From an uncultured Fodinibius sp. (GTDB lineage: Bacteria; Bacteroidota; Rhodothermia; Balneolales; Balneolaceae), in assembly GCA_913056455.1 (NCBI GenBank), contig CAJXMJ010000001.1, forward strand, positions 434,001 to 498,000: a stretch of DNA of 64,000 nt. The letters run 5' to 3'. A program made the translations under genes and the position numbers. The notes under the pieces are model-generated. The model was not told the DNA's origin and made no database searches. It was given only the letters and a program-made list of their open reading frames with translations. Each line of letters begins with the position of its first letter. Within the stretch, counting starts at the first letter, position 1. This document shows positions 1 through 64,000 of this stretch, in pieces.

Positions 1-408
1 ACTTTGTACCTTCGCAGGTGAACGGTTAATCTCATCGGCTAAGATGATGTTTGCAAAGATAGGTCCTTTTTTTACCGTAAACTCTGCTTCTTTTTGATTA
101 TAAATTAACGTACCGATTAAGTCTGCAGGCAACAGGTCAGGGGTAAATTGTAATCGTTGAAATTTTGTATCAATTACCTTAGCAAGGGAAGAAACCGTCA
201 GTGTTTTGGCAAGCCCGGGAACACCTTCCAATAAAACGTGTCCATCAGCTAAGAGCCCGATAAGCAGTCGATCAATCATATAGCGTTGACCAACTATAAC
301 TTTATTGAGCTCGGTGTAAATATCATCAATAAAAGCGCTCGATTGTTCAATTTTAGCACTCAGCTTTTCCATATCCACTGTATCTACTGACGTTGAAGTG
401 TTACCCAT
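1..408 (-). CDS. MoxR-like AAA+ ATPase, 5' portion (runs off window)
   Basis: The first 136 codons are read on the minus strand from an ATG at 408, and the frame is open to the window edge. Walker A is GVPGLAKT (about residues 62-69) and Walker B is IILADEINR (D125-E126), the typical MoxR spelling. IVGQ near residue 39 and the stretch LLPADLIGT are also characteristic. MoxR ATPases are cytoplasmic chaperone-like proteins that help assemble or activate partner proteins, often VWA-domain proteins encoded beside them. The partner would lie outside this window. The gene is divergent from nuoJ. The C-terminal lid domain is not visible, so completeness cannot be judged. Confidence 0.9.
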   Translation of the reverse strand, partial: MGNTSTSVDTVDMEKLSAKIEQSSAFIDDIYTELNKVIVGQRYMIDRLLIGLLADGHVLLEGVPGLAKTLTVSSLAKVIDTKFQRLQFTPDLLPADLIGTLIYNQKEAEFTVKKGPIFANIILADEINRSPAKVQS

Positions 409-619
409 AGTTGAGAATTTGTTACTAATTAAGATTAAAATAGGTACATGCCTTTTGGAAGGCTGAAATTTTAAAAGAACAAGTTAATAAATGGAAATTA
501 TAGATTCTTTTCTATTTCGTAGCGTGTTTAGTTTAGTGACTTCAGATAACATAGTAAGGGAAGTTTTATTTTGATCGAATATAAAACCTCAAGAGAGAAA
601 TGAATTTCTACAATTTTAG

Positions 620-650
620 TTGATGAGGTTTTTAAATTTATCTACCTTTG
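620..650 (+). promoter_or_regulatory. Bacteroidota-type promoter for nuoJ
   Basis: A TTG at 620-622 is followed after exactly 20 bases by TACCTTTG at 643-650. This fits the Bacteroidota primary-sigma consensus TTG-N19-21-TAnnTTTG. It lies 25 bp before the nuoJ ATG and implies a short leader. The rest of 409-619 is AT-rich spacer between divergent genes, with a small GCCTT/AAGGC hairpin near 450-463 and no convincing ORF. Confidence 0.75.
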
Positions 651-675
651 AAGCCACAAAAATAAACAAATTGAT

Positions 676-1197
676 ATGATAACTTATTTCTTCATTTTCT
701 TAGCTGTTTTAGCTATTGCATCCGCCTTGGCAATGGTGATCAGTAAAAACACTGTAAACAGTGCATTATTTCTGGTATTGAATATGGTAGCATTGGCCGG
801 ACTGTTTCTCTTGCTGAAGGCCCAGTTTTTGGCTGTTGTTCAGATTTTGGTTTATGCCGGTGCTATAATGGTACTGTTTTTATTTGTGATTATGTTACTA
901 AACGTACAAGATGAGGAAAATTTGTTTAGTAAATTCCGCGTTAAGTATTTTGTGGCATTTTTAGTGGGTATAGTCGTGTTTTCACAGCTTTTATATAGTA
1001 TTGGTAGTTTTACAGAAGTATTGCCAGAGGTATCACCCGAAATGACTGAAGCGGGAACGGTTGAGGCGGTTGGAGAGGTACTCTACTCTCAATACTTGCT
1101 TCCTTTTCATATTATTGCCCTGCTTTTGACTGCAGCTGTTAATGGAGCACTTATGATTGCACAACATAAAATTAAATCTGGAGTAACGAATGATTAG
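676..1197 (+). CDS. nuoJ: NADH-quinone oxidoreductase subunit J
   Basis: This 173-residue protein has about five hydrophobic segments and matches the NuoJ/ND6 family in length. The central [18 protein letters not shown] segment is the family hallmark and contains the pi-bulge helix of the complex I membrane arm. The protein sits in the inner membrane and takes part in coupling quinone reduction to proton pumping. It has its own promoter at 620-650. Its stop overlaps the nuoK start by 8 bases, so the two are translationally coupled. nuoA to nuoI are not upstream: the neighbour is a divergent moxR gene, so the complex I genes are split in this genome. Confidence 0.96.
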
Positions 1198-1492
1198 TAT
1201 AGATTGGTTTTTAGCGCTTAGTGCACTTCTTTTTTGTGTTGGGATTATTGGTGTCTTAATTCGTAAAAATGCTATTGTCATTTTTATGTGTGTTGAGCTT
1301 ATGCTTAATGCGGTTAATTTATCTTTGGTTTCCTTTAGTAGTCACTTTGGGAATGTGGATGGGCAAATTTTAGTATTTTTTGCTCTTGCAGTAGCTGCGG
1401 CAGAGGCCGTTGTTGGGCTGGCAATTATTATCGCAATCTTCCGGAATAATCTTTCGGTGGATATTAATAATGTGAATTTATTACGCTGGTAA
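1190..1492 (+). CDS. nuoK: NADH-quinone oxidoreductase subunit K
   Basis: At 100 residues with three transmembrane helices, this is the expected size for NuoK (ND4L). The motif [14 protein letters not shown] carries the conserved membrane Glu of helix 2 needed for proton translocation. The [17 protein letters not shown] segment carries the second conserved Glu. The gene overlaps nuoJ by 8 bases. It is followed by a hairpin terminator and then a fresh promoter before nuoL, which is unusual inside a nuo operon. Confidence 0.96.
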
Positions 1493-1514
1493 TTCTACTA
1501 TTTAATATTGTTTT

Positions 1515-1545
1515 AAAGGCTTCCGCATTTGGGAGCCTTTTCTAT
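1515..1545 (+). terminator. Rho-independent terminator after nuoK
   Basis: The arms AAAGGCTTCC (1515-1524) and GGGAGCCTTT (1531-1540) form a 10-bp stem with one G-U pair around a 6-base loop, followed by a short T run. It would end or attenuate the nuoJK transcript before nuoL. Confidence 0.75.
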
Positions 1546-1599
1546 TCGTATAATGGGTCTAAACAGCAATTGTATTCTTTACCTTCACTCACTTTTTTG

Positions 1600-1607
1600 T
1601 ATCTTTG
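1600..1607 (+). promoter_or_regulatory. Probable -7 element of a promoter for nuoLMN
   Basis: TATCTTTG is a perfect match to the Bacteroidota -7 box TAnnTTTG. It lies downstream of the nuoK terminator and about 95 bp before the preferred nuoL ATG. No clear TTG lies 19-21 bases upstream: the nearest, at 1570-1572, is 27 bases away. The -33 half is therefore weak or absent. Confidence 0.5.
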
Positions 1608-1700
1608 CCACTTGTGAATTTACCCTTGTAAATGCAAGGGGTGTTGACTACATTTGGGCCGAAAAATGTATTTGGATACAAATTTGAAAGATCTTTTTTA

Positions 1701-3722
1701 ATGGATTCTGCTACTGCGCTTACAAGTCTGATTATTGCACTGCCGCTACTGGGTTTTCTCATAAATGGCCTTCTTGGATTGAGTTCAAAATCTTTCCGCC
1801 AGCGGAAAGCCCTAATTGGTACGATTGCAAATCTTACCGTGTTTATTCCATTTGCTATTGCTGTCTACTTCTTTATCAACATGGGGCAGGAGTCAGCACC
1901 TATTTTTGCAGAGCTCTTTACCTGGATCGAAGTTGGGAGTTTTAGCGTAGATATTGCATACCAGCTCGACCAGCTTTCTATTCTGATGACGCTCGTTGTA
2001 ACTGGTGTTGGGTTTTTGATCCACCTGTACTCCGTTGGGTATATGTGGGAGGATGAAGGGTACTGGAAGTTTTTTGCCTACCTGAATCTCTTCATCTTTG
2101 CAATGCTTAACTTAGTTATGGCAGATAACCTATTACTTCTCTTCCTCGGATGGGAGGGGGTAGGACTTTGTTCTTACCTGTTGATTGGTTTCTGGTATAC
2201 CGATATGGCCAATTCTGCTGCCGGCAGCAAGGCATTCTGGTATAACCGTGTTGGTGATTTTGCTTTTCTGGTAGCTATGTTTTTGACCTTTCAACATGTA
2301 GGTAGCTTGGATTTTGACGTCATCTTGTCGAGTCTCGAAGCAATACCCGCCGACGATAAGTTTTGGATTGCCTTTTTGATGTTTATTGGAGCTACGGGTA
2401 AAAGTGCACAAATACCGCTTTTTGTATGGCTGCCCGATGCTATGGCCGGACCCACTTCAGTATCTGCATTGATACACGCGGCGACAATGGTTACGTCGGG
2501 TATTTATTTGATTTCCCGGATGTCCGAAATGTTTGTGATGTCACCCGAAGTGATGATGATTATTGCTGTTATTGGAGCGCTTACAGCACTTGTCGCGGCA
2601 ACTATTGCTCTAACGCAGAATGATATTAAACGGGTTCTGGCTTACTCAACGGTTTCCCAGCTTGGATATATGTTTTTGGCACTGGGGTCAGGTGCTTTTA
2701 CGGCAGCTATGTTTCACGTTGTAACTCACGCTTTTTTTAAAGCGTTATTGTTCCTCGGTTCCGGATCAGTTATTCACGCGATGGAACATGTTGAACATGG
2801 GCTCCACGAGGAGGGGAAAGATGTGCATTTCGATCCACAGGACATGCGGTTTATGGGAGGTCTGAAAGAATATATGCCTTCAACCTATAAGACATTTTTA
2901 ATTGCCACAATAGCTATTGCTGGTATACCGCCGTTGGCCGGATTTTTCTCCAAAGATGAAATTTTAGCATTTACCTTTAACGCTGGGTTTGCCGGTTTTG
3001 CTGAGCCGTTATATATGATTCTCTGGGGTGTGGGAATTCTTACAGCTTTCTTAACAGCGTTTTATATGTTCCGCCTAACATTTGGAACGTTTAATGGTGA
3101 GTTTAAGCTTCCTGAAAAAATAAGTGGAGCAGTGGGCGCAGAAAAGCATCTGCACGAGAGCCCAAAGACAATGACAATTCCACTATGGACACTCGGTGGT
3201 CTGTCGGTAGTCGGTGGTTTTTTAGGTGTCCCGAATTTCTTGTTGTCAACGTTTACGCACCAAGAGGAGCATATTAATCTTTTGCACAACTGGCTTTACA
3301 ATGTAACGGCAGATTATGAGCTTGGATTATCTCATTCGATTGAATGGATTCTGATGACAGTATCAATACTTGTTGCAGTAGGAGGTGTTTACACTGCATA
3401 TAGAATGTATGGAAGTGGTGCCACAGAAGAATCCGATGCCAAACTTGCCGATCGGTTTGGAGCACTCTACGAAACGTGGAAAGAAAAGTATAGCCTTGAT
3501 GAGTTTTACGAAGGTCTTGTCGTTCATCCCACGGTTCGTTGGTCAGATAAAGGTTTGGCCAAATTCGATATGAAAATCGTAGACGGAATTGTTAATACTG
3601 TCGGCGGCGTTGTCCGGCTGTTTGGTAGTGTCTTTCGATATGTTCAGACAGGTGTAACCAGCAGCTATGCTTTAGCGCTGGTGTTAGGTGTTATTCTTGT
3701 ATTAAGTATGTTGATCCTGTAA
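1701..3722 (+). CDS. nuoL: NADH-quinone oxidoreductase subunit L
   Basis: This 673-residue antiporter-like subunit of complex I is related to Mrp antiporters and has many transmembrane helices plus a C-terminal lateral helix extension. Diagnostic segments include LFLGWEGVGLCSYLLIGFW, PLFVWLPDAMAGPTSVSALI and the HAFFKALLFLGSGSVIHAM region. These hold the conserved Glu, Lys and His residues of the proton channel. The open frame begins at 1632. I prefer the ATG at 1701, because its product starts with a typical hydrophobic helix and the upstream 23 residues are not family-like. It follows the promoter candidate at 1600-1607 and precedes nuoM by 10 bp. Confidence 0.95.
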   Translation: MDSATALTSLIIALPLLGFLINGLLGLSSKSFRQRKALIGTIANLTVFIPFAIAVYFFINMGQESAPIFAELFTWIEVGSFSVDIAYQLDQLSILMTLVVTGVGFLIHLYSVGYMWEDEGYWKFFAYLNLFIFAMLNLVMADNLLLLFLGWEGVGLCSYLLIGFWYTDMANSAAGSKAFWYNRVGDFAFLVAMFLTFQHVGSLDFDVILSSLEAIPADDKFWIAFLMFIGATGKSAQIPLFVWLPDAMAGPTSVSALIHAATMVTSGIYLISRMSEMFVMSPEVMMIIAVIGALTALVAATIALTQNDIKRVLAYSTVSQLGYMFLALGSGAFTAAMFHVVTHAFFKALLFLGSGSVIHAMEHVEHGLHEEGKDVHFDPQDMRFMGGLKEYMPSTYKTFLIATIAIAGIPPLAGFFSKDEILAFTFNAGFAGFAEPLYMILWGVGILTAFLTAFYMFRLTFGTFNGEFKLPEKISGAVGAEKHLHESPKTMTIPLWTLGGLSVVGGFLGVPNFLLSTFTHQEEHINLLHNWLYNVTADYELGLSHSIEWILMTVSILVAVGGVYTAYRMYGSGATEESDAKLADRFGALYETWKEKYSLDEFYEGLVVHPTVRWSDKGLAKFDMKIVDGIVNTVGGVVRLFGSVFRYVQTGVTSSYALALVLGVILVLSMLIL

Positions 3723-3732
3723 AAAAGAATTG

Positions 3733-5346
3733 ATGATGGAGTTACTGTTAAATTTAGTTATTTATTTACCCCTCTTGGGAATTGCCGGAATTTTAGCTCT
3801 CCGGAACGACAAAGCTACAAAGTGGATTAGTCTTATTGCTACTTCAGCAACATTTTTACTGTCACTTCCTCTGCTTTTTAGTTTTGATATAGCCAATTCA
3901 GGTACGGTTCAATACCTGACGGAGGGTAGTAATATCATGGCCGGCTTTGATATTAAGTATCTTATTGGCCTTGATGGGCTCAGCCTGCTGCTTTTTATGC
4001 TCACAACGTTGATGGGCCCTATTGTGATACTGTCTTCTTGGGATTCTATTAAAGAACATTTGGCAGGATATTATTCGATGCTCTTGTTATTGCAAACGGC
4101 ATCTATGGGAGTGTTTGCATCATTAGATTTAATTGTGTTCTACGTTTTCTTTGAACTTTCATTGATCCCGATGTACTTTCTCATCGGCATTTGGGGTGGT
4201 AAGAATAGAATACACGCAACGGTCAAATTTTTTGTTTATACCTTGGTTGGATCGCTTATCATGCTGGTAGGTCTTATCTATACCGGATACGATGCAGGAG
4301 CTGCTATTGAAGGATATAAGTTCACGACCGACTGGCGATTTTTATCCGGCAGTGGATACCAAATTGGATTGGTTGAACAGACCTATCTGTTTCTGTCATT
4401 TGCATTAGCATTTTGTATCAAGGTGCCGCTGTTTCCGTTTCACACGTGGTTGCCGTATGCACACACTGAAGCACCGACAGCAGGTTCGGTTGTACTTGCA
4501 GCCATCATGTTGAAGATGGGAACCTATGGACTACTTCGAATTTGTTTGCCTCTTTTTCCGAATGCGTTTGTAGAATTTGCGCCTTATCTGGCTACCTTAG
4601 CAGTTATTGGCATTATCTACGGAGCTCTTGTTGCAATGGTTCAGAAGGATGTTAAAAAACTGGTTGCTTATTCATCGGTCAGCCATTTGGGCTTTGTGGT
4701 GTTGGGATTGTTTGCCTTTAATACTATTGCGGTACAGGGTGCACTTATTCAGATGATTAACCACGGACTTTCAACAGGTGCACTCTTCTTGATTGTAGGA
4801 ATGATTTATGACCGTACGCATACTCGTGAGATCGAAGATTACGGTGGAATTGCGAAAGTAGTTCCTGTTTTTGCGGTAATGTTTATGATTGCAACACTGG
4901 CTTCAATTGGCCTTCCGGGATTAAATGGTTTTATTGGTGAATTTTTGATTCTAAACGGGACATTTAGCTCTGAGGTACTGCCGCAGAATGCTTTTGTAGT
5001 GTTTGCCGCCCTGGGTGTGATTTTAGCTGCAGTATACATGTTGTGGATGTATCAGCGTGTCATGTTTGGGCCTATTAAGCATGAGAAAAATAAGAAGTTG
5101 GTAGACCTGAATGCACGTGAAATTGGTCTTCTGGTCCCCTTAGTTATCTTTATGGTCTGGATTGGAATCAGACCAACAGATTTTACCCAGTATTCTGAGG
5201 TTCAGGTACAAGAATTGTTAGAATCATCGAATGAAAAACGGCTAGCTATCCAAAAATCTGCAAATGGTAATGAATTGCCCCAATGGGCTTCGGATTTGTA
5301 TGATGTAGATGTAACGGATGAATTGGCATCAAAAATTGAAAACTAA
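3733..5346 (+). CDS. nuoM: NADH-quinone oxidoreductase subunit M
   Basis: This second antiporter-like complex I subunit has 537 residues, normal for NuoM. Recognisable motifs are FYVFFELSLIPMYFLIGIWG with the channel Glu, CIKVPLFPFHTWLPYAHTEA, and the KKLVAYSSVSHLGF helix. It acts in the inner membrane as one of three proton-translocating modules. A TTG precedes two ATG codons here, and I take the first ATG at 3733. Its 3' end is followed after 7 bp by the pterin dehydratase gene, so the reading order nuoM, dehydratase, nuoN looks like a single transcript. Confidence 0.95.
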   Translation: MMELLLNLVIYLPLLGIAGILALRNDKATKWISLIATSATFLLSLPLLFSFDIANSGTVQYLTEGSNIMAGFDIKYLIGLDGLSLLLFMLTTLMGPIVILSSWDSIKEHLAGYYSMLLLLQTASMGVFASLDLIVFYVFFELSLIPMYFLIGIWGGKNRIHATVKFFVYTLVGSLIMLVGLIYTGYDAGAAIEGYKFTTDWRFLSGSGYQIGLVEQTYLFLSFALAFCIKVPLFPFHTWLPYAHTEAPTAGSVVLAAIMLKMGTYGLLRICLPLFPNAFVEFAPYLATLAVIGIIYGALVAMVQKDVKKLVAYSSVSHLGFVVLGLFAFNTIAVQGALIQMINHGLSTGALFLIVGMIYDRTHTREIEDYGGIAKVVPVFAVMFMIATLASIGLPGLNGFIGEFLILNGTFSSEVLPQNAFVVFAALGVILAAVYMLWMYQRVMFGPIKHEKNKKLVDLNAREIGLLVPLVIFMVWIGIRPTDFTQYSEVQVQELLESSNEKRLAIQKSANGNELPQWASDLYDVDVTDELASKIEN

Positions 5347-5353
5347 TAGCATT

Positions 5354-5644
5354 ATGGCTGAACCACTTTCTGATGATCGAATAGCTGATGAACTTTCTGA
5401 ATTATCTGGCTGGAGTCACGAAAATGATAAGCTAACCAAAGAGTTTGGGTTTGATAATTTTCGGGATGCGATGGCTTTCATCAATCGCATAGCCTTTGAA
5501 GCTGAAGAACAAGTACATCATCCCGAAATTTTCAATGTATATAACACAGTTAATATCTCGTTGAGCACCCATGATGCCGGTGGGAAGGTAACTGAAAAAG
5601 ATATCAAGCTCGCAAAAACTATTGAGTCACTGTTTAACAACTAA
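5354..5644 (+). CDS. 4a-hydroxytetrahydrobiopterin (pterin-4a-carbinolamine) dehydratase
   Basis: The product is a 96-residue cytosolic protein of the PCD/DCoH fold. The active-site signature is present as E-x-x-x-H-H-P (residues 51-57), followed by a Tyr-x-Thr-Val strand, a His in LSTHDAGG and a late Asp. The enzyme dehydrates 4a-hydroxytetrahydropterin, regenerating the cofactor of aromatic amino acid hydroxylases. Some bacterial homologues act instead in molybdopterin metabolism or as stability factors. The open frame extends upstream to 5318 inside nuoM, but the ATG at 5354 gives the normal PCD length. Lying between nuoM and nuoN is odd, since it has no known role in complex I. A PTPS-like gene and folE2 occur at 24063-25438. 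Confidence 0.9.
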   Translation: MAEPLSDDRIADELSELSGWSHENDKLTKEFGFDNFRDAMAFINRIAFEAEEQVHHPEIFNVYNTVNISLSTHDAGGKVTEKDIKLAKTIESLFNN

Positions 5645-5649
5645 GTTGC

Positions 5650-7101
5650 ATGGATTACTTACACGATCTTAACGCTTTTTTACCCGGAATAATTGTAGCC
5701 CTTGCGGGCCTTGTTGCCATTATTATTGATTCCTATAAGGATGATCACGGATCTATATTTGGCCTTACCGTGTTCTCACTATTGGCTGGTTTGGTCTTGT
5801 CGGTTGTTGATATGTTTGGCCCCGTAGGTGAAGCATTTTCGGGAATGATTACCTATGGCGGTGTGTCGGCTTTTGGAAATAGTGTAGTGTTATTCGGTTC
5901 ATTATTTTGCGTGCTTATTTCCAGGGAATATCTAAGGGCTATTGATCATGAATATGGGGAGGTGTACTCTCTGATGTTGATTGCGACCACAGGTATGCTG
6001 GGGCTCGTGAGTGCCAATAATTTGGTTATGATTTTTATTGGTATCGAAACGATGTCTATTTGCCTGTATATCTTGGCTGGCATAGTAAAGGGACAAAAGA
6101 TCGGTGCGGAGGCAGCACTTAAATACTTCTTGCTTGGTGCATTTGCAACCGGATTTTTGCTTTATGGGATGGCACTGTTGTATGGAGCAACAGGCTCGTT
6201 GTATCTTACTGAAATTGCAGGGGCAGCAAGTTCGAATCTTCTTTTTATAGCCGGAGCAGCACTGTTGCTAATTGGATTTTTCTTTAAAGTTTCTGTTGTA
6301 CCTTTTCATATGTGGACCCCCGATGTTTATCAGGGTACACCTACTACAATCACAGCTTATATGGCAACAGCTTCGAAATCAGCTGCATTTGTCGCATTGT
6401 TGGTCGTTTTATCTAAAATGATACCGGCAGAAACAGCTAATTGGGCAGGAGTTATTGAGGTTATTGCCATTCTTACGATGGTACTCGGTAACTTGATAGC
6501 TATTGTTCAGGATAATATTAAAAGGATGCTGGCTTACTCAAGTATTGCCCATGCGGGATATCTGTTTGTTGGATTAGCTGCAGGGACGCCAGAAGGATAT
6601 AGTGCAGTACTATTTTATCTGTTTGCTTATACCATCATGAATATTGGAGCTTTTGGAGTGGTAGCATATTACGAACGCCAGCAAGGATTGGACTTTACGG
6701 ATGTGAATAATTACGTGGGGCTCGGATTTAAAAAGCCTTTAATGGGCGTCTTACTTTCCTTTTTCCTATTCTCTTTAGCTGGGATACCTCCCTTTGTAGG
6801 TTTTATCGGTAAGTATCTAATCTTTGCTGCGGCTATTGATGCCGGATATGTAGCCTTGGCTATAATCCTTGCACTGGCAAGTGCAGCAAGCGTGTATTAC
6901 TACTTGCGGCCAATGGTGTACATGTATTTCAGAGATCCTCACAAAGATGTCCCATTCGTTCGTTCCGGCATGCTATTCCGTTCTACACTGGTAATTCTTG
7001 CCGCATTAACCCTCTATTTCGGTATCGCTTTTGGTGATCTACACAATTTACTCTCCTCGTACTATAGCGCTGATTGGGTCACTCATTTAATGGGGCATTA
7101 A
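5650..7101 (+). CDS. nuoN: NADH-quinone oxidoreductase subunit N
   Basis: This 483-residue membrane protein is the third antiporter-like subunit of complex I. The segments FKVSVVPFHMWTPDVYQG, DNIKRMLAYSSIAHAGYLFVG and LAGIPPFVGFIGKY are typical of NuoN/ND2. It starts 5 bp after the dehydratase stop. It closes the nuo cluster: the following 160 bp hold the promoter and leader of the ribosomal protein operon, with no clear terminator in between. Confidence 0.95.
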   Translation: MDYLHDLNAFLPGIIVALAGLVAIIIDSYKDDHGSIFGLTVFSLLAGLVLSVVDMFGPVGEAFSGMITYGGVSAFGNSVVLFGSLFCVLISREYLRAIDHEYGEVYSLMLIATTGMLGLVSANNLVMIFIGIETMSICLYILAGIVKGQKIGAEAALKYFLLGAFATGFLLYGMALLYGATGSLYLTEIAGAASSNLLFIAGAALLLIGFFFKVSVVPFHMWTPDVYQGTPTTITAYMATASKSAAFVALLVVLSKMIPAETANWAGVIEVIAILTMVLGNLIAIVQDNIKRMLAYSSIAHAGYLFVGLAAGTPEGYSAVLFYLFAYTIMNIGAFGVVAYYERQQGLDFTDVNNYVGLGFKKPLMGVLLSFFLFSLAGIPPFVGFIGKYLIFAAAIDAGYVALAIILALASAASVYYYLRPMVYMYFRDPHKDVPFVRSGMLFRSTLVILAALTLYFGIAFGDLHNLLSSYYSADWVTHLMGH

Positions 7102-7165
7102 ATAGGTCCGTTTCGTACTATTTCATTCTTCTTTTTATAAGGGTAAAATATTATCGAATCATGGA

Positions 7166-7196
7166 TTGGAATTAAATACAAAAAAGCCTATTTTTG
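7166..7196 (+). promoter_or_regulatory. Promoter of the rpsF-rpsR-rplI operon
   Basis: A TTG at 7166-7168 is separated by exactly 20 bases from TATTTTTG at 7189-7196, a good TTG-N20-TAnnTTTG match. It places transcription start near 7203, immediately before the hairpin leader and about 65 bases before the rpsF ATG. Confidence 0.75.
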
Positions 7197-7203
7197 CGTG
7201 CCT

Positions 7204-7231
7204 GCTGACGAGTGAAAGTCACCACGTCGGC
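7204..7231 (+). promoter_or_regulatory. Structured rpsF mRNA leader, candidate S6:S18 autoregulatory element
   Basis: GCTGACG (7204-7210) pairs with CGTCGGC (7225-7231), with an inner GTG/CAC helix around AAAGT. The two helices are separated by an asymmetric internal loop (A on the 5' side, CA on the 3' side). A hairpin with an asymmetric bulge in the rpsF leader is the general arrangement of the published S6:S18-binding leader that feeds back on this operon. The match to that consensus was judged by eye only. The translated extension of rpsF upstream of 7269 is this leader and is not protein. Confidence 0.5.
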
Positions 7232-7268
7232 TGTTTCAATTAAGGAACAACCAAAGGAAACATATCAC

Positions 7269-7652
7269 ATGAGTAGAAATTATTACGAGATAACATATAT
7301 ACTAAATCCTGTCTTAGAAGACGATCAGTACGAAGAGATCGTTGAAAAATTCACCGAACTTATTCGAAATAATGACGGTGAAATTGATGAAGTAGATGAA
7401 TGGGGAGTCCGTAAGTTTGAATATGAAATGGATGGTAAGTCAAGCGGTTACTATGTAAACGCTTATTTTACAGCCCCCGGAGAATTGATCGAAAAGCTGG
7501 AACGTGCCCTTCGTATTGAAGATCACGTAATGCGCTATTTAACACTCAAGTATGATGCTAAGATGAAGCGTCATCGTGAGCTACAGCGTAAAAACGCCGT
7601 TCCCCCGGTCTTTGTCGATGAGGAAGAGGAAGAAGCAGAAGACGAAGATTAA
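7269..7652 (+). CDS. rpsF: 30S ribosomal protein S6
   Basis: This 127-residue protein begins with the family-typical NYYEITYILNP strand. It contains the DEWGVRKFEYEM segment and ends in an acidic tail of Glu and Asp, common in S6. It binds S18 and 16S rRNA helix 22 in the platform of the small subunit. The longest open frame starts at 7212, inside the structured leader. The ATG at 7269 is the right start and has a purine-rich AAAGGAAA upstream. rpsR and rplI follow. No ssb gene is interposed, unlike in many Firmicutes. Confidence 0.95.
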   Translation: MSRNYYEITYILNPVLEDDQYEEIVEKFTELIRNNDGEIDEVDEWGVRKFEYEMDGKSSGYYVNAYFTAPGELIEKLERALRIEDHVMRYLTLKYDAKMKRHRELQRKNAVPPVFVDEEEEEAEDED

Positions 7653-7683
7653 TTCATCTCCATAAACAAAATTTTTTAAGATT

Positions 7684-7935
7684 ATGATTAAGAATCCATC
7701 ACACCCAAAGAAGGGACATATAAAAACCCGCGAATGCAAATTTACCAAGGCGGGCATTGAATATATTGATTACAAAGATACGGATCTATTAGAGCGATTT
7801 ATGAACGACCAGGGAAAAATTCTTCCGCGTCGTGTAACCGGAACGAGTGCAAAATATCAGCGCCAGCTGTCTCGCGCAATCAAGCGAGCTCGTTTTCTTG
7901 GATTACTTCCGTATGTAGCAGATAACCTTCGATAA
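7684..7935 (+). CDS. rpsR: 30S ribosomal protein S18
   Basis: The 83-residue basic protein carries the S18 core: [13 protein letters not shown], then [20 protein letters not shown] and [14 protein letters not shown]. It forms a heterodimer with S6 on the 30S platform. It lies 31 bp after rpsF and 18 bp before rplI, the standard arrangement. Confidence 0.96.
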
Positions 7936-7953
7936 AAAAAAGATATTATTCCA

Positions 7954-8412
7954 ATGGCTAATAAGTACATGAAATTAATTTTACGAGAAGATGTCGACAA
8001 GCTCGGAGAATCCGGCGACATCGTAGAAGTACGCGCTGGCTATGGCCGAAACTACCTGATTCCTCAAGGTAAAGCTATGATGGCAACCGATGGGGCACTG
8101 AAACAGGTTGAGCGTATGAAAGAACAAGCAGAGCGTCGTGCTGAACTAACTGTTGAGCGTGCACAGGAAATGGCTGAACGCCTTGAAACGACATCAGTAA
8201 CTATTCCTGTTGAAGTAGGTGAAGATGAACGTATTCATGGTTCAGTAACTACCCAAGATATTGCCGATGCATTAGCTGAACGTGATATTGATATTGATAA
8301 ACGTAAGATTACAATAGACCAAGATATCAAAACGTTAGGTGAGTACACCGCAACCGTCAGCCTGATTAGTGAAATCAAAGCAGAAATTAAGGTTTGGGTG
8401 GTTAAAGAATAA
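7954..8412 (+). CDS. rplI: 50S ribosomal protein L9
   Basis: The 152-residue protein has the two-domain L9 form. The N-terminal rRNA-binding domain contains GDIVEVRAGYGRNYLIPQG. A long connecting helix of mostly charged residues follows, and then the C-terminal domain with IHGSVTTQDIADAL. It binds near the L1 stalk of the large subunit and affects translational fidelity. It is last in the ribosomal operon, and dsbD follows after 32 bp with no terminator visible. Confidence 0.96.
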   Translation: MANKYMKLILREDVDKLGESGDIVEVRAGYGRNYLIPQGKAMMATDGALKQVERMKEQAERRAELTVERAQEMAERLETTSVTIPVEVGEDERIHGSVTTQDIADALAERDIDIDKRKITIDQDIKTLGEYTATVSLISEIKAEIKVWVVKE

Positions 8413-8444
8413 CACACAATAGCGTTTAGTAGAATCAATTGGTA

Positions 8445-10451
8445 ATGAAACATTCTTTGCCTATTAAGAAAGTAGTGGGGATCATCGTTATGATGTTATC
8501 CCCATTTTTTGTTCAGGGACAAATGTTAGATCCTGTATCATATTCTGTCATTGGGGCTCCCGATCAGGTAAAAGCAGGAGAAGTATTCGAAGTTACAGTA
8601 AAAGCTTCTATTGATGGGGAGTGGCACCTGTATTCAATTGCCAATGATCCCGACGCCGGCCCTTATCCTACTCAATTTTCTTCAGCATCTTCATACGTGG
8701 CAATTGCAGGGGAAGTACAAGAAAGTGAACCCTCTATTGAAATGGATCCCAACTTTAATGCAGAGTTGGGATGGCATACCAAAGAAGCAACCTTCAAAAT
8801 CCCGGTAGCGTTGCGGAGTAATGTTTCGGGATCTTCAGAGATTGCGTTAGAGGTATTATACCAAGTATGTGATGATAAGTCCTGCCTGCCGCCTAAGACA
8901 AAGTCTATTACACATACCGTATCCGTTGAAGGGGTGGATAGCAACCCTTACAGTGATTTTGAAGAAGGTGCCGGCGAAAAGGCTGAGTCGGCAGGGTCGA
9001 AATCCAATACAAAAGAAGAGGAAGCAGCTACTAAAGATAGTCCGAACCAAGGGCAAGTTGATACGAGTGGATATAGCTCTGGAGGTATTTTTTCTTTCCT
9101 TTGGATTGCATTAGCTGCAGGCTTTGCTGCCCTGTTAACACCTTGTGTTTTTCCCATGATACCTTTAACAGTTTCTTTCTTCTCTAAACAAAAGGAAGGA
9201 AAAGGGACAGCAGCAATAGGGCACGCCTTTGGCTTTGGGCTCGCTATTGTGATTACTTTTACCATTTTAGGGGCATTATTAGCTGTTTTTATAGGAGCAT
9301 CCGGCGCTAACAAATTTGCAGCCAACCCGTGGGTTAATCTGTTTATAGCACTGGTGTTGGTGGTATTTGCCATAAGTTTATTAGGAGCATTTGAATTGAG
9401 GCTTCCCCACCAACTTACGAACTGGTTAAATCGAAAAAGCAACGAAAGTTCGGGACTGATCGGAATTCTTTTTATGGCGCTGACGATAAGTGCTGTCTCG
9501 TTTTCCTGTACGGCTCCATTTGTCGGGGGCGTGTTGGCAGCTACGGCAGGAGGGGAATGGTTCTATCCCATTATCGGGATGGCTGGCTTCTCAACCGCAT
9601 TTGCCAGTCCATTTGTGCTATTTGCCTTGTTCCCACGATGGCTCGAGAGTTTACCCCAGAGTGGTTCTTGGATGAATATTGTGAAAGTTTTACTTGGATT
9701 TATTGAATTGGCTGCAGCCATAAAGTTTTTATCTAACGCAGATCTTGTTTGGGAGTGGGGACTAATTTCACGTCCCTTCGCAATTGCTACATGGATTGCC
9801 ATTTTCCTTATGGCCGGGTTGTATTTATTGGGAGTTTACTCCATTAATAATGAAACCAAACCGACCCAAATTGGCACAGGCCGCCTAATGTTGGCGATGC
9901 CTTTTATCTTATTTAGCTTTTATTTGATCCCGGGTTTGATGGGAGCATCACTTGGAATTTGGGATTCTTGGCTGCCCCCAAAACAAGCCACAGATGTTAG
10001 TGTGGTTCGTTCACTCGCACAGCAAGGGATCGGATCTTCTAATTCCGGAGAATCGGAAAACTGGACTACTAATTATGATGAAGCCCGGCAAACAGCCCAA
10101 AAGGAAAACAAACCTTTGTTTATAGACTTCACAGGCTATACTTGCACAAACTGTCGGGCTATGGAGGCCAATGTTTTTCCTTTGACGGAAATTCAAAAAC
10201 GATTTGCAAAAATGCAGCAAGTGCGTTTATATACTGATGATGGTTCTGACGGGCCGGAAAATCAAAAGTTTCAATTTGAATTGACCGGAACAGTGGCTTT
10301 ACCTACGTATGTAATAGTTGATCCTGAGAACGAAAAAATAATGGATCAGCTTGTGGGATATGCCAATAAAGAAAAATTCCGTCAATTTTTAGATTCTGGA
10401 CTTCAACGGTTTGAACAATCAAATAACAATTTTAGTGTAGGAAATCTTTGA
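8445..10451 (+). CDS. dsbD: Thiol:disulfide interchange protein DsbD
   Basis: This 668-residue inner-membrane reductase moves electrons from cytoplasmic thioredoxin to periplasmic substrates. A signal peptide leads into the N-terminal DsbD-alpha immunoglobulin-like domain, with the Cys pair C142/C147 in VCDDKSCLPP. A low-complexity linker follows, then the eight-helix beta domain, with the cysteine motifs LLTPCVFPMIPLTV and SFSCTAPFVGG. The C-terminal thioredoxin-like domain has the active site CTNC (C567, C570). All three redox pairs are intact. The preferred start is the ATG at 8445, after a TTG-GTA extension. It is probably co-transcribed with rplI. Confidence 0.93.
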   Translation: MKHSLPIKKVVGIIVMMLSPFFVQGQMLDPVSYSVIGAPDQVKAGEVFEVTVKASIDGEWHLYSIANDPDAGPYPTQFSSASSYVAIAGEVQESEPSIEMDPNFNAELGWHTKEATFKIPVALRSNVSGSSEIALEVLYQVCDDKSCLPPKTKSITHTVSVEGVDSNPYSDFEEGAGEKAESAGSKSNTKEEEAATKDSPNQGQVDTSGYSSGGIFSFLWIALAAGFAALLTPCVFPMIPLTVSFFSKQKEGKGTAAIGHAFGFGLAIVITFTILGALLAVFIGASGANKFAANPWVNLFIALVLVVFAISLLGAFELRLPHQLTNWLNRKSNESSGLIGILFMALTISAVSFSCTAPFVGGVLAATAGGEWFYPIIGMAGFSTAFASPFVLFALFPRWLESLPQSGSWMNIVKVLLGFIELAAAIKFLSNADLVWEWGLISRPFAIATWIAIFLMAGLYLLGVYSINNETKPTQIGTGRLMLAMPFILFSFYLIPGLMGASLGIWDSWLPPKQATDVSVVRSLAQQGIGSSNSGESENWTTNYDEARQTAQKENKPLFIDFTGYTCTNCRAMEANVFPLTEIQKRFAKMQQVRLYTDDGSDGPENQKFQFELTGTVALPTYVIVDPENEKIMDQLVGYANKEKFRQFLDSGLQRFEQSNNNFSVGNL

Positions 10452-10517
10452 TTGGAGCTTCATTACGTTAAATAAATTTAAAAATACTATTTAATTTGAA
10501 AATGTAGCTTCCTCTCT

Positions 10518-10550
10518 TTGACATTTTAGTCAAAATGATCTATCATTTTG
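10518..10550 (+). promoter_or_regulatory. exbB promoter region with a 20-bp palindromic operator candidate
   Basis: TTGACA at 10518-10523 is followed 20 bases after its TTG by TATCATTT, a degenerate -7 box. Overlapping it is a perfect inverted repeat of 9-bp arms around CT at 10531-10550 (CAAAATGAT, ATCATTTTG). A second inverted repeat, TTTGAC/GTCAAA, occupies 10517-10534. Such a site over the core promoter suggests repression, for example by a Fur- or DtxR-type metal regulator. Which regulator binds is inference. Confidence 0.55.
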
Positions 10551-10606
10551 CATCTTTACAAGCCCTTATTAACAGATAATAAATATAATCTAATCGGAGT
10601 AATCGT

Positions 10607-11326
10607 ATGACATCGTCTATAGCTCTTTTTTTTCTTCAAGCAGGAGTAGACCAAGGATTTTTTAATGTTCTCGTAGAAAAGTTTAACGAAGGTAATGAGG
10701 GTGGGTTCATGTGGCCGGTCCTTGTCGCCCTGATTCTTGGATTGGCTATCTTCTTGGAGCGAATTATTACACTAAACTTAGCTGATATTGACACTCGTAA
10801 ATTTATTGTTGATGTACAAGAAGCCCTTCAGGAAGGAGGCGTACCAGCAGCCAAAGAACTTTGTGCAGAAACAAGAGGTCCCGTGGCTTCTGTTTTCCAA
10901 GCTGGATTAATGCGTGTTGATGAAGGTGTGGAAGCCGCAGAAAAAGCCATATCATCGTATGGTTCTATTGAGATGAGTTTCCTTGAGCGGGGACTTGTAT
11001 GGCTTTCCTTGTTTATTGCCATTGCACCAATGCTTGGCTTCCTAGGAACGGTAGTTGGTATGATCCAGGCGTTTGATGCTATTGAGCAAGCCGGTGACAT
11101 TTCACCTACCCTTGTAGCTGGTGGTATTAAGGTTGCGCTTTTAACAACGGCTGCGGGTTTGCTTGCCGGTATTATCCTTCAGGTAGGATACAACTATTGT
11201 GTATCCAAAATTGATCGACTTATTTCAGAGATGGAAGAAAGCTCAATTACCCTGATCGATTCTATTGTAATGCTTAAGGAAGGTGAACAGATTGTTGATA
11301 CCTCTGGCAGCTCAGACGCTGAGTAG
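10607..11326 (+). CDS. exbB: ExbB/TolQ/MotA-family proton channel protein
   Basis: The 239-residue protein has three hydrophobic segments: near residues 30-50 (FMWPVLVALILGLAIFLER), 125-150 (IAIAPMLGFLGTVVGMI) and 165-190 (VALLTTAAGLLAGIILQ). The GFLGTVVGMIQAF motif is the signature of the MotA/TolQ/ExbB family. With ExbD it forms the proton-driven motor in the inner membrane that energises TonB-dependent outer-membrane transport. A small membrane protein and two exbD genes follow. Users of this motor in the window are the receptors at 16213 and 30104. No tonB gene lies nearby. Confidence 0.93.
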   Translation: MTSSIALFFLQAGVDQGFFNVLVEKFNEGNEGGFMWPVLVALILGLAIFLERIITLNLADIDTRKFIVDVQEALQEGGVPAAKELCAETRGPVASVFQAGLMRVDEGVEAAEKAISSYGSIEMSFLERGLVWLSLFIAIAPMLGFLGTVVGMIQAFDAIEQAGDISPTLVAGGIKVALLTTAAGLLAGIILQVGYNYCVSKIDRLISEMEESSITLIDSIVMLKEGEQIVDTSGSSDAE

Positions 11327-11377
11327 TAGCCGAGTTTTTAAAAATACATTCACCGATATAATAATTAGTTTACAATT

Positions 11378-11647
11378 ATGATAGTAAATATAGCATTAGG
11401 ACTTGGATTAGGATTAATTGGACTTGGAGTGCTGGGAATGATCGTTTCCGGTATCAGAAGTGTGATGAAGGGCAAGCAGGATGTTAAAAAAATCATCACG
11501 ATGATTGTTCCTTTCGTTGTCTTTGGTATCGCATATGGTATTGCTGGGTCAGTAACAGAGGCTGCTATTGGAACCATGTTGTTTATGATGGCAGCAATGG
11601 TTCTGCTCATAGCGCTTACCGGCATGCGAACCACATTTAATTTGTAA
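11378..11647 (+). CDS. Small membrane protein in the exbB-exbD operon
   Basis: The 89-residue product is almost entirely hydrophobic: a Gly/Leu/Ile-rich N-terminal helix, a short basic loop (SVMKGKQDVKKI) and two further helices. It lies 51 bp after exbB and 20 bp before the first exbD, so it is very likely part of the same transcript. I do not recognise a named family. Its position suggests it associates with or assembles the ExbBD motor, but that is inference from context alone. The antisense frame across it is a shadow. Confidence 0.8.
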   Translation: MIVNIALGLGLGLIGLGVLGMIVSGIRSVMKGKQDVKKIITMIVPFVVFGIAYGIAGSVTEAAIGTMLFMMAAMVLLIALTGMRTTFNL

Positions 11648-11667
11648 TTTTTTAAAACAAGGAAGCG

Positions 11668-12210
11668 ATGTTTGATAATAAAAGAGAACGAGAAGAGCCG
11701 GAAATAGGCGGTGCAGGAATGGCTGACATAGCCTTTTTGCTGCTTATCTTCTTCTTACTTGTTACAACAATTGATGTTGATACCGGTATAGGGCTACAAC
11801 TTCCACCTGCTCCTGAAGAAAATGCTGAGCCCCCACCCATTAAAGAACGAAACCTTTTGAACATTCTGGTGAACTCACAGGGTATGGTACTTATGGATGA
11901 GGAGCCGACTCCGGTAAACCAAGTAAAACAAAAGGTTAAAGCCTTTGTAACCAACAACGGTAAGGATCCTGAATTATCCGATTCTCCGGATAAAGCTATT
12001 GTATCTATTAAAACGGATAGAGAAACCCCGTATAACGTTTATATTGATATGCTTGATGAGGTAATGGGTGCTTATGCCGAATTACGTAATCAAGCAGCCC
12101 AAGCACAATTTGGGAGAAACTATGGACAGTTAGAGGATGATAGCGAGCAGCAACAAGCTATTCAGGATACCTATCCTAAGAAAATTTCAATCGCAGAGCC
12201 CAACCAATAA
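11668..12210 (+). CDS. exbD: Biopolymer transport protein ExbD (first copy)
   Basis: The 180-residue protein has a short cytoplasmic N-terminus and a single transmembrane helix beginning MADIAFLLLIFFLLVTTID. The Asp in this helix is the proton-carrying residue of ExbD/TolR. A periplasmic domain follows with ILVNSQGMVLMDEE and SIKTDRETPYNVYIDMLDEV. The C-terminal extension after about residue 145 (Gln-rich, ending EPNQ) is longer than in Escherichia coli ExbD (141 aa). A second exbD follows after 13 bp, a pairing common in Bacteroidota. Confidence 0.92.
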   Translation: MFDNKREREEPEIGGAGMADIAFLLLIFFLLVTTIDVDTGIGLQLPPAPEENAEPPPIKERNLLNILVNSQGMVLMDEEPTPVNQVKQKVKAFVTNNGKDPELSDSPDKAIVSIKTDRETPYNVYIDMLDEVMGAYAELRNQAAQAQFGRNYGQLEDDSEQQQAIQDTYPKKISIAEPNQ

Positions 12211-12223
12211 AAGAGTTTAACTT

Positions 12224-12670
12224 ATGGGACAATTTGAAAAAAAGTCTGCAAAGTCGGATCCTACAATTTCGCTTACGGCTATGCCAGACATTATATTTAT
12301 GTTGCTCATCTTTTTTATGGTGACAACAGTATTGCGCGAAGTTACCTTGCAGGTTCAAGTTGATTATACTCGTGCAGAGAATATTGAAAAAATAGAACAG
12401 AAACGACTTGTCAGTTATATCTATGTTGGTCCTGAAAAACTTCAGGGCAGGAAAGTAGGCAATACCAAAATACAGATTGATGATTCTATAATCGATGATG
12501 TCGGTGCTGTTCAACAACTTATGTATGATAAGTTGAAAGAAGAACCTCGTCTTATCGTATCACTACGTGTGCACGATGAAACTGAATTCGGTATTGTAAC
12601 TGATATTCAGGAAGAACTCAGAGATGCAGGCACTCTTCGCATTAATTATTCTACGAAGCAGGAACAGTAA
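12224..12670 (+). CDS. exbD: Biopolymer transport protein ExbD (second copy)
   Basis: This 148-residue paralogue of the preceding gene starts with a charged N-terminus and the helix SLTAMPDIIFMLLIFFMVTT, carrying the conserved Asp. The periplasmic part ends with LIVSLRVHDETEFGIVTDIQ. The two copies differ strongly outside the helix. They may therefore form a heteromeric ExbD pair within one motor or serve two motors. It is the last gene of the operon and is followed by a good terminator. Confidence 0.91.
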   Translation: MGQFEKKSAKSDPTISLTAMPDIIFMLLIFFMVTTVLREVTLQVQVDYTRAENIEKIEQKRLVSYIYVGPEKLQGRKVGNTKIQIDDSIIDDVGAVQQLMYDKLKEEPRLIVSLRVHDETEFGIVTDIQEELRDAGTLRINYSTKQEQ

Positions 12671-12692
12671 TTTTTTACATTTAAATCTTTTT

Positions 12693-12729
12693 AAAAAAGG
12701 CAAGTGCACTTAGTGTACCTGCCTTTTTT
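12693..12729 (+). terminator. Terminator of the exbB-exbD operon
   Basis: AAAAAAGGCA and TGCCTTTTTT flank a GTGCA/TGTAC inner stem with one A-C mismatch and a four-base loop, ending in a T run. This is a strong Rho-independent terminator. Confidence 0.85.
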
Positions 12730-12744
12730 ATTTATCAAAATATT

Positions 12745-13785
12745 ATGGACAAAGATTCTTTTCGTTCAATTCAATCCATTGGCCGGACTCAACTTATCGA
12801 TGAGCTGATGGAGTATGCTACTTTTGAGAAGTCATCCGTTATCCAGAGTTCCGGTGATGATGCAGCGGTACTGGAAGATGGGGATGATTATCAATTACTT
12901 ACTTCTGAAACGTTTATGGAGGGGGTTGATTTTGATCTCACCTACTTCCCTCTGCACCATTTGGGTTATAAAATTGCAGTTGCGGCTGTGAGCGATGTTT
13001 ATGCAATGAATGGACATCCTGAAGTTGTATTAGTTAATCTTGCAGTTCCTAATAAAATCTCTGTTGATATGCTAAAAGAGGTTTATAAAGGAATTGAAGC
13101 AGCTTCGAAAGATTTTGAGTTTCAAATAGTGGGGGGAGATCTAACAGCCTCGCACCAAATATTAAGTGCCAGCATTAGTTGCTATGGTAAAGTTTCAAAA
13201 GATCTGATTACCTATCGCAAGGGTGCTTATAAAGATGATGCAATTTGTGTTACAGGTGACTTGGGAGGAGCAATAGCAGGTCTCAGAATTTTAATGAGGG
13301 AAAAAGAGTATTGGGAAGAACAAGAGCAACAGCAATCCTTTCAGCCTAATCTTGACGAGTATGAATATGTAGTCAAACGCCAACTGGTGCCTATTGCCCG
13401 TAAAGATGTTATTGATAAGTTTGATGAGTTGAATATAATTCCAACTTCAATGATAGATATTACGCAGGGGTTGGTGAGTGAGCTAAAACATTTGTCAAAT
13501 ACCTCTGAAGTTGGAGCCCACATTTATGGAGCTACAATCCCTATATCCCTTAAAACACGACACGTAGCTGATGAGATGAAAGAAGATGTAGACAAATATG
13601 CTCTCTATGGGGGAGAGGATTTTGAGTTAATGTTTACCCTGCCCGAAGATGATGTGGAAAAGTTGACGGATGAATTTTCTGACTTTGCTGTCATTGGTAA
13701 GGTTATTGATCGCGAAGAAGGAGTTAAAATGCAACAAGCTGAAGGGGATATGGTTCTTTTTGATGAACCCGAAGGAAACAAATAG
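12745..13785 (+). CDS. thiL: Thiamine-monophosphate kinase
   Basis: This 346-residue cytosolic enzyme phosphorylates thiamine monophosphate to thiamine diphosphate, the cofactor used by the kgd product in this window. Family features are GDDAAVLEDGDDYQLLTSETFMEG-like residues around 32-55, the HLGYKIAVAAVSDVYAMNG stretch, GGDLTAS at about 131-137, and ALYGGEDFELMFTLP near residue 287. The two Asp-rich sites bind Mg-ATP. Its own terminator follows, so it is probably monocistronic. Confidence 0.92.
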   Translation: MDKDSFRSIQSIGRTQLIDELMEYATFEKSSVIQSSGDDAAVLEDGDDYQLLTSETFMEGVDFDLTYFPLHHLGYKIAVAAVSDVYAMNGHPEVVLVNLAVPNKISVDMLKEVYKGIEAASKDFEFQIVGGDLTASHQILSASISCYGKVSKDLITYRKGAYKDDAICVTGDLGGAIAGLRILMREKEYWEEQEQQQSFQPNLDEYEYVVKRQLVPIARKDVIDKFDELNIIPTSMIDITQGLVSELKHLSNTSEVGAHIYGATIPISLKTRHVADEMKEDVDKYALYGGEDFELMFTLPEDDVEKLTDEFSDFAVIGKVIDREEGVKMQQAEGDMVLFDEPEGNK

Positions 13786-13813
13786 TTATATCTTCTATCC
13801 AATAATTAATCGG

Positions 13814-13846
13814 GCCGACCGTTTATATGGTCGGCTTTATCTTTTT
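13814..13846 (+). terminator. Terminator after thiL
   Basis: GCCGACC (13814-13820) and GGTCGGC (13829-13835) form a perfect 7-bp GC-rich stem with an 8-base loop, followed by TTTATCTTTTT. Confidence 0.8.
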
Positions 13847-13928
13847 AAAAATGATCTGAATTAACTAATTAATGACTAAACGAATACGCAGAACATTAAT
13901 ATTTGCCGTATATTACTCTATTCATTGA

Positions 13929-13941
13929 ACGAATAATTCGT
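13929..13941 (+). promoter_or_regulatory. Palindrome just before ftsH
   Basis: ACGAAT-A-ATTCGT is a perfect 6-bp inverted repeat ending 8 bp before the ftsH ATG. A further half-site ACGAAT lies near 13879. Its place in the leader would suit an operator or a small RNA stem. No binding protein can be named. Confidence 0.3.
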
Positions 13942-13949
13942 ATTGTTAC

Positions 13950-16007
13950 ATGTCTGAGAAAAAAAAGCAACCTCAAGGTAAAAAGGGAGACTCCAAAGCT
14001 CCGTTAAAAGGGACAGATAGTTCCCCCAAATTTCCTATCTGGATATATGTGATTTTATTACTGGTTTTGCTAGGCATACAGTTTTATTTCATGAACCCGG
14101 ATGCTGCGAATAAAATTAAATACAGTACTTTCTTAGAATATGTCGAAAAAGGGTATGTAGAAGAAATTACAATCAAGAATGGTACTTATATAAATGGTGT
14201 ATACACTGAAAAGGCTGTAGAGGATGGAATTATTAGGCCGCCGGTAGAGGGTGAAGATGAGTGGGCGCTTTCATCTGAACCGCAAAACAACCGTTTTACA
14301 AGCACTATGATCAAGGGAGATGATATTCGCCCGATTTTAGATGAAAATGATGTAGCCTATGATGTTCAAATTGAAGAGGATTGGTTTAGTGGAATTCTTA
14401 TCTGGCTAATACCAATAGGTCTGGCTATTATTTTTTGGATATATATTTTCCGAAGAATGAATCCGGGACAACAAGTTCTGAGCATCGGTAAAAACAAGGC
14501 CTCTTTGTATGATAAGCAGGCTGAAAACCAAGTCTCTTTTAAAGATGTTGCAGGCCTCGAAGAGGCTAAAGGAGAAGTGGAAGAAGTTGTAGAGTTTCTC
14601 AGAAACCCTCAAAAATTTACTAAACTTGGTGGCACCTTGCCCAAAGGTGTATTATTAGTTGGACCACCCGGAACTGGAAAAACCTTGTTGGCAAAAGCTA
14701 CGGCCGGAGAAGCAGATGTACCTTTCTTTAGTTTAAGTGGATCAGACTTTGTTGAAATGTTTGTTGGAGTTGGTGCTGCTCGCGTTCGTGATCTTTTTAA
14801 ACAGGCCAAGGAAAAAGCCCCCTGTATCATTTTTATTGATGAGATTGATGCTATTGGTCGAAGTCGTGGCAAGGGGATGCAAATGGGATCAAATGACGAG
14901 CGTGAGAATACATTGAACCAACTCCTTAGCGAAATGGATGGTTTCAATACTGACAAAGGAGTTATCATATTGGCTGCTACGAATCGTCCGGATGTACTTG
15001 ATTCGGCCCTACTTAGGCCGGGCCGGTTTGATCGGCAAATAGTTATTGATAAACCGGACCTTCGAGGACGTGTTGAGGTGCTTAAAGTACATACGCGAAA
15101 TCTTACACTTTCTGATGATATTGATTTAAAATTGCTTGCCTCACAGACACCTGGTTTTGCTGGAGCGGAGCTTGCAAATTTATGTAATGAAGCGGCTTTA
15201 ATGGCAGCCCGACGAGATAAAGAAGCGGTCGAGATGGAAGATTTTCAGGATTCTATTGAGCGTGTTATTGCCGGTCTGGAGAAAAAGAATAAACTTATCA
15301 GCCCCCGAGAGCGTGAAATTGTTGCCTATCATGAGTCAGGTCACGCCATAATTGGTTGGTATTTAGAACATACTGATCCGGTGCTTAAGGTGAGTATTGT
15401 TCCTCGAGGGTTGGCAGCACTGGGATATACTCTGCAGACGCCACTTGAAGATCGTTTCTTGATGACGACCGAAGAACTAAACGACAAAATCTGTGCACTC
15501 CTGGGAGGTCGCATTGCTGAGGAAATTATATTCGGACGAATCTCAACGGGGGCGCAAAATGACCTCGAGCGTATCACAAATATGGCTTTTGCAATGGTCG
15601 CAGAATATGGGATGAGTGAAGAACTTGGTTACCTTTCTCTTAAGGATTCCCAGAATCCGGAAAACAGCTATGGATTCAACAAAAAGTATTCGGAGCAGAC
15701 AGCCCAGAAGATCGATGATGCGGTTCGGGAAATCATTCGCCAAAATTATGAGCGGACCAAAGCTTTATTGGTAGAACACAGGGACAAACTCGAAAAGATG
15801 GCTGAGACATTGTTGGACAAAGAAGTGCTTGATCACAACGATCTTAGAGAATTACTTGGCGACCATCCCGAAGGAAAATATCCGGAAGGGATCTTTAAAC
15901 ATGAGAAAGCCATAACGGATAAAAACGGAAAACAGTCGGCTGATTTGGATAGTATAGATCAGGCAGAAGATTCCCACATGGATCTGCCTGATAACAGTGA
16001 TAATTAG
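13950..16007 (+). CDS. ftsH: ATP-dependent zinc metalloprotease FtsH
   Basis: The 685-residue membrane-bound AAA+ protease has a basic N-terminus, a first transmembrane helix near residues 28-47, a periplasmic domain and a second helix near 148-168. The AAA domain follows, with Walker A GPPGTGKT at 238-245, Walker [13 protein letters not shown] and the second region of homology RPGRFDRQI. The protease domain has the zinc motif HESGH at 461-465. It degrades misfolded membrane proteins and short-lived regulators. Length and motifs are intact. The acidic C-terminal tail is variable in the family. Confidence 0.97.
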
Positions 16008-16046
16008 TGCCACAAAAGCGAACTCATCTGTTTGCGAAATATTGGT

Positions 16047-16090
16047 ACTCCTCTCTACAAATTTCCAACCTCTCTTGTAGTAAAAGGAGT
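16047..16090 (+). other. Extended hairpin upstream of the TonB-dependent receptor
   Basis: ACTCCT (16047-16052) pairs with AGGAGT (16085-16090), and CTACAA (16055-16060) with TTGTAG (16075-16080), around a 14-base loop. No T run follows, so it is not a standard terminator. It lies 120 bp before the receptor ATG and after ftsH. It may be an mRNA leader structure or a processing site. A weaker GCGAAC/GTTTGC pair precedes it. Confidence 0.35.
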
Positions 16091-16212
16091 TCTTAACATT
16101 CTCGTAAAATTAGAATAATAGAGGCATAACGGTGTCATAACAGTTCCACAATCTAAGTGTGTTATCCTTGACATGTAATGTTAAGGACAACCCGAACATA
16201 ATCAGCACACTT

Positions 16213-18957
16213 ATGTTGGACTTTATAAACCTATCTTTATTTAAAAACTTTGCGATATGTATTGCAATTATAAGCATTGGACCTTTAGAATCTGAGGCTC
16301 AGTCAAATACAGGATCAATAGCAGGCACTGTAGTTGACGCAAAATCCGGTGAAGCAGTAATTGGAGCCAACATTGCAATTACAGGAACAACAAAAGGCGC
16401 CGCCACCGATCTTGACGGAAACTATGTCATCCGAGATTTAGAGCCTGGAATTTATTCTGTTTCTGTCTCCTATATTTCATATGCAAAGAAAACGGTCACC
16501 GGTATTGAGGTAACACCTGATGAAACCACTTCTATTAATATTTCCCTGCAGCCGAAAACCGTAAACATGGAAGAAGTAACGGTAACTGCTCAGGCGAACC
16601 AGGGTAGTGAAGCAGGGTTACTTTCAATACAGCGTAAATCAGTACCGGTTCAAGATGGACTATCTTCAGAACAAATTTCAAAGATCGGTGATGGTGATGT
16701 TGGCAGTGCCATGAAACGGGTAACAGGGGTGACAGTACGCAATGGCAAAAATATTTACGTTCGCGGTCTAGGCAACAGATACAGTAATATTCAGCTGAAT
16801 GGCTCACAAGTTCCGTCTACCGATCCCAATAAAAAAGAGGCCCCGACCGATCTGTTTGGAAGTGGACTGGTTGAAAGCATCATGGTACAGAAAACTTTCA
16901 CTGCCGATCAAATGGGCGAATTTTCAGGCGGGTCTGTGAAAATTAAGACCAAGGAATTTCCTTACGAGCGGAATCTTACGATTGGGTATTCAACTTCTTT
17001 CAATACGATTTCAACTTTTGCAAATACCTATACGAGTCGAGGCAGTGGTACCGATTTTCTGGGGTATGACAATGGTAAACGTAATATGCCGTCCATATTG
17101 AAGGATCAACGAGCCACGCGGGATATTAGTACGCAGGTGCTTCAGGGGCTTCATAATGATTGGGAAATTAAAAATGACAAGAAAGGTATTCCTTCCCAAA
17201 GCGTTAGCATAAATTACGCCAACCAGTTCAACGAGGATAAGACACCAATTGGGGTTGTAAGTAACTTTTCTTACAAATTTGCTCGAGAGCTTGAGCCCAA
17301 CAAAACTGAACGTTTTGTTCAGTCATTCCTGGAAAGTGGTGAACCCCTCTTCAATACTGATTATCAAAAGAATGAGGGTATTGAGCGAGCTGAACTCAGC
17401 GGCATGATGAATGTTTTCGTTAAACCTTCTTCAGTAACAAAAATTGGTCTTAAAACGCTTTACTCCAACTCAACAACCGATCGCAAAACACTGGTGCAGG
17501 GAGACGCACTTAATTTTACCACACGTCAAACGGTATTGGATTTCGATCGACGAACAATTTTTTCAACGACCTTGGAGGGAGAGACCTATTTTGAAAACTT
17601 TCTTTCCTCAACGCTTAAAGGCAGTATAGGATATAACCGCGCCCAACGTATTCGTCCCGATCGGAGGTCAACTCAATACAATCAAATAGGTCCCGATGAA
17701 TACCAGTTTAGTCAGTTTGGTGACAATAACGGTCACTTTTTCTCGAATCAGGATGATAAAAATTACTCGGCCCAGCTGAACTACAAAATGAAGCCGTTTA
17801 AATTCCTTGATATTACCACGGGAGTAAATGCCATTATTAAAGACCGTCGGTTTACCGCCAGACGGATATCATATCGTGATGTGATAGCGCCAATTATGCC
17901 TAACAGTATTCGCCAACAGTCTCCTGGTCAGGTTTTGGATGATGAGAATGTAAGGCAGTTCTTGGAGCTTACTGAAACAACCCAGTTCGATTCCGATTGG
18001 TACGACGGTTACCAAAATATTTACGCGGGCTTTGTAAGCACTAAGTGGCAGGTGCTTGACGATTTATCCTTTGAGGTGGGAGTTCGTGTTGAGAATTCAA
18101 CCCAGATTATTGAAACTCCTGATGGCCTGAACGGTGAATATGAAGAGGTATCGCGCGTTGACAGCACCAATTTTCTGCCGGCGGTGAATATGACCTATGA
18201 AATTGCTAATCGAACGAACATCCGTTTGGCATATTCACAGACGCTGGCTCGTCCTGAATTCCGAGAGATTTCGAATTTCGCCTTCGCCGATTACTTAGGT
18301 GGTCAGCGTGTCTATGGTAATCCCGATCTTAAGCAAACAAATATTACAAACTACGATCTCCGTCTTGAAATGTATCCTGGAACGGGGGGACAGATGTTTG
18401 CTCTGAGCGGATTCTATAAGCAATTCCAGAATCCGATTGAAAAATTCTATCGCCTGACAGAGGCCAACGAAGTGTTTTTTGATAACGCTCCAGAAGCCGA
18501 TCTCTATGGATTTGAGATAGAAGCCCGTAAAAACATTACCAAGCGATTCCAATTGGTTGCGAATGCCTCATATATTTTTTCAGAATCACAAATGGAAGAA
18601 ACTGCACAGAATAGAGTTGCCAATCTGGAACGTCCAATGGTGGGACAGTCGCCATATATCATCAATACTTCGGCTTTTTATGCAATGCCTGAGTGGAATA
18701 TGGACTTTTCGCTTAGCTACAACACTTTTGGCAAGCGCATTGTGACAGTAGGTAAAAATATTCAGGGTCACGATGAGTACGAACAGCCTTTTCATGACCT
18801 GGGGGCAAAAATTGATTACTCGCTTGGGCGTATAGATCTGAGCCTCGAAGCTTCGAATCTGTTAAACGACAGTCGTGAATACACTCTTGGTGATGTAACT
18901 ACTTTTGAGTACAAACCCGGTATGTCCTTTAAGCTCAGTGCAACAATGAATTTGTAA
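16213..18957 (+). CDS. TonB-dependent outer-membrane receptor with carboxypeptidase-regulatory-like N-domain
   Basis: The 914-residue protein starts at the ATG at 16213, giving a signal peptide. The open frame from GTG 16159 adds 18 atypical residues. A carboxypeptidase-D regulatory-like beta-sandwich follows (GSIAGTVVDAKSGEAVIGAN, then DLDGNYVIRDLEPGIYSVSV). The plug domain comes next (SAMKRVTGVTVRNGKNIYVR and NRYSNIQLNGSQVP) and then a 22-strand type barrel ending in a beta-signal-like KLSATMNL. Such receptors import substrates across the outer membrane using TonB-ExbBD energy. It is not SusC-like and has no SusD partner. The following lipoprotein is probably its companion. The substrate is unknown. 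Confidence 0.9.
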   Translation: MLDFINLSLFKNFAICIAIISIGPLESEAQSNTGSIAGTVVDAKSGEAVIGANIAITGTTKGAATDLDGNYVIRDLEPGIYSVSVSYISYAKKTVTGIEVTPDETTSINISLQPKTVNMEEVTVTAQANQGSEAGLLSIQRKSVPVQDGLSSEQISKIGDGDVGSAMKRVTGVTVRNGKNIYVRGLGNRYSNIQLNGSQVPSTDPNKKEAPTDLFGSGLVESIMVQKTFTADQMGEFSGGSVKIKTKEFPYERNLTIGYSTSFNTISTFANTYTSRGSGTDFLGYDNGKRNMPSILKDQRATRDISTQVLQGLHNDWEIKNDKKGIPSQSVSINYANQFNEDKTPIGVVSNFSYKFARELEPNKTERFVQSFLESGEPLFNTDYQKNEGIERAELSGMMNVFVKPSSVTKIGLKTLYSNSTTDRKTLVQGDALNFTTRQTVLDFDRRTIFSTTLEGETYFENFLSSTLKGSIGYNRAQRIRPDRRSTQYNQIGPDEYQFSQFGDNNGHFFSNQDDKNYSAQLNYKMKPFKFLDITTGVNAIIKDRRFTARRISYRDVIAPIMPNSIRQQSPGQVLDDENVRQFLELTETTQFDSDWYDGYQNIYAGFVSTKWQVLDDLSFEVGVRVENSTQIIETPDGLNGEYEEVSRVDSTNFLPAVNMTYEIANRTNIRLAYSQTLARPEFREISNFAFADYLGGQRVYGNPDLKQTNITNYDLRLEMYPGTGGQMFALSGFYKQFQNPIEKFYRLTEANEVFFDNAPEADLYGFEIEARKNITKRFQLVANASYIFSESQMEETAQNRVANLERPMVGQSPYIINTSAFYAMPEWNMDFSLSYNTFGKRIVTVGKNIQGHDEYEQPFHDLGAKIDYSLGRIDLSLEASNLLNDSREYTLGDVTTFEYKPGMSFKLSATMNL

Positions 18958-19060
18958 GTAAGCCTTAATCATACCCTCATTTTCTGTTAACTATTTCTTA
19001 AAGAATGAACTCTATAATTAACCTTAATTGAAATCCACTCAAAATAAACCGTATACAACT

Positions 19061-20701
19061 ATGAAATTTCACTTTACGAAACTTGCAAGTATCTTCATGC
19101 TTGCTTTCACACTAATACTCACCGGATGTGGTGATGACGATAATCCAACTACGCCGGGAAATGGAGCTGATGAGGTGATGATTGAATCCATTAGTCCAAA
19201 TGCTGCACAAGTCGGCAGTGAAGTTACCATCACCGGTACCGGATTTGCTGATACCCGAAGTGGTAACTCAGTGACATTTGGCGGAGATGCTGTAGCTACC
19301 GTTGTTTCTGCTTCTGCTACTGAACTCGTGGTTGAGGTTCCCCAGGATGCTCAAGATGGAGCCATCTCGGTTGAAGTCGAAGGCACCACAGCTAATTCTG
19401 AACAATCATTCACAATTCAGGGAGAAGTTCCGAGCGTTTATGAAGATGATCTGCCGGGGAATAAAACTATTATCTCGAAGGATGAAACATGGTCTAACGA
19501 TACGACTCTTACGGGCCCCCATTACGTGCTGCCGGGTGTTACACTCACCGTAGAAGCAGGTGTTACTGTTTCCTTTGAATACCACAACAACAATGCTGAT
19601 GATGTGGGAACGATCATTACGTTACCTGCTGATGATGAAAACTTTTCCGAAGATCGTCCTTCGGGCCGATTAGTTGCGCAAGGGGATGCTGATAATCCTG
19701 TTGTATTCACATCCACGCGTAAAGAAGTAGCCAGCTGGGGTGGAATTATTCTTGCCGGTGAAGCCAGCAACAACATTCCTGGTGGACGTGGCGAAATTGA
19801 AGGTCTTTCAAGTGCGGTGCAATACGGTGCTGACATAGACGGCGGCGAATCATTCAACGACGCTGACGACAGCGGTGTGATCAGCTTTGTGCAGATAAAC
19901 TATGCAGGTTACAGTATAGCAGCAGGTAGTGAACTTCAGTCACTCACGCTTTATTCAGTCGGTAGTGAAACTCAAATTGACCACGTGAGCATTTTCCGCT
20001 CAGTAGATGACGGCATCGAACTTTTCGGTGGTACTGTTGATGTGAAGTATATGGCAATTGTAGGTGCTCAAGATGATACCTTCGACTGGGACAACGGTTG
20101 GACCGGACGCGGACAATTTTGGGTAGGTGTTCAGACACTTTCGGCCAATAAAGGCTTTGAAAATGACGGTTGTGCTACTACAGACGAGTGCCGTAATTAC
20201 GGCAACGGTCCTACAAGTCCCCAAATTTATAACGTTACCATCTGGGGTAATGATCAAGCCAACGGGGAAACGGTCTATGGCCTACACCTTCGCGAGCAGA
20301 TTGAAGGAGAATACAAGAACATCGTTATAACAAACTTCGATAAATCAGGCACAGATTTCTATCCCATCTATGTGGATGAAGGAGATAATACCGACGATAA
20401 CCTGGCAACGAATGGCGACGGCACGCTGACATTTGGCGGTAACTTTGCATTCAACAATGCCAATACAAGCGAAAGTCTATCGTACTCTGCTGACTTAGGC
20501 ATTACCTATCAAGACGTAATGTTTACCGATGCAGCTAACTACGACTTCTCACTGCAGTCAGGTTCTCCTGCTCTTACGGGCGGTGTTACGGTTCCCAGTG
20601 ATGATTTCTTTACCCAGGTTAACTTCAGCGGTGGAGTAGGTGAATCTGGTACTGACCACGACTGGACTTCAGGAGCATCCTGGATCAAATGGTCTGATTA
20701 A
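19061..20701 (+). CDS. Lipoprotein with IPT/TIG domain and beta-helix-like C-terminal region
   Basis: The 546-residue protein begins at the ATG at 19061, with a lipoprotein signal ending LILTGC (Cys23). An upstream TTG at 19028 is the longer alternative. An Asp-rich linker leads into an IPT/TIG immunoglobulin-like domain (ESISPNAAQVGSEVTITGTG, about residues 38-118). A large region rich in Gly, Asn and Asp follows, with recurring strands such as VLPGVTLTVEAGVTVSF, SWGGIILAGEA and TQIDHVSIFRSVDDGIELFGG. This suggests a right-handed beta-helix. It lies 103 bp after the TonB receptor and before a terminator, so it is probably a surface partner of that receptor. Ligand unknown. Confidence 0.8.
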   Translation: MKFHFTKLASIFMLAFTLILTGCGDDDNPTTPGNGADEVMIESISPNAAQVGSEVTITGTGFADTRSGNSVTFGGDAVATVVSASATELVVEVPQDAQDGAISVEVEGTTANSEQSFTIQGEVPSVYEDDLPGNKTIISKDETWSNDTTLTGPHYVLPGVTLTVEAGVTVSFEYHNNNADDVGTIITLPADDENFSEDRPSGRLVAQGDADNPVVFTSTRKEVASWGGIILAGEASNNIPGGRGEIEGLSSAVQYGADIDGGESFNDADDSGVISFVQINYAGYSIAAGSELQSLTLYSVGSETQIDHVSIFRSVDDGIELFGGTVDVKYMAIVGAQDDTFDWDNGWTGRGQFWVGVQTLSANKGFENDGCATTDECRNYGNGPTSPQIYNVTIWGNDQANGETVYGLHLREQIEGEYKNIVITNFDKSGTDFYPIYVDEGDNTDDNLATNGDGTLTFGGNFAFNNANTSESLSYSADLGITYQDVMFTDAANYDFSLQSGSPALTGGVTVPSDDFFTQVNFSGGVGESGTDHDWTSGASWIKWSD

Positions 20702-20749
20702 CGATTATCCAAGATATCTCACATAATATGTGAGGTGTGCTGATCACAG

Positions 20750-20781
20750 GGAGGTGCCGTTGATTCGGGGCCTCCTTTTTT
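20750..20781 (+). terminator. Terminator after the receptor-lipoprotein pair
   Basis: GGAGGTGCC (20750-20758) pairs with GGGGCCTCC (20767-20775), with one G-U pair and one mismatch, followed by TTTTTTATTT. It isolates the arsenic operon from upstream transcription. Confidence 0.8.
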
Positions 20782-20799
20782 ATTTGATGCATATTTATC

Positions 20800-20830
20800 T
20801 TGACAAAAGTGAGGAATAAGCCTACCTTTA
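20800..20830 (+). promoter_or_regulatory. Promoter of the arsenic operon
   Basis: TTGACA at 20800-20805 is separated by 20 bases (counted from its TTG) from TACCTTTA at 20823-20830. This is a close TTG-N20-TAnnTTTG match immediately upstream of the operator palindrome. Confidence 0.75.
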
Positions 20831-20846
20831 ATCGTAAATTTGCGAT
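20831..20846 (+). promoter_or_regulatory. ArsR operator
   Basis: ATCGTAAATTTGCGAT is a 16-bp near-perfect palindrome: ATCG and AAATTT and CGAT are symmetrical, and only one T/G pair breaks it. It sits directly after the -7 box, at the expected transcription start and 17 bp before the arsR ATG. Binding of apo-ArsR there would block the operon until trivalent arsenic releases it. The assignment to ArsR is inference from position and symmetry. Confidence 0.65.
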
Positions 20847-20862
20847 AACCGATTATAGAAGT

Positions 20863-21198
20863 ATGGCTATTACTAAAGCAAAACTTTTTGATACTGCTCA
20901 AAAGCGGGCTGCGGAGCTTATGAAAGCGCTCGGACATCCTGCCCGCATTGCAATTATTGAACTACTTGCAGAGCGTGAAACCTGTATCTGCGGGGATATA
21001 ACAGAAGAATTACCACTGGCTCAGTCAACAGTTTCTCAACATTTGAAAGCTCTTAAGAAGGCAGGTATTATTAAAGGAGAAATTGATGGCGTGCGTACCT
21101 GCTACTGTCTCGATGAGGAGGGAATAGGAGAAATGGAGGCACTTTTGAAACCCCTTTTAACAAATCTTACAACTGCAACTAAAGACAATTGCTGCTGA
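20863..21198 (+). CDS. arsR: ArsR-family arsenic-responsive repressor
   Basis: This is a 111-residue winged helix-turn-helix protein. The start is the ATG at 20863, since the longer TTG frame includes the promoter. The core LMKALGHPARIAIIELLAE is followed by C41-I-C43-G-D, resembling the ELCVCDL metal site of classical ArsR. The recognition helix is LAQSTVSQHLKALKKAG. Further cysteines lie in the RTCYC segment and the terminal CC. The protein should repress its own operon and let go on binding arsenite. The arsM ATG begins one base after its stop codon. Confidence 0.93.
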   Translation: MAITKAKLFDTAQKRAAELMKALGHPARIAIIELLAERETCICGDITEELPLAQSTVSQHLKALKKAGIIKGEIDGVRTCYCLDEEGIGEMEALLKPLLTNLTTATKDNCC

Positions 21199-21199
21199 T

Positions 21200-22105
21200 A
21201 TGAGTAACAAGGAAAAAACTGCGGAAGAACTGAAGCAAGCTGTTAAAGAAAAATACAGCCAAATTAGTGAACAGTCGAAGGATTACAATGCCAGCTCGTG
21301 CTGTGGATCTGGCGGAACTTCTGACGAAGTTTACAATATCATGAGCGACGATTACAGCAAGATTGAAGGCTATAATGTTGATGCTGATTTAGGACTCGGT
21401 TGCGGTTTGCCTACCCAGTTTGCTAAGATTAAAGATGGGGATACAGTTATCGACCTGGGATCCGGAGCTGGTAATGATTGCTTTGTAGCCCGGCATGAGA
21501 CGGGAGAAAAGGGCAAAGTCATAGGCATTGATTTTGCTGAGTCAATGATCGCAAAAGCTCGGAAGAATGCTGATAAGTTGGGATATAATAATGTAGAGTT
21601 CAGATCTGGAGATATTGAGGATATGCCGGTATCCGATAATATCGCAGATGTTATTGTCAGTAATTGTGTGTTGAATTTAGTGCCGGATAAATCCAAAGTC
21701 TTTTCTGAGATTTTCCGAACTCTTAAACCCGGTGGACATTTTAGTATTTCGGATATCGTATTGGTTGGTGATCTCCCTGATGCGCTTCGTGAAGACGCTG
21801 AAATGTATGCGGGATGTGTGGCCGGAGCTATCCAGAAACAGAAATATATGGGGCACATAAAAGAGCAGGGATTTGAGAACATTACCATTCAAAAAGAAAA
21901 GACGATCACTATTCCCGACGATATTCTGACTAAATATTTATCGAAAGATGAGATAGAAGAGTTCAAAAATGGTGATACCGGTATTTATAGTATCACGGTA
22001 TTTGCTCAAAAACCCAGTGGTGAATCTGAAGATGATGTTGGCGAACATGAGTTTGAAATGATAGAGGAGGGGCCAACTTGCACACCGGGATCGAGCTGTT
22101 GCTGA
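21200..22105 (+). CDS. arsM: Arsenite S-adenosylmethionine methyltransferase
   Basis: The 301-residue cytosolic enzyme methylates trivalent arsenic to methylated species. The SAM-binding motif is VIDLGSGAGNDCF at about residues 83-95, with GIDFAESMI and a GDIEDMPV acidic loop after it. ArsM-type cysteines are visible: the N-terminal SSCCGSGG, the SNCVLNLVPDKS motif and the YAGCVAGA motif. The C-terminal tail ends in CTPGSSCC, a further thiol-rich site. It starts one base after arsR, so translation is coupled. Length fits bacterial ArsM. Confidence 0.93.
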   Translation: MSNKEKTAEELKQAVKEKYSQISEQSKDYNASSCCGSGGTSDEVYNIMSDDYSKIEGYNVDADLGLGCGLPTQFAKIKDGDTVIDLGSGAGNDCFVARHETGEKGKVIGIDFAESMIAKARKNADKLGYNNVEFRSGDIEDMPVSDNIADVIVSNCVLNLVPDKSKVFSEIFRTLKPGGHFSISDIVLVGDLPDALREDAEMYAGCVAGAIQKQKYMGHIKEQGFENITIQKEKTITIPDDILTKYLSKDEIEEFKNGDTGIYSITVFAQKPSGESEDDVGEHEFEMIEEGPTCTPGSSCC

Positions 22106-22179
22106 TGAAAGGCGATATTGCAGGTATGTATAGCAATATGGCCCTGCAACTCTCCTGGGGAACGAAAAATCGTAAGTAA
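22105..22179 (+). CDS. Possible 24-codon ORF between arsM and the arsC-like gene
   Basis: An ATG at 22105 overlaps the arsM stop as TGATG and opens 24 codons ending TAA at 22177-22179, about ten bases before the GTG of the next gene. The product would begin MKGDIAGMYSNM and end basic. TTGCAGG (22118-22124) and CCTGCAA (22143-22149) form a 7-bp stem within it. It could be a coupling mini-ORF or a chance reading frame. No family is recognised. Confidence 0.25.
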   Translation: MKGDIAGMYSNMALQLSWGTKNRK

Positions 22180-22189
22180 GGAATTTGAA

Positions 22190-22789
22190 GTGTATACAGA
22201 AATTGAAAAATACATTAGCAGTCTGGAGGAAAACCTCAAAGAAATCTCGGCTCAACGAAAGCAAAAGCTAACGGCTTTAGCTGACTATATTCGATCTAAG
22301 GAATCAGTGAAGCTAATCTTCATCTGCACTCATAATAGTCGGCGAAGCCATTTATGCCAAATATGGGCCGCTACCTTGGCTATCCATTTTGGTTTGAATG
22401 GTATTGAAACCTATTCGGGCGGAACAGAGGTGACGGCTTTTAATCCACGAGCAGTTGAGGCAATCAGACGTACGGGCTTTACGGTAGAAGAGCAGGATGG
22501 TGGAAATCCCCGCTACAAGGTCTTTTATGACGAACAAGAAGAACCTCTGGTTTGTTATTCGAAAACTTTTGATGACGAGGCTAATCCCGACGAAGATTTT
22601 GTGGCGATAATGACCTGTTCGGATGCTGACAAGAATTGCCCGGTTGTGCCCGGCGCCGAGTTTCGAATTACGATACCGTACGATGATCCCAACCAAGCGG
22701 ACGGTACCTCATATGAGGCACAAACGTACAACGAGCGATGTCGACAAATCGCTACCGAGATGTACTATTTGCTTTCCCAACTGAACTAA
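22190..22789 (+). CDS. Low-molecular-weight protein-tyrosine-phosphatase family, probable arsenate reductase
   Basis: No in-frame ATG precedes the conserved region, so I choose GTG at 22190. It has AAGGAA seven bases upstream and yields 199 residues. An N-terminal helical segment of about 45 residues precedes the LMWP-fold domain. The P-loop is CTHNSRRSH, matching C-x5-R. Later come MTCSDADKNCPVVPGAEFRI and the IPYDDPNQADGTS segment carrying an Asp. Within an ars operon it most likely reduces arsenate to arsenite, with the P-loop Cys as nucleophile and downstream Cys as redox partners. The longer TTG frame from 22118 overlaps the mini-ORF region and is less likely. Confidence 0.8.
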   Translation: MYTEIEKYISSLEENLKEISAQRKQKLTALADYIRSKESVKLIFICTHNSRRSHLCQIWAATLAIHFGLNGIETYSGGTEVTAFNPRAVEAIRRTGFTVEEQDGGNPRYKVFYDEQEEPLVCYSKTFDDEANPDEDFVAIMTCSDADKNCPVVPGAEFRITIPYDDPNQADGTSYEAQTYNERCRQIATEMYYLLSQLN

Positions 22790-22838
22790 TCAAATCCATA
22801 TTCAAAATTAAATTTCATCTAAAATATTTGCTATACCT

Positions 22839-23912
22839 ATGTCTGCACCGCGAAAGAAAATGAATCTGCTGGACCGATTTTTAACGATATGGATATTTGT
22901 AGCCATGGGGTTAGGAGTGGCAATCGGCTACTTTATTCCATCCACCCCTGACTTTATAAATTCATTTAGTAGTGGGTCTACCAATATTCCCATCGCAATT
23001 GGGCTTATTTTGATGATGTACCCGCCACTGGCCAAAGTGGATTATAAGCTGCTTCCAAAGGTTTTTAAGGATGTGAAAGTGCTCAGTATTTCATTGGTAC
23101 TTAACTGGATTATAGGTCCGATATTGATGTTTGCCCTGGCTGTGATTTTTTTGCAGGATTATCCGGAGTATATGGTGGGGCTGATTCTCATAGGGCTGGC
23201 TCGTTGTATTGCCATGGTCTTGGTTTGGAATGATCTGGCTGATGGAAGCAGTGAGTATGGGGCCGGACTGGTAGCACTCAATAGCGTATTTCAGGTTTTT
23301 GCTTACAGTTTCTATGCCTGGATTTTTATTACAAAATTGCCACCATTGTTGGGCTTTGAGGGAGCTATCGTTGATATTTCTATATATACCGTAGCTGAGA
23401 GCGTAGCGATATACCTTGGAATTCCATTTCTGGCGGGGATGCTCAGTCGTTTTGGATTGGTTCGCCTAAAAAGCAAAGAATGGTACGAGGAAAAGTTTTT
23501 ACCAGCCATTTCACCGATGACACTTATTGCCTTACTGTTTACAATCGTCGTAATGTTCAGCCTCAAGGGAGAGCTTATCGTTCAAATTCCGCTGGATGTA
23601 GCACGCATTGCGGTACCATTGTTGATCTATTTTGTAGTCATGTTTTTCATTGGTTTTGCTGTGAGTAAAATGATGGGAGCTGAATACGATAAGAATGCAT
23701 CCATCTCATTTACAGCTGCTGGAAATAACTTTGAACTGGCTATTGCTGTTGCTATTGCAGTGTTTGGGTTAAATAGTGGACAGGCATTTGCAGGAGTAGT
23801 GGGTCCGCTGATTGAAGTGCCGGCATTGATCGGGCTTGTAAACGTCGCATTCTGGCTCAAAGATAAATATTATAAAAAATCGCCCGAACCTAATTTACAG
23901 CAGGGTGAGTAA
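22839..23912 (+). CDS. arsB: ACR3-family arsenite efflux transporter
   Basis: The 357-residue inner-membrane protein has about ten transmembrane helices. Family marks are the N-terminal [21 protein letters not shown], the conserved cysteine C123 in [16 protein letters not shown], and [21 protein letters not shown] with the essential Glu. It exports arsenite (and antimonite in some members) using the proton gradient. It is the last gene of the operon, after the regulator, methylase and reductase, giving both methylation and export as exits for arsenic. Confidence 0.95.
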
Positions 23913-23951
23913 TTGAGAAATCGTTCATAATAAGGTCGCTTCAACTAATAT

Positions 23952-23982
23952 TTGATATAAATCACCATAGCTGATAACTTTA
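23952..23982 (+). promoter_or_regulatory. Promoter of the pterin gene pair
   Basis: TTG at 23952-23954 is followed after exactly 20 bases by TAACTTTA at 23975-23982, close to TTG-N20-TAnnTTTG. The leader to the TTG start at 24063 is about 75 bases. Confidence 0.65.
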
Positions 23983-24062
23983 TTTGATATTTTTAAAGTG
24001 GGAACCCTGTAAATTTTAGAATCGTTAATAAGGGTCAATATAAAATGATAAAACAGTGAATT

Positions 24063-24515
24063 TTGGTATTTGTAACCCGACGATCACATTTTAATGCAGC
24101 CCATCGGTTGCATAACCCCGAAAAATCAGACGAATGGAACCAAAAAACATTCGGCAAATGCAATCACGAAAACTGGCATGGGCATAATTATATCCTGAAT
24201 GTAACCGTTGCCGGTAAGCAGGATGAAGATACCGGTTATGTTATAGATTTATCTGATTTAAAAGAAATTGTCGAAACTCGCATTGTAGAGAAATGTGATC
24301 ATAAAAATTTAAATCTTGATGTGCCGTTTTTGGATGGGATCATGCCATCAACTGAAAACCTAGTTGAGGCTTTTTTTAAAGAACTGGAAAATCCCATTCG
24401 TGAGGCAACTAATCAGCGAGGGTTTTTGTATGAAGTTGAGTTGCAAGAAACCGAACGAAATTCTGCTAAATATTGTCCATATCTCTTAGAAAAAGATATT
24501 CCTGCGATCAAGTAA
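24063..24515 (+). CDS. 6-pyruvoyl-tetrahydropterin synthase / 6-carboxytetrahydropterin synthase family
   Basis: The 150-residue protein of the tunnelling-fold PTPS/QueD family starts with TTG, because an in-frame stop lies just upstream and the first residues (VFVTRRSHFNAAHRL) are already family-typical. Zinc ligands are H14 and the HGH pair H39/H41 in CNHENWHGHNY, and C33 is the catalytic Cys. Spacing and sequence (FGKC then DHKNLNLDVPF) resemble animal 6-pyruvoyl-tetrahydropterin synthases more than short QueD proteins. It acts on 7,8-dihydroneopterin triphosphate, the product of the adjacent FolE2. Output could be biopterin or a queuosine precursor. No queC or queE is nearby. Confidence 0.85.
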   Translation: MVFVTRRSHFNAAHRLHNPEKSDEWNQKTFGKCNHENWHGHNYILNVTVAGKQDEDTGYVIDLSDLKEIVETRIVEKCDHKNLNLDVPFLDGIMPSTENLVEAFFKELENPIREATNQRGFLYEVELQETERNSAKYCPYLLEKDIPAIK

Positions 24516-24538
24516 TTTAACAACTGTAGCTTAAACGA

Positions 24539-25438
24539 ATGATTTCTACAAAATTGAACCGACACTACGATCCAACATTTACCGTTTCTGATGACTATAA
24601 AGCAAGTTTACCCGATTTGCAAAACGGGCCTGCTTCGTTGATTGAAGGAGCAGACGTACCGATTCAGCAAGTGGGCATATCAGACTTTAAACTGCCCTTG
24701 AAATATCCTCGTCCCGATGGGGAATTGCTAACACTGGAAACATCAGTGGATGGCTATGTCGGACTTGAAGCCGGGAAAAAGGGTATCAATATGAGTCGTA
24801 TTATGCGATCGTTTTACGACTTTGAAGATGACGTTTTTCATCCGGATAAATTGGAAGAAGTACTGCGAACTTATCGCGAGGAACTGGATTCAAAATCGGC
24901 CTACCTGCGACTGTCATTCAATTATCCTATTAAGCAGGAAAGCTTGCGATCAGGGTTAGAAGGTTATCAATATTATTCGGTAGCTATCGAAGGTACAATG
25001 GATGCCGACGGGCATTTCCGTAAGTTTATGCATCTGGATTTTGAATACAGCAGTGCTTGTCCCTGCTCATACGAATTATCAGAACACGCCCGCGAAACAC
25101 GAGAAGTCGCCAGTATCCCTCACAGTCAGCGTAGTATTGCAAATTTAACGGTTGAGCTGAATGAGGAGCTTTTTATCGAAGAGTTAGTCAGCCATTGCCA
25201 AGAAGCGCTTATGACGGAAACCCAGGTTATGGTTAAAAGAGAGGATGAGCAGGCGTTTGCGGAGATGAATGGAGCATATCAAAAGTTCGTAGAAGATGCT
25301 GCTCGACTGCTTTATGAGCAGTTAAATGAAGAAGAACGTATCCATGATTTCGTGATTCGATGTGTACATATGGAAAGTTTACACAGTCATGATGCAGTAA
25401 GCCGAATTTGTAAAGGCATTAAAAACGGTCTGCGATAG
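24539..25438 (+). CDS. folE2: GTP cyclohydrolase I type 2 (FolE2)
   Basis: The 299-residue enzyme converts GTP to 7,8-dihydroneopterin triphosphate, the entry step for folate, biopterin and queuosine. The signature region YSSACPCSYELSEHARE holds C174 and C176, and the motif IPHSQRSIANLTVEL follows. The C-terminal CVHMESLHSHDAV holds conserved Glu and His metal ligands. FolE2 tolerates several metals and often works when zinc is scarce. It is downstream of the PTPS gene by 23 bp, so the two consecutive steps are encoded together. Confidence 0.95.
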   Translation: MISTKLNRHYDPTFTVSDDYKASLPDLQNGPASLIEGADVPIQQVGISDFKLPLKYPRPDGELLTLETSVDGYVGLEAGKKGINMSRIMRSFYDFEDDVFHPDKLEEVLRTYREELDSKSAYLRLSFNYPIKQESLRSGLEGYQYYSVAIEGTMDADGHFRKFMHLDFEYSSACPCSYELSEHARETREVASIPHSQRSIANLTVELNEELFIEELVSHCQEALMTETQVMVKREDEQAFAEMNGAYQKFVEDAARLLYEQLNEEERIHDFVIRCVHMESLHSHDAVSRICKGIKNGLR

Positions 25439-25462
25439 AAAAAGTTAGACTTATTATAAGAT

Positions 25463-25500
25463 AAAAGCCCTGAGCGTTTTCTAACATTCAGGGCTTTTTT
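25463..25500. terminator. Bidirectional terminator between folE2 and the GH3 gene
   Basis: AAAAGCCCTGA (25463-25473) and TTCAGGGCTTTTTT (25487-25500) form a stem flanked by A and T runs, so it can work for both convergent genes. Confidence 0.85.
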
Positions 25501-25522
25501 AATGTATTACGTTACCAATCGA

Positions 25523-27883
25523 TTATTTTGGCTGCAACTGAATTGAGGAAGAGTCGGTTTCCAGGTAAAAACGCATATTTTGTGATCCGAAATGAATCGT
25601 AAAATAACCTTCCTCCAGAATACTTTTACCACTGAAATCGGGATATCCCAAATGCTTATTGGGATCAATTTCAAATGTTACTTTTTGTTGCTCTCCGGGC
25701 TCCAGTTGTAAACGCTCAAAGTGCTTTAATTCTTTAACCGGTCTGGTAATTCGCCCCACCTCATCTGTGATGTACCAAAGCACTGTTTCCGTGCCAACAC
25801 GATCCCCGGTATTTGTTACGGTTGCTGTAGCCGTTATCTTTTGATCGTCGGTTAGCGTGGTATCGCTAAGCGATAAGTTATCATATGAGTAGTCAGTGTA
25901 GCTCAGACCGTGACCAAAATTCCAAAGAGCAGTTGTCTTATCAGCTTGTTCGATGTTATTAGCAATATTGGCATCAAAATAATATACGGCACTTGATTTG
26001 TGATTATACGGTGCAAAGTGACCTACAAATTGTGGATAGGAGAAGGGAAGTTTTCCACTGGGGTTGTAATCACCACTCAATACATCAGCAATAGCTTCGG
26101 CCCCTTCAAAACCGGGCAGTCCGGCCCAAACAATTGCATTGGTTTCATCCACAATATCGGTAATAACACGGGGACGTCCTTCAACTAATACCAGGGCAGA
26201 GGGTTTGTCAGACTGATTGACAATTCTAATTAGATCCAGCTGATCTTCGGGAAGTTTAAGGCTGGTAATATTTCCGACAAACTCGGTGTAAGGCTCTTCC
26301 CCGCCTGCAATGATAACCGCATCAGATTTTTTTAAGCTTTCATTGAAGTATGAACGTTGATCTGAATTCTTGGGACCGATTGAATCTATGCTTACTACCT
26401 TGGTATCAGCGAACTTGGCTGCAATAGCCTCAGTTATGGTTTTCATTGATTCCGGATAACGATCTTCCTCCCCGCCTTGCCAGGCTAAAGTCCATCCACC
26501 GGAAAGATTCTTTTTACTGTTAGCCGTTGGACCGACAACCAGAATTTGATCTAAATCTTTTGAAAAGGGGAGGGTATTGTTAGCATTTTTGAGTAACACC
26601 ATTGATTCCCGAGCGGCCTGAAGCGCTTTCTTCTTGTGAGACTTACTTCCGATATTGTCCATTCCTTTGCCGGAGGGGTAAGGATGTTCAAATAAGCCTA
26701 ACTCAAACTTGAGCTTGAGAATACGGCCTACGGATTCATCAATGCGTTCTTCGCTGATACGTCCTTCTTCAACTAACGTTAACAAGCTTTCATTGAATTT
26801 CAGTGACTCCGGAGTCATGCTCATATCAATCCCTGCAGTTACAGCTTGATAAGTAGCTTCGTCATAATCCCGAGCTGTCTTATGATAGTCAACGAGTTTA
26901 CCAATATCTGCCCAGTCGGTTACAACGACGCCCTCAAATCCCATTTCGTCTCGAAGAAGGTCGCTAAGAAGTTGCTTGGAGCTGTGGACCGGGATGCCAT
27001 TTATTTCGGCACTGTTGACCATCACTGTTTTAACTCCCGCATCGAAGGCGGCTTGAAAGGGGGGACGGTGGAATTCATGGATAGTCTGCATTGAAAGATC
27101 TACCGGTGTGCGGTCCCAACCCGATCGGGGGACAGAATATCCCAAGAAATGTTTGGCAGTTGCAGCAAGTCTGTAAGGAGCTATATCTTGATGTTTTTGC
27201 TGATATCCTTCTACATAAGCCGTTCCAAGCTTGGAAGCAAGGTAAGGATCCTCCCCAAAGGTTTCGTATTGCCTGGCCCAATATGGGTTCTGACCGAGGT
27301 CTAATACCGGTGCGAAATTCCAAGTGTGCCCCAGTGGAGCTGATTCAAGCGCCGTAATACGACCGTTCTGGTAGGAATTTTCAGGATTAAAAGTGGCTCC
27401 AATATTTATATTATGGGGAAAAATGGTACTGTTTTGTACGTAGCTGGCTCCGTGTATATGGTCAATACCATATATAATCGGGATGCCCAACCTGGTTTCT
27501 TCTACCGCTATTTTTTGAAGTTCTTGTGTATACTCAATCCATTGTTCCGGTGACACGGCCTCACCATTAAGAAAGGAGCCAATGTGGTGATTGGTTAATA
27601 ACTCTTTGGCTTTTTGGGGATCTAAAGCAACATTACGCTGAACCCCCGTTTTGTTTATAAGCGTGATGTTAAGCTGTGTCATCTGACCAACTTTCTCCTC
27701 AATGGTCATTCGGCTGAGCAGATCATCTACACGTTCATTGATAGGGCTTTCAGGATCTAAATACGTTTGTCCTGAGGCGATGGTAAAACTTCCCACAACC
27801 ATTAAGAAGCTAAAAAAGGAGGCGATCATAAGAGAAAGTCCCTTTTGTGGCTGGCGTAAAAAAAGAAATGATTGAGAATCCAT
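25523..27883 (-). CDS. bglX: Glycoside hydrolase family 3 beta-glucosidase, exported
   Basis: The 786-residue periplasmic enzyme has its start set at the ATG at 27883, which gives a signal peptide (LMIASFFSFLMVVGSFTIASG). The frame to 28030 adds 49 residues lacking family character. Domains are the N-terminal TIM-barrel (ERVDDLLSRMTIEEKVGQM at the start, nucleophile D323 in VVVTDWADIG), the alpha/beta sandwich domain, and the C-terminal fibronectin III-like domain (TVTNTGDRVGTETVLWY). It releases glucose from beta-linked oligosaccharides. It faces away from the SusCD locus but fits it as the exo-acting partner of the GH16 enzyme at 36904. Confidence 0.92.
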   Translation of the reverse strand: MDSQSFLFLRQPQKGLSLMIASFFSFLMVVGSFTIASGQTYLDPESPINERVDDLLSRMTIEEKVGQMTQLNITLINKTGVQRNVALDPQKAKELLTNHHIGSFLNGEAVSPEQWIEYTQELQKIAVEETRLGIPIIYGIDHIHGASYVQNSTIFPHNINIGATFNPENSYQNGRITALESAPLGHTWNFAPVLDLGQNPYWARQYETFGEDPYLASKLGTAYVEGYQQKHQDIAPYRLAATAKHFLGYSVPRSGWDRTPVDLSMQTIHEFHRPPFQAAFDAGVKTVMVNSAEINGIPVHSSKQLLSDLLRDEMGFEGVVVTDWADIGKLVDYHKTARDYDEATYQAVTAGIDMSMTPESLKFNESLLTLVEEGRISEERIDESVGRILKLKFELGLFEHPYPSGKGMDNIGSKSHKKKALQAARESMVLLKNANNTLPFSKDLDQILVVGPTANSKKNLSGGWTLAWQGGEEDRYPESMKTITEAIAAKFADTKVVSIDSIGPKNSDQRSYFNESLKKSDAVIIAGGEEPYTEFVGNITSLKLPEDQLDLIRIVNQSDKPSALVLVEGRPRVITDIVDETNAIVWAGLPGFEGAEAIADVLSGDYNPSGKLPFSYPQFVGHFAPYNHKSSAVYYFDANIANNIEQADKTTALWNFGHGLSYTDYSYDNLSLSDTTLTDDQKITATATVTNTGDRVGTETVLWYITDEVGRITRPVKELKHFERLQLEPGEQQKVTFEIDPNKHLGYPDFSGKSILEEGYFTIHFGSQNMRFYLETDSSSIQLQPK

Positions 27884-28256
27884 AATCGTCGTATTCTGAA
27901 ATTTAAATTTATAAAAGAGATACTTCCGGCTTTTACTTATAGCAGAAGTAATTGAAATTTCAGAACGACGGAACACCTTGAAGCTACTGCAAGATTTTGC
28001 AACTGTCAAGAGAAAGTAAAAAACTTGCATAGTTATACAACTCTTATATGTTTTTAAACTCTTTTTTGAGAAGAATTGATGAACTTTTTGTTCAAACTAC
28101 AACAAAGGCTTAAGAACTTGAATATTACCCATGCTCATTTAAAAAAGTTTGTTAATAATGTTTTAATAAATCGAATCATTGTTTAATTAAGAGTTCTTAG
28201 TCCTAATTTTTGTATTTTATTAAGTCGTAAATGTCGAATCTCATCTGTGCAGATCA
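27884..28256. other. Intergenic region between divergent GH3 and ECF sigma genes
   Basis: This 373-bp AT-rich stretch separates the leaders of the two divergent genes. The in-frame extension of the GH3 frame (27884-28030) looks untranslated. I see a loose TAATTTTTG element near 28204 before the sigma gene but no well-spaced TTG. No RNA gene or ORF of note is seen. Confidence 0.5.
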
Positions 28257-28829
28257 ATGAGTGCCAATAAGTTTGAATATGATAATTTGAATCCGGAAGA
28301 GCTATGGGTAAAGCTTTGTAAGGGAGATATTGAAGCATTGACAGCGCTGTTCAATAATAATTTTGACTCTCTCTATAGCTATGGTTATCGCATAGTTTCC
28401 AATACTGATCTGGTTCGTGATTCTATTCAGGAAGTTTTTTACAACCTTTGGAAGTATCGAAATAATCTGAACCAACCGGATTCTGTTGAAGCCTATCTGT
28501 TCATATCTCTCCGTCGTCAACTCCTTCGGAAAAAGAAAAATATAAAACGTAGGGAGGATATGGATAAAAAATACTTTTCAGAGGAGTTTGATGTTCTATT
28601 GAGTTACCAGGGTTGGCAGGAAGCTTTGGATCTGGAAGAGGAAAAAAAAGAAGATTTAAAAGAGGCGATTGCCAACCTTACCCCGCGTCAGCGAGAAGTG
28701 ATCTATTTGAAATATTTTGAAGGCCTATCTACAAGAGAGCTTGCTGAAATTCTGCAGATTCGCGCACAAAGCATCTATAATTTAGTGCATGATGCTTTGG
28801 AAAACTTGCGAATCTTTCTGGATAAATAA
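28257..28829 (+). CDS. ECF-type RNA polymerase sigma-70 factor
   Basis: The 190-residue sigma factor has region 2 (LFNNNFDSLYSYGYRIV, then DSIQEVFYNLWKYR) and region 4 (LTPRQREVIYLKYFEGLSTR and ELAEILQIRAQSIYNLVHDA). Regions 1 and 3 are absent, as in ECF factors. It recruits RNA polymerase to a small regulon. The FecR gene follows after 165 bp and SusC/SusD after that, the usual Bacteroidota arrangement. The sigma factor is held by FecR and freed when the SusC receptor senses its glycan. Confidence 0.92.
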   Translation: MSANKFEYDNLNPEELWVKLCKGDIEALTALFNNNFDSLYSYGYRIVSNTDLVRDSIQEVFYNLWKYRNNLNQPDSVEAYLFISLRRQLLRKKKNIKRREDMDKKYFSEEFDVLLSYQGWQEALDLEEEKKEDLKEAIANLTPRQREVIYLKYFEGLSTRELAEILQIRAQSIYNLVHDALENLRIFLDK

Positions 28830-28994
28830 CTTTTCCTGCCTTTTATAAAGTCTGTAACTCATTGCCTGTCAGCACTTTATGACATTAGTATGTTTTTTGC
28901 AGAAAAAATGTGAAAAATATAGAGTAGAAATGGGTTTAGGGTACCTCTATTAGAGTGAAATCGAGGATAATCTAATGGAAAAGCAAATAAACCA

Positions 28995-30059
28995 ATGTCT
29001 GATACACTCTCCGAATTATTAAAGGATGATTCTTTTGTCCGCTTTCTGAAACGAAATGCATCGGAGGAGGAAATAAAGCAATGGACTGCTTGGATGCAGG
29101 AAAGTGCTAAAAATGAGCAATTAACAAACAGAGCAAAATTATTGCTCAATAAAGGCATACAAACCGTTCCAAAGCCAGATTCAGATCTGGAATTAGAGCG
29201 GCTGATGGAGCGAATCGACTCGGAACATCGATATAAGCCCCTTCAGGAGATAAAGAGAAAGCATAATAAGATGGTTTGGGCCACTATGGCTGCAGCTGCG
29301 GGTATTTTGCTTTTAGTTGGATTTTTGGCCCGGAACACACTTTTAGAACAGAACGACGGAACAGAAAGTAGCCGGGCCGCCTCGATTAATTATCAGCTTA
29401 TAGAAACCACGCCTGGGCAAAAAACGACGGTTCATTATTCTGACGGCTCCGATATTGTGATGAATGCAAACTCGCAAATGCGGGTGCCTGAAAGAATAAC
29501 TACGGTTGATACCATGCGTGTTTGGTTAGAAGGAGAGGCCCTTTTTAGCATAACCCGTAAGCCAAAGGATGAATCTCGAACCTTTATTGTACATACCCTT
29601 GATGGTGAAGTATCGGTTTTGGGAACGGAGTTTTCAGTAAATACAACTGGTGGACATAGTAGGGTGGTATTAAAGGAGGGAAGTGTTCGGGTTAATGTTC
29701 AGGATTCTCTGAGTAACAAAAATTTGCAGTATGATCTGGAGCCAAATCATATGGCATTGTTTTCCCAAGGCCTTGATAAAATAGAAGTAGAACAGGTGAA
29801 TCCTGAAGTATATACCTCTTGGGCCAGTGATAGCTTGGTGTTGGATAATACCCCACTATCAGACTTGGTTAAGAGAATTGAGTTTACCTACGGTGTAAAG
29901 GTAAGGGTGAATAACAGCGCGCTTTTGGATAAAAAGCTTACAGGCAGATTTAAGAATTTAAATTTAAGTTTCATCCTGGAAGGCATTGCTAAGACATTGG
30001 ATGTAGATATCGAAAAGCGGGAACAGACAGTGTATATCAATGAAAAAACCGATTTATAG
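28995..30059 (+). CDS. FecR-family anti-sigma factor
   Basis: The 354-residue inner-membrane protein has a cytoplasmic N-terminus (LKRNASEEEIKQWTAWMQES) that should bind the ECF factor, and one transmembrane helix near residues 95-112. The periplasmic FecR domain follows (TTPGQKTTVHYSDGSDIVMNA, then TLDGEVSVLGTEFSVNT). The C-terminal domain (DNTPLSDLVKRIEFTYGVKV to SFILEGIAKTLDVDIE) is of the secretin/STN-like fold common in Bacteroidota FecR proteins. It relays the signal from the SusC receptor's STN domain to the sigma factor. The next gene, SusC, is 44 bp away. Confidence 0.93.
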   Translation: MSDTLSELLKDDSFVRFLKRNASEEEIKQWTAWMQESAKNEQLTNRAKLLLNKGIQTVPKPDSDLELERLMERIDSEHRYKPLQEIKRKHNKMVWATMAAAAGILLLVGFLARNTLLEQNDGTESSRAASINYQLIETTPGQKTTVHYSDGSDIVMNANSQMRVPERITTVDTMRVWLEGEALFSITRKPKDESRTFIVHTLDGEVSVLGTEFSVNTTGGHSRVVLKEGSVRVNVQDSLSNKNLQYDLEPNHMALFSQGLDKIEVEQVNPEVYTSWASDSLVLDNTPLSDLVKRIEFTYGVKVRVNNSALLDKKLTGRFKNLNLSFILEGIAKTLDVDIEKREQTVYINEKTDL

Positions 30060-30103
30060 AATACTGGATCATGATTAATCATATAATTAAAAATCTAAAT
30101 GAT

Positions 30104-33100
30104 ATGAAAACTAAAAGCTACACCTTCTTGGTTTTATTCATCTTTTTATTTGGTGTTAATGCCGTGTGGGCAGATCAGTCAACACAGTATGTGCTGAATC
30201 AAAATTTTGTGGAGACCCAAGAAGTAAATAAGACGGTAAGTTTAGAGAAAAAATTGGAACGTATTGAAACCGGTTACAATGTGGTATTTCTGTACGAATC
30301 CAGTATTGTAGAAGGAAAATTCAGTTCTGCAAAAGAACTTGACGGAACGCTGAGAGAAAAGATTAAAAAGCTTTTGGAGCCTCATGGTTTAGATTATAAC
30401 TATATCGATAATCGGACCTTTGTAATATCAAAGCTATCCAAGACAAAATTAGAAATTGCAGTTGATACCGTATCCGGTGTTGTAACCGATAGTGAAACAG
30501 ACGAAACACTTCCCGGAGTGAATGTTCTTATCAAGGGAACTAGTCGTGGTACTTCGACGGACATGGATGGAGAATACTCTCTTCCATCGGTAGAGCCACA
30601 GGATACTTTGCGTTTCTCTTATATTGGTTATCAGACTCAAGAGATTGTATATGATGGACAAAACGTATTAAATGTTGCCTTACAGCCTCGCACATATGCA
30701 GCGGGAGAAGAAATTATAGTTGTTGGTTATGGAACTCAAGAAAGAAGAAATGTAAGTGGTTCGATATCTTCTGTAAGTTCAGAGGATTTGGATGAGGCCC
30801 CAGTACAACGTCTGGATGATGCTTTGCAGGGTCGTCTTTCTGGAGTTCGTGTAACCTCAAGTTCCGGTGCTCCGGGTTCATCTTCATCAGTGCGAATTCG
30901 TGGAACGACTTCTATTAACAATAGTGATCCTCTCTATATTGTAGATGGTGTGCCTATTGAAAATGGTGGTATCGGTTATTTAAATCCAAGTGATATTGAA
31001 TCAATACAGGTATTAAAGGATGCAGCTTCTGCGGCAATTTACGGAACACGCGCTGCCAGTGGCGTTGTACTTGTGTCTACGAAGAGTGGGTCGCGAAGTA
31101 ACTTTGAAGCGAGCTATAGCAGCTACTATGGTATTCAGGGGCCTGAACAAAAGTTAGACTTGCTGAACGCCAGAGAATATGCTGTGCTGCGAAATGAGTC
31201 TTCTGTAGCAGCAGGTAGTGGAATAGTTTTTCCTAATCCACAGCAGTATGGCGAAGGTACTGATTGGCAGGAAACAATTTTCAATAATTCTGCAGCGGTG
31301 ATTAATCAAAACCTTAGTTTTAGCGGTGGAAATGAAACTTCTTCGTACTATGCATCAATTGGATATTACGATGAACAGGGTATTGTAGCATCACCGATAT
31401 CTCATAATAAAAAGGTATCATTTCGAATAAACTCTACCGTTGATATTACTGACTGGCTAACCTTCAGTGAAAATATCAGCTACACCTATGAGAAGAATCG
31501 CGGAAGTTTGGGAACCAACACTGAGTATGGCGGTCCCCTTAGCTCGGCAATTAATCTGGATCCTATTACTCCAGTACTTATAACCAATGAATCTACTATT
31601 AATAGCCCGCCCTACAGTAATAATCCTGTAATAAGAAATGAGCAAGGATATCCGTACGGAATATCGCAGTATGTAGGTCAGGAAATGTCAAATCCGTTGG
31701 CATATATTGAAACACAACGTGGCAATTATGGCTATTCTCATAATATCGTTGGTAGCCTCAGCCTCCAGGTTGAGCCAATGGAAAATCTGTTGGTGAAGAC
31801 TGACATCGGTGTTAAACCGGCGTTCTATGGCTTTGAGTCTTTTACTCCCATTTATTACTTGAGTTCAGTTGCTCAGAATACGGGTACCAATAGTTTTGCT
31901 CGCGAGAATAGTCGTAATTTAATTTGGAGTTGGGATAATACCGTTAACTATACCACCAACTTTGATTATCACAACTTTGACTTCCTTGTAGGAACCAGTA
32001 CGCGTAAAAGCAGCGCTACAACTGTTGGTGGAACGTATCAGGCTATCCCGGCACAGAATTTTGATAATGCCTCAATGAATTTTTCAGTGCCTAATGATCA
32101 GCGTATTGCATTTGGAGGAGAAGCACAACCATATGCCCTTAATTCATACTTTGGGCGAATAAATTATGACTATGACAGCCGATACCTATTAACGATCGTG
32201 CTTCGGATTGATGGCTCTTCCCGATTCGGTAGTGAAAATCAGTATGGAACCTTCCCCGCTGTTTCAGTGGGTTGGGTGCCGACCTCTGAACAATTCTTCC
32301 CGGATATTTTCGTTGACTACTTAAAAATTCGCGGATCTTATGGGATCAACGGTAACGATCGCTCGTTGGGTGATTTCCAGTACCAGTCAACGGTTTCGGG
32401 AGGCCGAAACTATGTATTCGGGAACAGTATTTATACTGGTGCAAGCCCGAATGCTCCGGCTAATCCCAGTCTGGAATGGGAGGAAACTACTCAGATTAAT
32501 GCTGGTTTTGATGCCACATTCTTGAATAATTTTTCATTGACTTTCGATTATTACCATAAAGAGACTGACGGAATGCTGCTCCAAGTTGAAATTCCTTCAT
32601 ATGTTGGAGCCAGCGGCAATCCATTTGGAAATGTTGCAAGCTTGACCAATGATGGTGTTGAACTTGAATTGGGATATAACAAGCAGTTCGAGGACTACGG
32701 CTTCAGTGTTACCGCAAACGGTTCTTATAATAAGAACGAGGTAACGGATATTGGTGAAAATGATTTCTTAGTCGGATCGATTCCCCTACAAGCAAGTGCT
32801 TACGAGCTAACCCGAACTGTGGTTGGTCAACCTATTGGATCCTTTTACGGTTTCGAGACGCAGGGTATTTTCCAAACGCAGGAAGAAGTTAATAGCTATA
32901 CGAACTCTGATGGAGATCCTATCCAGCCAAATGCCCAGCCGGGTGATTTCCGCTGGAAGGATCTGAATGGTGATGGACAAATTACGAGTGAAGATCGTAC
33001 TTTCATTGGAAATCCAACAGCTCCCTGGACATTTGGAATAAACCTATCTGCAAACTGGAAGCAGTTTGACTTCAAGATGTTTGGACAAGGGGTATATGGA

Positions 33101-33499
33101 AACGAAATTTTCCAGGGATTGCGTCGTCTTGATATTGCTACAGCAAACTACACAACAAGAGCATTGAATCGTTGGACAGGACCGGGTACTTCAGATTCTT
33201 ATCCGCGTCTTTCAGATAATGATCCCAATAATAACTTTACAAATCCATCTGATTTCTATTTGTCTGATGGAAGCTATTTCAGGATCAAAACTCTGCAGCT
33301 TGGTTATACTTTGCCGGTTGAGCTTTCAAATGATATCGGTATTCAACAAGCACGTATTTACGTTCGAGCCGAGAACCTGGCAACAATAACAGGATATTCC
33401 GGTTTTGATCCTGAAGTTGGTGGAGCCAGCTTTGGTATTGACCGCGGCATTTATCCGCAAGCTCGATCGTTCCAAGTTGGTGTAAACATCAAATTTTAA
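30104..33499 (+). CDS. SusC-family TonB-linked outer-membrane transporter with STN signalling domain
   Basis: The 1131-residue protein is taken from the ATG at 30104, which yields a signal peptide (YTFLVLFIFLFGVNAVWA). The ATG at 30071 is an alternative. An N-terminal STN domain (KLERIETGYNVVFLYESSIV) is followed by a carboxypeptidase-regulatory-like domain (GVVTDSETDETLPGVNVLIK). The plug contains VDGVPIENGGIGYLNPSDI and SIQVLKDAASAAIYGTRAA, the SusC hallmark, and a large barrel follows. It imports oligosaccharides across the outer membrane with SusD as lid. The STN domain ties it to the adjacent FecR/ECF pair, so it probably also reports substrate presence. Confidence 0.95.
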   Translation: MKTKSYTFLVLFIFLFGVNAVWADQSTQYVLNQNFVETQEVNKTVSLEKKLERIETGYNVVFLYESSIVEGKFSSAKELDGTLREKIKKLLEPHGLDYNYIDNRTFVISKLSKTKLEIAVDTVSGVVTDSETDETLPGVNVLIKGTSRGTSTDMDGEYSLPSVEPQDTLRFSYIGYQTQEIVYDGQNVLNVALQPRTYAAGEEIIVVGYGTQERRNVSGSISSVSSEDLDEAPVQRLDDALQGRLSGVRVTSSSGAPGSSSSVRIRGTTSINNSDPLYIVDGVPIENGGIGYLNPSDIESIQVLKDAASAAIYGTRAASGVVLVSTKSGSRSNFEASYSSYYGIQGPEQKLDLLNAREYAVLRNESSVAAGSGIVFPNPQQYGEGTDWQETIFNNSAAVINQNLSFSGGNETSSYYASIGYYDEQGIVASPISHNKKVSFRINSTVDITDWLTFSENISYTYEKNRGSLGTNTEYGGPLSSAINLDPITPVLITNESTINSPPYSNNPVIRNEQGYPYGISQYVGQEMSNPLAYIETQRGNYGYSHNIVGSLSLQVEPMENLLVKTDIGVKPAFYGFESFTPIYYLSSVAQNTGTNSFARENSRNLIWSWDNTVNYTTNFDYHNFDFLVGTSTRKSSATTVGGTYQAIPAQNFDNASMNFSVPNDQRIAFGGEAQPYALNSYFGRINYDYDSRYLLTIVLRIDGSSRFGSENQYGTFPAVSVGWVPTSEQFFPDIFVDYLKIRGSYGINGNDRSLGDFQYQSTVSGGRNYVFGNSIYTGASPNAPANPSLEWEETTQINAGFDATFLNNFSLTFDYYHKETDGMLLQVEIPSYVGASGNPFGNVASLTNDGVELELGYNKQFEDYGFSVTANGSYNKNEVTDIGENDFLVGSIPLQASAYELTRTVVGQPIGSFYGFETQGIFQTQEEVNSYTNSDGDPIQPNAQPGDFRWKDLNGDGQITSEDRTFIGNPTAPWTFGINLSANWKQFDFKMFGQGVYGNEIFQGLRRLDIATANYTTRALNRWTGPGTSDSYPRLSDNDPNNNFTNPSDFYLSDGSYFRIKTLQLGYTLPVELSNDIGIQQARIYVRAENLATITGYSGFDPEVGGASFGIDRGIYPQARSFQVGVNIKF

Positions 33500-33535
33500 A
33501 TCAGACAAATCTAAACAACACAATAATTGGTGACA

Positions 33536-35056
33536 ATGATGAAAAGTTTACTTACATATCTTATGTGTTTGGCTGTAGTCGTTTCCTTTGCCTCCTGTGA
33601 TAACGTCTTGGACGTGGAGCCCAAGGGACAACAATTAGAGTCTAATTATTATGAGACGCCCGAGCAGGCATATGCGGCATTAGTAGCTACATATAATCCT
33701 ATCGGATGGCAAACAGGCGGACCGGATGGTACCTTTATTAACATCCTTGGACCGCTTAACAGTGCTACGGACGAGATGAATGCCGGTGGTGGTGGACCGA
33801 ATGATGTAACAGCTTGGCAAGCTTGGAACTCCTATAATTTGAGTAGTGCCGTAGGACCCCAAGCAGGCTATTGGAGCCGAAGCTATGCTGGTATCAACCG
33901 AGCAAACCTTTTACTGGAAAGAATAGACGGTGTTGAAGGATTAGATGAGGCGACTAAAGCGCGGTATGTTGCTGAAGCTCGATTTTTGCGCGGGTACTAT
34001 TATTTCTGGTTGGTTCGTCTGTTTCGCAATGTTCCGTTAATTACGGAATCGCTTGAGACCAGTGAGATTTATCAACAGGAGCAGGCACCGCCTGCAGATG
34101 TATATGCTCAGATTGACACAGACTTCACCGCTGCGATTGCAGACTTGCCAACGGCACCACTTCCATCAAACGAATCCGGACGTGCTACGAAGGGCGCGGC
34201 GCGAGCATTTTTGGCGAAATCGTTGATGTATGAAATTGGAGACAGCCAAGATCAGGCTAAGTTACAGCGAGCTGCAGATCTGCTCAACCAGGTGAACACC
34301 TCTACGGCCTACGCTCTTTTAGACAATTATCCTGAGATATTTAGTCCAGATAATAAATTTCATTCGGAGTCAATTTTTGAAATTACCCACACAGCAAAAC
34401 AACAAGCTGATTGGGGAATGTTTGGAAGCGGAAATATTCAGGGTAATGTGTATGTGCAGTTTGTTGGTGCCCGTAGTTATAGTGGACCTACCTACAACAG
34501 TGGATATGGATTTAATCCTATCACTTCTAAATTGGTAAATGTCTTGCAAGGCGACCCACGTTATGACCATACTATTGCTGATATTGGAAGTATGGCAGAT
34601 GATGGAACAGCGAGTTACGAACCGGGTTACGAAGATACAGGATACTTTATTGAGAAGTTTGCCCCGCTACAAGAATACACAGCTGAAAGTGGAACGATTG
34701 AACTCAATTATCCCAACAATTATATAGAAGTTCGTCTTGCGGGAACCTACCTGCTTGAGGCTGAAGCGCTCGTTCGGTTGAATGGTGCCAATGATCCTCG
34801 AGCGGAAGCGTTGCTTACACAAGTGCGTGACCGAGTAGGTTTAGGACCTGTTGCTGCTACGCTTGATAATATTTACCAAGAAATGCAGTTAGAGCTGGCT
34901 ACTGAAGGGCACCGCTGGTTTAATCTGGTGCGTACCGGCCGGGCAGCAGATGTGTTGGCTGATGAAGGGTTCGTGGAAGGAGTTCATGAAGTGCTTCCTA
35001 TTCCGTTGGAGTCACTCAATAACTCAGCTCTTGAGCAAAACGATGGTTATGAATAA
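33536..35056 (+). CDS. SusD-family glycan-binding lipoprotein
   Basis: The 506-residue outer-membrane lipoprotein has lipobox VSFASC followed by DNVLDVEPKGQ, a standard SusD start. Typical stretches are YYETPEQAYAALVATYNPIG, YVAEARFLRGYYYFWLVRLF with the TPR-like helices, and ELATEGHRWFNLVRTGRA near the C-terminus. It binds glycan at the cell surface and closes over the SusC barrel. Two adjacent ATGs (33536, 33539) follow a TTG-GTG; either would serve. It is 36 bp after SusC. Confidence 0.95.
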   Translation: MMKSLLTYLMCLAVVVSFASCDNVLDVEPKGQQLESNYYETPEQAYAALVATYNPIGWQTGGPDGTFINILGPLNSATDEMNAGGGGPNDVTAWQAWNSYNLSSAVGPQAGYWSRSYAGINRANLLLERIDGVEGLDEATKARYVAEARFLRGYYYFWLVRLFRNVPLITESLETSEIYQQEQAPPADVYAQIDTDFTAAIADLPTAPLPSNESGRATKGAARAFLAKSLMYEIGDSQDQAKLQRAADLLNQVNTSTAYALLDNYPEIFSPDNKFHSESIFEITHTAKQQADWGMFGSGNIQGNVYVQFVGARSYSGPTYNSGYGFNPITSKLVNVLQGDPRYDHTIADIGSMADDGTASYEPGYEDTGYFIEKFAPLQEYTAESGTIELNYPNNYIEVRLAGTYLLEAEALVRLNGANDPRAEALLTQVRDRVGLGPVAATLDNIYQEMQLELATEGHRWFNLVRTGRAADVLADEGFVEGVHEVLPIPLESLNNSALEQNDGYE

Positions 35057-35076
35057 AGAAGTAGTACTAAACTGAT

Positions 35077-35104
35077 TATGCTGGTAGTATTGCATACTTT
35101 TTTT
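35077..35104 (+). terminator. Weak hairpin after SusD
   Basis: TATGC and GCATA form a 5-bp stem around a 10-base loop, followed by CTTTTTTTG. It may attenuate rather than end transcription into the next lipoprotein gene. Confidence 0.35.
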
Positions 35105-35174
35105 GAGAAATATAAAAGAAGTCCGGTATGCAAAACTATCGGTATATAAATATAAATCTGAAAGGTATTTTATT

Positions 35175-36671
35175 ATGTATAAGTCCAAAAATTCAAAAAA
35201 TCCGACATATCAATTCACGGTGTTTTTAGTACTCATGGTTGGTTTTTTCATGTCGTCATGTAGCGACAGTACAACGGGCGGTGAGCTAGGCTCCGCACCA
35301 ACATCAGAGGAGGTTACTTTTACATCAGAACCAGATTCTGAAAATCCAAATATTATCCATTTCACAAATACATCTGATAGTTTTAGAGCACTTTGGGATT
35401 TTGGAAATGGTGCAACGGCCGAAGGAGATAATGTGATTGGTGAGTTTCCTACGCAGGGCGAATATACGGTTACACTGACTATTTTTACCAAATCCGGGCA
35501 TGCAGTGGATAGTAGTACAGTAACTGTTGCTGAGACAAATGTTGCTATGTTGGATGACCCAAACTTAAATATTCTAACAGGTGGTAGTGATGATATAGAT
35601 GGAAAAACTTGGGTGATTGATAGTACTCAAATTGGTCATATGGGATTAGGCCCAGCCGATCCAAGTCTGGATGGTTATGGAACGCCAGCATGGTGGCAAG
35701 CCGCTCCAAAAGCTAAGTCAGGTGCTGGTCTTTATGACGATCGTTATACCTTTCAACTCGATGATGGGTTTGTTTATAAGCAGGAAACAAATGGTCATGT
35801 TTTCCTAAAAACTGAATACGAAGATACTGAAATTTTTACTAATCCTATGACAGCTGGTCCTGGAGGTGATGATTTGATAACAGCCTACAATGCTCCGAAT
35901 AACCAGTCATTTGCATTAGAAGAAGCAGATAATGGGGAGCTTACTTTGACTGTTTCTGATCCATCATTTATGGGGTTTTATACAGGTACTAGGACATATG
36001 ATATCCTAGAACTGGAAGAAAATTTAATGGTTATTAGATTTATAGACACAAAAAATAACTTTTTTTGGTTTCATCGATTAATTCCTGAAGGATATGAACA
36101 CCCGCCCGAAATATTACCCTATAAATCAGAGGAGTTGGAAGATAATTTTGATGAGGAAGGGAATGTGGATTGGGTCACCGACCAAATTGCAGATTTCAAT
36201 GAAAGCTATGATAATCCTGCGCCGTTGGTTGCTGACACAACTAATAAAGTAGCGAAGTATGCCAAAGGAGAAGGGCAATTCGAAAACGTATATATTGATC
36301 TCGGGTACGAACTGAACCTAAATGAGCGTAGTATAATACGACTCAGAGCTTATTTACCATCCTATAATGATTATCAGACGGTAGATCCTAATGCACAATC
36401 TTGGGCTCCGGGCAACCTCTTGCAGCAAGTTGAGGTAAAATTGCATAATGTTAACGGTGAAACGGGGCTTGGAGGAAATTCATGGCAAACTCAAGCCAAT
36501 ATTATTCAGCCCATTAATCAAACAGATACGTGGGTTGACCTTGAGTTTGATTTCAGTGGATTCAGCGATCGTGAAGATTTTGATCGCATTATTATTCAGA
36601 TTGGTGGCGAAGGTCACAGTAGGACTGGAATCTTCTTTATAGATGACTTTCAATTAACATCGGCCAATTAA
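35175..36671 (+). CDS. PKD-domain surface lipoprotein, probable glycan-binding protein of the PUL
   Basis: The 498-residue protein starts at the ATG at 35175, with a lipoprotein signal ending FFMSSC. A longer GC-poor extension to 35103 is unlikely. A PKD-like domain lies at about residues 35-110 (HFTNTSDSFRALWDFGNGAT and GEYTVTLTIFTKSG). A middle domain follows with GKTWVIDSTQIGHMGLGPAD. The C-terminal part resembles a carbohydrate-binding jelly roll (TDTWVDLEFDFSGFSDRED, FFIDDFQL). This is the usual position and make-up of the SGBP that helps SusCD capture beta-glucan. Binding specificity is inferred from the neighbouring GH16. Confidence 0.8.
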   Translation: MYKSKNSKNPTYQFTVFLVLMVGFFMSSCSDSTTGGELGSAPTSEEVTFTSEPDSENPNIIHFTNTSDSFRALWDFGNGATAEGDNVIGEFPTQGEYTVTLTIFTKSGHAVDSSTVTVAETNVAMLDDPNLNILTGGSDDIDGKTWVIDSTQIGHMGLGPADPSLDGYGTPAWWQAAPKAKSGAGLYDDRYTFQLDDGFVYKQETNGHVFLKTEYEDTEIFTNPMTAGPGGDDLITAYNAPNNQSFALEEADNGELTLTVSDPSFMGFYTGTRTYDILELEENLMVIRFIDTKNNFFWFHRLIPEGYEHPPEILPYKSEELEDNFDEEGNVDWVTDQIADFNESYDNPAPLVADTTNKVAKYAKGEGQFENVYIDLGYELNLNERSIIRLRAYLPSYNDYQTVDPNAQSWAPGNLLQQVEVKLHNVNGETGLGGNSWQTQANIIQPINQTDTWVDLEFDFSGFSDREDFDRIIIQIGGEGHSRTGIFFIDDFQLTSAN

Positions 36672-36697
36672 GCTGTTCTTTTAGTTAATTAATATTC

Positions 36698-36729
36698 ATG
36701 GAAGGAAGCTTGAGCTTCCTTCCATTTTA
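36698..36729 (+). terminator. Strong hairpin terminator after the PKD lipoprotein
   Basis: ATGGAAGGAAGCT (36698-36710) and AGCTTCCTTCCAT (36713-36725) are perfectly complementary over 13 bp with a minimal loop, followed by TTTTAT. It splits the susCD-lipoprotein unit from the GH16 unit. Confidence 0.8.
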
Positions 36730-36810
36730 TATAGATGTCACCTTTTGAAACCTCTAAGCTTAATTTGGTCAGATGAGTTTAAAGAAAAGTAGTTCTTATT
36801 GGCTAAATAC

Positions 36811-36850
36811 TAGCTTTGCAATGGAATCTGAGAATAAGCTAAGCGCTTAG
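36811..36850 (+). promoter_or_regulatory. Promoter element and palindromic operator before the GH16 gene
   Basis: TAGCTTTG at 36811-36818 matches the -7 box, though no TTG is placed 19-21 bases upstream. CTAAGCGCTTAG at 36839-36850 is a perfect 12-bp palindrome centred on CG, the form favoured by LacI-family repressors. It lies 53 bp before the start codon, where bound protein would cover the transcription start. Confidence 0.45.
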
Positions 36851-36903
36851 TGTTTTTGAAATTTTACATGTGTGAACAACAGAATTCAACTAAGAGTATT
36901 TAA

Positions 36904-37767
36904 ATGATGTTTTTGGATTTAAGAAAAAAAATTCTCTTTTGTACAATTGGTATCATGTCTGTACTTACGATAGCTGCTTGTGGAGATGATAAAGGTATTA
37001 CAACCTCAGGAACGGATGAAGTACCTGTAGACACGACCGATAATAGTAATAAATATGATCTTGTTTGGAGCGAAGATTTCAATTATGAAGGATACCCTGA
37101 TCCTGATAAGTGGAATTTTGAAATTGGAGCTAGCGGCTGGGGAAATAATGAGTTGCAATATTACACCGACAGATTAGAAAATGCCAGTGTTGGTGACGGC
37201 GTGTTAACAATTACTGCGCGAGAAGAGAATTATCAGGGGGCAAATTATACTTCTGCTCGAATGATAACGTATGAAAATGGACACTACTGGCAGTATGGTC
37301 GTGTGGAAGCGCGCATTAAATTGCCGGAAGGCCAAGGTATATGGCCGGCATTTTGGATGTTGGGAAAAAACATTTTTGAAGGTACAACGTGGCCTGCTAC
37401 TGGTGAAATTGACATTCTTGAGATGATTGGCGGGGGTGAAAATGATTCTATCTTGCATGGTACGGCGCATTGGGAAGAAGGTGGAGAGCATACTTATCAG
37501 GGTGGTTCATTAACGCATTCAGAAAAGCTGTCACAAGATTTTCATGTTTACGCTATTGAATGGGATGATCAGCAAATTAAATGGTTCTTTGACGGCGAGC
37601 AGTATTACTCATTAAGCATCCAATCTTCTTCCATGAGTGAATTTGATGGCCCGTTTTTTATCTTGCTAAATGTTGCTGTAGGAGGTAGATGGCCCGGAAA
37701 TCCTGATGAGACGACCCAATTTCCCCAAACGATGGAAGTAGACTACGTACATGTATATCAAAAATGA
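36904..37767 (+). CDS. Glycoside hydrolase family 16 endo-beta-glucanase (laminarinase-like), lipoprotein
   Basis: The 287-residue enzyme carries a lipoprotein signal ending TIAAC, a short linker, and the GH16 beta-jelly-roll. The catalytic motif is E168-I-D170-I-L-E173 (nucleophile, assisting Asp, acid/base). Substrate-cleft residues appear in WSEDFNYEGYPDPDKWNFE, GQGIWPAFWMLG, and the C-terminal FFILLNVAVGGRWPG. The version GEIDILEMIG fits beta-1,3-glucanases rather than agarases or carrageenases. It would cut the polymer at the surface into oligosaccharides for SusCD import. The MFS transporter gene follows by 37 bp. Confidence 0.92.
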   Translation: MMFLDLRKKILFCTIGIMSVLTIAACGDDKGITTSGTDEVPVDTTDNSNKYDLVWSEDFNYEGYPDPDKWNFEIGASGWGNNELQYYTDRLENASVGDGVLTITAREENYQGANYTSARMITYENGHYWQYGRVEARIKLPEGQGIWPAFWMLGKNIFEGTTWPATGEIDILEMIGGGENDSILHGTAHWEEGGEHTYQGGSLTHSEKLSQDFHVYAIEWDDQQIKWFFDGEQYYSLSIQSSSMSEFDGPFFILLNVAVGGRWPGNPDETTQFPQTMEVDYVHVYQK

Positions 37768-37804
37768 TAGTCTTCAAATCTCAATAAAGTAAAATAGAAT
37801 TCAG

Positions 37805-39247
37805 ATGAGTAAAAGTTATAATGTAAGCCGCGTAATTCTATTATCATCAGCAGCGGCATTAGGAGGGTTCTTATTCGGTTTCGACAGCGGGGTGATCAAT
37901 GGTACGGTGGACGCCCTTCAACTGGCTTTTGATTCTGATTCGGCCGGAACTGGTTTTAATGTAGCATCGGTGCTGTTAGGCAGTATGGTCGGTGCTTTCT
38001 TTGCCGGAACACTTGCTGATAAGTTTGGTCGCAAACCGGTGATGATTGCGACAGCCCTTGCCTTTATTTTTAGTGCCTGGGGCTCAGGAATTTCAAACGG
38101 ATCACTAGAATTTATTATCTATCGTATTATTGGTGGAATGGCTATGGGGGCTGCCAGTATTCTTGCTCCTGCCTACATTAGTGAAATTGCTCCTTCAAAG
38201 GTACGCGGACGTCTGGCTACGCTGCAACAATTGATGATTGTGATAGGATTATTCATGGCGTTTATGAGTAACTACTGGCTGGCCGGTTTATCCGGTGGGG
38301 CAACGGAAGTTCTTTGGGGTGGTTTTCAAACCTGGAGATGGATGTTCTGGGCCGAGATCATTCCTGCTTCTATATTCTTTCTTTCATTGTTGGCCATCCC
38401 TGAATCCCCGCGGTATTTAGTAGCGGCCGGAAAAGTTGATGAGGCCGGTAAGGTACTTAAAGGAATTCTGCCAAAAATAAATATTAGAGAAAAAGTGGCG
38501 GATATTGAGTCAACCCTACAAGAGGGGATAAAACCCAAGCTCAGGAATATTTTTGATAGTTATACCGGCAAGATACATCCATTGGTTTGGGTTGGCTTGG
38601 GATTAGCTGTACTACAACAGTTTACGGGTATAAATGTCATTTTTTATTACGGTGCAACTCTTTGGAAGTCAGCCGGATTTACGGAGGGCGACGCCCTGTT
38701 GCAAAATGTGATCAGCGGTAGCGTAAATATTTTCTTTACGTTTGTGGCCATTATGCTGATTGATAAAGTAGGACGAAAACCGCTTTTACTGATTGGATCA
38801 TTAGGCCAGGCGGTAATGCTCGGAGTTATGGCATATGTATTTAGCATTGCGCCGAGTGGAGGGGCAGATTCCGTGACATTAGGTCCAACGCAAGGTATTA
38901 TTGCTTTATTTGCTGCCAATACGTACATCGCTTTCTTTGCTTTTTCATGGGGACCGGTTATGTGGGTTATGCTTGGCGAAATGTTCCCAAATCACTACCG
39001 CGGTGCTGCTCTTGCTCTATGTGGAATGGCCCAGTGGGGGGCAAACTTTATTATTACGATAAGTTTCCCCGTATTATTAACAAATCTGGGACTTGGTATT
39101 TCCTATGGCATCTACGCTTTCTTTGGAGTCGTCGCCTACTTCTTTGTGAAAAAGTTCGTAGATGAAACGAAAGGATTAAGCTTGGAAGATATTTCAAGAG
39201 GTGGAGCCCAAAAGGCACAACCGGCTAAGACAGGTGTAGCAGAGTAA
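37805..39247 (+). CDS. Sugar porter family MFS transporter
   Basis: The 480-residue inner-membrane protein has 12 predicted helices. Sugar-porter signatures are present: FLFGFDSGVINGTVDALQ in helix 1, LADKFGRKPVMI, IPESPRYLVAAGK before the central loop, LQQFTGINVIFYYGATLW in helix 7, MLIDKVGRKPLLLIG, and WGPVMWVMLGEMFPNHYRG. It most likely carries glucose or another released monosaccharide by proton symport. Being directly behind the GH16 gene makes it the last step of the glucan pathway. Confidence 0.93.
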   Translation: MSKSYNVSRVILLSSAAALGGFLFGFDSGVINGTVDALQLAFDSDSAGTGFNVASVLLGSMVGAFFAGTLADKFGRKPVMIATALAFIFSAWGSGISNGSLEFIIYRIIGGMAMGAASILAPAYISEIAPSKVRGRLATLQQLMIVIGLFMAFMSNYWLAGLSGGATEVLWGGFQTWRWMFWAEIIPASIFFLSLLAIPESPRYLVAAGKVDEAGKVLKGILPKINIREKVADIESTLQEGIKPKLRNIFDSYTGKIHPLVWVGLGLAVLQQFTGINVIFYYGATLWKSAGFTEGDALLQNVISGSVNIFFTFVAIMLIDKVGRKPLLLIGSLGQAVMLGVMAYVFSIAPSGGADSVTLGPTQGIIALFAANTYIAFFAFSWGPVMWVMLGEMFPNHYRGAALALCGMAQWGANFIITISFPVLLTNLGLGISYGIYAFFGVVAYFFVKKFVDETKGLSLEDISRGGAQKAQPAKTGVAE

Positions 39248-39341
39248 GAATTTTTTGTCCCAGCAATTCAATTCTATTATTGCTTTTCTGGTTTAATCCT
39301 ATTCTGTAGCTGTATTATATGATGAATTAAGCCAATAAAAA

Positions 39342-39371
39342 AGGCATCGCAGCTAATCAGCTACGATGCCT
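39342..39371. terminator. Bidirectional terminator between the MFS gene and kgd
   Basis: AGGCATCG (39342-39349) and CGATGCCT (39364-39371) plus an inner AGCT/AGCT pair form a stem flanked by an A run and by AAAATTTTT, so it serves both convergent genes. Confidence 0.85.
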
Positions 39372-39397
39372 AAAATTTTTGAAGTAGTTTGAAGAGT

Positions 39398-42300
39398 CTA
39401 GTTCAAAGCCTCATTGACAAGCTTTTCCTGTTCGGCTTTGTGGACTTTCTTTTGTCCGGCTGCCGGAGAGGCAGAAGCTTGTCGACCTACATATCGCAGG
39501 TTCTGCCCGTCTTTGAGCTGCTGCATAATGCGTGTTGAGACAAACGTCCAAGCTCCCATATTTTTGGGCTCTTCCTGGCACCATACTATATCATCAACAT
39601 GGCTGTATTCATCCAGAATATTACTTACGTCCAAGTCAGGGAAAGGATAATATTGCTCCAATCGAGCAATAGCCACATTATCAATTTCTTCTTCTTGGCG
39701 TTGTTTATATAGATCGTAATATACTTTCCCGGAACAGATTACCAAGCGATCAATATTGCTCTTGTCTTCCACTTCTTGATCAGGAATAAACGGCTGATAT
39801 TGGCCCTTGGCTAAATCATCTGTTTTGGATGTAGCCAGCGGATGTCGCAATAAACTCTTAGGCGACATAATTATCAGCGGCTTTTTGTTATCCTGTTTTG
39901 CTTGCTTACGCAAGATATGGAAGTACTGAGCAGGTGTCGTAAGATTGACAACCTGCATGTTATCTTCAGCGCAGAGCTGTAGGTAACGCTCCAGACGTGC
40001 GGATGAGTGTTCAGGTCCCTGACCTTCATATCCGTGAGGGAGGGTCATTACAAGGGAGGACTTTTGTCCCCACTTAGCTTCACTTGCAGAAATATATTGA
40101 TCCATCATCACTTGGGCGCCGTTGGCGAAATCGCCAAACTGGGCTTCCCAAATAACAAGTGCATCAAGCTTGGCTGCGCTGTATCCGAATTCAAAACCAA
40201 CACAGGCAAACTCACTGAGCAGACTATTATAGGGATAAAATGGCGCCTGGTCGTCTTCAAGGTTATTAAGTGGAATAAACTGTTGATCCGTTTCTGTACC
40301 GTGCAGAATAGCATGTCGATGTGAAAAAGTACCACGTTCGGCATCTTGTCCCGTTAAACGGACCGTTGTTCCATCTTTGAGTAATGATCCAAAAGCAAGT
40401 GCTTCAGCAAAGCCCCAGTCAATTTTCTTCTCATTTTTTTCAACTGTTTCGGCACGCTTGGCAAGCTGTCGTAGCAGCTTGGGATTAGCATCAAAATCTT
40501 TAGGGACTGTATTGAGTTTGACAGCTATGTCTTTGAGCTCATCTTCCGGGTAAGTCGTATCCGGGAATTCATCCCAGTCTTCTTGCGTCATCTCGTGACG
40601 ATCAATCATATCTTCTGTAACCTCGAGAGGAGAGGCATTTTTGGCATCCTCAAAGGCCTCACGGAGCAGTTCATCAAACTCATCGAATATTTCCTGCATT
40701 TCCTCTTCGGTGAACTCACCGCGACTTAAAAGCGTTTCGGTATAGATATCGCGAACCGTGGGATGATTCTCAATCTCTTTATACATACCCGGCTGGGTAA
40801 ATGCAGGCTCATCGCCTTCATTATGTCCGTGTTTACGGAAGCCGATCAAATCAATAACGACATCCTTACCAAACTTTTGGCGATATTCGAACGCCATCTG
40901 CATAGCATGGACAGCTTCTTCTGGATTGTCTCCATTGACATGGAATATCGGAGCCAAAATAGCCTTGGCAAGATCAGAAGCATATTCTGTGGAGCGTCCG
41001 TCTTCGGGCAGGGTGGTAAAACCAATTTGGTTATTTAAGATAATGTGGATGGTACCACCGGTTTTGTAGGCATCAAGCTGAGACATATTTAATGTTTCGG
41101 CAACAACACCCTGACCGGAGAATGCCGCATCTCCATGTATAAGAACGGGTAGATTTTTCTTCTCAGCGTTCTCACCGTCGTGGTCTTGGGTAGCCCGAGT
41201 GGCTCCTTCAACAACAGGATTCACCGATTCGAGGTGACTTGGGTTTGGCATCAACTCAATTTCAACTTCTTCACCTCTCGTTGTCTCATAGGTTCCTTTA
41301 GATCCAAGGTGATATTTTACATCACCGGATCCTTGAATGCTGTCGGGATCGAGGTTTCCTTCAAAATCAGCAAATACTTTTCGATAGGGCTTGTTCATGA
41401 TGTTTACGAGGATGTTCAAACGTCCCCGGTGGGCCATACCCATAAATATTTTTTCAACTTGGTCTTCACCCGCTTTTTCAAGCATGTGATCCATCATCGG
41501 GATAAGCGTATCTTCGCCTTCGAGGGAGAAACGTTTGTGCCCGATATATTTCTTATGCAAGAACTGCTCAAAGGCCATCGCCTGATTCAGCTTGTGCAAG
41601 ATCTGCTTTTTCTGATCTTTGGTAAGTTCAGGCGTATTAGTTGTGGATTCCATGCGTTCACGCAGCCACTTGCGTTCTTCCAAGTCAAGGATATGCATGA
41701 ACTCGGCCCCCATCTTGCCGCAGTAGGTCTCCCGTAGTAAGGTAATAATTTCGCGGAGTGTTGCTTTTTCATTGCCGCCAAGACCGCCGCAATAAAATTC
41801 GCGATCCAGATCCCAGAGCGTAAGGTCGTAATAACTTAAGTCAAGCTCTGGACTCTGTCCGGCTTCATCGCTTAATGGATCAAGATCAGCAAGTACGTGC
41901 CCACGCGTGCGATACATATTGATGAGACGCATTACATTAATGGCACGCTTATTTTGTTCCAGCGTAGCTCCACTGCCATCAAGTTGTCCTACATAGGTGT
42001 CAGCACCAAAAGGCAGAGGATCATAAGGAATTTCAAGATCCTCAAAGATTTCATTGTAAAAATTCTCTTCGCCGTTGAGTAGGCTGTGCACTTTTTTCAG
42101 GAATGCTCCCGACTCCGCTCCCTGTATCACGCGGTGATCGTATGTCGAAGTGACATTCATAACTTTGCTAATTCCCAGCTTGTTAAGTACCTCTTGCGAC
42201 ATGGACTGGTATTCAGCGGGATAGTCGATGGCGCCGGTAGCAATTATTGCGCCTTGGGTTTTCATCAGGCGCGGGACCGATTGTACCGTTCCAATCATTC

Positions 42301-43057
42301 CGGGATTGGTAAGCGTGAGGGTAGTGCCCTGGAAATCAGAAATTTCGAGGTTGCCGTTTCGGGCTTTGTCAACAAGATCAGAATAGGCATAGAGAAACTC
42401 TTTAAAGTTCATCTTATCTACGCCCTTAATGTTGGGCACCAACAGATTTCGAGAGCCATCCTTGTTTTGAACATCAATGGCCAGACCCAGGTTAACCTGA
42501 TCCGGAATAACTTTGTAGGGCTCACCATCTTTATAGATGAATGAGTTGTTCATGTTGGGATATTCTTCCAGCGCTTTGATGATTGCCCATGCAATATAAT
42601 GAGTAAATGAAGATTTGGGCTCGTTGCGCTGTTTTAGATGTCGGTTGATAATAGCCCGATCCTCGATGAGCATCTTCATGGGCAGTGAACGGACCGACGT
42701 AGCCGTAGGGACCTCCAGGCTTTCATCCATGTTTTCAACAATCTTACTGGATACTCCTTTAATTTTTTCAAGGGTAGCTCCGGAAGGAATATCAGTATCG
42801 CCATCTTCCTTTGGCTGGGGCGCCTTCTTAGCTTTTTTCTGTTCCTGGGGCTTAGATGGAGCAGCTTTGGCAGTAACCGTACTATTACTGGTTTTCTCTG
42901 CCTCCGACTTTAGATCTTCTGGCTGTTCGACGCCTTCAATCTCATCAAAATATTGACGCCAGTGATTGGGGACAGAAGAGGGATCTTCTTTATATTGATT
43001 AAACAGTTCTTCAACAAGTGCGGAATTAGGTCCGAAAACAGCTTCGAGCGACTTCAA
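39398..43057 (-). CDS. kgd: Multifunctional 2-oxoglutarate dehydrogenase E1 with fused E2-like succinyltransferase domain
   Basis: The 1219-residue TCA-cycle enzyme starts at a TTG (43057), because a stop lies four codons upstream and no ATG intervenes. The N-terminal segment (AVFGPNSALVEELFNQYKED) is typical of E1o. An Ala/Lys/Pro linker leads to an E2-type acyltransferase domain at about 90-330, with catalytic H308 in STYDHRVIQGAESG. No lipoyl domain is present. From about 370 the thiamine-diphosphate-dependent E1o part follows (MGMAHRGRLNILVNIMNKP, HGDAAFSGQGVVAETLNMS). This is the OdhA/Kgd architecture known from Actinobacteria. It must borrow a lipoyl domain from a separate E2. Confidence 0.93.
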   Translation of the reverse strand: MKSLEAVFGPNSALVEELFNQYKEDPSSVPNHWRQYFDEIEGVEQPEDLKSEAEKTSNSTVTAKAAPSKPQEQKKAKKAPQPKEDGDTDIPSGATLEKIKGVSSKIVENMDESLEVPTATSVRSLPMKMLIEDRAIINRHLKQRNEPKSSFTHYIAWAIIKALEEYPNMNNSFIYKDGEPYKVIPDQVNLGLAIDVQNKDGSRNLLVPNIKGVDKMNFKEFLYAYSDLVDKARNGNLEISDFQGTTLTLTNPGMIGTVQSVPRLMKTQGAIIATGAIDYPAEYQSMSQEVLNKLGISKVMNVTSTYDHRVIQGAESGAFLKKVHSLLNGEENFYNEIFEDLEIPYDPLPFGADTYVGQLDGSGATLEQNKRAINVMRLINMYRTRGHVLADLDPLSDEAGQSPELDLSYYDLTLWDLDREFYCGGLGGNEKATLREIITLLRETYCGKMGAEFMHILDLEERKWLRERMESTTNTPELTKDQKKQILHKLNQAMAFEQFLHKKYIGHKRFSLEGEDTLIPMMDHMLEKAGEDQVEKIFMGMAHRGRLNILVNIMNKPYRKVFADFEGNLDPDSIQGSGDVKYHLGSKGTYETTRGEEVEIELMPNPSHLESVNPVVEGATRATQDHDGENAEKKNLPVLIHGDAAFSGQGVVAETLNMSQLDAYKTGGTIHIILNNQIGFTTLPEDGRSTEYASDLAKAILAPIFHVNGDNPEEAVHAMQMAFEYRQKFGKDVVIDLIGFRKHGHNEGDEPAFTQPGMYKEIENHPTVRDIYTETLLSRGEFTEEEMQEIFDEFDELLREAFEDAKNASPLEVTEDMIDRHEMTQEDWDEFPDTTYPEDELKDIAVKLNTVPKDFDANPKLLRQLAKRAETVEKNEKKIDWGFAEALAFGSLLKDGTTVRLTGQDAERGTFSHRHAILHGTETDQQFIPLNNLEDDQAPFYPYNSLLSEFACVGFEFGYSAAKLDALVIWEAQFGDFANGAQVMMDQYISASEAKWGQKSSLVMTLPHGYEGQGPEHSSARLERYLQLCAEDNMQVVNLTTPAQYFHILRKQAKQDNKKPLIIMSPKSLLRHPLATSKTDDLAKGQYQPFIPDQEVEDKSNIDRLVICSGKVYYDLYKQRQEEEIDNVAIARLEQYYPFPDLDVSNILDEYSHVDDIVWCQEEPKNMGAWTFVSTRIMQQLKDGQNLRYVGRQASASPAAGQKKVHKAEQEKLVNEALN

Positions 43058-43277
43058 AATATGATCTTATTGAGTGGGTTTAGATTATTAGTAAATAAAC
43101 GTCTGCAAGAGTTAATATTGAATGTTATTTTTGGTTTCTTTAAACCATAAACAAACAAGCGTAAAGTTAATCATTGTTATATTAAATTACGATTCTTGAG
43201 CAGAGATAATTTTAGCTTTGACTCTGGTGATTTTGATATCCCAACAATGATTAGATAAAGTAGGTTTCAGGAAATTT

Positions 43278-45074
43278 ATGAGTGATAAAGTGAAAGAAAA
43301 AACGGGGGCAGAAAATGTGCAATGGGATCTTTCTGACCTCTATAATTCTATTGATGATCCCGCTCTTGAAAACGACAAGGAAAAAGTCGTTGAGCAGGCT
43401 GCAGAATTTGCTTCTACGTACAAAGAAAACGTAGCTGATCTTGATGAAGAAGGTATGAAACAAGCCCTTCAGGAGTACGAAGAGCTAATTGAGACAGTTG
43501 GCAAGATTGGTTCATATGCTCACCTTATTTGGTCAACCAACACTAACAAGCCTGAATACGGCAAAATGAAGCAGGAAGCAAGTGAGCTTTCTTCAAAAAT
43601 TCATCAGAAGTTGGTGTTTTTTGATGTGGAATGGCTGAATATGGATGATGAAAAAGCTCAGAAGCTGATCGAAAGTGATGAGCTGGAAGGATACAAGCAC
43701 TACCTTGAAACATCCCGGCGATACAGGGACCATGTACTGAGCGAAAAGGAAGAGCAGGTATTATCCGCAAAAAAAGTAACCGGACGCAGTGCGTGGAATC
43801 GTTATTTTGATGAAACTATGGGCGCCGCCCGTTTTGAGTTGGATGGAGAGGAGTTAACCCAGCAGGAGGTCTTGAGTAAGCTCCATGAGCCTGATCGTGA
43901 TTTGCGAAAACGAGCACACGCATCACTTACCGAGACGTTCGAGGATCATAGTCGCACCCTTACGTTTATTTTTAATACACTTCTTGCTGACAAGCATACA
44001 GATGATAAACTGCGCGGATACGATAGCTGGATTTCATCTCGAAATCTGTCCAATGAAATAGATGATGAAACCGTGGAGGTGTTGGTTGATTCTGTTACGA
44101 GTAATTATGATCTCGTTCATCGTTTCTATGATCTGAAGCGAAGTCTTTTGGGATATGATAAGCTCTATGACTACGATCGGTATGCACCCATTCTTGAGAG
44201 CGAAAAGAAAATCCGGTGGGACGAAGCCCAGGAAATGGTATTGAATTCTTACAGCGATTTTCATTCGGAGATGGGTACCGTTACCCGTAAGTTTTTTGAC
44301 AACAATTGGATTGATGCAGCGATGAAACCTGGTAAAAGGGGCGGAGCCTATTCAGCCAGTACTGTACCGTCGGTACACCCGTATGTTTTCATGAATTTTG
44401 ACGGTAAAGTTCGAGACGTACAAACATTGGCTCATGAGCTGGGGCACGGTATTCATCAGTATTTATCCAGAGAACAGGGGGTGTTGCAGGCAGATACGCC
44501 TCTGACAACCGCCGAGACGGCTTCGGTATTTGGCGAAATGCTTGTCTTTCAAAAGCTGATGGGTGAACTTGATGATCCCAAAGAAAAACTGTCATTACTA
44601 ATTGGAAAGATTGATGATACCATAGCTACCGTATTTCGACAAGTTTCAATGAATCGTTTTGAGGATGCGATGCACACACACCGCCGTGAGAAAGGAGAAC
44701 TAACAACCGAGGATTTTTCTAAACTTTGGCGTGAGAAGCAGGAAGAAGTATATGGTGATTCGGTAACACTTACGGAGGAATACAATCTTTGGTGGAGCTA
44801 CATACCACACTTTTTACATACGCCGGGCTATGTGTATGCTTATGCTTTTGGCGAATTGCTGGTATTGGCGCTTTATCAGGAATATACACGTTCAGAGAAT
44901 GGGTTCTCTGATAAATACATAGAGATGCTACGGGCAGGTGGATCCGACTGGCCAGAAAATATCGTAGGTAAGTTGGGACTGGATATTACACAGCCGGACT
45001 TTTGGGATAATGGTCTAACGGCTATTAAGGCGATGATTAAACAGGCAGAAGAACTGGCAAAAAATATAGATTAA
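43278..45074 (+). CDS. pepF: Oligoendopeptidase F (M3 family)
   Basis: The 598-residue cytosolic zinc peptidase has the motif HELGHGIHQ, H386 and H390 binding zinc and E387 catalytic. The third ligand is expected in the LTTAETASVFGEML stretch. It also shows QWDLSDLY-like text at the N-terminus and HTPGYVYAYAFGELL near the C-terminus, both standard in M3B PepF. It degrades oligopeptides of about 7-17 residues. It diverges from kgd across a 220-bp spacer with no clear promoter for either. The next gene starts 5 bp after its stop. Confidence 0.94.
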   Translation: MSDKVKEKTGAENVQWDLSDLYNSIDDPALENDKEKVVEQAAEFASTYKENVADLDEEGMKQALQEYEELIETVGKIGSYAHLIWSTNTNKPEYGKMKQEASELSSKIHQKLVFFDVEWLNMDDEKAQKLIESDELEGYKHYLETSRRYRDHVLSEKEEQVLSAKKVTGRSAWNRYFDETMGAARFELDGEELTQQEVLSKLHEPDRDLRKRAHASLTETFEDHSRTLTFIFNTLLADKHTDDKLRGYDSWISSRNLSNEIDDETVEVLVDSVTSNYDLVHRFYDLKRSLLGYDKLYDYDRYAPILESEKKIRWDEAQEMVLNSYSDFHSEMGTVTRKFFDNNWIDAAMKPGKRGGAYSASTVPSVHPYVFMNFDGKVRDVQTLAHELGHGIHQYLSREQGVLQADTPLTTAETASVFGEMLVFQKLMGELDDPKEKLSLLIGKIDDTIATVFRQVSMNRFEDAMHTHRREKGELTTEDFSKLWREKQEEVYGDSVTLTEEYNLWWSYIPHFLHTPGYVYAYAFGELLVLALYQEYTRSENGFSDKYIEMLRAGGSDWPENIVGKLGLDITQPDFWDNGLTAIKAMIKQAEELAKNID

Positions 45075-45079
45075 AAGGG

Positions 45080-46591
45080 ATGGATAATTACGCAACGGCG
45101 CGAGAAAAAGAGCGATCGAATGCTGAAATAATGGGACAGAAACGTCAGGAAAAAGCACTTCGTGAATTTAAGCAGGTGCTGAATGACCTGATTTTTATGT
45201 TGCAAAGTGCTTCTGAGATGGAGACAGTATATATGTACTGGGTTAACCGTTCGCGGGAGCAATTTGTGATGGAGACCAAATCCACAGTGTTTGATAATGT
45301 GATGTTTAAAGATCGCATTAGCTTTGACAAACATTTTCTGGATGAGTTTAAGGATCTTGATGAACCTACTGCAATAGAGGTCGGTGAAGATATACCGGCT
45401 TCAGCGTTAAATCATTATTACAGTGAAGTACCGGTGAAGTATATTACGTTGCTTCCCTTTGTGAATAACGGAGAAACAGTAGCTATAACGGTACTGGAAT
45501 CCCGTGACCACATTTTTACAGAAAACAAGAGCGATGTAATTTACTCGTACATTAATGCGCTGCGTAATGTGCTGAACACCTATTTGGAAATCAGTGATCT
45601 TTATGAACAACAGGATGAGTGGATTAATTATGAAGACTGTCTTACCGGGTTAGAGGTCCGTTGCCATCGTACAGAATTGGTAAAGAAGCTTGTTAATACG
45701 ATTCAATCATTTTTATATGATGGCGGTGTTTCGTTTATCACTCGGGGAATGGACAATTGGTACAATGTTCTAAATGCTGATGAAGCCAAATATGCCCCGC
45801 CGATTGGGATGAAAATGGAAGAGCGTTCCCTGGCTTATGAGGCAGCTGAACAAGGAGAGGCTGAGTTTGCTATCCATTTTAATAATAATCCCAAGCGACT
45901 GTCGCCAAGAGAACTGAATTCGGAAGGGGCTACTCTTGCTATTCCGCTGATGATGAAAGATCGGAGACAGGGAGTAGTACTTGTGTACGATAAAAATCCA
46001 CTAATTTTTAAAGAGTCAACGAAGCATAAATTAATTAATCTGGTACGTATTGCTGGGTTGCAGATGCTTTCGAATAATCCCAAGCTGGATGTTGACAGTT
46101 CTGTTTTTGCAAATCAGTATGAGGCCTATTTACCGGAACTGTGGGAGCAAACTATTAATTCAGAATTATATCGTCTCACCCCTAACTCAAGCATGCAGAA
46201 AAGCTGGTTTGGGTTGGTGACACTTTCCAACCTTCCTGAGTTACGGACTAAGCTGCGGATGGATCAGCTTGATCAAATGCAGAAAGATTTAATTACTTCG
46301 TTTAACCCCAGCCAGTTCGGTTACAATGGAATATTAGGCTATAACTCAGACTATGTGTATTCCTTTTTGATTCAGAGCAAAGATGAGGATGCCGTTAAGA
46401 ATTGGAGTAAATCAGTGAAAAAGAAGTTTAATAACTCTTTTGAACTATCAAACGGTATTCATATCGAAACGGGTATAAAAGTAGGATTTGTACGGTTGGA
46501 TAGTGACTACACAGATAGTTATCAGGTATTGAAAAATGCCAAATCAGCTCTATCACAGGCACTGAAATCCAATAAAAATGAAGCGGTATAG
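45080..46591 (+). CDS. GAF-domain protein with degenerate GGDEF-like C-terminus
   Basis: The 503-residue protein has no signal or membrane helix. Residues about 25-170 and 195-345 each look like GAF domains (for example AIEVGEDIPASALNHYYSEV with LLPFVNNGETVAITVLES, then LAIPLMMKDRRQGVVLVYDK and LINLVRIAGLQML). The last 150 residues resemble a GGDEF domain in secondary structure (GIKVGFVRLDSDYTDSYQVL) and end in a helix like the cyclase end. The GGDEF signature and metal ligands are missing, so it is unlikely to make cyclic di-GMP. It sits between pepF and deoB with 5-bp gaps. The assignment is from pattern only. Confidence 0.6.
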   Translation: MDNYATAREKERSNAEIMGQKRQEKALREFKQVLNDLIFMLQSASEMETVYMYWVNRSREQFVMETKSTVFDNVMFKDRISFDKHFLDEFKDLDEPTAIEVGEDIPASALNHYYSEVPVKYITLLPFVNNGETVAITVLESRDHIFTENKSDVIYSYINALRNVLNTYLEISDLYEQQDEWINYEDCLTGLEVRCHRTELVKKLVNTIQSFLYDGGVSFITRGMDNWYNVLNADEAKYAPPIGMKMEERSLAYEAAEQGEAEFAIHFNNNPKRLSPRELNSEGATLAIPLMMKDRRQGVVLVYDKNPLIFKESTKHKLINLVRIAGLQMLSNNPKLDVDSSVFANQYEAYLPELWEQTINSELYRLTPNSSMQKSWFGLVTLSNLPELRTKLRMDQLDQMQKDLITSFNPSQFGYNGILGYNSDYVYSFLIQSKDEDAVKNWSKSVKKKFNNSFELSNGIHIETGIKVGFVRLDSDYTDSYQVLKNAKSALSQALKSNKNEAV

Positions 46592-46596
46592 TATTT

Positions 46597-47775
46597 ATGG
46601 GTAACTGTTATGTAATTGTTATTGATGGTCTCGGTGTTGGGGCACAAGAAGATGCTGCCGAATATGGAGACGAAGGTGAAAATACGCTGGGTCATGTGTG
46701 CGAAGAAACAGAAGTGAAGTTGCCTAATTTGCAGCGGATGGGCCTTGGTAATATTGTGCCGCTGGCATCGGTGTCTGTTGAGTCGGAACCTATCTGTGCT
46801 TATGGAAAAATGCGGGAATTATCAGCCGGGAAGGATTCTACCACAGGACACTGGGAAATTGCCGGAATACAGCTCAATCGGCCTTTCCCAACTTATCCCG
46901 AGGGTTTTCCCCAAGAAGTTATTGAGCGGTTTTGTGAGGGGATCGGGGTTGAAAAGGCGTTGGTAAACAAGCCGTATTCGGGTACCGAAGTTATTGCCGA
47001 TTATGGTAAGGAGCATATGGAAACGGGGTTTCCTATCGTATATACCTCCGCCGACAGTGTGTTTCAGGTTGCAGCCCATGAGGATGTAACACCTGTTGAT
47101 ACGCTTTATAAATGGTGTGAGTTTGCACGAAAAGAAGTGCTGCAGGATGAACACGGGGTAGGTCGAGTTATTGCACGGCCTTTTACCGGAGAGCCGGGAA
47201 ATTTTAATCGCATTTCGGATAAGCGTCATGATTTTTCGTTGAAGCCGCCTGAACACAATATCATTAACAGGCTGCAGCAGCAGGGTACGAAAACGTACTC
47301 AATCGGTAAAGTTGTTGATCTTTTTACCGAAGAGTATTTTACTCAATTCCGGCGTACGAAAAGCAATGCAGAGGGGATTTCTCAGTTATTGAGTTTAATG
47401 TCGGCTGCTGAAGACAGTTTTGTATTTGTAAACCTGATTGACACCGACCAAAAATATGGCCATCGCCTTGATCCACAAGGATTTGCGGAATGTTTGCAGG
47501 AGTTTGATCGAGCGATACCCGCGATTGTAAGTAAGCTGGATGAGGACGATATATTAATTATTACCGGTGATCACGGTAACGATCCTACTTCTGAAAGCAC
47601 TGATCACAGTCGGGAGTTTGTGCCTGTATTATTGTGTCCCTCAGATAAAGCTGAACGAGTGAATCTGGGAACTCGTGATACATTTAGTGATATCGCAAGC
47701 ACGGCGGCTGATTTTTTTGAGATATCGGAAACATTTCCGGGCACATCAATGTTGAACAATACTGAGCAAGGCTGA
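46597..47775 (+). CDS. deoB: Phosphopentomutase
   Basis: The 392-residue cytosolic enzyme of the alkaline phosphatase superfamily interconverts ribose-1-phosphate (or deoxyribose-1-phosphate) with the 5-phosphate. Metal-site motifs are VIDGLGVGAQEDAAEYGD at the start, DTDQKYGHRLDPQGFAECL, and ITGDHGNDPTSESTDHSRE near the end. The phosphoacceptor Thr83 is in AGKDSTTGHWEIAG. Its length fits the family. It follows the GAF gene by 5 bp, and rpoD follows after 176 bp. Confidence 0.95.
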   Translation: MGNCYVIVIDGLGVGAQEDAAEYGDEGENTLGHVCEETEVKLPNLQRMGLGNIVPLASVSVESEPICAYGKMRELSAGKDSTTGHWEIAGIQLNRPFPTYPEGFPQEVIERFCEGIGVEKALVNKPYSGTEVIADYGKEHMETGFPIVYTSADSVFQVAAHEDVTPVDTLYKWCEFARKEVLQDEHGVGRVIARPFTGEPGNFNRISDKRHDFSLKPPEHNIINRLQQQGTKTYSIGKVVDLFTEEYFTQFRRTKSNAEGISQLLSLMSAAEDSFVFVNLIDTDQKYGHRLDPQGFAECLQEFDRAIPAIVSKLDEDDILIITGDHGNDPTSESTDHSREFVPVLLCPSDKAERVNLGTRDTFSDIASTAADFFEISETFPGTSMLNNTEQG

Positions 47776-47951
47776 TAAAAATGGTTCGAAATTGATATTT
47801 TAAAGCCCTATATTATAGAGATCGAGAATAGACAACATATATCCGATTTAGTCGTTGTATTATCCCATTTAACTTGATTGTCTTATCGAAGTGATCTTTA
47901 GCAGCAGATCAAATCATTGCAAATAAATCCTAATTTAACCCATCACATCCC

Positions 47952-48806
47952 GTGGCTAGAAGTTCAGGTATTTCTACTCGAGAATCAGAATCTCTCGACC
48001 GCTACTTACAAGAGATAGGAAAAGAAAAGCTTATTACTCCCGAAGACGAGGTTAGGCTTGCCAAAGAGATACAAAAGGGCAGCCAAAAAGCACTTGAAGA
48101 TTTAACGAAAGCAAACCTTCGTTTTGTGGTTTCTGTTGCAAAACAGTATCAAAACCAAGGTCTTTCACTGGGTGACCTTATTAATGAAGGAAATCTCGGT
48201 TTGATCAAAGCCGCCAAGCGTTTTGATGAAACTCGTGGTTTTAAGTTTATTTCCTATGCCGTTTGGTGGATTCGTCAGTCTATATTGCAGGCATTAGCTG
48301 AGCAAAGTCGTATTGTACGCTTGCCATTGAACCGCGTGGGTGCGCTTAACAAGATTGGTAAGGAACTTTCTAAGTTGGAGCAGGAGTACGAACGTGTTCC
48401 ATCAGCCGCCGAGCTTGCTGAAAGTTTGGATATGACGGTGTCGGAAGTTGCTGATACATTGAAAATTTCCGGTCGGCACCTTTCTGTGGATGCGCCATTC
48501 GCTCAGGGCGAAGACAATCGACTGCTCGATGTACTTGAAAATGAAGAAACTCCTGATCCGGATACGGACCTGATGGGAGAATCGCTCAAGGTTGAAATTG
48601 AGCGTGCCCTTTCAAAGCTAACCAATCGGGAAGCAGAGGTTATTCGTCTTTATTTCGGTATTGGTCGAGAACACTCGTTAACACTCGAAGAAATTGGAGA
48701 ACGATTTGATCTTACCCGCGAACGTGTTCGCCAGATTAAAGAAAAAGCACTCCGCAAGTTGCGTCATCATAACAGAAGTGCAGCGCTGCGTGCTTATTTA
48801 GGATAA
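47952..48806 (+). CDS. rpoD: RNA polymerase primary sigma factor, short Bacteroidota type
   Basis: The 284-residue sigma-70 factor starts with GTG at 47952. It has region 1.2 ([20 protein letters not shown]), regions 2.1-2.4 ([20 protein letters not shown], then [19 protein letters not shown]), region 3, and region 4.2 ([20 protein letters not shown]). The N-terminal region 1.1 and the long non-conserved insert of E. coli RpoD are absent. This is normal for the housekeeping sigma of Bacteroidota and agrees with the TTG/TAnnTTTG promoters in this window. A strong terminator follows. Confidence 0.93.
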
Positions 48807-48831
48807 AACCTGCCAACATATTTGATGATTG

Positions 48832-48858
48832 AAAGCCCCGATTTTCGGGGCTTTTTTA
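48832..48858 (+). terminator. Terminator after rpoD
   Basis: AGCCCCG (48834-48840) and CGGGGCT (48846-48852) form a perfect GC-rich stem with a 5-base loop, followed by TTTTTATT. Confidence 0.9.
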
Positions 48859-48925
48859 TTTGGCAAAACTTTTAATAGAATAGGGATAGGTATAGATTTT
48901 TCTCGAGCCGCTTCGTTTTATAATT

Positions 48926-51787
48926 ATGAAAAAGGGAATCAGCGTATTTTTACTACTTCTTGTGACCTCTGCCGTCGTTGAGGCACAGACATACCCTTTT
49001 CGCACGTATTCTATTGAAAACGGGTTGAGTGAGTCGGTTGTTAATACGATGACGCAAGATCAGGATGGTTATCTGTGGATCGGTACAGGCTATGGCTTAA
49101 ATCGTTTTGATGGTATAGGATTTAAAAACTATTACGTTGAGGACGGGTTGCTTAATAATAGCATACAATCACTTTATGCGGATCAAAAAAATCAGCTTTG
49201 GATTGGCACCGAAGGTGGTGTGAATATTATGAAAAAAGATAGTATTCATACTATACTGGAGCTGCAGCCCCTGAAATCAAGTTCGATTTTATCAATCTAT
49301 AAAGACAGTCGGAATGAGTTTTGGTTCACAACAGATGGTGAGGGGGTTTGGCACTGGGATCGTAGCCAACAGCTGACGCAGTATCGAGAAGTACATGGGA
49401 TGGGTAGCAATCGGGTTCGGGATGTTCTTGAAGATCAAGAAGGGATAATTTGGTTTGCTACGCGTGACGGGCTCACTAAGCTGGAGGACGGCAATTTTAG
49501 AACCTTCACAACTCGACATGGATTGCCGGATAATAGACTTAGAGATCTTGCCTTAACTACTGATGGGGTTCTCTGGATTGCCAGCAGGGGCGGTCTATGT
49601 GCGATTAATGATGAGGAATTTAGGTGTTTTACCGAGGAGGATGGCTTAATTAATAATCGAGTTCAATCTATATCTGTAGATGAGAAGAATAATTTATGGT
49701 TGGGGACAGAAGAGGGTGCAAGCTATTTTTCTGAGGACGAATTTAAAAACTATTCGGTTGATGAAGGACTTACCAATGATATTATTTATACAACTTATTA
49801 CGATATCGAAGGTAATATCTGGGTTGGCACTTTTGGCGGTGGCATTAGCATGTTCATGGGAGATCAGATCCAGAACTATACCATAGAAAATGGATTACCT
49901 AATAATGTCGTAACATCTATTGTGGAGGGACAGTCGGGACAGTACTGGGTATCAACCTATGGCGGCGGTATTACAAGCATTAACAATAATACGCTTGAAA
50001 CTTATAATACCTCGGACGGTTTAGTTGATAATAAAGTTTATACCCTGGAAACGGATGTTCAAAATCGTTTGCTAATTGGAACCCGTTGGGGATTGAGTAT
50101 TTTCGAAAATAGTACATTTGAAAACATTGATGAAGACGACTTACCGGGCCGGAAGATAAGGGCTATTTTGCCTATTAACGATCAGAATGAAATCTGGATT
50201 GGAACTTATGAAGAAGGAATTATTCAGTATCGGGAGGGCACGGTTAACCATATTACCGAATCTGATGGTTTGCCCAATAATACTGTAATGGCTCTTGAGG
50301 AAAGCAATGACGGTGCTATTTGGGCTGCTACCTATGGTGGGTTAAGTCGTTTGCAAAATAATTCTTTTACAAATTACACTATTGATGATGGGTTACCCCA
50401 CAACGGTATTTTAGATATTTTAATAGATAAAGATTGGAATTTATGGGTGACGACTTTTGGCGGCATTGCCCGTTTTGCTGATGATAGTTTTGAAACAATA
50501 ACTCCGGAAGATGGGCTGCCCGGAGAGGTCTGTTATTTTATTGAACAGGATGATCGGGGCATTTTCTGGATTGGTACAAATAAGGGGGTTGTTCGATTTG
50601 ATTATCAGGCCTATCAGTCAAAGAATGAGGATACGGAGGAGCAGTTTTTTCGACTGCTTACTACAGATCAGGGGATTACATCTAACGAAATGAATGCCGG
50701 CGCCTCATTTAAAGATAAACGCGGGCGACTTTGGTTTGGATCAGTAGGTGGGGTATCCGTTTTTGATCCGTCAAAAGAGAAGATCAGCAATGTATCTCCT
50801 AAAGTGCATATAGAAAATGTCAGTGTATCCGGTGAACGGGTTTCAATTAAAGAACCGCTTGATATCGGTAGTAACAATCACAATATCACATTTGAGTTTA
50901 TTGGCATTAGCTTCACCGCTCCTCACCAAATGAAATATCGCTATCGGTTAAAAAATTCGAATGAAGGATGGCAGGAAACAACCCAGTCATCGGTTCGGTA
51001 TTCTGCGCTAATGCCTGGAGATTATACTTTTGAGGTGAAAGCACGTAATTTTAATGGAAAATGGAGTCCGGAACCTGCTCAAATTAGCTTTGCGGTGCAG
51101 GCTCCATTTTGGTTGCGGTGGTGGTTTATTGCATTGGTTGTTATTACGCTGGCAGGTATAATTCTCTTTATATATAACTACTATCGCGTTAAAAAAATGG
51201 TAGAAATGGAAAGGATGCGCGTACAAATTGCCAGTGATCTTCATGATGATGTGGGATCAGCTCTAACAGAGATTGCGCTACAGTCTGATTTTCTGCAAAC
51301 AATGGAGGTGCCGGATAACCTCGAAGAATCCCTAAAACAAATTGGTGTACAAAGTAGGAAAATAGTCTCCAGCCTTGATGATATCGTATGGTCTATTGAT
51401 GCTCGAAATGATACCATTGGAGATCTGACGGATCGGATGCAGGACTACGTAAATAATGTATTATCAGACCGAAAAGTATTTTATGAATTTGATTGTGATA
51501 TGCAGCAACAGCTTGATGTGTCAGTGAAGGAAAACCTGTATCTGATATTCAAGGAGTCGGTAAATAATATTGCTAAGCATTCCAACGCCGAGCGTGTAAA
51601 TGTAACATTAGTTGCTGATAACAGTGGGTTTACTATGGGTATTAAAGATAATGGGCCTGGAGTTTCTGGATCTCGAAAAAGTGGACAGGGATTACGAAAT
51701 ATGAAGATGCGAGCGAAACGAATTAATGCAGAAATTACATTTAATGATAAGAATGGTTTTGAAGTGATCATTGAGAATCGTAAATAA
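48926..51787 (+). CDS. Sensor histidine kinase with two-component regulator propeller (Reg_prop) domains
   Basis: The 953-residue membrane kinase has a signal peptide (VFLLLLVTSAVVEA). About 14 repeats of roughly 41 residues span residues 25-600, each with a core like GNLWVGTFGGGI and a turn like DGLPNN, making two seven-bladed beta-propellers. A Y_Y_Y domain (residues about 645-720, KYRYRLKNSNEGWQE) and a membrane helix near 728-750 follow. The HisKA_3 dimerisation domain has phospho-acceptor H773 in SDLHDDVGSALTEIALQ, and an HATPase ends with KDNGPGVSG and GLRNMKMRA. It senses an extracytoplasmic ligand and signals to the regulator 39 bp downstream. Unlike Bacteroides hybrid sensors, its receiver is separate. 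Confidence 0.92.
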   Translation: MKKGISVFLLLLVTSAVVEAQTYPFRTYSIENGLSESVVNTMTQDQDGYLWIGTGYGLNRFDGIGFKNYYVEDGLLNNSIQSLYADQKNQLWIGTEGGVNIMKKDSIHTILELQPLKSSSILSIYKDSRNEFWFTTDGEGVWHWDRSQQLTQYREVHGMGSNRVRDVLEDQEGIIWFATRDGLTKLEDGNFRTFTTRHGLPDNRLRDLALTTDGVLWIASRGGLCAINDEEFRCFTEEDGLINNRVQSISVDEKNNLWLGTEEGASYFSEDEFKNYSVDEGLTNDIIYTTYYDIEGNIWVGTFGGGISMFMGDQIQNYTIENGLPNNVVTSIVEGQSGQYWVSTYGGGITSINNNTLETYNTSDGLVDNKVYTLETDVQNRLLIGTRWGLSIFENSTFENIDEDDLPGRKIRAILPINDQNEIWIGTYEEGIIQYREGTVNHITESDGLPNNTVMALEESNDGAIWAATYGGLSRLQNNSFTNYTIDDGLPHNGILDILIDKDWNLWVTTFGGIARFADDSFETITPEDGLPGEVCYFIEQDDRGIFWIGTNKGVVRFDYQAYQSKNEDTEEQFFRLLTTDQGITSNEMNAGASFKDKRGRLWFGSVGGVSVFDPSKEKISNVSPKVHIENVSVSGERVSIKEPLDIGSNNHNITFEFIGISFTAPHQMKYRYRLKNSNEGWQETTQSSVRYSALMPGDYTFEVKARNFNGKWSPEPAQISFAVQAPFWLRWWFIALVVITLAGIILFIYNYYRVKKMVEMERMRVQIASDLHDDVGSALTEIALQSDFLQTMEVPDNLEESLKQIGVQSRKIVSSLDDIVWSIDARNDTIGDLTDRMQDYVNNVLSDRKVFYEFDCDMQQQLDVSVKENLYLIFKESVNNIAKHSNAERVNVTLVADNSGFTMGIKDNGPGVSGSRKSGQGLRNMKMRAKRINAEITFNDKNGFEVIIENRK

Positions 51788-51826
51788 TTAGTACTGATAC
51801 AGCTAAAATGCAAGAAATCCGGTATT

Positions 51827-52462
51827 ATGACACCAGTTGTAGGAATTGTTGAAGACAATAAAAAAATACGGGATCTAATACAGCGCTATCTGGATATGCA
51901 GGACGGCCTATCGTGTCCTGTTGCGGTGGATTCGGTTGAGGATATGCTGGATTATCTGGAGGAACACCCGTTGCCAGATGTTATTTTGATGGACATCCAA
52001 CTGCCCGGTATGTCGGGTATAAAGGGCATAAGCCTTATCAAAGAAGAGTATGAGGATATAGATATTATCATGCTTACGGTATATCACGATTCCCACAAAA
52101 TATTTAATGCTTTGCGGGCCGGTGCCTCGGGATATCTGTTGAAGCACACCTCACTGCCGGAGATTAAGGAGTCTATTTTAAAGCTTTTAGACGGGGGAGC
52201 CCCTATGTCGCCCCAAATTGCGCGCAAAGTAATTAACCATTTTCAGGAGAATACTCCCAAAAAGAATGCAGATTCTGATCTGACTCCACGCGAGCATGAT
52301 ATCGTTAATGGACTTGTAGACGGATTGAGCTACAAAATGATTGCCGATCGATATGACATTTCCATTGATACCGTTCGTGCCCATATCCGTAATATTTATA
52401 AGAAGCTGCACGTTAATTCTAAGGCGGAAGTCATTGCCAAATCACTAAAGGGAGAAATTTAA
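51827..52462 (+). CDS. NarL/LuxR-family response regulator
   Basis: The 211-residue cytoplasmic regulator has a receiver domain: acidic E9-D10, phosphoacceptor D56 in VILMDIQLPGMSG, Thr in IIMLTVYHD, and Lys in GYLLKHTSLPEI. A LuxR-type helix-turn-helix follows at about 148-205 (LTPREHDIVNGLVDGLSYKM, IADRYDISIDTVRAHIRNIY). It is the partner of the preceding kinase. Its likely targets include the two genes that follow, which is inference from order. Confidence 0.94.
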   Translation: MTPVVGIVEDNKKIRDLIQRYLDMQDGLSCPVAVDSVEDMLDYLEEHPLPDVILMDIQLPGMSGIKGISLIKEEYEDIDIIMLTVYHDSHKIFNALRAGASGYLLKHTSLPEIKESILKLLDGGAPMSPQIARKVINHFQENTPKKNADSDLTPREHDIVNGLVDGLSYKMIADRYDISIDTVRAHIRNIYKKLHVNSKAEVIAKSLKGEI

Positions 52463-52581
52463 TAACTTCCGTCGCATGAATATGTGATTGAATGCAACGA
52501 TGCTGCTTAATACTATTGTTATAGACAATAACAGAAGTAGCTAATTTCTTCTGCCAATTTGGGTAAAATACGGAGTCTATT

Positions 52582-53856
52582 ATGAAATTTTTCAAAGTGT
52601 TTATAATCACCCTGTTAGCACTTTTTCTTACCGGTTGCTATACGCAGCTTCAGTACAGCCAAACCATGAAAAAGGTTACGGATGAGAAACCCGCAAGTGA
52701 TACGCCCGTTTATTCTTGGAGTGGAGAAGAGGAGGCTGATTCCTCAAAGAATAATACGAATGAGGGGGTAGCAGAGGCAAAAAATAAGCAAGAAAAAATA
52801 AACGACTACATTCCAGTCTATTATAAAGATTATGAATATGCCACTAAATATGGCAATGTCTACAACTTTTATGGTGATGACTGGTATGGTTACAACTCTT
52901 TTTATTCGAATCATCCCTTTAGTTATGATCGCTGGGCATTCCACAGCTTATATGGACGCTGGTATGATCGACCTCATTATGGGATTTCGTTTACTCTAAG
53001 TTGGGGATGGCCGAGTTATCATTATGGTTATTATGATCCGTTCTATGATCCCTATTATCATGAATATTATTGGCACCGATATTACAGCAGATATGCTTAT
53101 GGATACGGGTATTGGAATTTTTACGGAAAATCCGGATTTGGGTATGGATATTATTCCGATGACAAAGTAAGAGAGAATAACAGGAATGTCCGATATGGTC
53201 CGCGTTCTATTGGTACAAACCGAGTTGCTTCGGATAGAAATAGAACCAGGACGGTTAATAGTGATCGGTCAACTGCGGTAACCAATCGTACATCATCAAC
53301 TGTTCGTACCCGATCTGTAGGAACAACCCGCACCCGGGGTACTTCCGGTCGTTCATCGGTGAACCGCACAAAAAACAGAGACAACGGTTCTTCAAGTAGA
53401 AGCCGCACGAGGGGGCAGGATCAAATAAATGAGAGCCAAACAAGTCGGTATGATTATCGCAACAGAGGTGACGAGATACCGCTTGTCATTGATGAAAAAC
53501 AGTTGGAACAGATTCGAGCTCGAATCAGAGATAATAATAGAAATAACAGTATTTATCGTTCTCGCATAAATAACGACAGAGAGAGAACAACATTCTTCAA
53601 TAGGATGAAGAACTTCTTCGAACAAAACAGCAGTCGCTTTACGAATGGAAATAATGGGCGAACTTTGCGTAGCAGAAGCAACTCCCCATCTACCAGAAGA
53701 TCAAAGATAAATCGAAGCTCGAGCAGTAACAATCGCAGTTCGGTGACAAAAAGTAAATCGTCGTCCAGTAATTCACGCTCTCGGGGCAGTAGTTCTTCCC
53801 GAAGCCGAAGCGACGATAGCGGTTCATCAGGTTCCGATAGAAGTCGCGGTAATTAA
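52582..53856 (+). CDS. Low-complexity lipoprotein: Tyr/Gly/Trp-rich middle, Arg/Ser/Asn-rich basic tail
   Basis: The 424-residue protein has a lipoprotein signal ending LFLTGC and an acidic/polar spacer to about residue 75. Residues about 80-195 are extraordinarily rich in Tyr, Trp, Gly and His (YYDPFYDPYYHEYYWHRYY, RYAYGYGYWNFYGKSGFGYG). The remaining 230 residues are dominated by Arg, Ser, Asn and Thr with SRSRG-like runs and a short helical patch near 290-325. It has no cysteine after the lipobox and almost no aliphatic residues in the tail. I recognise no domain. An exported basic, aromatic-rich surface protein could bind anionic polymers such as DNA or polysaccharide, but that is only inference. 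Confidence 0.8.
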   Translation: MKFFKVFIITLLALFLTGCYTQLQYSQTMKKVTDEKPASDTPVYSWSGEEEADSSKNNTNEGVAEAKNKQEKINDYIPVYYKDYEYATKYGNVYNFYGDDWYGYNSFYSNHPFSYDRWAFHSLYGRWYDRPHYGISFTLSWGWPSYHYGYYDPFYDPYYHEYYWHRYYSRYAYGYGYWNFYGKSGFGYGYYSDDKVRENNRNVRYGPRSIGTNRVASDRNRTRTVNSDRSTAVTNRTSSTVRTRSVGTTRTRGTSGRSSVNRTKNRDNGSSSRSRTRGQDQINESQTSRYDYRNRGDEIPLVIDEKQLEQIRARIRDNNRNNSIYRSRINNDRERTTFFNRMKNFFEQNSSRFTNGNNGRTLRSRSNSPSTRRSKINRSSSSNNRSSVTKSKSSSSNSRSRGSSSSRSRSDDSGSSGSDRSRGN

Positions 53857-53898
53857 TAATAGGCAGCCGTAACAATCCAACGCAATCTTTTTCAACTT

Positions 53899-55389
53899 AT
53901 GAACGGTAGAGGTATGTCAAAAAAAAGTATTTTGTTACTTGTTGGTGTGTTCATTATTTCTGCAACTCAACTTAACGCTCAGAGTGCAGATGATGTACTG
54001 CGATACAGCCTGGAATATCCCTCATATGATCCCGTTAGCTTGGTGATACCGGGAGTTAGCAATGCCACCGGATTTGGGGCTTATCAGGAAAATCCGGCGT
54101 CGATGGCGCTGTTTGATGAAAGCTTTCTCTCAATGGGATTGAGCAGTCGTTTCATCGATGAGACGGGCACATATTTGGGAAATACGTCAAGCAATTCCGA
54201 TAACCAGACAGGCATTGGTGATTTGGGATTGGTATACAAAGTACCAACGACACGAGGTAGTTTAGTAGTTGGGGGTGGCTACAGTCAAACAACGGATTTT
54301 AATCGGGTGCTTTCAGCTTCGGGAAGGAATGACCGTTCTACCATCACTGATTTTTATAATACGACTGCAGATGATAGTCTCTTTTTCGCGGCCTTTGATA
54401 CCTATGCTGTCGATTTTGCCACTACGGATAGCTCCTATGCCGAAACTGCTTCTATTTTTCGCATTGGATTCTCACAATATCCGGGTATTAACCAGGATGT
54501 GGAAATGACCGAGCGTGGAAAAACGGGAGAATATTCTATTTTCATGGCAACCGAGTTTTTGGAGAATTTCTATGTTGGTGGTTCTATAGGTTATTATAGT
54601 GGTACATATACCTATCGAAGAGAGTTCTTGGAGTCGGATCGCCAGGATGATTATAATGCCACATTTATTGACTCCGATGGTGACGGAAATCCCGATACTG
54701 ATATCGATAATATTTTGAGTGTTGATAGAATCGATGCTGAAATTCAGGCGTTCAGCGCTCGACTGGGAATTGTTTACAAGCCAATGCCTGAGTTTCAACT
54801 TGCCGCCAGCTATGAGTTTCCCTCGAAGCTATTTATCGATGAAGAATTTAACACCGAGATAACGACTACGTTCGATAATACTGTTCAATTTTCTGATGAG
54901 GCTCCGGGCGCATTTTCATACACCATAACCCGACCTCAGCGAATTAAAGCGGGGGTAACATTTAAGGGAATACCGAAGCTTTCACTGTCAGGATCGGCCG
55001 AGGCTATTTCCTATTCGGATGCAGAAATCAGTTTCGACGAGATTAGTTTAAATCCCCAAGAGAATGAGATAAATTCCAATGTGAGGTCTGCTTTAAATGA
55101 TGTCATAAATTTGCGAGGGGGGCTGGAGTATAAAACCAATGATAACTTTACTGCTCGTGCAGGATATGCGTATTTTCCCAGTCCGCAAGATGGTATTGAC
55201 AGTGACCGTCAGTTCATTAGTGGCGGATTCAGCGCTGTTTTAACTAAAGGACTGACGTTTGACTTTGGACTACAGTACAGTTTCTGGGATGATCAGAATA
55301 CCCTCTATTCTACCCCTGACGTTACTGAAGTTGTTGAAGAGCAAGTTACCCGCCTTAATGTGATGGCCGGTCTTAGAATGGCATTATAG
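53899..55389 (+). CDS. Outer-membrane beta-barrel protein, OmpP1/FadL-like
   Basis: The 496-residue protein has a signal peptide ending TQLNA. The start is ATG 53899, with ATG 53914 as an alternative. The N-terminus (VSNATGFGAYQENPASMALF) looks like the FadL family plug, with its conserved Asn-Pro-Ala. Alternating strands follow, such as RGSLVVGGGYSQTTDF and ENFYVGGSIGYYSGTYTYRR, and an acidic Asp-rich loop (IDSDGDGNPDTDIDN). The end is RLNVMAGLRMAL, a barrel beta-signal. FadL relatives carry hydrophobic compounds. Substrate unknown. It is 42 bp after the low-complexity lipoprotein and probably co-transcribed. The convergent neighbour ends 3 bp away. Confidence 0.75.
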   Translation: MNGRGMSKKSILLLVGVFIISATQLNAQSADDVLRYSLEYPSYDPVSLVIPGVSNATGFGAYQENPASMALFDESFLSMGLSSRFIDETGTYLGNTSSNSDNQTGIGDLGLVYKVPTTRGSLVVGGGYSQTTDFNRVLSASGRNDRSTITDFYNTTADDSLFFAAFDTYAVDFATTDSSYAETASIFRIGFSQYPGINQDVEMTERGKTGEYSIFMATEFLENFYVGGSIGYYSGTYTYRREFLESDRQDDYNATFIDSDGDGNPDTDIDNILSVDRIDAEIQAFSARLGIVYKPMPEFQLAASYEFPSKLFIDEEFNTEITTTFDNTVQFSDEAPGAFSYTITRPQRIKAGVTFKGIPKLSLSGSAEAISYSDAEISFDEISLNPQENEINSNVRSALNDVINLRGGLEYKTNDNFTARAGYAYFPSPQDGIDSDRQFISGGFSAVLTKGLTFDFGLQYSFWDDQNTLYSTPDVTEVVEEQVTRLNVMAGLRMAL

Positions 55390-55392
55390 AGG

Positions 55393-56430
55393 TTATTTAC
55401 TTGAGACTGTTTTCTGGGTAGAGATTTCAAACTTAGCCCATACCGGAAGGTGATCTGAAGTAGTAGTGCCATAATTATCGATATATGATCGTGGGTCGTG
55501 AATTAATGTACTGTTCTGAATGTGCTCATCAAACAATTCATCACTGATAGTAATGTGATCGATAATATTGTCATAATTTATTGATGCAGATTCACCTGAA
55601 TCTGATAATTTTTTCGTAATGACATCAAAGTTTTCGGTGTCCTCGACAAATTCGTCGTAGGGTGTTTCCTGATGGACGTTGTCTCCGTTTTGCTCTTCAT
55701 AATAAATTGACTGATCAACATCATCGTTGTAATCCCCTAACAGAATAATATTGGCATTCGGCTTATTATCTTTTAGATAGTAATAAAGTCCTTCAGCTGC
55801 TTTTTGGCGTCGTTCATAGGATTCGGCATAATTGCTGGTATTAGCTTTGCCATGGATTACAACAGCGTAAAATTCCTGTGGCGGTGTATTTTCATAGGTG
55901 TAGCTAAAGCGAAAGAACAGGGGCGTTCGACCATTGGCCCAATAGTAAGACCAATCACTTTGGTATTCTTCTCTGACATCACTGATTGATCCAGCTTCAA
56001 GTGAGTCAATCGTGTTCGTGTTATAAACAAAAGCCATTTTTTGCTTTCCGTTGATATGATTGGCTACAAATCCTTTATAACCCTTCATATTTTCGGAGAT
56101 ATCTTTCAGTGCTTGTTGATTGTATATTTCTTGGAAGGCATAAAGGTCTGCTTTTAGTGAATCCGCAACTTGTAAAACATTTTTCGTTTGTTGATGTTCG
56201 TTGCTGGGTCCCCAGTTTTCACTCCCATAGGTACCGTCCCCATATCCTTCAATATTCCATGTCACCGTTTCAAGAACGCCATCAGGAGAAACAGGATCAT
56301 TTTGTGCAATTTGTTCTTCTTGCTGCTCCTCTCCGGGATCTTCCTCGGCTTCATAGGGAGTGCCACAGGATACTAATACAAACAGTAACCCAGTTAAAAA
56401 AAAGGAAAGTTTTTGAAAAGACGGGGTCAT
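55393..56430 (-). CDS. Endonuclease/exonuclease/phosphatase-family lipoprotein
   Basis: The 345-residue protein has a lipobox VLVSC and a Glu/Gln-rich linker. The EEP fold follows, with the catalytic marks TVTWNIEGYG (Asn), DLYAFQEIYN (metal Glu), VVIHGKANTS (His region), ILLGDYNDDVD (Asp/Asn), and TSDHLPVWAKFE (Asp-His). This is a complete active site of the DNase I/exonuclease III/phosphatase superfamily. Being on the envelope, it may scavenge nucleotides or phosphate from DNA or phosphodiesters. The substrate cannot be told from sequence. It starts 6 bp after the usp gene in the same direction. Confidence 0.85.
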   Translation of the reverse strand: MTPSFQKLSFFLTGLLFVLVSCGTPYEAEEDPGEEQQEEQIAQNDPVSPDGVLETVTWNIEGYGDGTYGSENWGPSNEHQQTKNVLQVADSLKADLYAFQEIYNQQALKDISENMKGYKGFVANHINGKQKMAFVYNTNTIDSLEAGSISDVREEYQSDWSYYWANGRTPLFFRFSYTYENTPPQEFYAVVIHGKANTSNYAESYERRQKAAEGLYYYLKDNKPNANIILLGDYNDDVDQSIYYEEQNGDNVHQETPYDEFVEDTENFDVITKKLSDSGESASINYDNIIDHITISDELFDEHIQNSTLIHDPRSYIDNYGTTTSDHLPVWAKFEISTQKTVSSK

Positions 56431-56436
56431 TAATAG

Positions 56437-57318
56437 TTAGTTATTGGCTTTCGGGTTAATGCTTAGCACTGGACTTTTTACATGTCGGGCAACGTTAGCG
56501 GTAGTACTTCCCATCATTAGATAGTCGATGCCGGTGCGTCCCACAGTAGACATAACGATTAAATCATGGGGATTGTTGAGGTTATAATTGAGTATAGCTT
56601 CGTGTGGAGTATCTTCTGATATAATTACTTTAGTTTCAAGCAGATCACCCATTTTGTGCATCTCTTCTTTTGCTAACACTCTTAGTCGTTGTTGGCGAAG
56701 CTGTTTTTTGGACTCATCTGGTTCTTCCTCGTGCTGAGGGTCATACGGCATGACGTTAACCAGTTCAAGTTTTGCATTGGCCTTTTGGGCAATTTCCATA
56801 GCCACAGAAAAGGCCTTTTTGGAGTGGTCAGAGAAATCTGTTGTTACCATGATGCGATCTAAGTTCGTAAGCTCACGTTCTTCATTTACAATCAAAACCG
56901 GGACATGGGCCATTCTGAGAACTTTCTCAGAGACAGATCCCAGGAAGAAACGAGAAAATCCCGTACGCCCGTGCGTAGTCATTACAATCATATCAAAATC
57001 TTCAGCTTCTTCCACAATAGACTGTGCCGGGTTGCCGATAGAGATCAAAGGTTCAGTAACTAATGCGGGATCAATTTCGTCATTGGCCAGTTCAGAAAGC
57101 CGTTCATGCAGGGCGTCTTCTATTTCATCAAAATCTTCCATGGTTGATGTGCCCATCCCAAACATATAAGGTCCGCCATCAACCTCATTTAATGGCAAGT
57201 AGGAGTGGAAAGGAGTAACGCTTCCGTCAAATAGTTTTGCCAGTTTCTCTGCGGAATGAAGTGCTTTAGATCCGAGATCAGAAAAGTCGAGTGGAACGAG
57301 TATTCTTATATTTTCCAT
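56437..57318 (-). CDS. Tandem universal stress protein (UspA family)
   Basis: The 293-residue cytosolic protein has two Usp domains, about 1-145 and 150-290. Both show the ATP-site pattern G-x2-G-x9-G-S/T: TTHGRTGFSRFFLGSVSEKV in the first and STVGRTGIDYLMMGSTTANV in the second. It should bind ATP or adenosine nucleotides and help cells survive stress. The gene lies between corA and the EEP lipoprotein, all reading the same way. Confidence 0.92.
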   Translation of the reverse strand: MENIRILVPLDFSDLGSKALHSAEKLAKLFDGSVTPFHSYLPLNEVDGGPYMFGMGTSTMEDFDEIEDALHERLSELANDEIDPALVTEPLISIGNPAQSIVEEAEDFDMIVMTTHGRTGFSRFFLGSVSEKVLRMAHVPVLIVNEERELTNLDRIMVTTDFSDHSKKAFSVAMEIAQKANAKLELVNVMPYDPQHEEEPDESKKQLRQQRLRVLAKEEMHKMGDLLETKVIISEDTPHEAILNYNLNNPHDLIVMSTVGRTGIDYLMMGSTTANVARHVKSPVLSINPKANN

Positions 57319-57372
57319 GATAATAGTTTTTGATTGAAGACTTTATTTAAAATACAAAAATATCTTTTTATC

Positions 57373-58494
57373 TCAGAACCAGCCCTTACGTTTAAAGAAG
57401 AAAATCATGATTATTGCAAGAACTCCCATTATGCCGAGCGATGCAGGATAACCCCAATACCAGCTAAGTTCGGGCATGTTATACGGACTTGCGCCGGGAT
57501 CAAAATTCATCCCGTAGATTCCTGCAACAAATGTCAACGGAATAAAGATAGTGGCAATAATGGTAAGCACTTTCATTACTTCGTTCATCTTGTTGCTCAC
57601 GTGTGACATATACATATCATGCAACCCGAGAATCATGTCCCGATAATTTTCGATGTTATCGATTACCTGGATCATGTGATCGTATACATCACGGAGATAT
57701 ATTTTAGTGCTGTCATTTATAAATTGTGATTCATTTCTTATTGCTGTATTGATGGCATCACGAAGAGGCCATACCGACTTTCGGAAGAAGATAATTTCAC
57801 GCCTGATTTTATGAATTTGTTCCAGCAGATGGTCTTCGGGATCATTCAATAGCTCATCTTCAAGCCGTTCAATATCATCTGCTATATGTTCGATAATATT
57901 AAAATAGTAATCCACGACAGTATCAACTAAAGCATACGTCAGGTAGTCGGTGCTGTGCTTTCGGATGCGTGATCCTTTTATTGCCAGACGGTCAATAATG
58001 GGCTTGAAATGATCAGCATCAGTTTCTTGAAATGACAGAACATAATTGTTACCAAGTACAATGCTTATTTGTTCGGCCTGAATTTTTTGTTCCTCTTGGG
58101 AATAGGAAAGCAGGCGGAGGACAAAAAATATACAGTTGTCATAGACTTCTACTTTGGGGCGCTGTGCTGTATGAACAATATCTTCTTGAATTAGCGGATG
58201 AAGTTCAAAGAAATTCCAGATTGATTTTAACTTCTCGGTGTCATGCAGCCCTCGTACTTGTACCCAGGTTTTTGAAGGTGCATCCAGATAAGGCTGTACC
58301 TTTTGGATTTTACTAATTGGAATATCGTTAATGCTTTCTTCATCATAGTCATGAACGGTAATTTCAACCTCGTCCATGTGTCGTTCACCGATATGTTCAA
58401 TAGTTCCTGGTGCTGTTCCAGGTTTTTTGCGATTACCTGCCTTACGAAATCTAATGCTTGGCAGCATGTTTTTTATCTTCCCCGAATTTGACAT
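57373..58494 (-). CDS. corA: CorA-family magnesium/cobalt transporter
   Basis: The 373-residue protein has a large cytoplasmic N-terminal domain, a long stalk helix and two C-terminal transmembrane helices. The selectivity motif GMN is present in VAGIYGMNFDPG, between helix 1 (VLTIIATIFIPLTF) and helix 2 (GYPASLGIMGVLAIIMIFFF), and the C-terminus is basic. It is a pentameric channel taking up Mg2+. It may be co-transcribed with the usp gene 54 bp downstream. Confidence 0.95.
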   Translation of the reverse strand: MSNSGKIKNMLPSIRFRKAGNRKKPGTAPGTIEHIGERHMDEVEITVHDYDEESINDIPISKIQKVQPYLDAPSKTWVQVRGLHDTEKLKSIWNFFELHPLIQEDIVHTAQRPKVEVYDNCIFFVLRLLSYSQEEQKIQAEQISIVLGNNYVLSFQETDADHFKPIIDRLAIKGSRIRKHSTDYLTYALVDTVVDYYFNIIEHIADDIERLEDELLNDPEDHLLEQIHKIRREIIFFRKSVWPLRDAINTAIRNESQFINDSTKIYLRDVYDHMIQVIDNIENYRDMILGLHDMYMSHVSNKMNEVMKVLTIIATIFIPLTFVAGIYGMNFDPGASPYNMPELSWYWGYPASLGIMGVLAIIMIFFFKRKGWF

Positions 58495-58580
58495 ATCAAT
58501 AGATATTTTTCTTTAAACAGTGGAGATAATATGGTCAAGCTGTAATCCTAAAACAAGTTGTAAAAGAAGGTGATGCTAAT

Positions 58581-58751
58581 TTATAAATGCTCAGAACTGC
58601 TTCTTTTTCTTAGGATCCAGTGGATGATAGGAGGTGCAATAAAGATGGCAACCACAATATTTCCTGTGTATTGATAGATTAAAACAGCTGCTAATATGCA
58701 TACTAAAAGTATGATCAGGGAGATCAAATTTGTTTTCTGCTTGATATCCAT
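58581..58751 (-). CDS. 56-residue membrane protein downstream of the ABC permease
   Basis: An ATG at 58751 opens 56 codons. The product has a short basic start (MDIKQKTN), two hydrophobic segments (LISLIILLVCILAAVLIY and NIVVAIFIAPPIIHWIL) split by QYTG, and a basic end. It begins 4 bp after the permease stop codon, so it is likely co-translated with that gene. It resembles the general form of small two-helix inner-membrane proteins. I do not recognise a family. Confidence 0.6.
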   Translation of the reverse strand: MDIKQKTNLISLIILLVCILAAVLIYQYTGNIVVAIFIAPPIIHWILRKRSSSEHL

Positions 58752-58755
58752 TGTT

Positions 58756-61302
58756 TTACGTAGCTTCTAGGCGCAAGACTTCAAGTGGAGTTTTCTTGTA
58801 TACACTTCGGCTGTTAAACATACCAATTAGAATGGTAAGTCCGGTAACGATTAACGTGCCCAATATGATAACCCAGAGGTTGGGAGTAAAGGTAATATCA
58901 AAATAGAAGTAGCCTAACAGCCAGGTAGCACCTACCGAAAGAATGAGACCCGTAAGTGCGGATAGAATCCCCAGGAAAAGATATTCCACCGACAGTATTT
59001 GGATGATCTGTTTCTTGCTGGCTCCTATGGTTCGCAGTAATACGCTTTCTTTGATACGCTGGAATCGACTGGTGGCCACTGAGCTGGCAAGGACGATGAG
59101 CCCGGTAATGATACTGAACAATGCCATAAACTGAACGGCAAACGAGATTTTATCTATAAACTGATTGATGGTCTCGAGGATTCGACTTACGTCAATAGCT
59201 GAAACATTGGGATATTTCTGAACTACAGCCTGTTGTACAGAGGCCGAAATTTCTTGATTGGGAGCCCGCGAAACGGTGACATAAATTTGTGGGGCAGGCT
59301 CTAAAACGCCGGTGGGAAAGAGCATAAAAAAGTTGGGTTGCACGCGCTGGAAGTCCACCTCCCGAATACTCCCCACAATTGCCTCAACCGGTACACCTTG
59401 TACATCAAAGGTAAGAGAATCACCAATAGCTAAATTGAGATCCTCGGAAATTTCCTTGGCCGCTGATACCGGCACTCGTCCCGTATCGGGCGCTTGCCCA
59501 ATCCATTCCCCTTTGAGCAGCGTTTCGGAATCAATGAGAGAGTCACGATAGGTAGATCGGTATTCTCTACGTAGCGCCCAGTCGTGTACGTTATTGGTAC
59601 TATCATCATCAATTGCTTGCGTACTGCGGCCGCGAAGTGAATCCAGGCGCATCGTAACCATGGGCACGTTTTGGAGAATAGGCACATTATTTTCTTTTAA
59701 AAGCTGATTGAGGCCTTCATTTTGATCGGGCTGAATATCAAAGAAAATGAGGTTTGGGGCGTCATCACGCGTAGCGAAATCGAGTTCCTCCATCAGCATA
59801 TCCTGGCTAAAGTAGAGCGTGCTGACCAGCAGCATCCCCAGTCCCAAAGAAAGCATGAGTGTTGTTGTTTGGTTGTGCGGGCGATATAAGTTTGCCAACC
59901 CCTGTCGCCAAACGTACGACCAGTGAGAGGGAAAAAATCGCCGAATAAGTTTGATCAATAACTTTGCGACCAGCCAAAGCAGCCCGAATGCAACGATCAT
60001 TCCGGCAGTAAATAAACCGCCAATAACCCAGTCGGAAGTCAGCAGAGTAGCATATCCCATAACAACAAGCGCTACGGCTACATAGATAATGGCTTTGGTC
60101 TTGTTTGAGAGCAGCGCCGTAATGGATCCCTCCATCGTACGCAGGGCATACAGTGGAGAGGCCTTGCGTAGTGCCAGGAGCGGTAGCAGGGCGAAAGCAA
60201 GGGCCACACCCGTACCGGTAAAGAGCCCGAGCCCAATGGCCAGCCACGAGGTTGTTAGTTCTACATTAACGGGAAGAAAATCACTGACCAAACCTGGTAA
60301 TAAATATTGTACACCTACCCCAATTACTGTGCCTGCAAGAGCTCCGAGGAATCCCAAGACAATCGATTGAATAAGAAAAATACTCATGGTCTGATTAGAG
60401 GAAGCTCCAAAACATCGAAGAACGGATGCTGTGCTAATCTTTTGGTTGATATACACATGGATGGAACTTGCTACACCTATGCCACCCAGCAACAAGGCAA
60501 TGAAGCCGACGAGATTCAGGAACTTACCGAGATTGGCAACAGCCTCACCGATTTCCTCGCGACGTTCTTCTACGGTTTCGGTATCGATATCGATGCCCAA
60601 GGCATCTTGCAAAGAGTCAACACGCGTTTCAATGGCATTCATGTCCCGCTCATCAGCAAAGCCAAAGTACTGTTTGTATTCCACCCGACTGCCGCGCTGT
60701 ATAAGATCTGTGGCCTCCAGCATTGAAGCAGGTATAAATACGCGCGGACCTACCATTGAGGCAGCTGCAGCCTCTCCCGGGACTTTTGTAATACCGCCTC
60801 CGATCGCAAACGTAACTTTACCGACTTTGATGGAATCGCCGACCTCAATATTAAATTGAGTCATCAGCGCCTGATCGACCAGTGCCGTGGTGTCTGTTTT
60901 AAAGGTTCGGGCTGCTTCTTTTGGGATGGTTTCAAGTGATCCGTAAAAGGGAAAGTTTCCTTTCAGTGCACGGACGTTAGCCAATCGGGTACTCCCGCTT
61001 TTGGGAAACAATACCATTGACGGAAACTCTGTAATGGTAGACTGTTCTCCGCCCAAGGTATCAAAATAAGCGGTGAGCGTATCGGGTGGAGGCTGCTCGG
61101 TTTCAATCTCGAGGTCGGCTCCCAGCAGCTCTTTTGATTGATTGTCAATTGTATTGTTGAGGCTGTCACGAAAGGAGGTAATTGCTACCTGTGCCGCCAC
61201 GCCGATAATAATGGCAGAAATGTAAACGAACAGTCGCTTTTTGTTGGATCGGGCATCGCGCCAGGCCATCTTCCATGACCATTTCGAAAAGAATGATGAC
61301 AT
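58756..61302 (-). CDS. FtsX-like ABC transporter permease (YbbP type)
   Basis: The 848-residue protein has one N-terminal helix, a large extracytoplasmic domain, three or more helices around residues 255-375, further helices near 400-480, a second extracytoplasmic domain and three final helices (720-840). The two halves each carry the FtsX/MacB-like fold, for example GFIALLLGGIGVASSIHVYI and SVLLRTIGASKKQIIQIL with its coupling helix. It pairs with the ATPase 24 bp upstream and with the neighbouring tesA-like gene, the same set as E. coli ybbP, ybbA and tesA. Such systems are thought to extract or export lipophilic molecules. Confidence 0.88.
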   Translation of the reverse strand: MSSFFSKWSWKMAWRDARSNKKRLFVYISAIIIGVAAQVAITSFRDSLNNTIDNQSKELLGADLEIETEQPPPDTLTAYFDTLGGEQSTITEFPSMVLFPKSGSTRLANVRALKGNFPFYGSLETIPKEAARTFKTDTTALVDQALMTQFNIEVGDSIKVGKVTFAIGGGITKVPGEAAAASMVGPRVFIPASMLEATDLIQRGSRVEYKQYFGFADERDMNAIETRVDSLQDALGIDIDTETVEERREEIGEAVANLGKFLNLVGFIALLLGGIGVASSIHVYINQKISTASVLRCFGASSNQTMSIFLIQSIVLGFLGALAGTVIGVGVQYLLPGLVSDFLPVNVELTTSWLAIGLGLFTGTGVALAFALLPLLALRKASPLYALRTMEGSITALLSNKTKAIIYVAVALVVMGYATLLTSDWVIGGLFTAGMIVAFGLLWLVAKLLIKLIRRFFPSHWSYVWRQGLANLYRPHNQTTTLMLSLGLGMLLVSTLYFSQDMLMEELDFATRDDAPNLIFFDIQPDQNEGLNQLLKENNVPILQNVPMVTMRLDSLRGRSTQAIDDDSTNNVHDWALRREYRSTYRDSLIDSETLLKGEWIGQAPDTGRVPVSAAKEISEDLNLAIGDSLTFDVQGVPVEAIVGSIREVDFQRVQPNFFMLFPTGVLEPAPQIYVTVSRAPNQEISASVQQAVVQKYPNVSAIDVSRILETINQFIDKISFAVQFMALFSIITGLIVLASSVATSRFQRIKESVLLRTIGASKKQIIQILSVEYLFLGILSALTGLILSVGATWLLGYFYFDITFTPNLWVIILGTLIVTGLTILIGMFNSRSVYKKTPLEVLRLEAT

Positions 61303-61326
61303 AAATTTTATTTCTAAAAACTCTTA

Positions 61327-62043
61327 TTAAACCTGTTCTGCAGTGGATGTGTCAATCCATTCGTCTTTGTGTATTTGACCATTTTTGAGACGTATGATGC
61401 GCTGACACTGTTCGGCTAATGATAAATCATGTGTTACCAAAACAAGGGTAGTGCCGCGTGCTTTATTAAGATCAAAAAGCAATTTTTCGATGGTGGCTCC
61501 TGTCTCGGAATCAAGGTTCCCAGTGGGTTCATCCGCAAAAAGAATTTTTGGCTTGTTGATAAATGCCCGAGCGATAGCAACACGTTGCTGTTCTCCGCCC
61601 GAAAGTTGAGCGGGATAGTGACTCATCCGATCGGCAAGTCCAACCTGTGTAAGTAACTCTTCAGCATCACGCTGTACCTCGGAAGTTTTTACTCCTCGGA
61701 GTTCAAGGGGAACCATTACGTTTTCTAACGCTGTAAGAGTGGGCACCAGCTGAAAGGTCTGAAAAACAAATCCCACGTGTTTGTTACGCACTTCTGCACG
61801 CTGGTCTTCGCTCAATGGACCTAGTGTTACGTCATTAAGCGTAACTTCACCGGTTGTCGGACGATCGAGCCCGGCACAAAGTCCCAATAGGGTTGTTTTA
61901 CCGCTGCCCGAGGGGCCTACGATAGAACAGGTGGTGCCTTCTTCGACCGAAAAATCGACGTGATCGAGGACAGTTAATTTCTTATCGCCGCTTCTAAATT
62001 GTTGTGTGAGATTTGTAACTTCCAGAATTGGATTTAGAGCCAT
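61327..62043 (-). CDS. ABC transporter ATP-binding protein (YbbA/LolD/MacB type)
   Basis: This 238-residue ATPase has Walker A GPSGSGKTT (residues 43-51), Q-loop VFQTFQLVPTLTALENV, signature LSGGEQQR, Walker B ILFADEPTGNLD, and the H-loop VTHD. It hydrolyses ATP to drive the adjacent FtsX-like permease. It is read first in the operon, divergent from tesA. Confidence 0.94.
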   Translation of the reverse strand: MALNPILEVTNLTQQFRSGDKKLTVLDHVDFSVEEGTTCSIVGPSGSGKTTLLGLCAGLDRPTTGEVTLNDVTLGPLSEDQRAEVRNKHVGFVFQTFQLVPTLTALENVMVPLELRGVKTSEVQRDAEELLTQVGLADRMSHYPAQLSGGEQQRVAIARAFINKPKILFADEPTGNLDSETGATIEKLLFDLNKARGTTLVLVTHDLSLAEQCQRIIRLKNGQIHKDEWIDTSTAEQV

Positions 62044-62102
62044 AAATATAATATCGTAATTGAATTATGGGTAGTAACATCTACCGGCAGGTGAATCATT
62101 CC

Positions 62103-62124
62103 GTTAAGGAAAGCGTTTCCTAAC
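62103..62124. promoter_or_regulatory. Inverted repeat between divergent ABC and esterase genes
   Basis: GTTA(A)GGAAA and TTTCCTAAC form 9-bp arms with a single bulged A around GCG. It lies centrally in the 123-bp divergent spacer, a natural place for an operator acting on both directions. No regulator can be named. Confidence 0.35.
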
Positions 62125-62166
62125 CTAAATGAAAATGATATAACAATAATTTACGCTTACTGATAT

Positions 62167-62814
62167 ATGAAACGGATTTTTACAGCTATTGTTTTGATTT
62201 TTTTACTTCCTATGTTGCTCGTTGGACAGGAGAAACCTAAGCGTATACTTTTTTTTGGTGATAGTATTACCGCAGGATATGGAGTAGGAGAGAAGAATGC
62301 ATTTCCCGCTTTTGTCCAGCAGAAAATTGATTCCCTGGATTGGAATTTTAAGGCGGTTAATGGGGGATCGAGTGGAGAAACATCCGCTGGCGGGTTATCG
62401 CGTATTGACTGGATGCTACGTCAGCCGATATCTGTTTTTGTGCTTGAACTGGGAGGCAATGACGGACTTCGTGGCATTGATTTGGATGCAACGAAGAAAA
62501 ATTTGCAGAAGATTATTGATGGGGTTGAAGCCAAGTATCCCAATGCGGAGATTGTTATTACCGGTATGCAGGTTCCGCCTAATTTAGGCCCCGAGTACAC
62601 CAGTAATTTTAAAGAGATATATCCTGAATTGGCCGAAGAAAATAATGCTGAACTTATCCCTTATTTTTTGGATGATCTGGGAGGTGATTCTGAGTTAATG
62701 CAATCCGATGGAATACATCCTACAGAAGCCGGCCATAGATTGTTGGCTGAAAAGACTTGGAAAGTGTTAAAACCAATCTTACAATCAAAGAGAACAGATA
62801 CTCACTCTAATTAA
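62167..62814 (+). CDS. tesA: SGNH-family esterase/lysophospholipase (TesA-like)
   Basis: The 215-residue periplasmic hydrolase has a signal peptide. Block I is FFGDSITAGYG with nucleophile Ser33, block III is LELGGNDGLRG with the oxyanion Asn, and block V is SDGIHPTEAGH with catalytic Asp and His. TesA-type enzymes cleave lysophospholipids, short esters and thioesters. It is divergent from the ABC pair, as in E. coli, and 14 bp before the PIG-L gene. Confidence 0.92.
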   Translation: MKRIFTAIVLIFLLPMLLVGQEKPKRILFFGDSITAGYGVGEKNAFPAFVQQKIDSLDWNFKAVNGGSSGETSAGGLSRIDWMLRQPISVFVLELGGNDGLRGIDLDATKKNLQKIIDGVEAKYPNAEIVITGMQVPPNLGPEYTSNFKEIYPELAEENNAELIPYFLDDLGGDSELMQSDGIHPTEAGHRLLAEKTWKVLKPILQSKRTDTHSN

Positions 62815-62828
62815 AAGCGTTTTCTATT

Positions 62829-63758
62829 ATGCGCAGCATAAAAGGGCTTTTCCTAATCATTAGTTTGCTTTTTCTACTTGGATTTACGGAGTTATCCCAA
62901 GCTCAAGAACTCGACTATGAACCGAAAGTGTTGTTGGTGACTGCTCACCCTGATGATGATGCCCTATTTGCGGCCACGGTTTTCAAGACTACACATCTGT
63001 TGGATGGCGTAGTAGATCTGGCCATTATGACGAACGGCGAAGGCGGATATAAATATTCGACGCTTGGAAATTATATTTATAATCGTGAGCTCGACAGGGA
63101 AGAGGTGGGGCGTGAATATCTTCCGGGTATTCGCAAGCGGGAACTGATGGCCGGCGGTAAAATTGTTGGTATGCGCAACTACTTCTTTTTCGATCAGGTG
63201 GATGACGAATATTCCAGAGATATTTCACGCGCGATGCAAAAGTGGGATACTAACTGGATTAAACAGCGACTGCAAAACATTTTGAAAGAGCAGCAATACG
63301 ATTTTGTATTTACCATGACGCCATCCAAAACGACACACGGACATCATAAAGCCTCGGCGATTTTGGCTCTGCTGGCTATACAAGAACTTCCAGAAGGAGA
63401 GCGTCCTATTGTTTTTGCAACGACTATAGTTGATTCATTGGGAGATAAAATCAACTATAATCAGTTGGAAGGGTATCCTATTTCTAAAGTGATGGAGGGA
63501 CAGCACCTGATGGAGTTTGATCGGACACAGAAATTTGGTCACGAAAATAGACTCGATTATAAAATTATTGCTAACTGGGTGATTGCCGAGCACAAATCAC
63601 AAGGGACGATGCAGCTGTTGATGGGACGTGGCAATGTGGAGCAGTACCGACCGTATGCAATTAATGACAAAGAGGATCTAACAAAAGCGAAGATTTTTTT
63701 TGAAGCTGTTAATGAAGTACCTATTTATCGAAATCCTAATGTGGAATTTAGGAACTGA
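62829..63758 (+). CDS. PIG-L family (LmbE-like) deacetylase, exported
   Basis: The 309-residue protein has a signal peptide (LFLIISLLFLLGFTELSQAQ) and the zinc motif VTAHPDDDALFAA near residues 37-49. The family His occurs in TPSKTTHGHHKASAILA. PIG-L enzymes remove N-acetyl groups from sugars such as N-acetylglucosamine derivatives. The export signal suggests an envelope or periplasmic substrate. It is probably co-transcribed with the esterase. After it, 63759-63806 contains a weak GAGAG/CTCTC repeat and no clear terminator. Confidence 0.88.
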   Translation: MRSIKGLFLIISLLFLLGFTELSQAQELDYEPKVLLVTAHPDDDALFAATVFKTTHLLDGVVDLAIMTNGEGGYKYSTLGNYIYNRELDREEVGREYLPGIRKRELMAGGKIVGMRNYFFFDQVDDEYSRDISRAMQKWDTNWIKQRLQNILKEQQYDFVFTMTPSKTTHGHHKASAILALLAIQELPEGERPIVFATTIVDSLGDKINYNQLEGYPISKVMEGQHLMEFDRTQKFGHENRLDYKIIANWVIAEHKSQGTMQLLMGRGNVEQYRPYAINDKEDLTKAKIFFEAVNEVPIYRNPNVEFRN

Positions 63759-63806
63759 AAAGAGAGAGCCTATAATCAAGGGTAGTGGACTCTCTTACCT
63801 AAAAGA

Positions 63807-64000
63807 TCATCTTTTAAATTTATAAGTCACTGATACATTTGCCGAAACGCTTACAGTCTGATCAAATTCTAACAGGCTGCTGTCAGGAGCTCTACTTGCC
63901 GTCATTTCCATCATTGGCCGGGGCGGGCGACTGCTGTACGAATGGCTGATATTTTGGATCCCGGTGATAGTTACTCCCGTTTCTGTGGCAATGGTTTCCG
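63807..64000 (-). CDS. C-terminal part of a probable outer-membrane protein (runs off window)
   Basis: Reading the minus strand, 63 codons are open from the window edge to TGA at 63807-63809. The end has alternating hydrophobic strands (FDQTVSVSANVSVTYKFKR), ending in an aromatic-basic beta-signal-like sequence. This fits the last strand of an outer-membrane barrel. The upstream part contains VTITGIQNISHSYSSRPP. Too little is visible to name a family. Confidence 0.55.
   Translation of the reverse strand, partial: ETIATETGVTITGIQNISHSYSSRPPRPMMEMTASRAPDSSLLEFDQTVSVSANVSVTYKFKR

Follow-up and report, generated by a model that had tools for sequence, protein, structure and literature searches.

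An aromatic-then-basic lipoprotein paired with a FadL-superfamily outer-membrane barrel across the Bacteroidota

A genome of an uncultured Fodinibius sp. encodes a lipoprotein in which an aromatic-rich region is followed by a basic tail, directly before an outer-membrane barrel of the FadL superfamily, here called OMP3. The pairing of the two has strong support across the phylum. The analysed window is a stretch of 64,000 nucleotides (C1:434001-498000 of the 3.28-Mb assembly), in which the barrel gene starts 42 bases downstream of the lipoprotein gene (Table 1). An aromatic-then-basic lipoprotein is encoded just upstream of 76 of 80 OMP3 barrels from Bacteroidota-type genomes, the barrel of the window not counted, and this near-constant adjacency indicates that the two probably work as a unit. 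We propose that the lipoprotein is a disordered accessory partner dedicated to OMP3, itself a third scaffold-type FadL barrel of the Bacteroidota, in a two-gene outer-membrane module, with docking on the barrel, a periplasmic tether and two-component control, and assign this reading a probability of roughly 0.42. A description of the lipoprotein-barrel pair was not found in a literature search that had most subscription journals outside its scope.

Table 1. Features of the lipoprotein-barrel locus, in coordinates of the window.
Feature	Coordinates	Strand	Evidence
RpoD-type sigma factor, conserved syntenic neighbour	47952..48806	+	synteny
Sensor histidine kinase, Reg_prop propeller and Y_Y_Y domain	48926..51787	+	found with the regulator in 35/35
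NarL/LuxR-type response regulator, adjacent upstream	51827..52462	+	Response_reg, GerE; in 35/49 loci tested
Palindromic box, candidate operator; consensus CACATGNNCATGTGATTG, here CGCATGAATATGTGATTG	52473..52490	+	conserved with the regulator gene
Inverted repeats TGTTAT/ATAACA and CAGAAG/CTTCTG	52517..52553	.	present, not conserved
Two-part low-complexity lipoprotein, 424 aa	52582..53856	+	ORF; relatives in 58/58 genomes of the order
Signal peptide and lipobox LTGC (residues 16-19), Cys19, C-Y-T-Q-L	52582..52638	+	alignment, 22 members
Acidic linker, residues 20-76	52639..52809	+	net charge -4 over 19-76
Aromatic region, residues 77-191, 28.7% Tyr	52810..53154	+	dN/dS 0.05-0.10
Basic Ser/Arg/Asn/Thr tail, residues 192-424, net +32	53155..53853	+	dN/dS 0.11-0.25
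OMP3, partner outer-membrane barrel, FadL superfamily, 496 aa	53899..55389	+	Toluene_X 8.1e-19; AlphaFold2 model; own clade

The protein has the signal peptide, lipobox and Cys of a bacterial lipoprotein (LTGC followed by YTQL). A preliminary description, made from the DNA letters, had presented it as an exported lipoprotein in which one low-complexity region follows another, and the coordinates, frame and lipobox given there are exact. The composition was measured. Residues 77-191 consist of Tyr (28.7%), Gly (11.3%), Trp (6.1%) and His (5.2%) to a large extent, and residues 195-424 of Ser (21.3%), Arg (20.0%), Asn (13.0%) and Thr (9.1%), while the net charge passes from -4 (residues 19-76) through -1 (77-191) to +32 (192-424). 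Among the 41 ORFs of at least 150 aa in the window, this ORF ranks first on all three composition measures, with values of 0.287 for Tyr in 115 aa (0.130 in the runner-up), 0.513 for YGWH (0.313) and 0.635 for RSNT in 230 aa (0.361).

Tandem repeats were not found under the lipoprotein ORF, its Ser and Arg codons are mixed, and each of its three regions has a dN/dS of 0.05-0.25 relative to three congeners. Thus, the composition is a property of the selected protein. Judged by these ratios, all three regions are under purifying selection. An origin of the tail from repeated DNA was rejected, given the lack of tandem repeats and the mixed Ser and Arg codons. Disorder analysis, a check suggested in the preliminary description, indicates that the lipoprotein is likely disordered: the AlphaFold2 model has a mean pLDDT of 44.6, which with only 22 aligned sequences falls short of proof. 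A short helix is predicted in the tail (residues 338-350, including TFFNRMKNFF) and is retained in many Balneolaceae. Searches of Pfam, NCBIfam, PHROGs and PDB sequences gave no match above threshold, and the phmmer search of PDB sequences returned nothing beyond amphiphysin (E 0.38) and a designed protein (E 1.9). The lipoprotein is covered by no Pfam or NCBIfam model, and is therefore probably carried as 'hypothetical' in most genome annotations.

The preliminary description had drawn attention to SR-like repeats and to a composition known to favour phase separation or nucleic-acid binding. The count of SR and RS dipeptides (26, with 19.7 expected from composition, P 0.06) indicates that the repeats are mostly a reflection of composition. 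We consider a phase-separating or nucleic-acid-binding tail very improbable. Such a role would suit an aromatic, Arg-rich and probably disordered protein, but this one is exported, lipid-anchored and paired with an outer-membrane barrel, and its SR dipeptides are not clearly in excess. The analysis gives the proposal no support, and the envelope location and near-constant barrel neighbour point elsewhere.

The gene order of the window recurs in 21 fetched relatives (L044 is without the kinase and regulator, and in L047 the barrel is at a contig end). At the level of the order and below, barrel profile A1 matches 58/58 genomes and the N-terminal lipoprotein profile A3 matches 54/58; in the remaining four (L050-L053), direct reading of the gene identified a GCYTQ lipoprotein before the barrel. 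Further barrels were fetched from other orders of the class and from other classes, and the gene before each was read. The set comprises 81 loci, of which L047 and L089 yield no barrel row (contig ends). One overlapping 20.6-bit ORF in L036 was left out, and the neighbours in L050, L081, L090 and L095 were assigned by direct reading of the loci. The lipoprotein lies one gene further upstream in L095 and L097, with a small lipoprotein or ORF in between. Three of the 80 barrels (L079, L082 and L105) are without such a lipoprotein neighbour. L079 was counted as lacking, its upstream row being a short non-aromatic ORF, and the genome in question (G141) encodes a profile-matching lipoprotein on another contig (G141:C14:78339-78959, locus L167, E 7.9e-18). 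Upstream of the L101 barrel is an aromatic-rich neighbour with no lipobox; this counterpart (L101 3914-5029) has a signal peptide and keeps the aromatic-then-polar order.

Two barrels are encoded in five genomes, and in four of these (L067, L158, L159 and L160) the arrangement is lipoprotein-barrel-lipoprotein-barrel, in tandem. In L161 (1046-4543) the barrel alone is duplicated, and this is the only double-barrel genome of the five without a second lipoprotein.

Other genes adjoin the pair or lie nearby in some lineages. In other classes, a predicted envelope protein of about 257 aa is encoded directly upstream of the lipoprotein (L090 4320-5099, L092 4531-5304, L093 4682-5452, L094 2787-3563, L096 3494-4267 and L109 2632-3411), for which Pfam gave only sub-threshold YjbH matches, in three of the four proteins scanned. 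Many relatives (e.g., L028, L029, L031, L032, L037 and L038) have a lipoprotein-like gene of about 227 aa with a glycine-rich SKTAKGGTIGAGA stretch, adjoining a 373-aa gene homologous to 57373-58494; the space at this place in the window (58494-58756) is only 262 bases.

We compared 77 lipoproteins, including that of the window, picked by a script from position and a lipobox rule, with those of L050, L081, L090, L095 and L097 added by hand. The sequences diverge almost past recognition, but the order from anchor to aromatic region to basic tail is kept in all of them: in 77/77 the aromatic peak comes before that of Arg/Ser, and in 77/77 the C-terminal 150 residues carry a net positive charge. 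Within Balneolales (22 aligned rows), G18, C19, Y20, T21 and R208 are the sole invariant residues. The mature protein starts with CYT in 68/77 across the phylum; the other nine, all of Bacteroidia type (a label assigned from gene content), start with CST, CGS, CAT and similar. At least two Arg or Lys are present among the last eight residues in 73/77, with RSRGN in close relatives. The tail is kept in 11/11 congeners, so the loss in closely related strains that the preliminary description had named as a possible refutation was not seen. Functionless drift of low-complexity sequence would account for the very fast turnover (19-44% identity to most members beyond the closest congeners), but we give it next to no credence in view of the low dN/dS in every region, the lack of DNA repeats and the invariant order of composition.

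At least 30% Tyr, Trp, Phe and His in a 100-aa window was recorded for 74 of the 595 ORFs of at least 200 aa in the compared loci, and every one of the 74 is the lipoprotein gene or, in L101, its positional counterpart. The preliminary description had called the composition rare, which is true within the genome; across the phylum it is the rule beside OMP3. A lipoprotein profile from the class Rhodothermia matches some Bacteroidia forms (L106 1.9e-11, L108 9.2e-7 and L107 2e-5), and L102, L103 and L100 were absent from its matches. Because of this partial matching and the Bacteroidia starts other than CYT, position and composition carry part of the argument that all forms descend from a common ancestor. 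By sequence, the relatives of the window belong to Fodinibius (formerly Aliifodinibius) of the Balneolota, and a scan of genome contigs for relatives gave two congeners only. The lipoprotein is a phylum-wide family and not an oddity of a single strain.

OMP3 is a member of the FadL superfamily by its Toluene_X match (8.1e-19, 67.8 bits with a cut-off of 29.7). Its AlphaFold2 model has a mean pLDDT of 86.8, and the N-P-A hatch residues (N65 P66 A67) are invariant. Foldseek with this model returns first the B. thetaiotaomicron BamG (9hiv_F, 3.9e-18) and then FadL mutants from 2.9e-17, whereas VIA places CymD, TbuX and TodX first (Z 33-32); BamG chains score 28-29, and the type IX translocon chain that forms a barrel, which we take to be PorV, scores about 25. 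As the two rankings differ, structure does not decide among FadL, BamG and PorV. On the model, the alignments of three BamG chains start at residues 30, 31 and 34 and that of PorV at 31, whereas most FadL alignments start at 37-38. An N-terminal extension of about ten residues relative to FadL distinguishes BamG, according to the accessible part of the published account (PMC12578637); the extension predicted for OMP3 fits the BamG kind and is common also to PorV.

In a tree of 71 rows (OMP3 45, BamG 10, FadL 9 and PorV 7), each of the four groups forms one clade with support of at least 98/95, and of 100/99 for FadL and for OMP3. The OMP3 rows were gathered by the A1 profile, so the unity of their clade is partly by choice, which does not apply to its separation from the other three; rows were assigned to PorV on visual inspection of their N-termini. 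A BamG profile (A4), built from the gene matching a solved BamG (9n2d_B, 6.4e-120), finds BamG in 12/12 genomes searched, here at C2:477254-478351 (1.2e-30). From the separate clades and the separate BamG gene we conclude that OMP3 is neither BamG nor a canonical FadL. Identity with BamG was rejected because in each of the 12 genomes the gene picked out by the BamG profile is not that of OMP3, because the clades are distinct and because an OMP3 of another Bacteroidota family gave no PDB sequence match. Membership of canonical FadL by tree grouping was rejected because OMP3 falls outside, in a clade of its own. The match of OMP3 to the PorV/PorQ model of NCBIfam (NF033709) is under the cut-off (27.2 bits, cut-off 90).

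These results bear on two other functions for the pair. If OMP3 were BamG or BamG-like and the lipoprotein a BAM subunit, the pair would be part of outer-membrane protein assembly. This is improbable: BamG is the best Foldseek match, but the VIA scores do not favour it, the true BamG is encoded elsewhere in the genome, and such a lipoprotein is not among the purified BAM subunits given in the accessible parts of two studies (PMC12578637 and PMC12611786). Alternatively, OMP3 may transport hydrophobic compounds in the manner of FadL or TodX, with the lipoprotein as a capture or hand-off partner whose Tyr/Trp region binds an aromatic or lipid ligand and whose basic tail keeps it near the membrane or cell wall. 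We regard this as possible, if on balance unlikely. OMP3 shares the fold, the hatch motif and the Pfam family (PF03349) of FadL, TodX and TbuX, and the strength of the Toluene_X match and the leading VIA positions agree with transport. However, BamG and PorV have the same fold and do not transport, OMP3 has an N-terminal extension of the BamG kind, the FadL rows form a separate clade (the canonical FadL of the source genome is at C5:29956), and a lipoprotein that keeps its composition and not its sequence would be unexpected if it formed a ligand site.

The gap before the lipoprotein gene, aligned in eight genomes, contains a single conserved block, the palindrome CACATGNNCATGTG followed by ATTG. 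By tblastn, the kinase and regulator are present in 35 loci and absent in 13 and in L062, which was left out of the box count (the contig begins at the gene). With up to three mismatches and within 150 bases of the start, the box was identified in 31/35 loci with the regulator and in 2/13 without it (shuffled mean 2.2/35); with up to two mismatches the counts are 23/35 and 1/13. The exact sequence CRCATGNNYATGTGATTG occurs once in the source genome, and CACATGNNCATGTGATTG with three mismatches allowed has 22 genome matches, compared with 8 for the reversed control. The palindrome makes a good candidate for the operator to which the adjacent regulator would bind. The kinase-regulator pair appears as a lineage-specific addition, with no locus match in L044, L054-L061, L063, L068, L163 and L164. 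The RpoD-type sigma factor is probably outside the function of the module.

The inverted repeats that the preliminary description had noted before the gene are exactly where it placed them, but they are not conserved, being recognisable by eye in one of seven relatives (L029). Three 6-bp repeats in a gap of 119 bp have a chance probability of about 0.03. These repeats were rejected as regulator sites, since they are unconserved and the conserved element is the palindrome at 52473-52490.

A module with the lipoprotein docked on the barrel is suggested by three findings: the two genes are paired, they are duplicated together, and the mature N-terminus is conserved. We predict that the lipid anchor and the mature N-terminus (CYT-Q-L) would dock on OMP3 as the BamH N-terminus does on BamG, with the aromatic stretch in contact with either the barrel or the membrane. 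The tail, which is long, flexible and strongly basic, would extend on the periplasmic side and could serve to tether the barrel or hold it in position by binding anionic peptidoglycan or lipid. Control of the module in Balneolaceae probably lies with the two-component system encoded next to it, acting via the palindrome. To what was computed (the pairing, the constraint, the order of composition, the separate clade and the co-occurring box), this proposal adds physical contact, a periplasmic side, tethering and regulator binding, all of which we infer. The gene order may also reflect co-regulation alone, with no contact between the lipoprotein and OMP3.

The side of the membrane was assessed with a criterion for surface export, two acidic residues among the first six after the Cys, taken from the accessible part of PMC12578637. 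At least two acidic residues were found at these positions in 0/77 lipoproteins (65 have none and 12 have one). On these grounds the tail is placed in the periplasm, by rules set in other classes, and the lipoprotein probably faces the periplasm. The contrary view, that it is on the cell surface as a flexible aromatic and basic coat beside the barrel with a role in adhesion or in the binding of LPS, polysaccharide or extracellular DNA, is doubtful. Many Bacteroidota lipoproteins are exposed, as far as the accessible parts of PMC12578637 and PMC12853789 go, and there are acidic residues further along the chain (residues 19-76), but no member has the two-residue export signal.

The proposed module has its nearest parallel in BamG-BamH, in which a FadL-superfamily barrel with an N-terminal extension also works with a lipoprotein (accessible portions of PMC12611786 and PMC12578637); in the latter portion, BamG2-BamH2 is given as a putative operon. 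BamH is a structured lipoprotein of the cell surface whose Cys is followed by acidic residues. Unlike that system, BamG belongs to another clade and is another gene here, and the lipoprotein of the window is predicted to be disordered and is without acidic residues after the Cys. The BSAP-1 receptor of Bacteroides fragilis is a FadL-family barrel of Bacteroidales, its own function unproven; it differs in having a predicted extracellular domain, going by the accessible text of PMC12853789. PorV of type IX secretion resembles OMP3 as a FadL-superfamily barrel that is not a plain transporter, with the translocon chains at the VIA score given above, but it forms a separate clade and the source genome has a PorV-like gene of its own. 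We know of no Tyr-rich lipoprotein partner of PorV. RcsF of E. coli is a lipoprotein with a disordered basic stretch that works with outer-membrane barrels. The match of the present lipoprotein to RcsF is under the cut-off and confined to the signal region (residues 6-37; NCBIfam NF008048, 12.8 bits with a cut-off of 140, E 0.095).

A further-reaching possibility, speculative and in our view unlikely, is that, in addition to BamG-BamH and PorV, the outer membrane of the Bacteroidota type has a third and so far unrecognised scaffold system, made up of OMP3 and its disordered lipoprotein. The aromatic region would be a 'lock' in or under the barrel and the tail a basic periplasmic arm, selected for composition and not for sequence, that ties the barrel to peptidoglycan or, in Balneolaceae, reports its state to the adjacent kinase. 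The outer membrane of the Bacteroidota type is unlike that of E. coli, and BamG and PorV are parts of machines and not transporters. A third FadL-type clade, phylum-wide and tied to a lipoprotein that keeps its composition, would, if the proposal is true, be a further piece of this outer-membrane machinery. The lipoprotein also offers a clear-cut example from nature of an exported and probably disordered protein whose composition and order are under selection.
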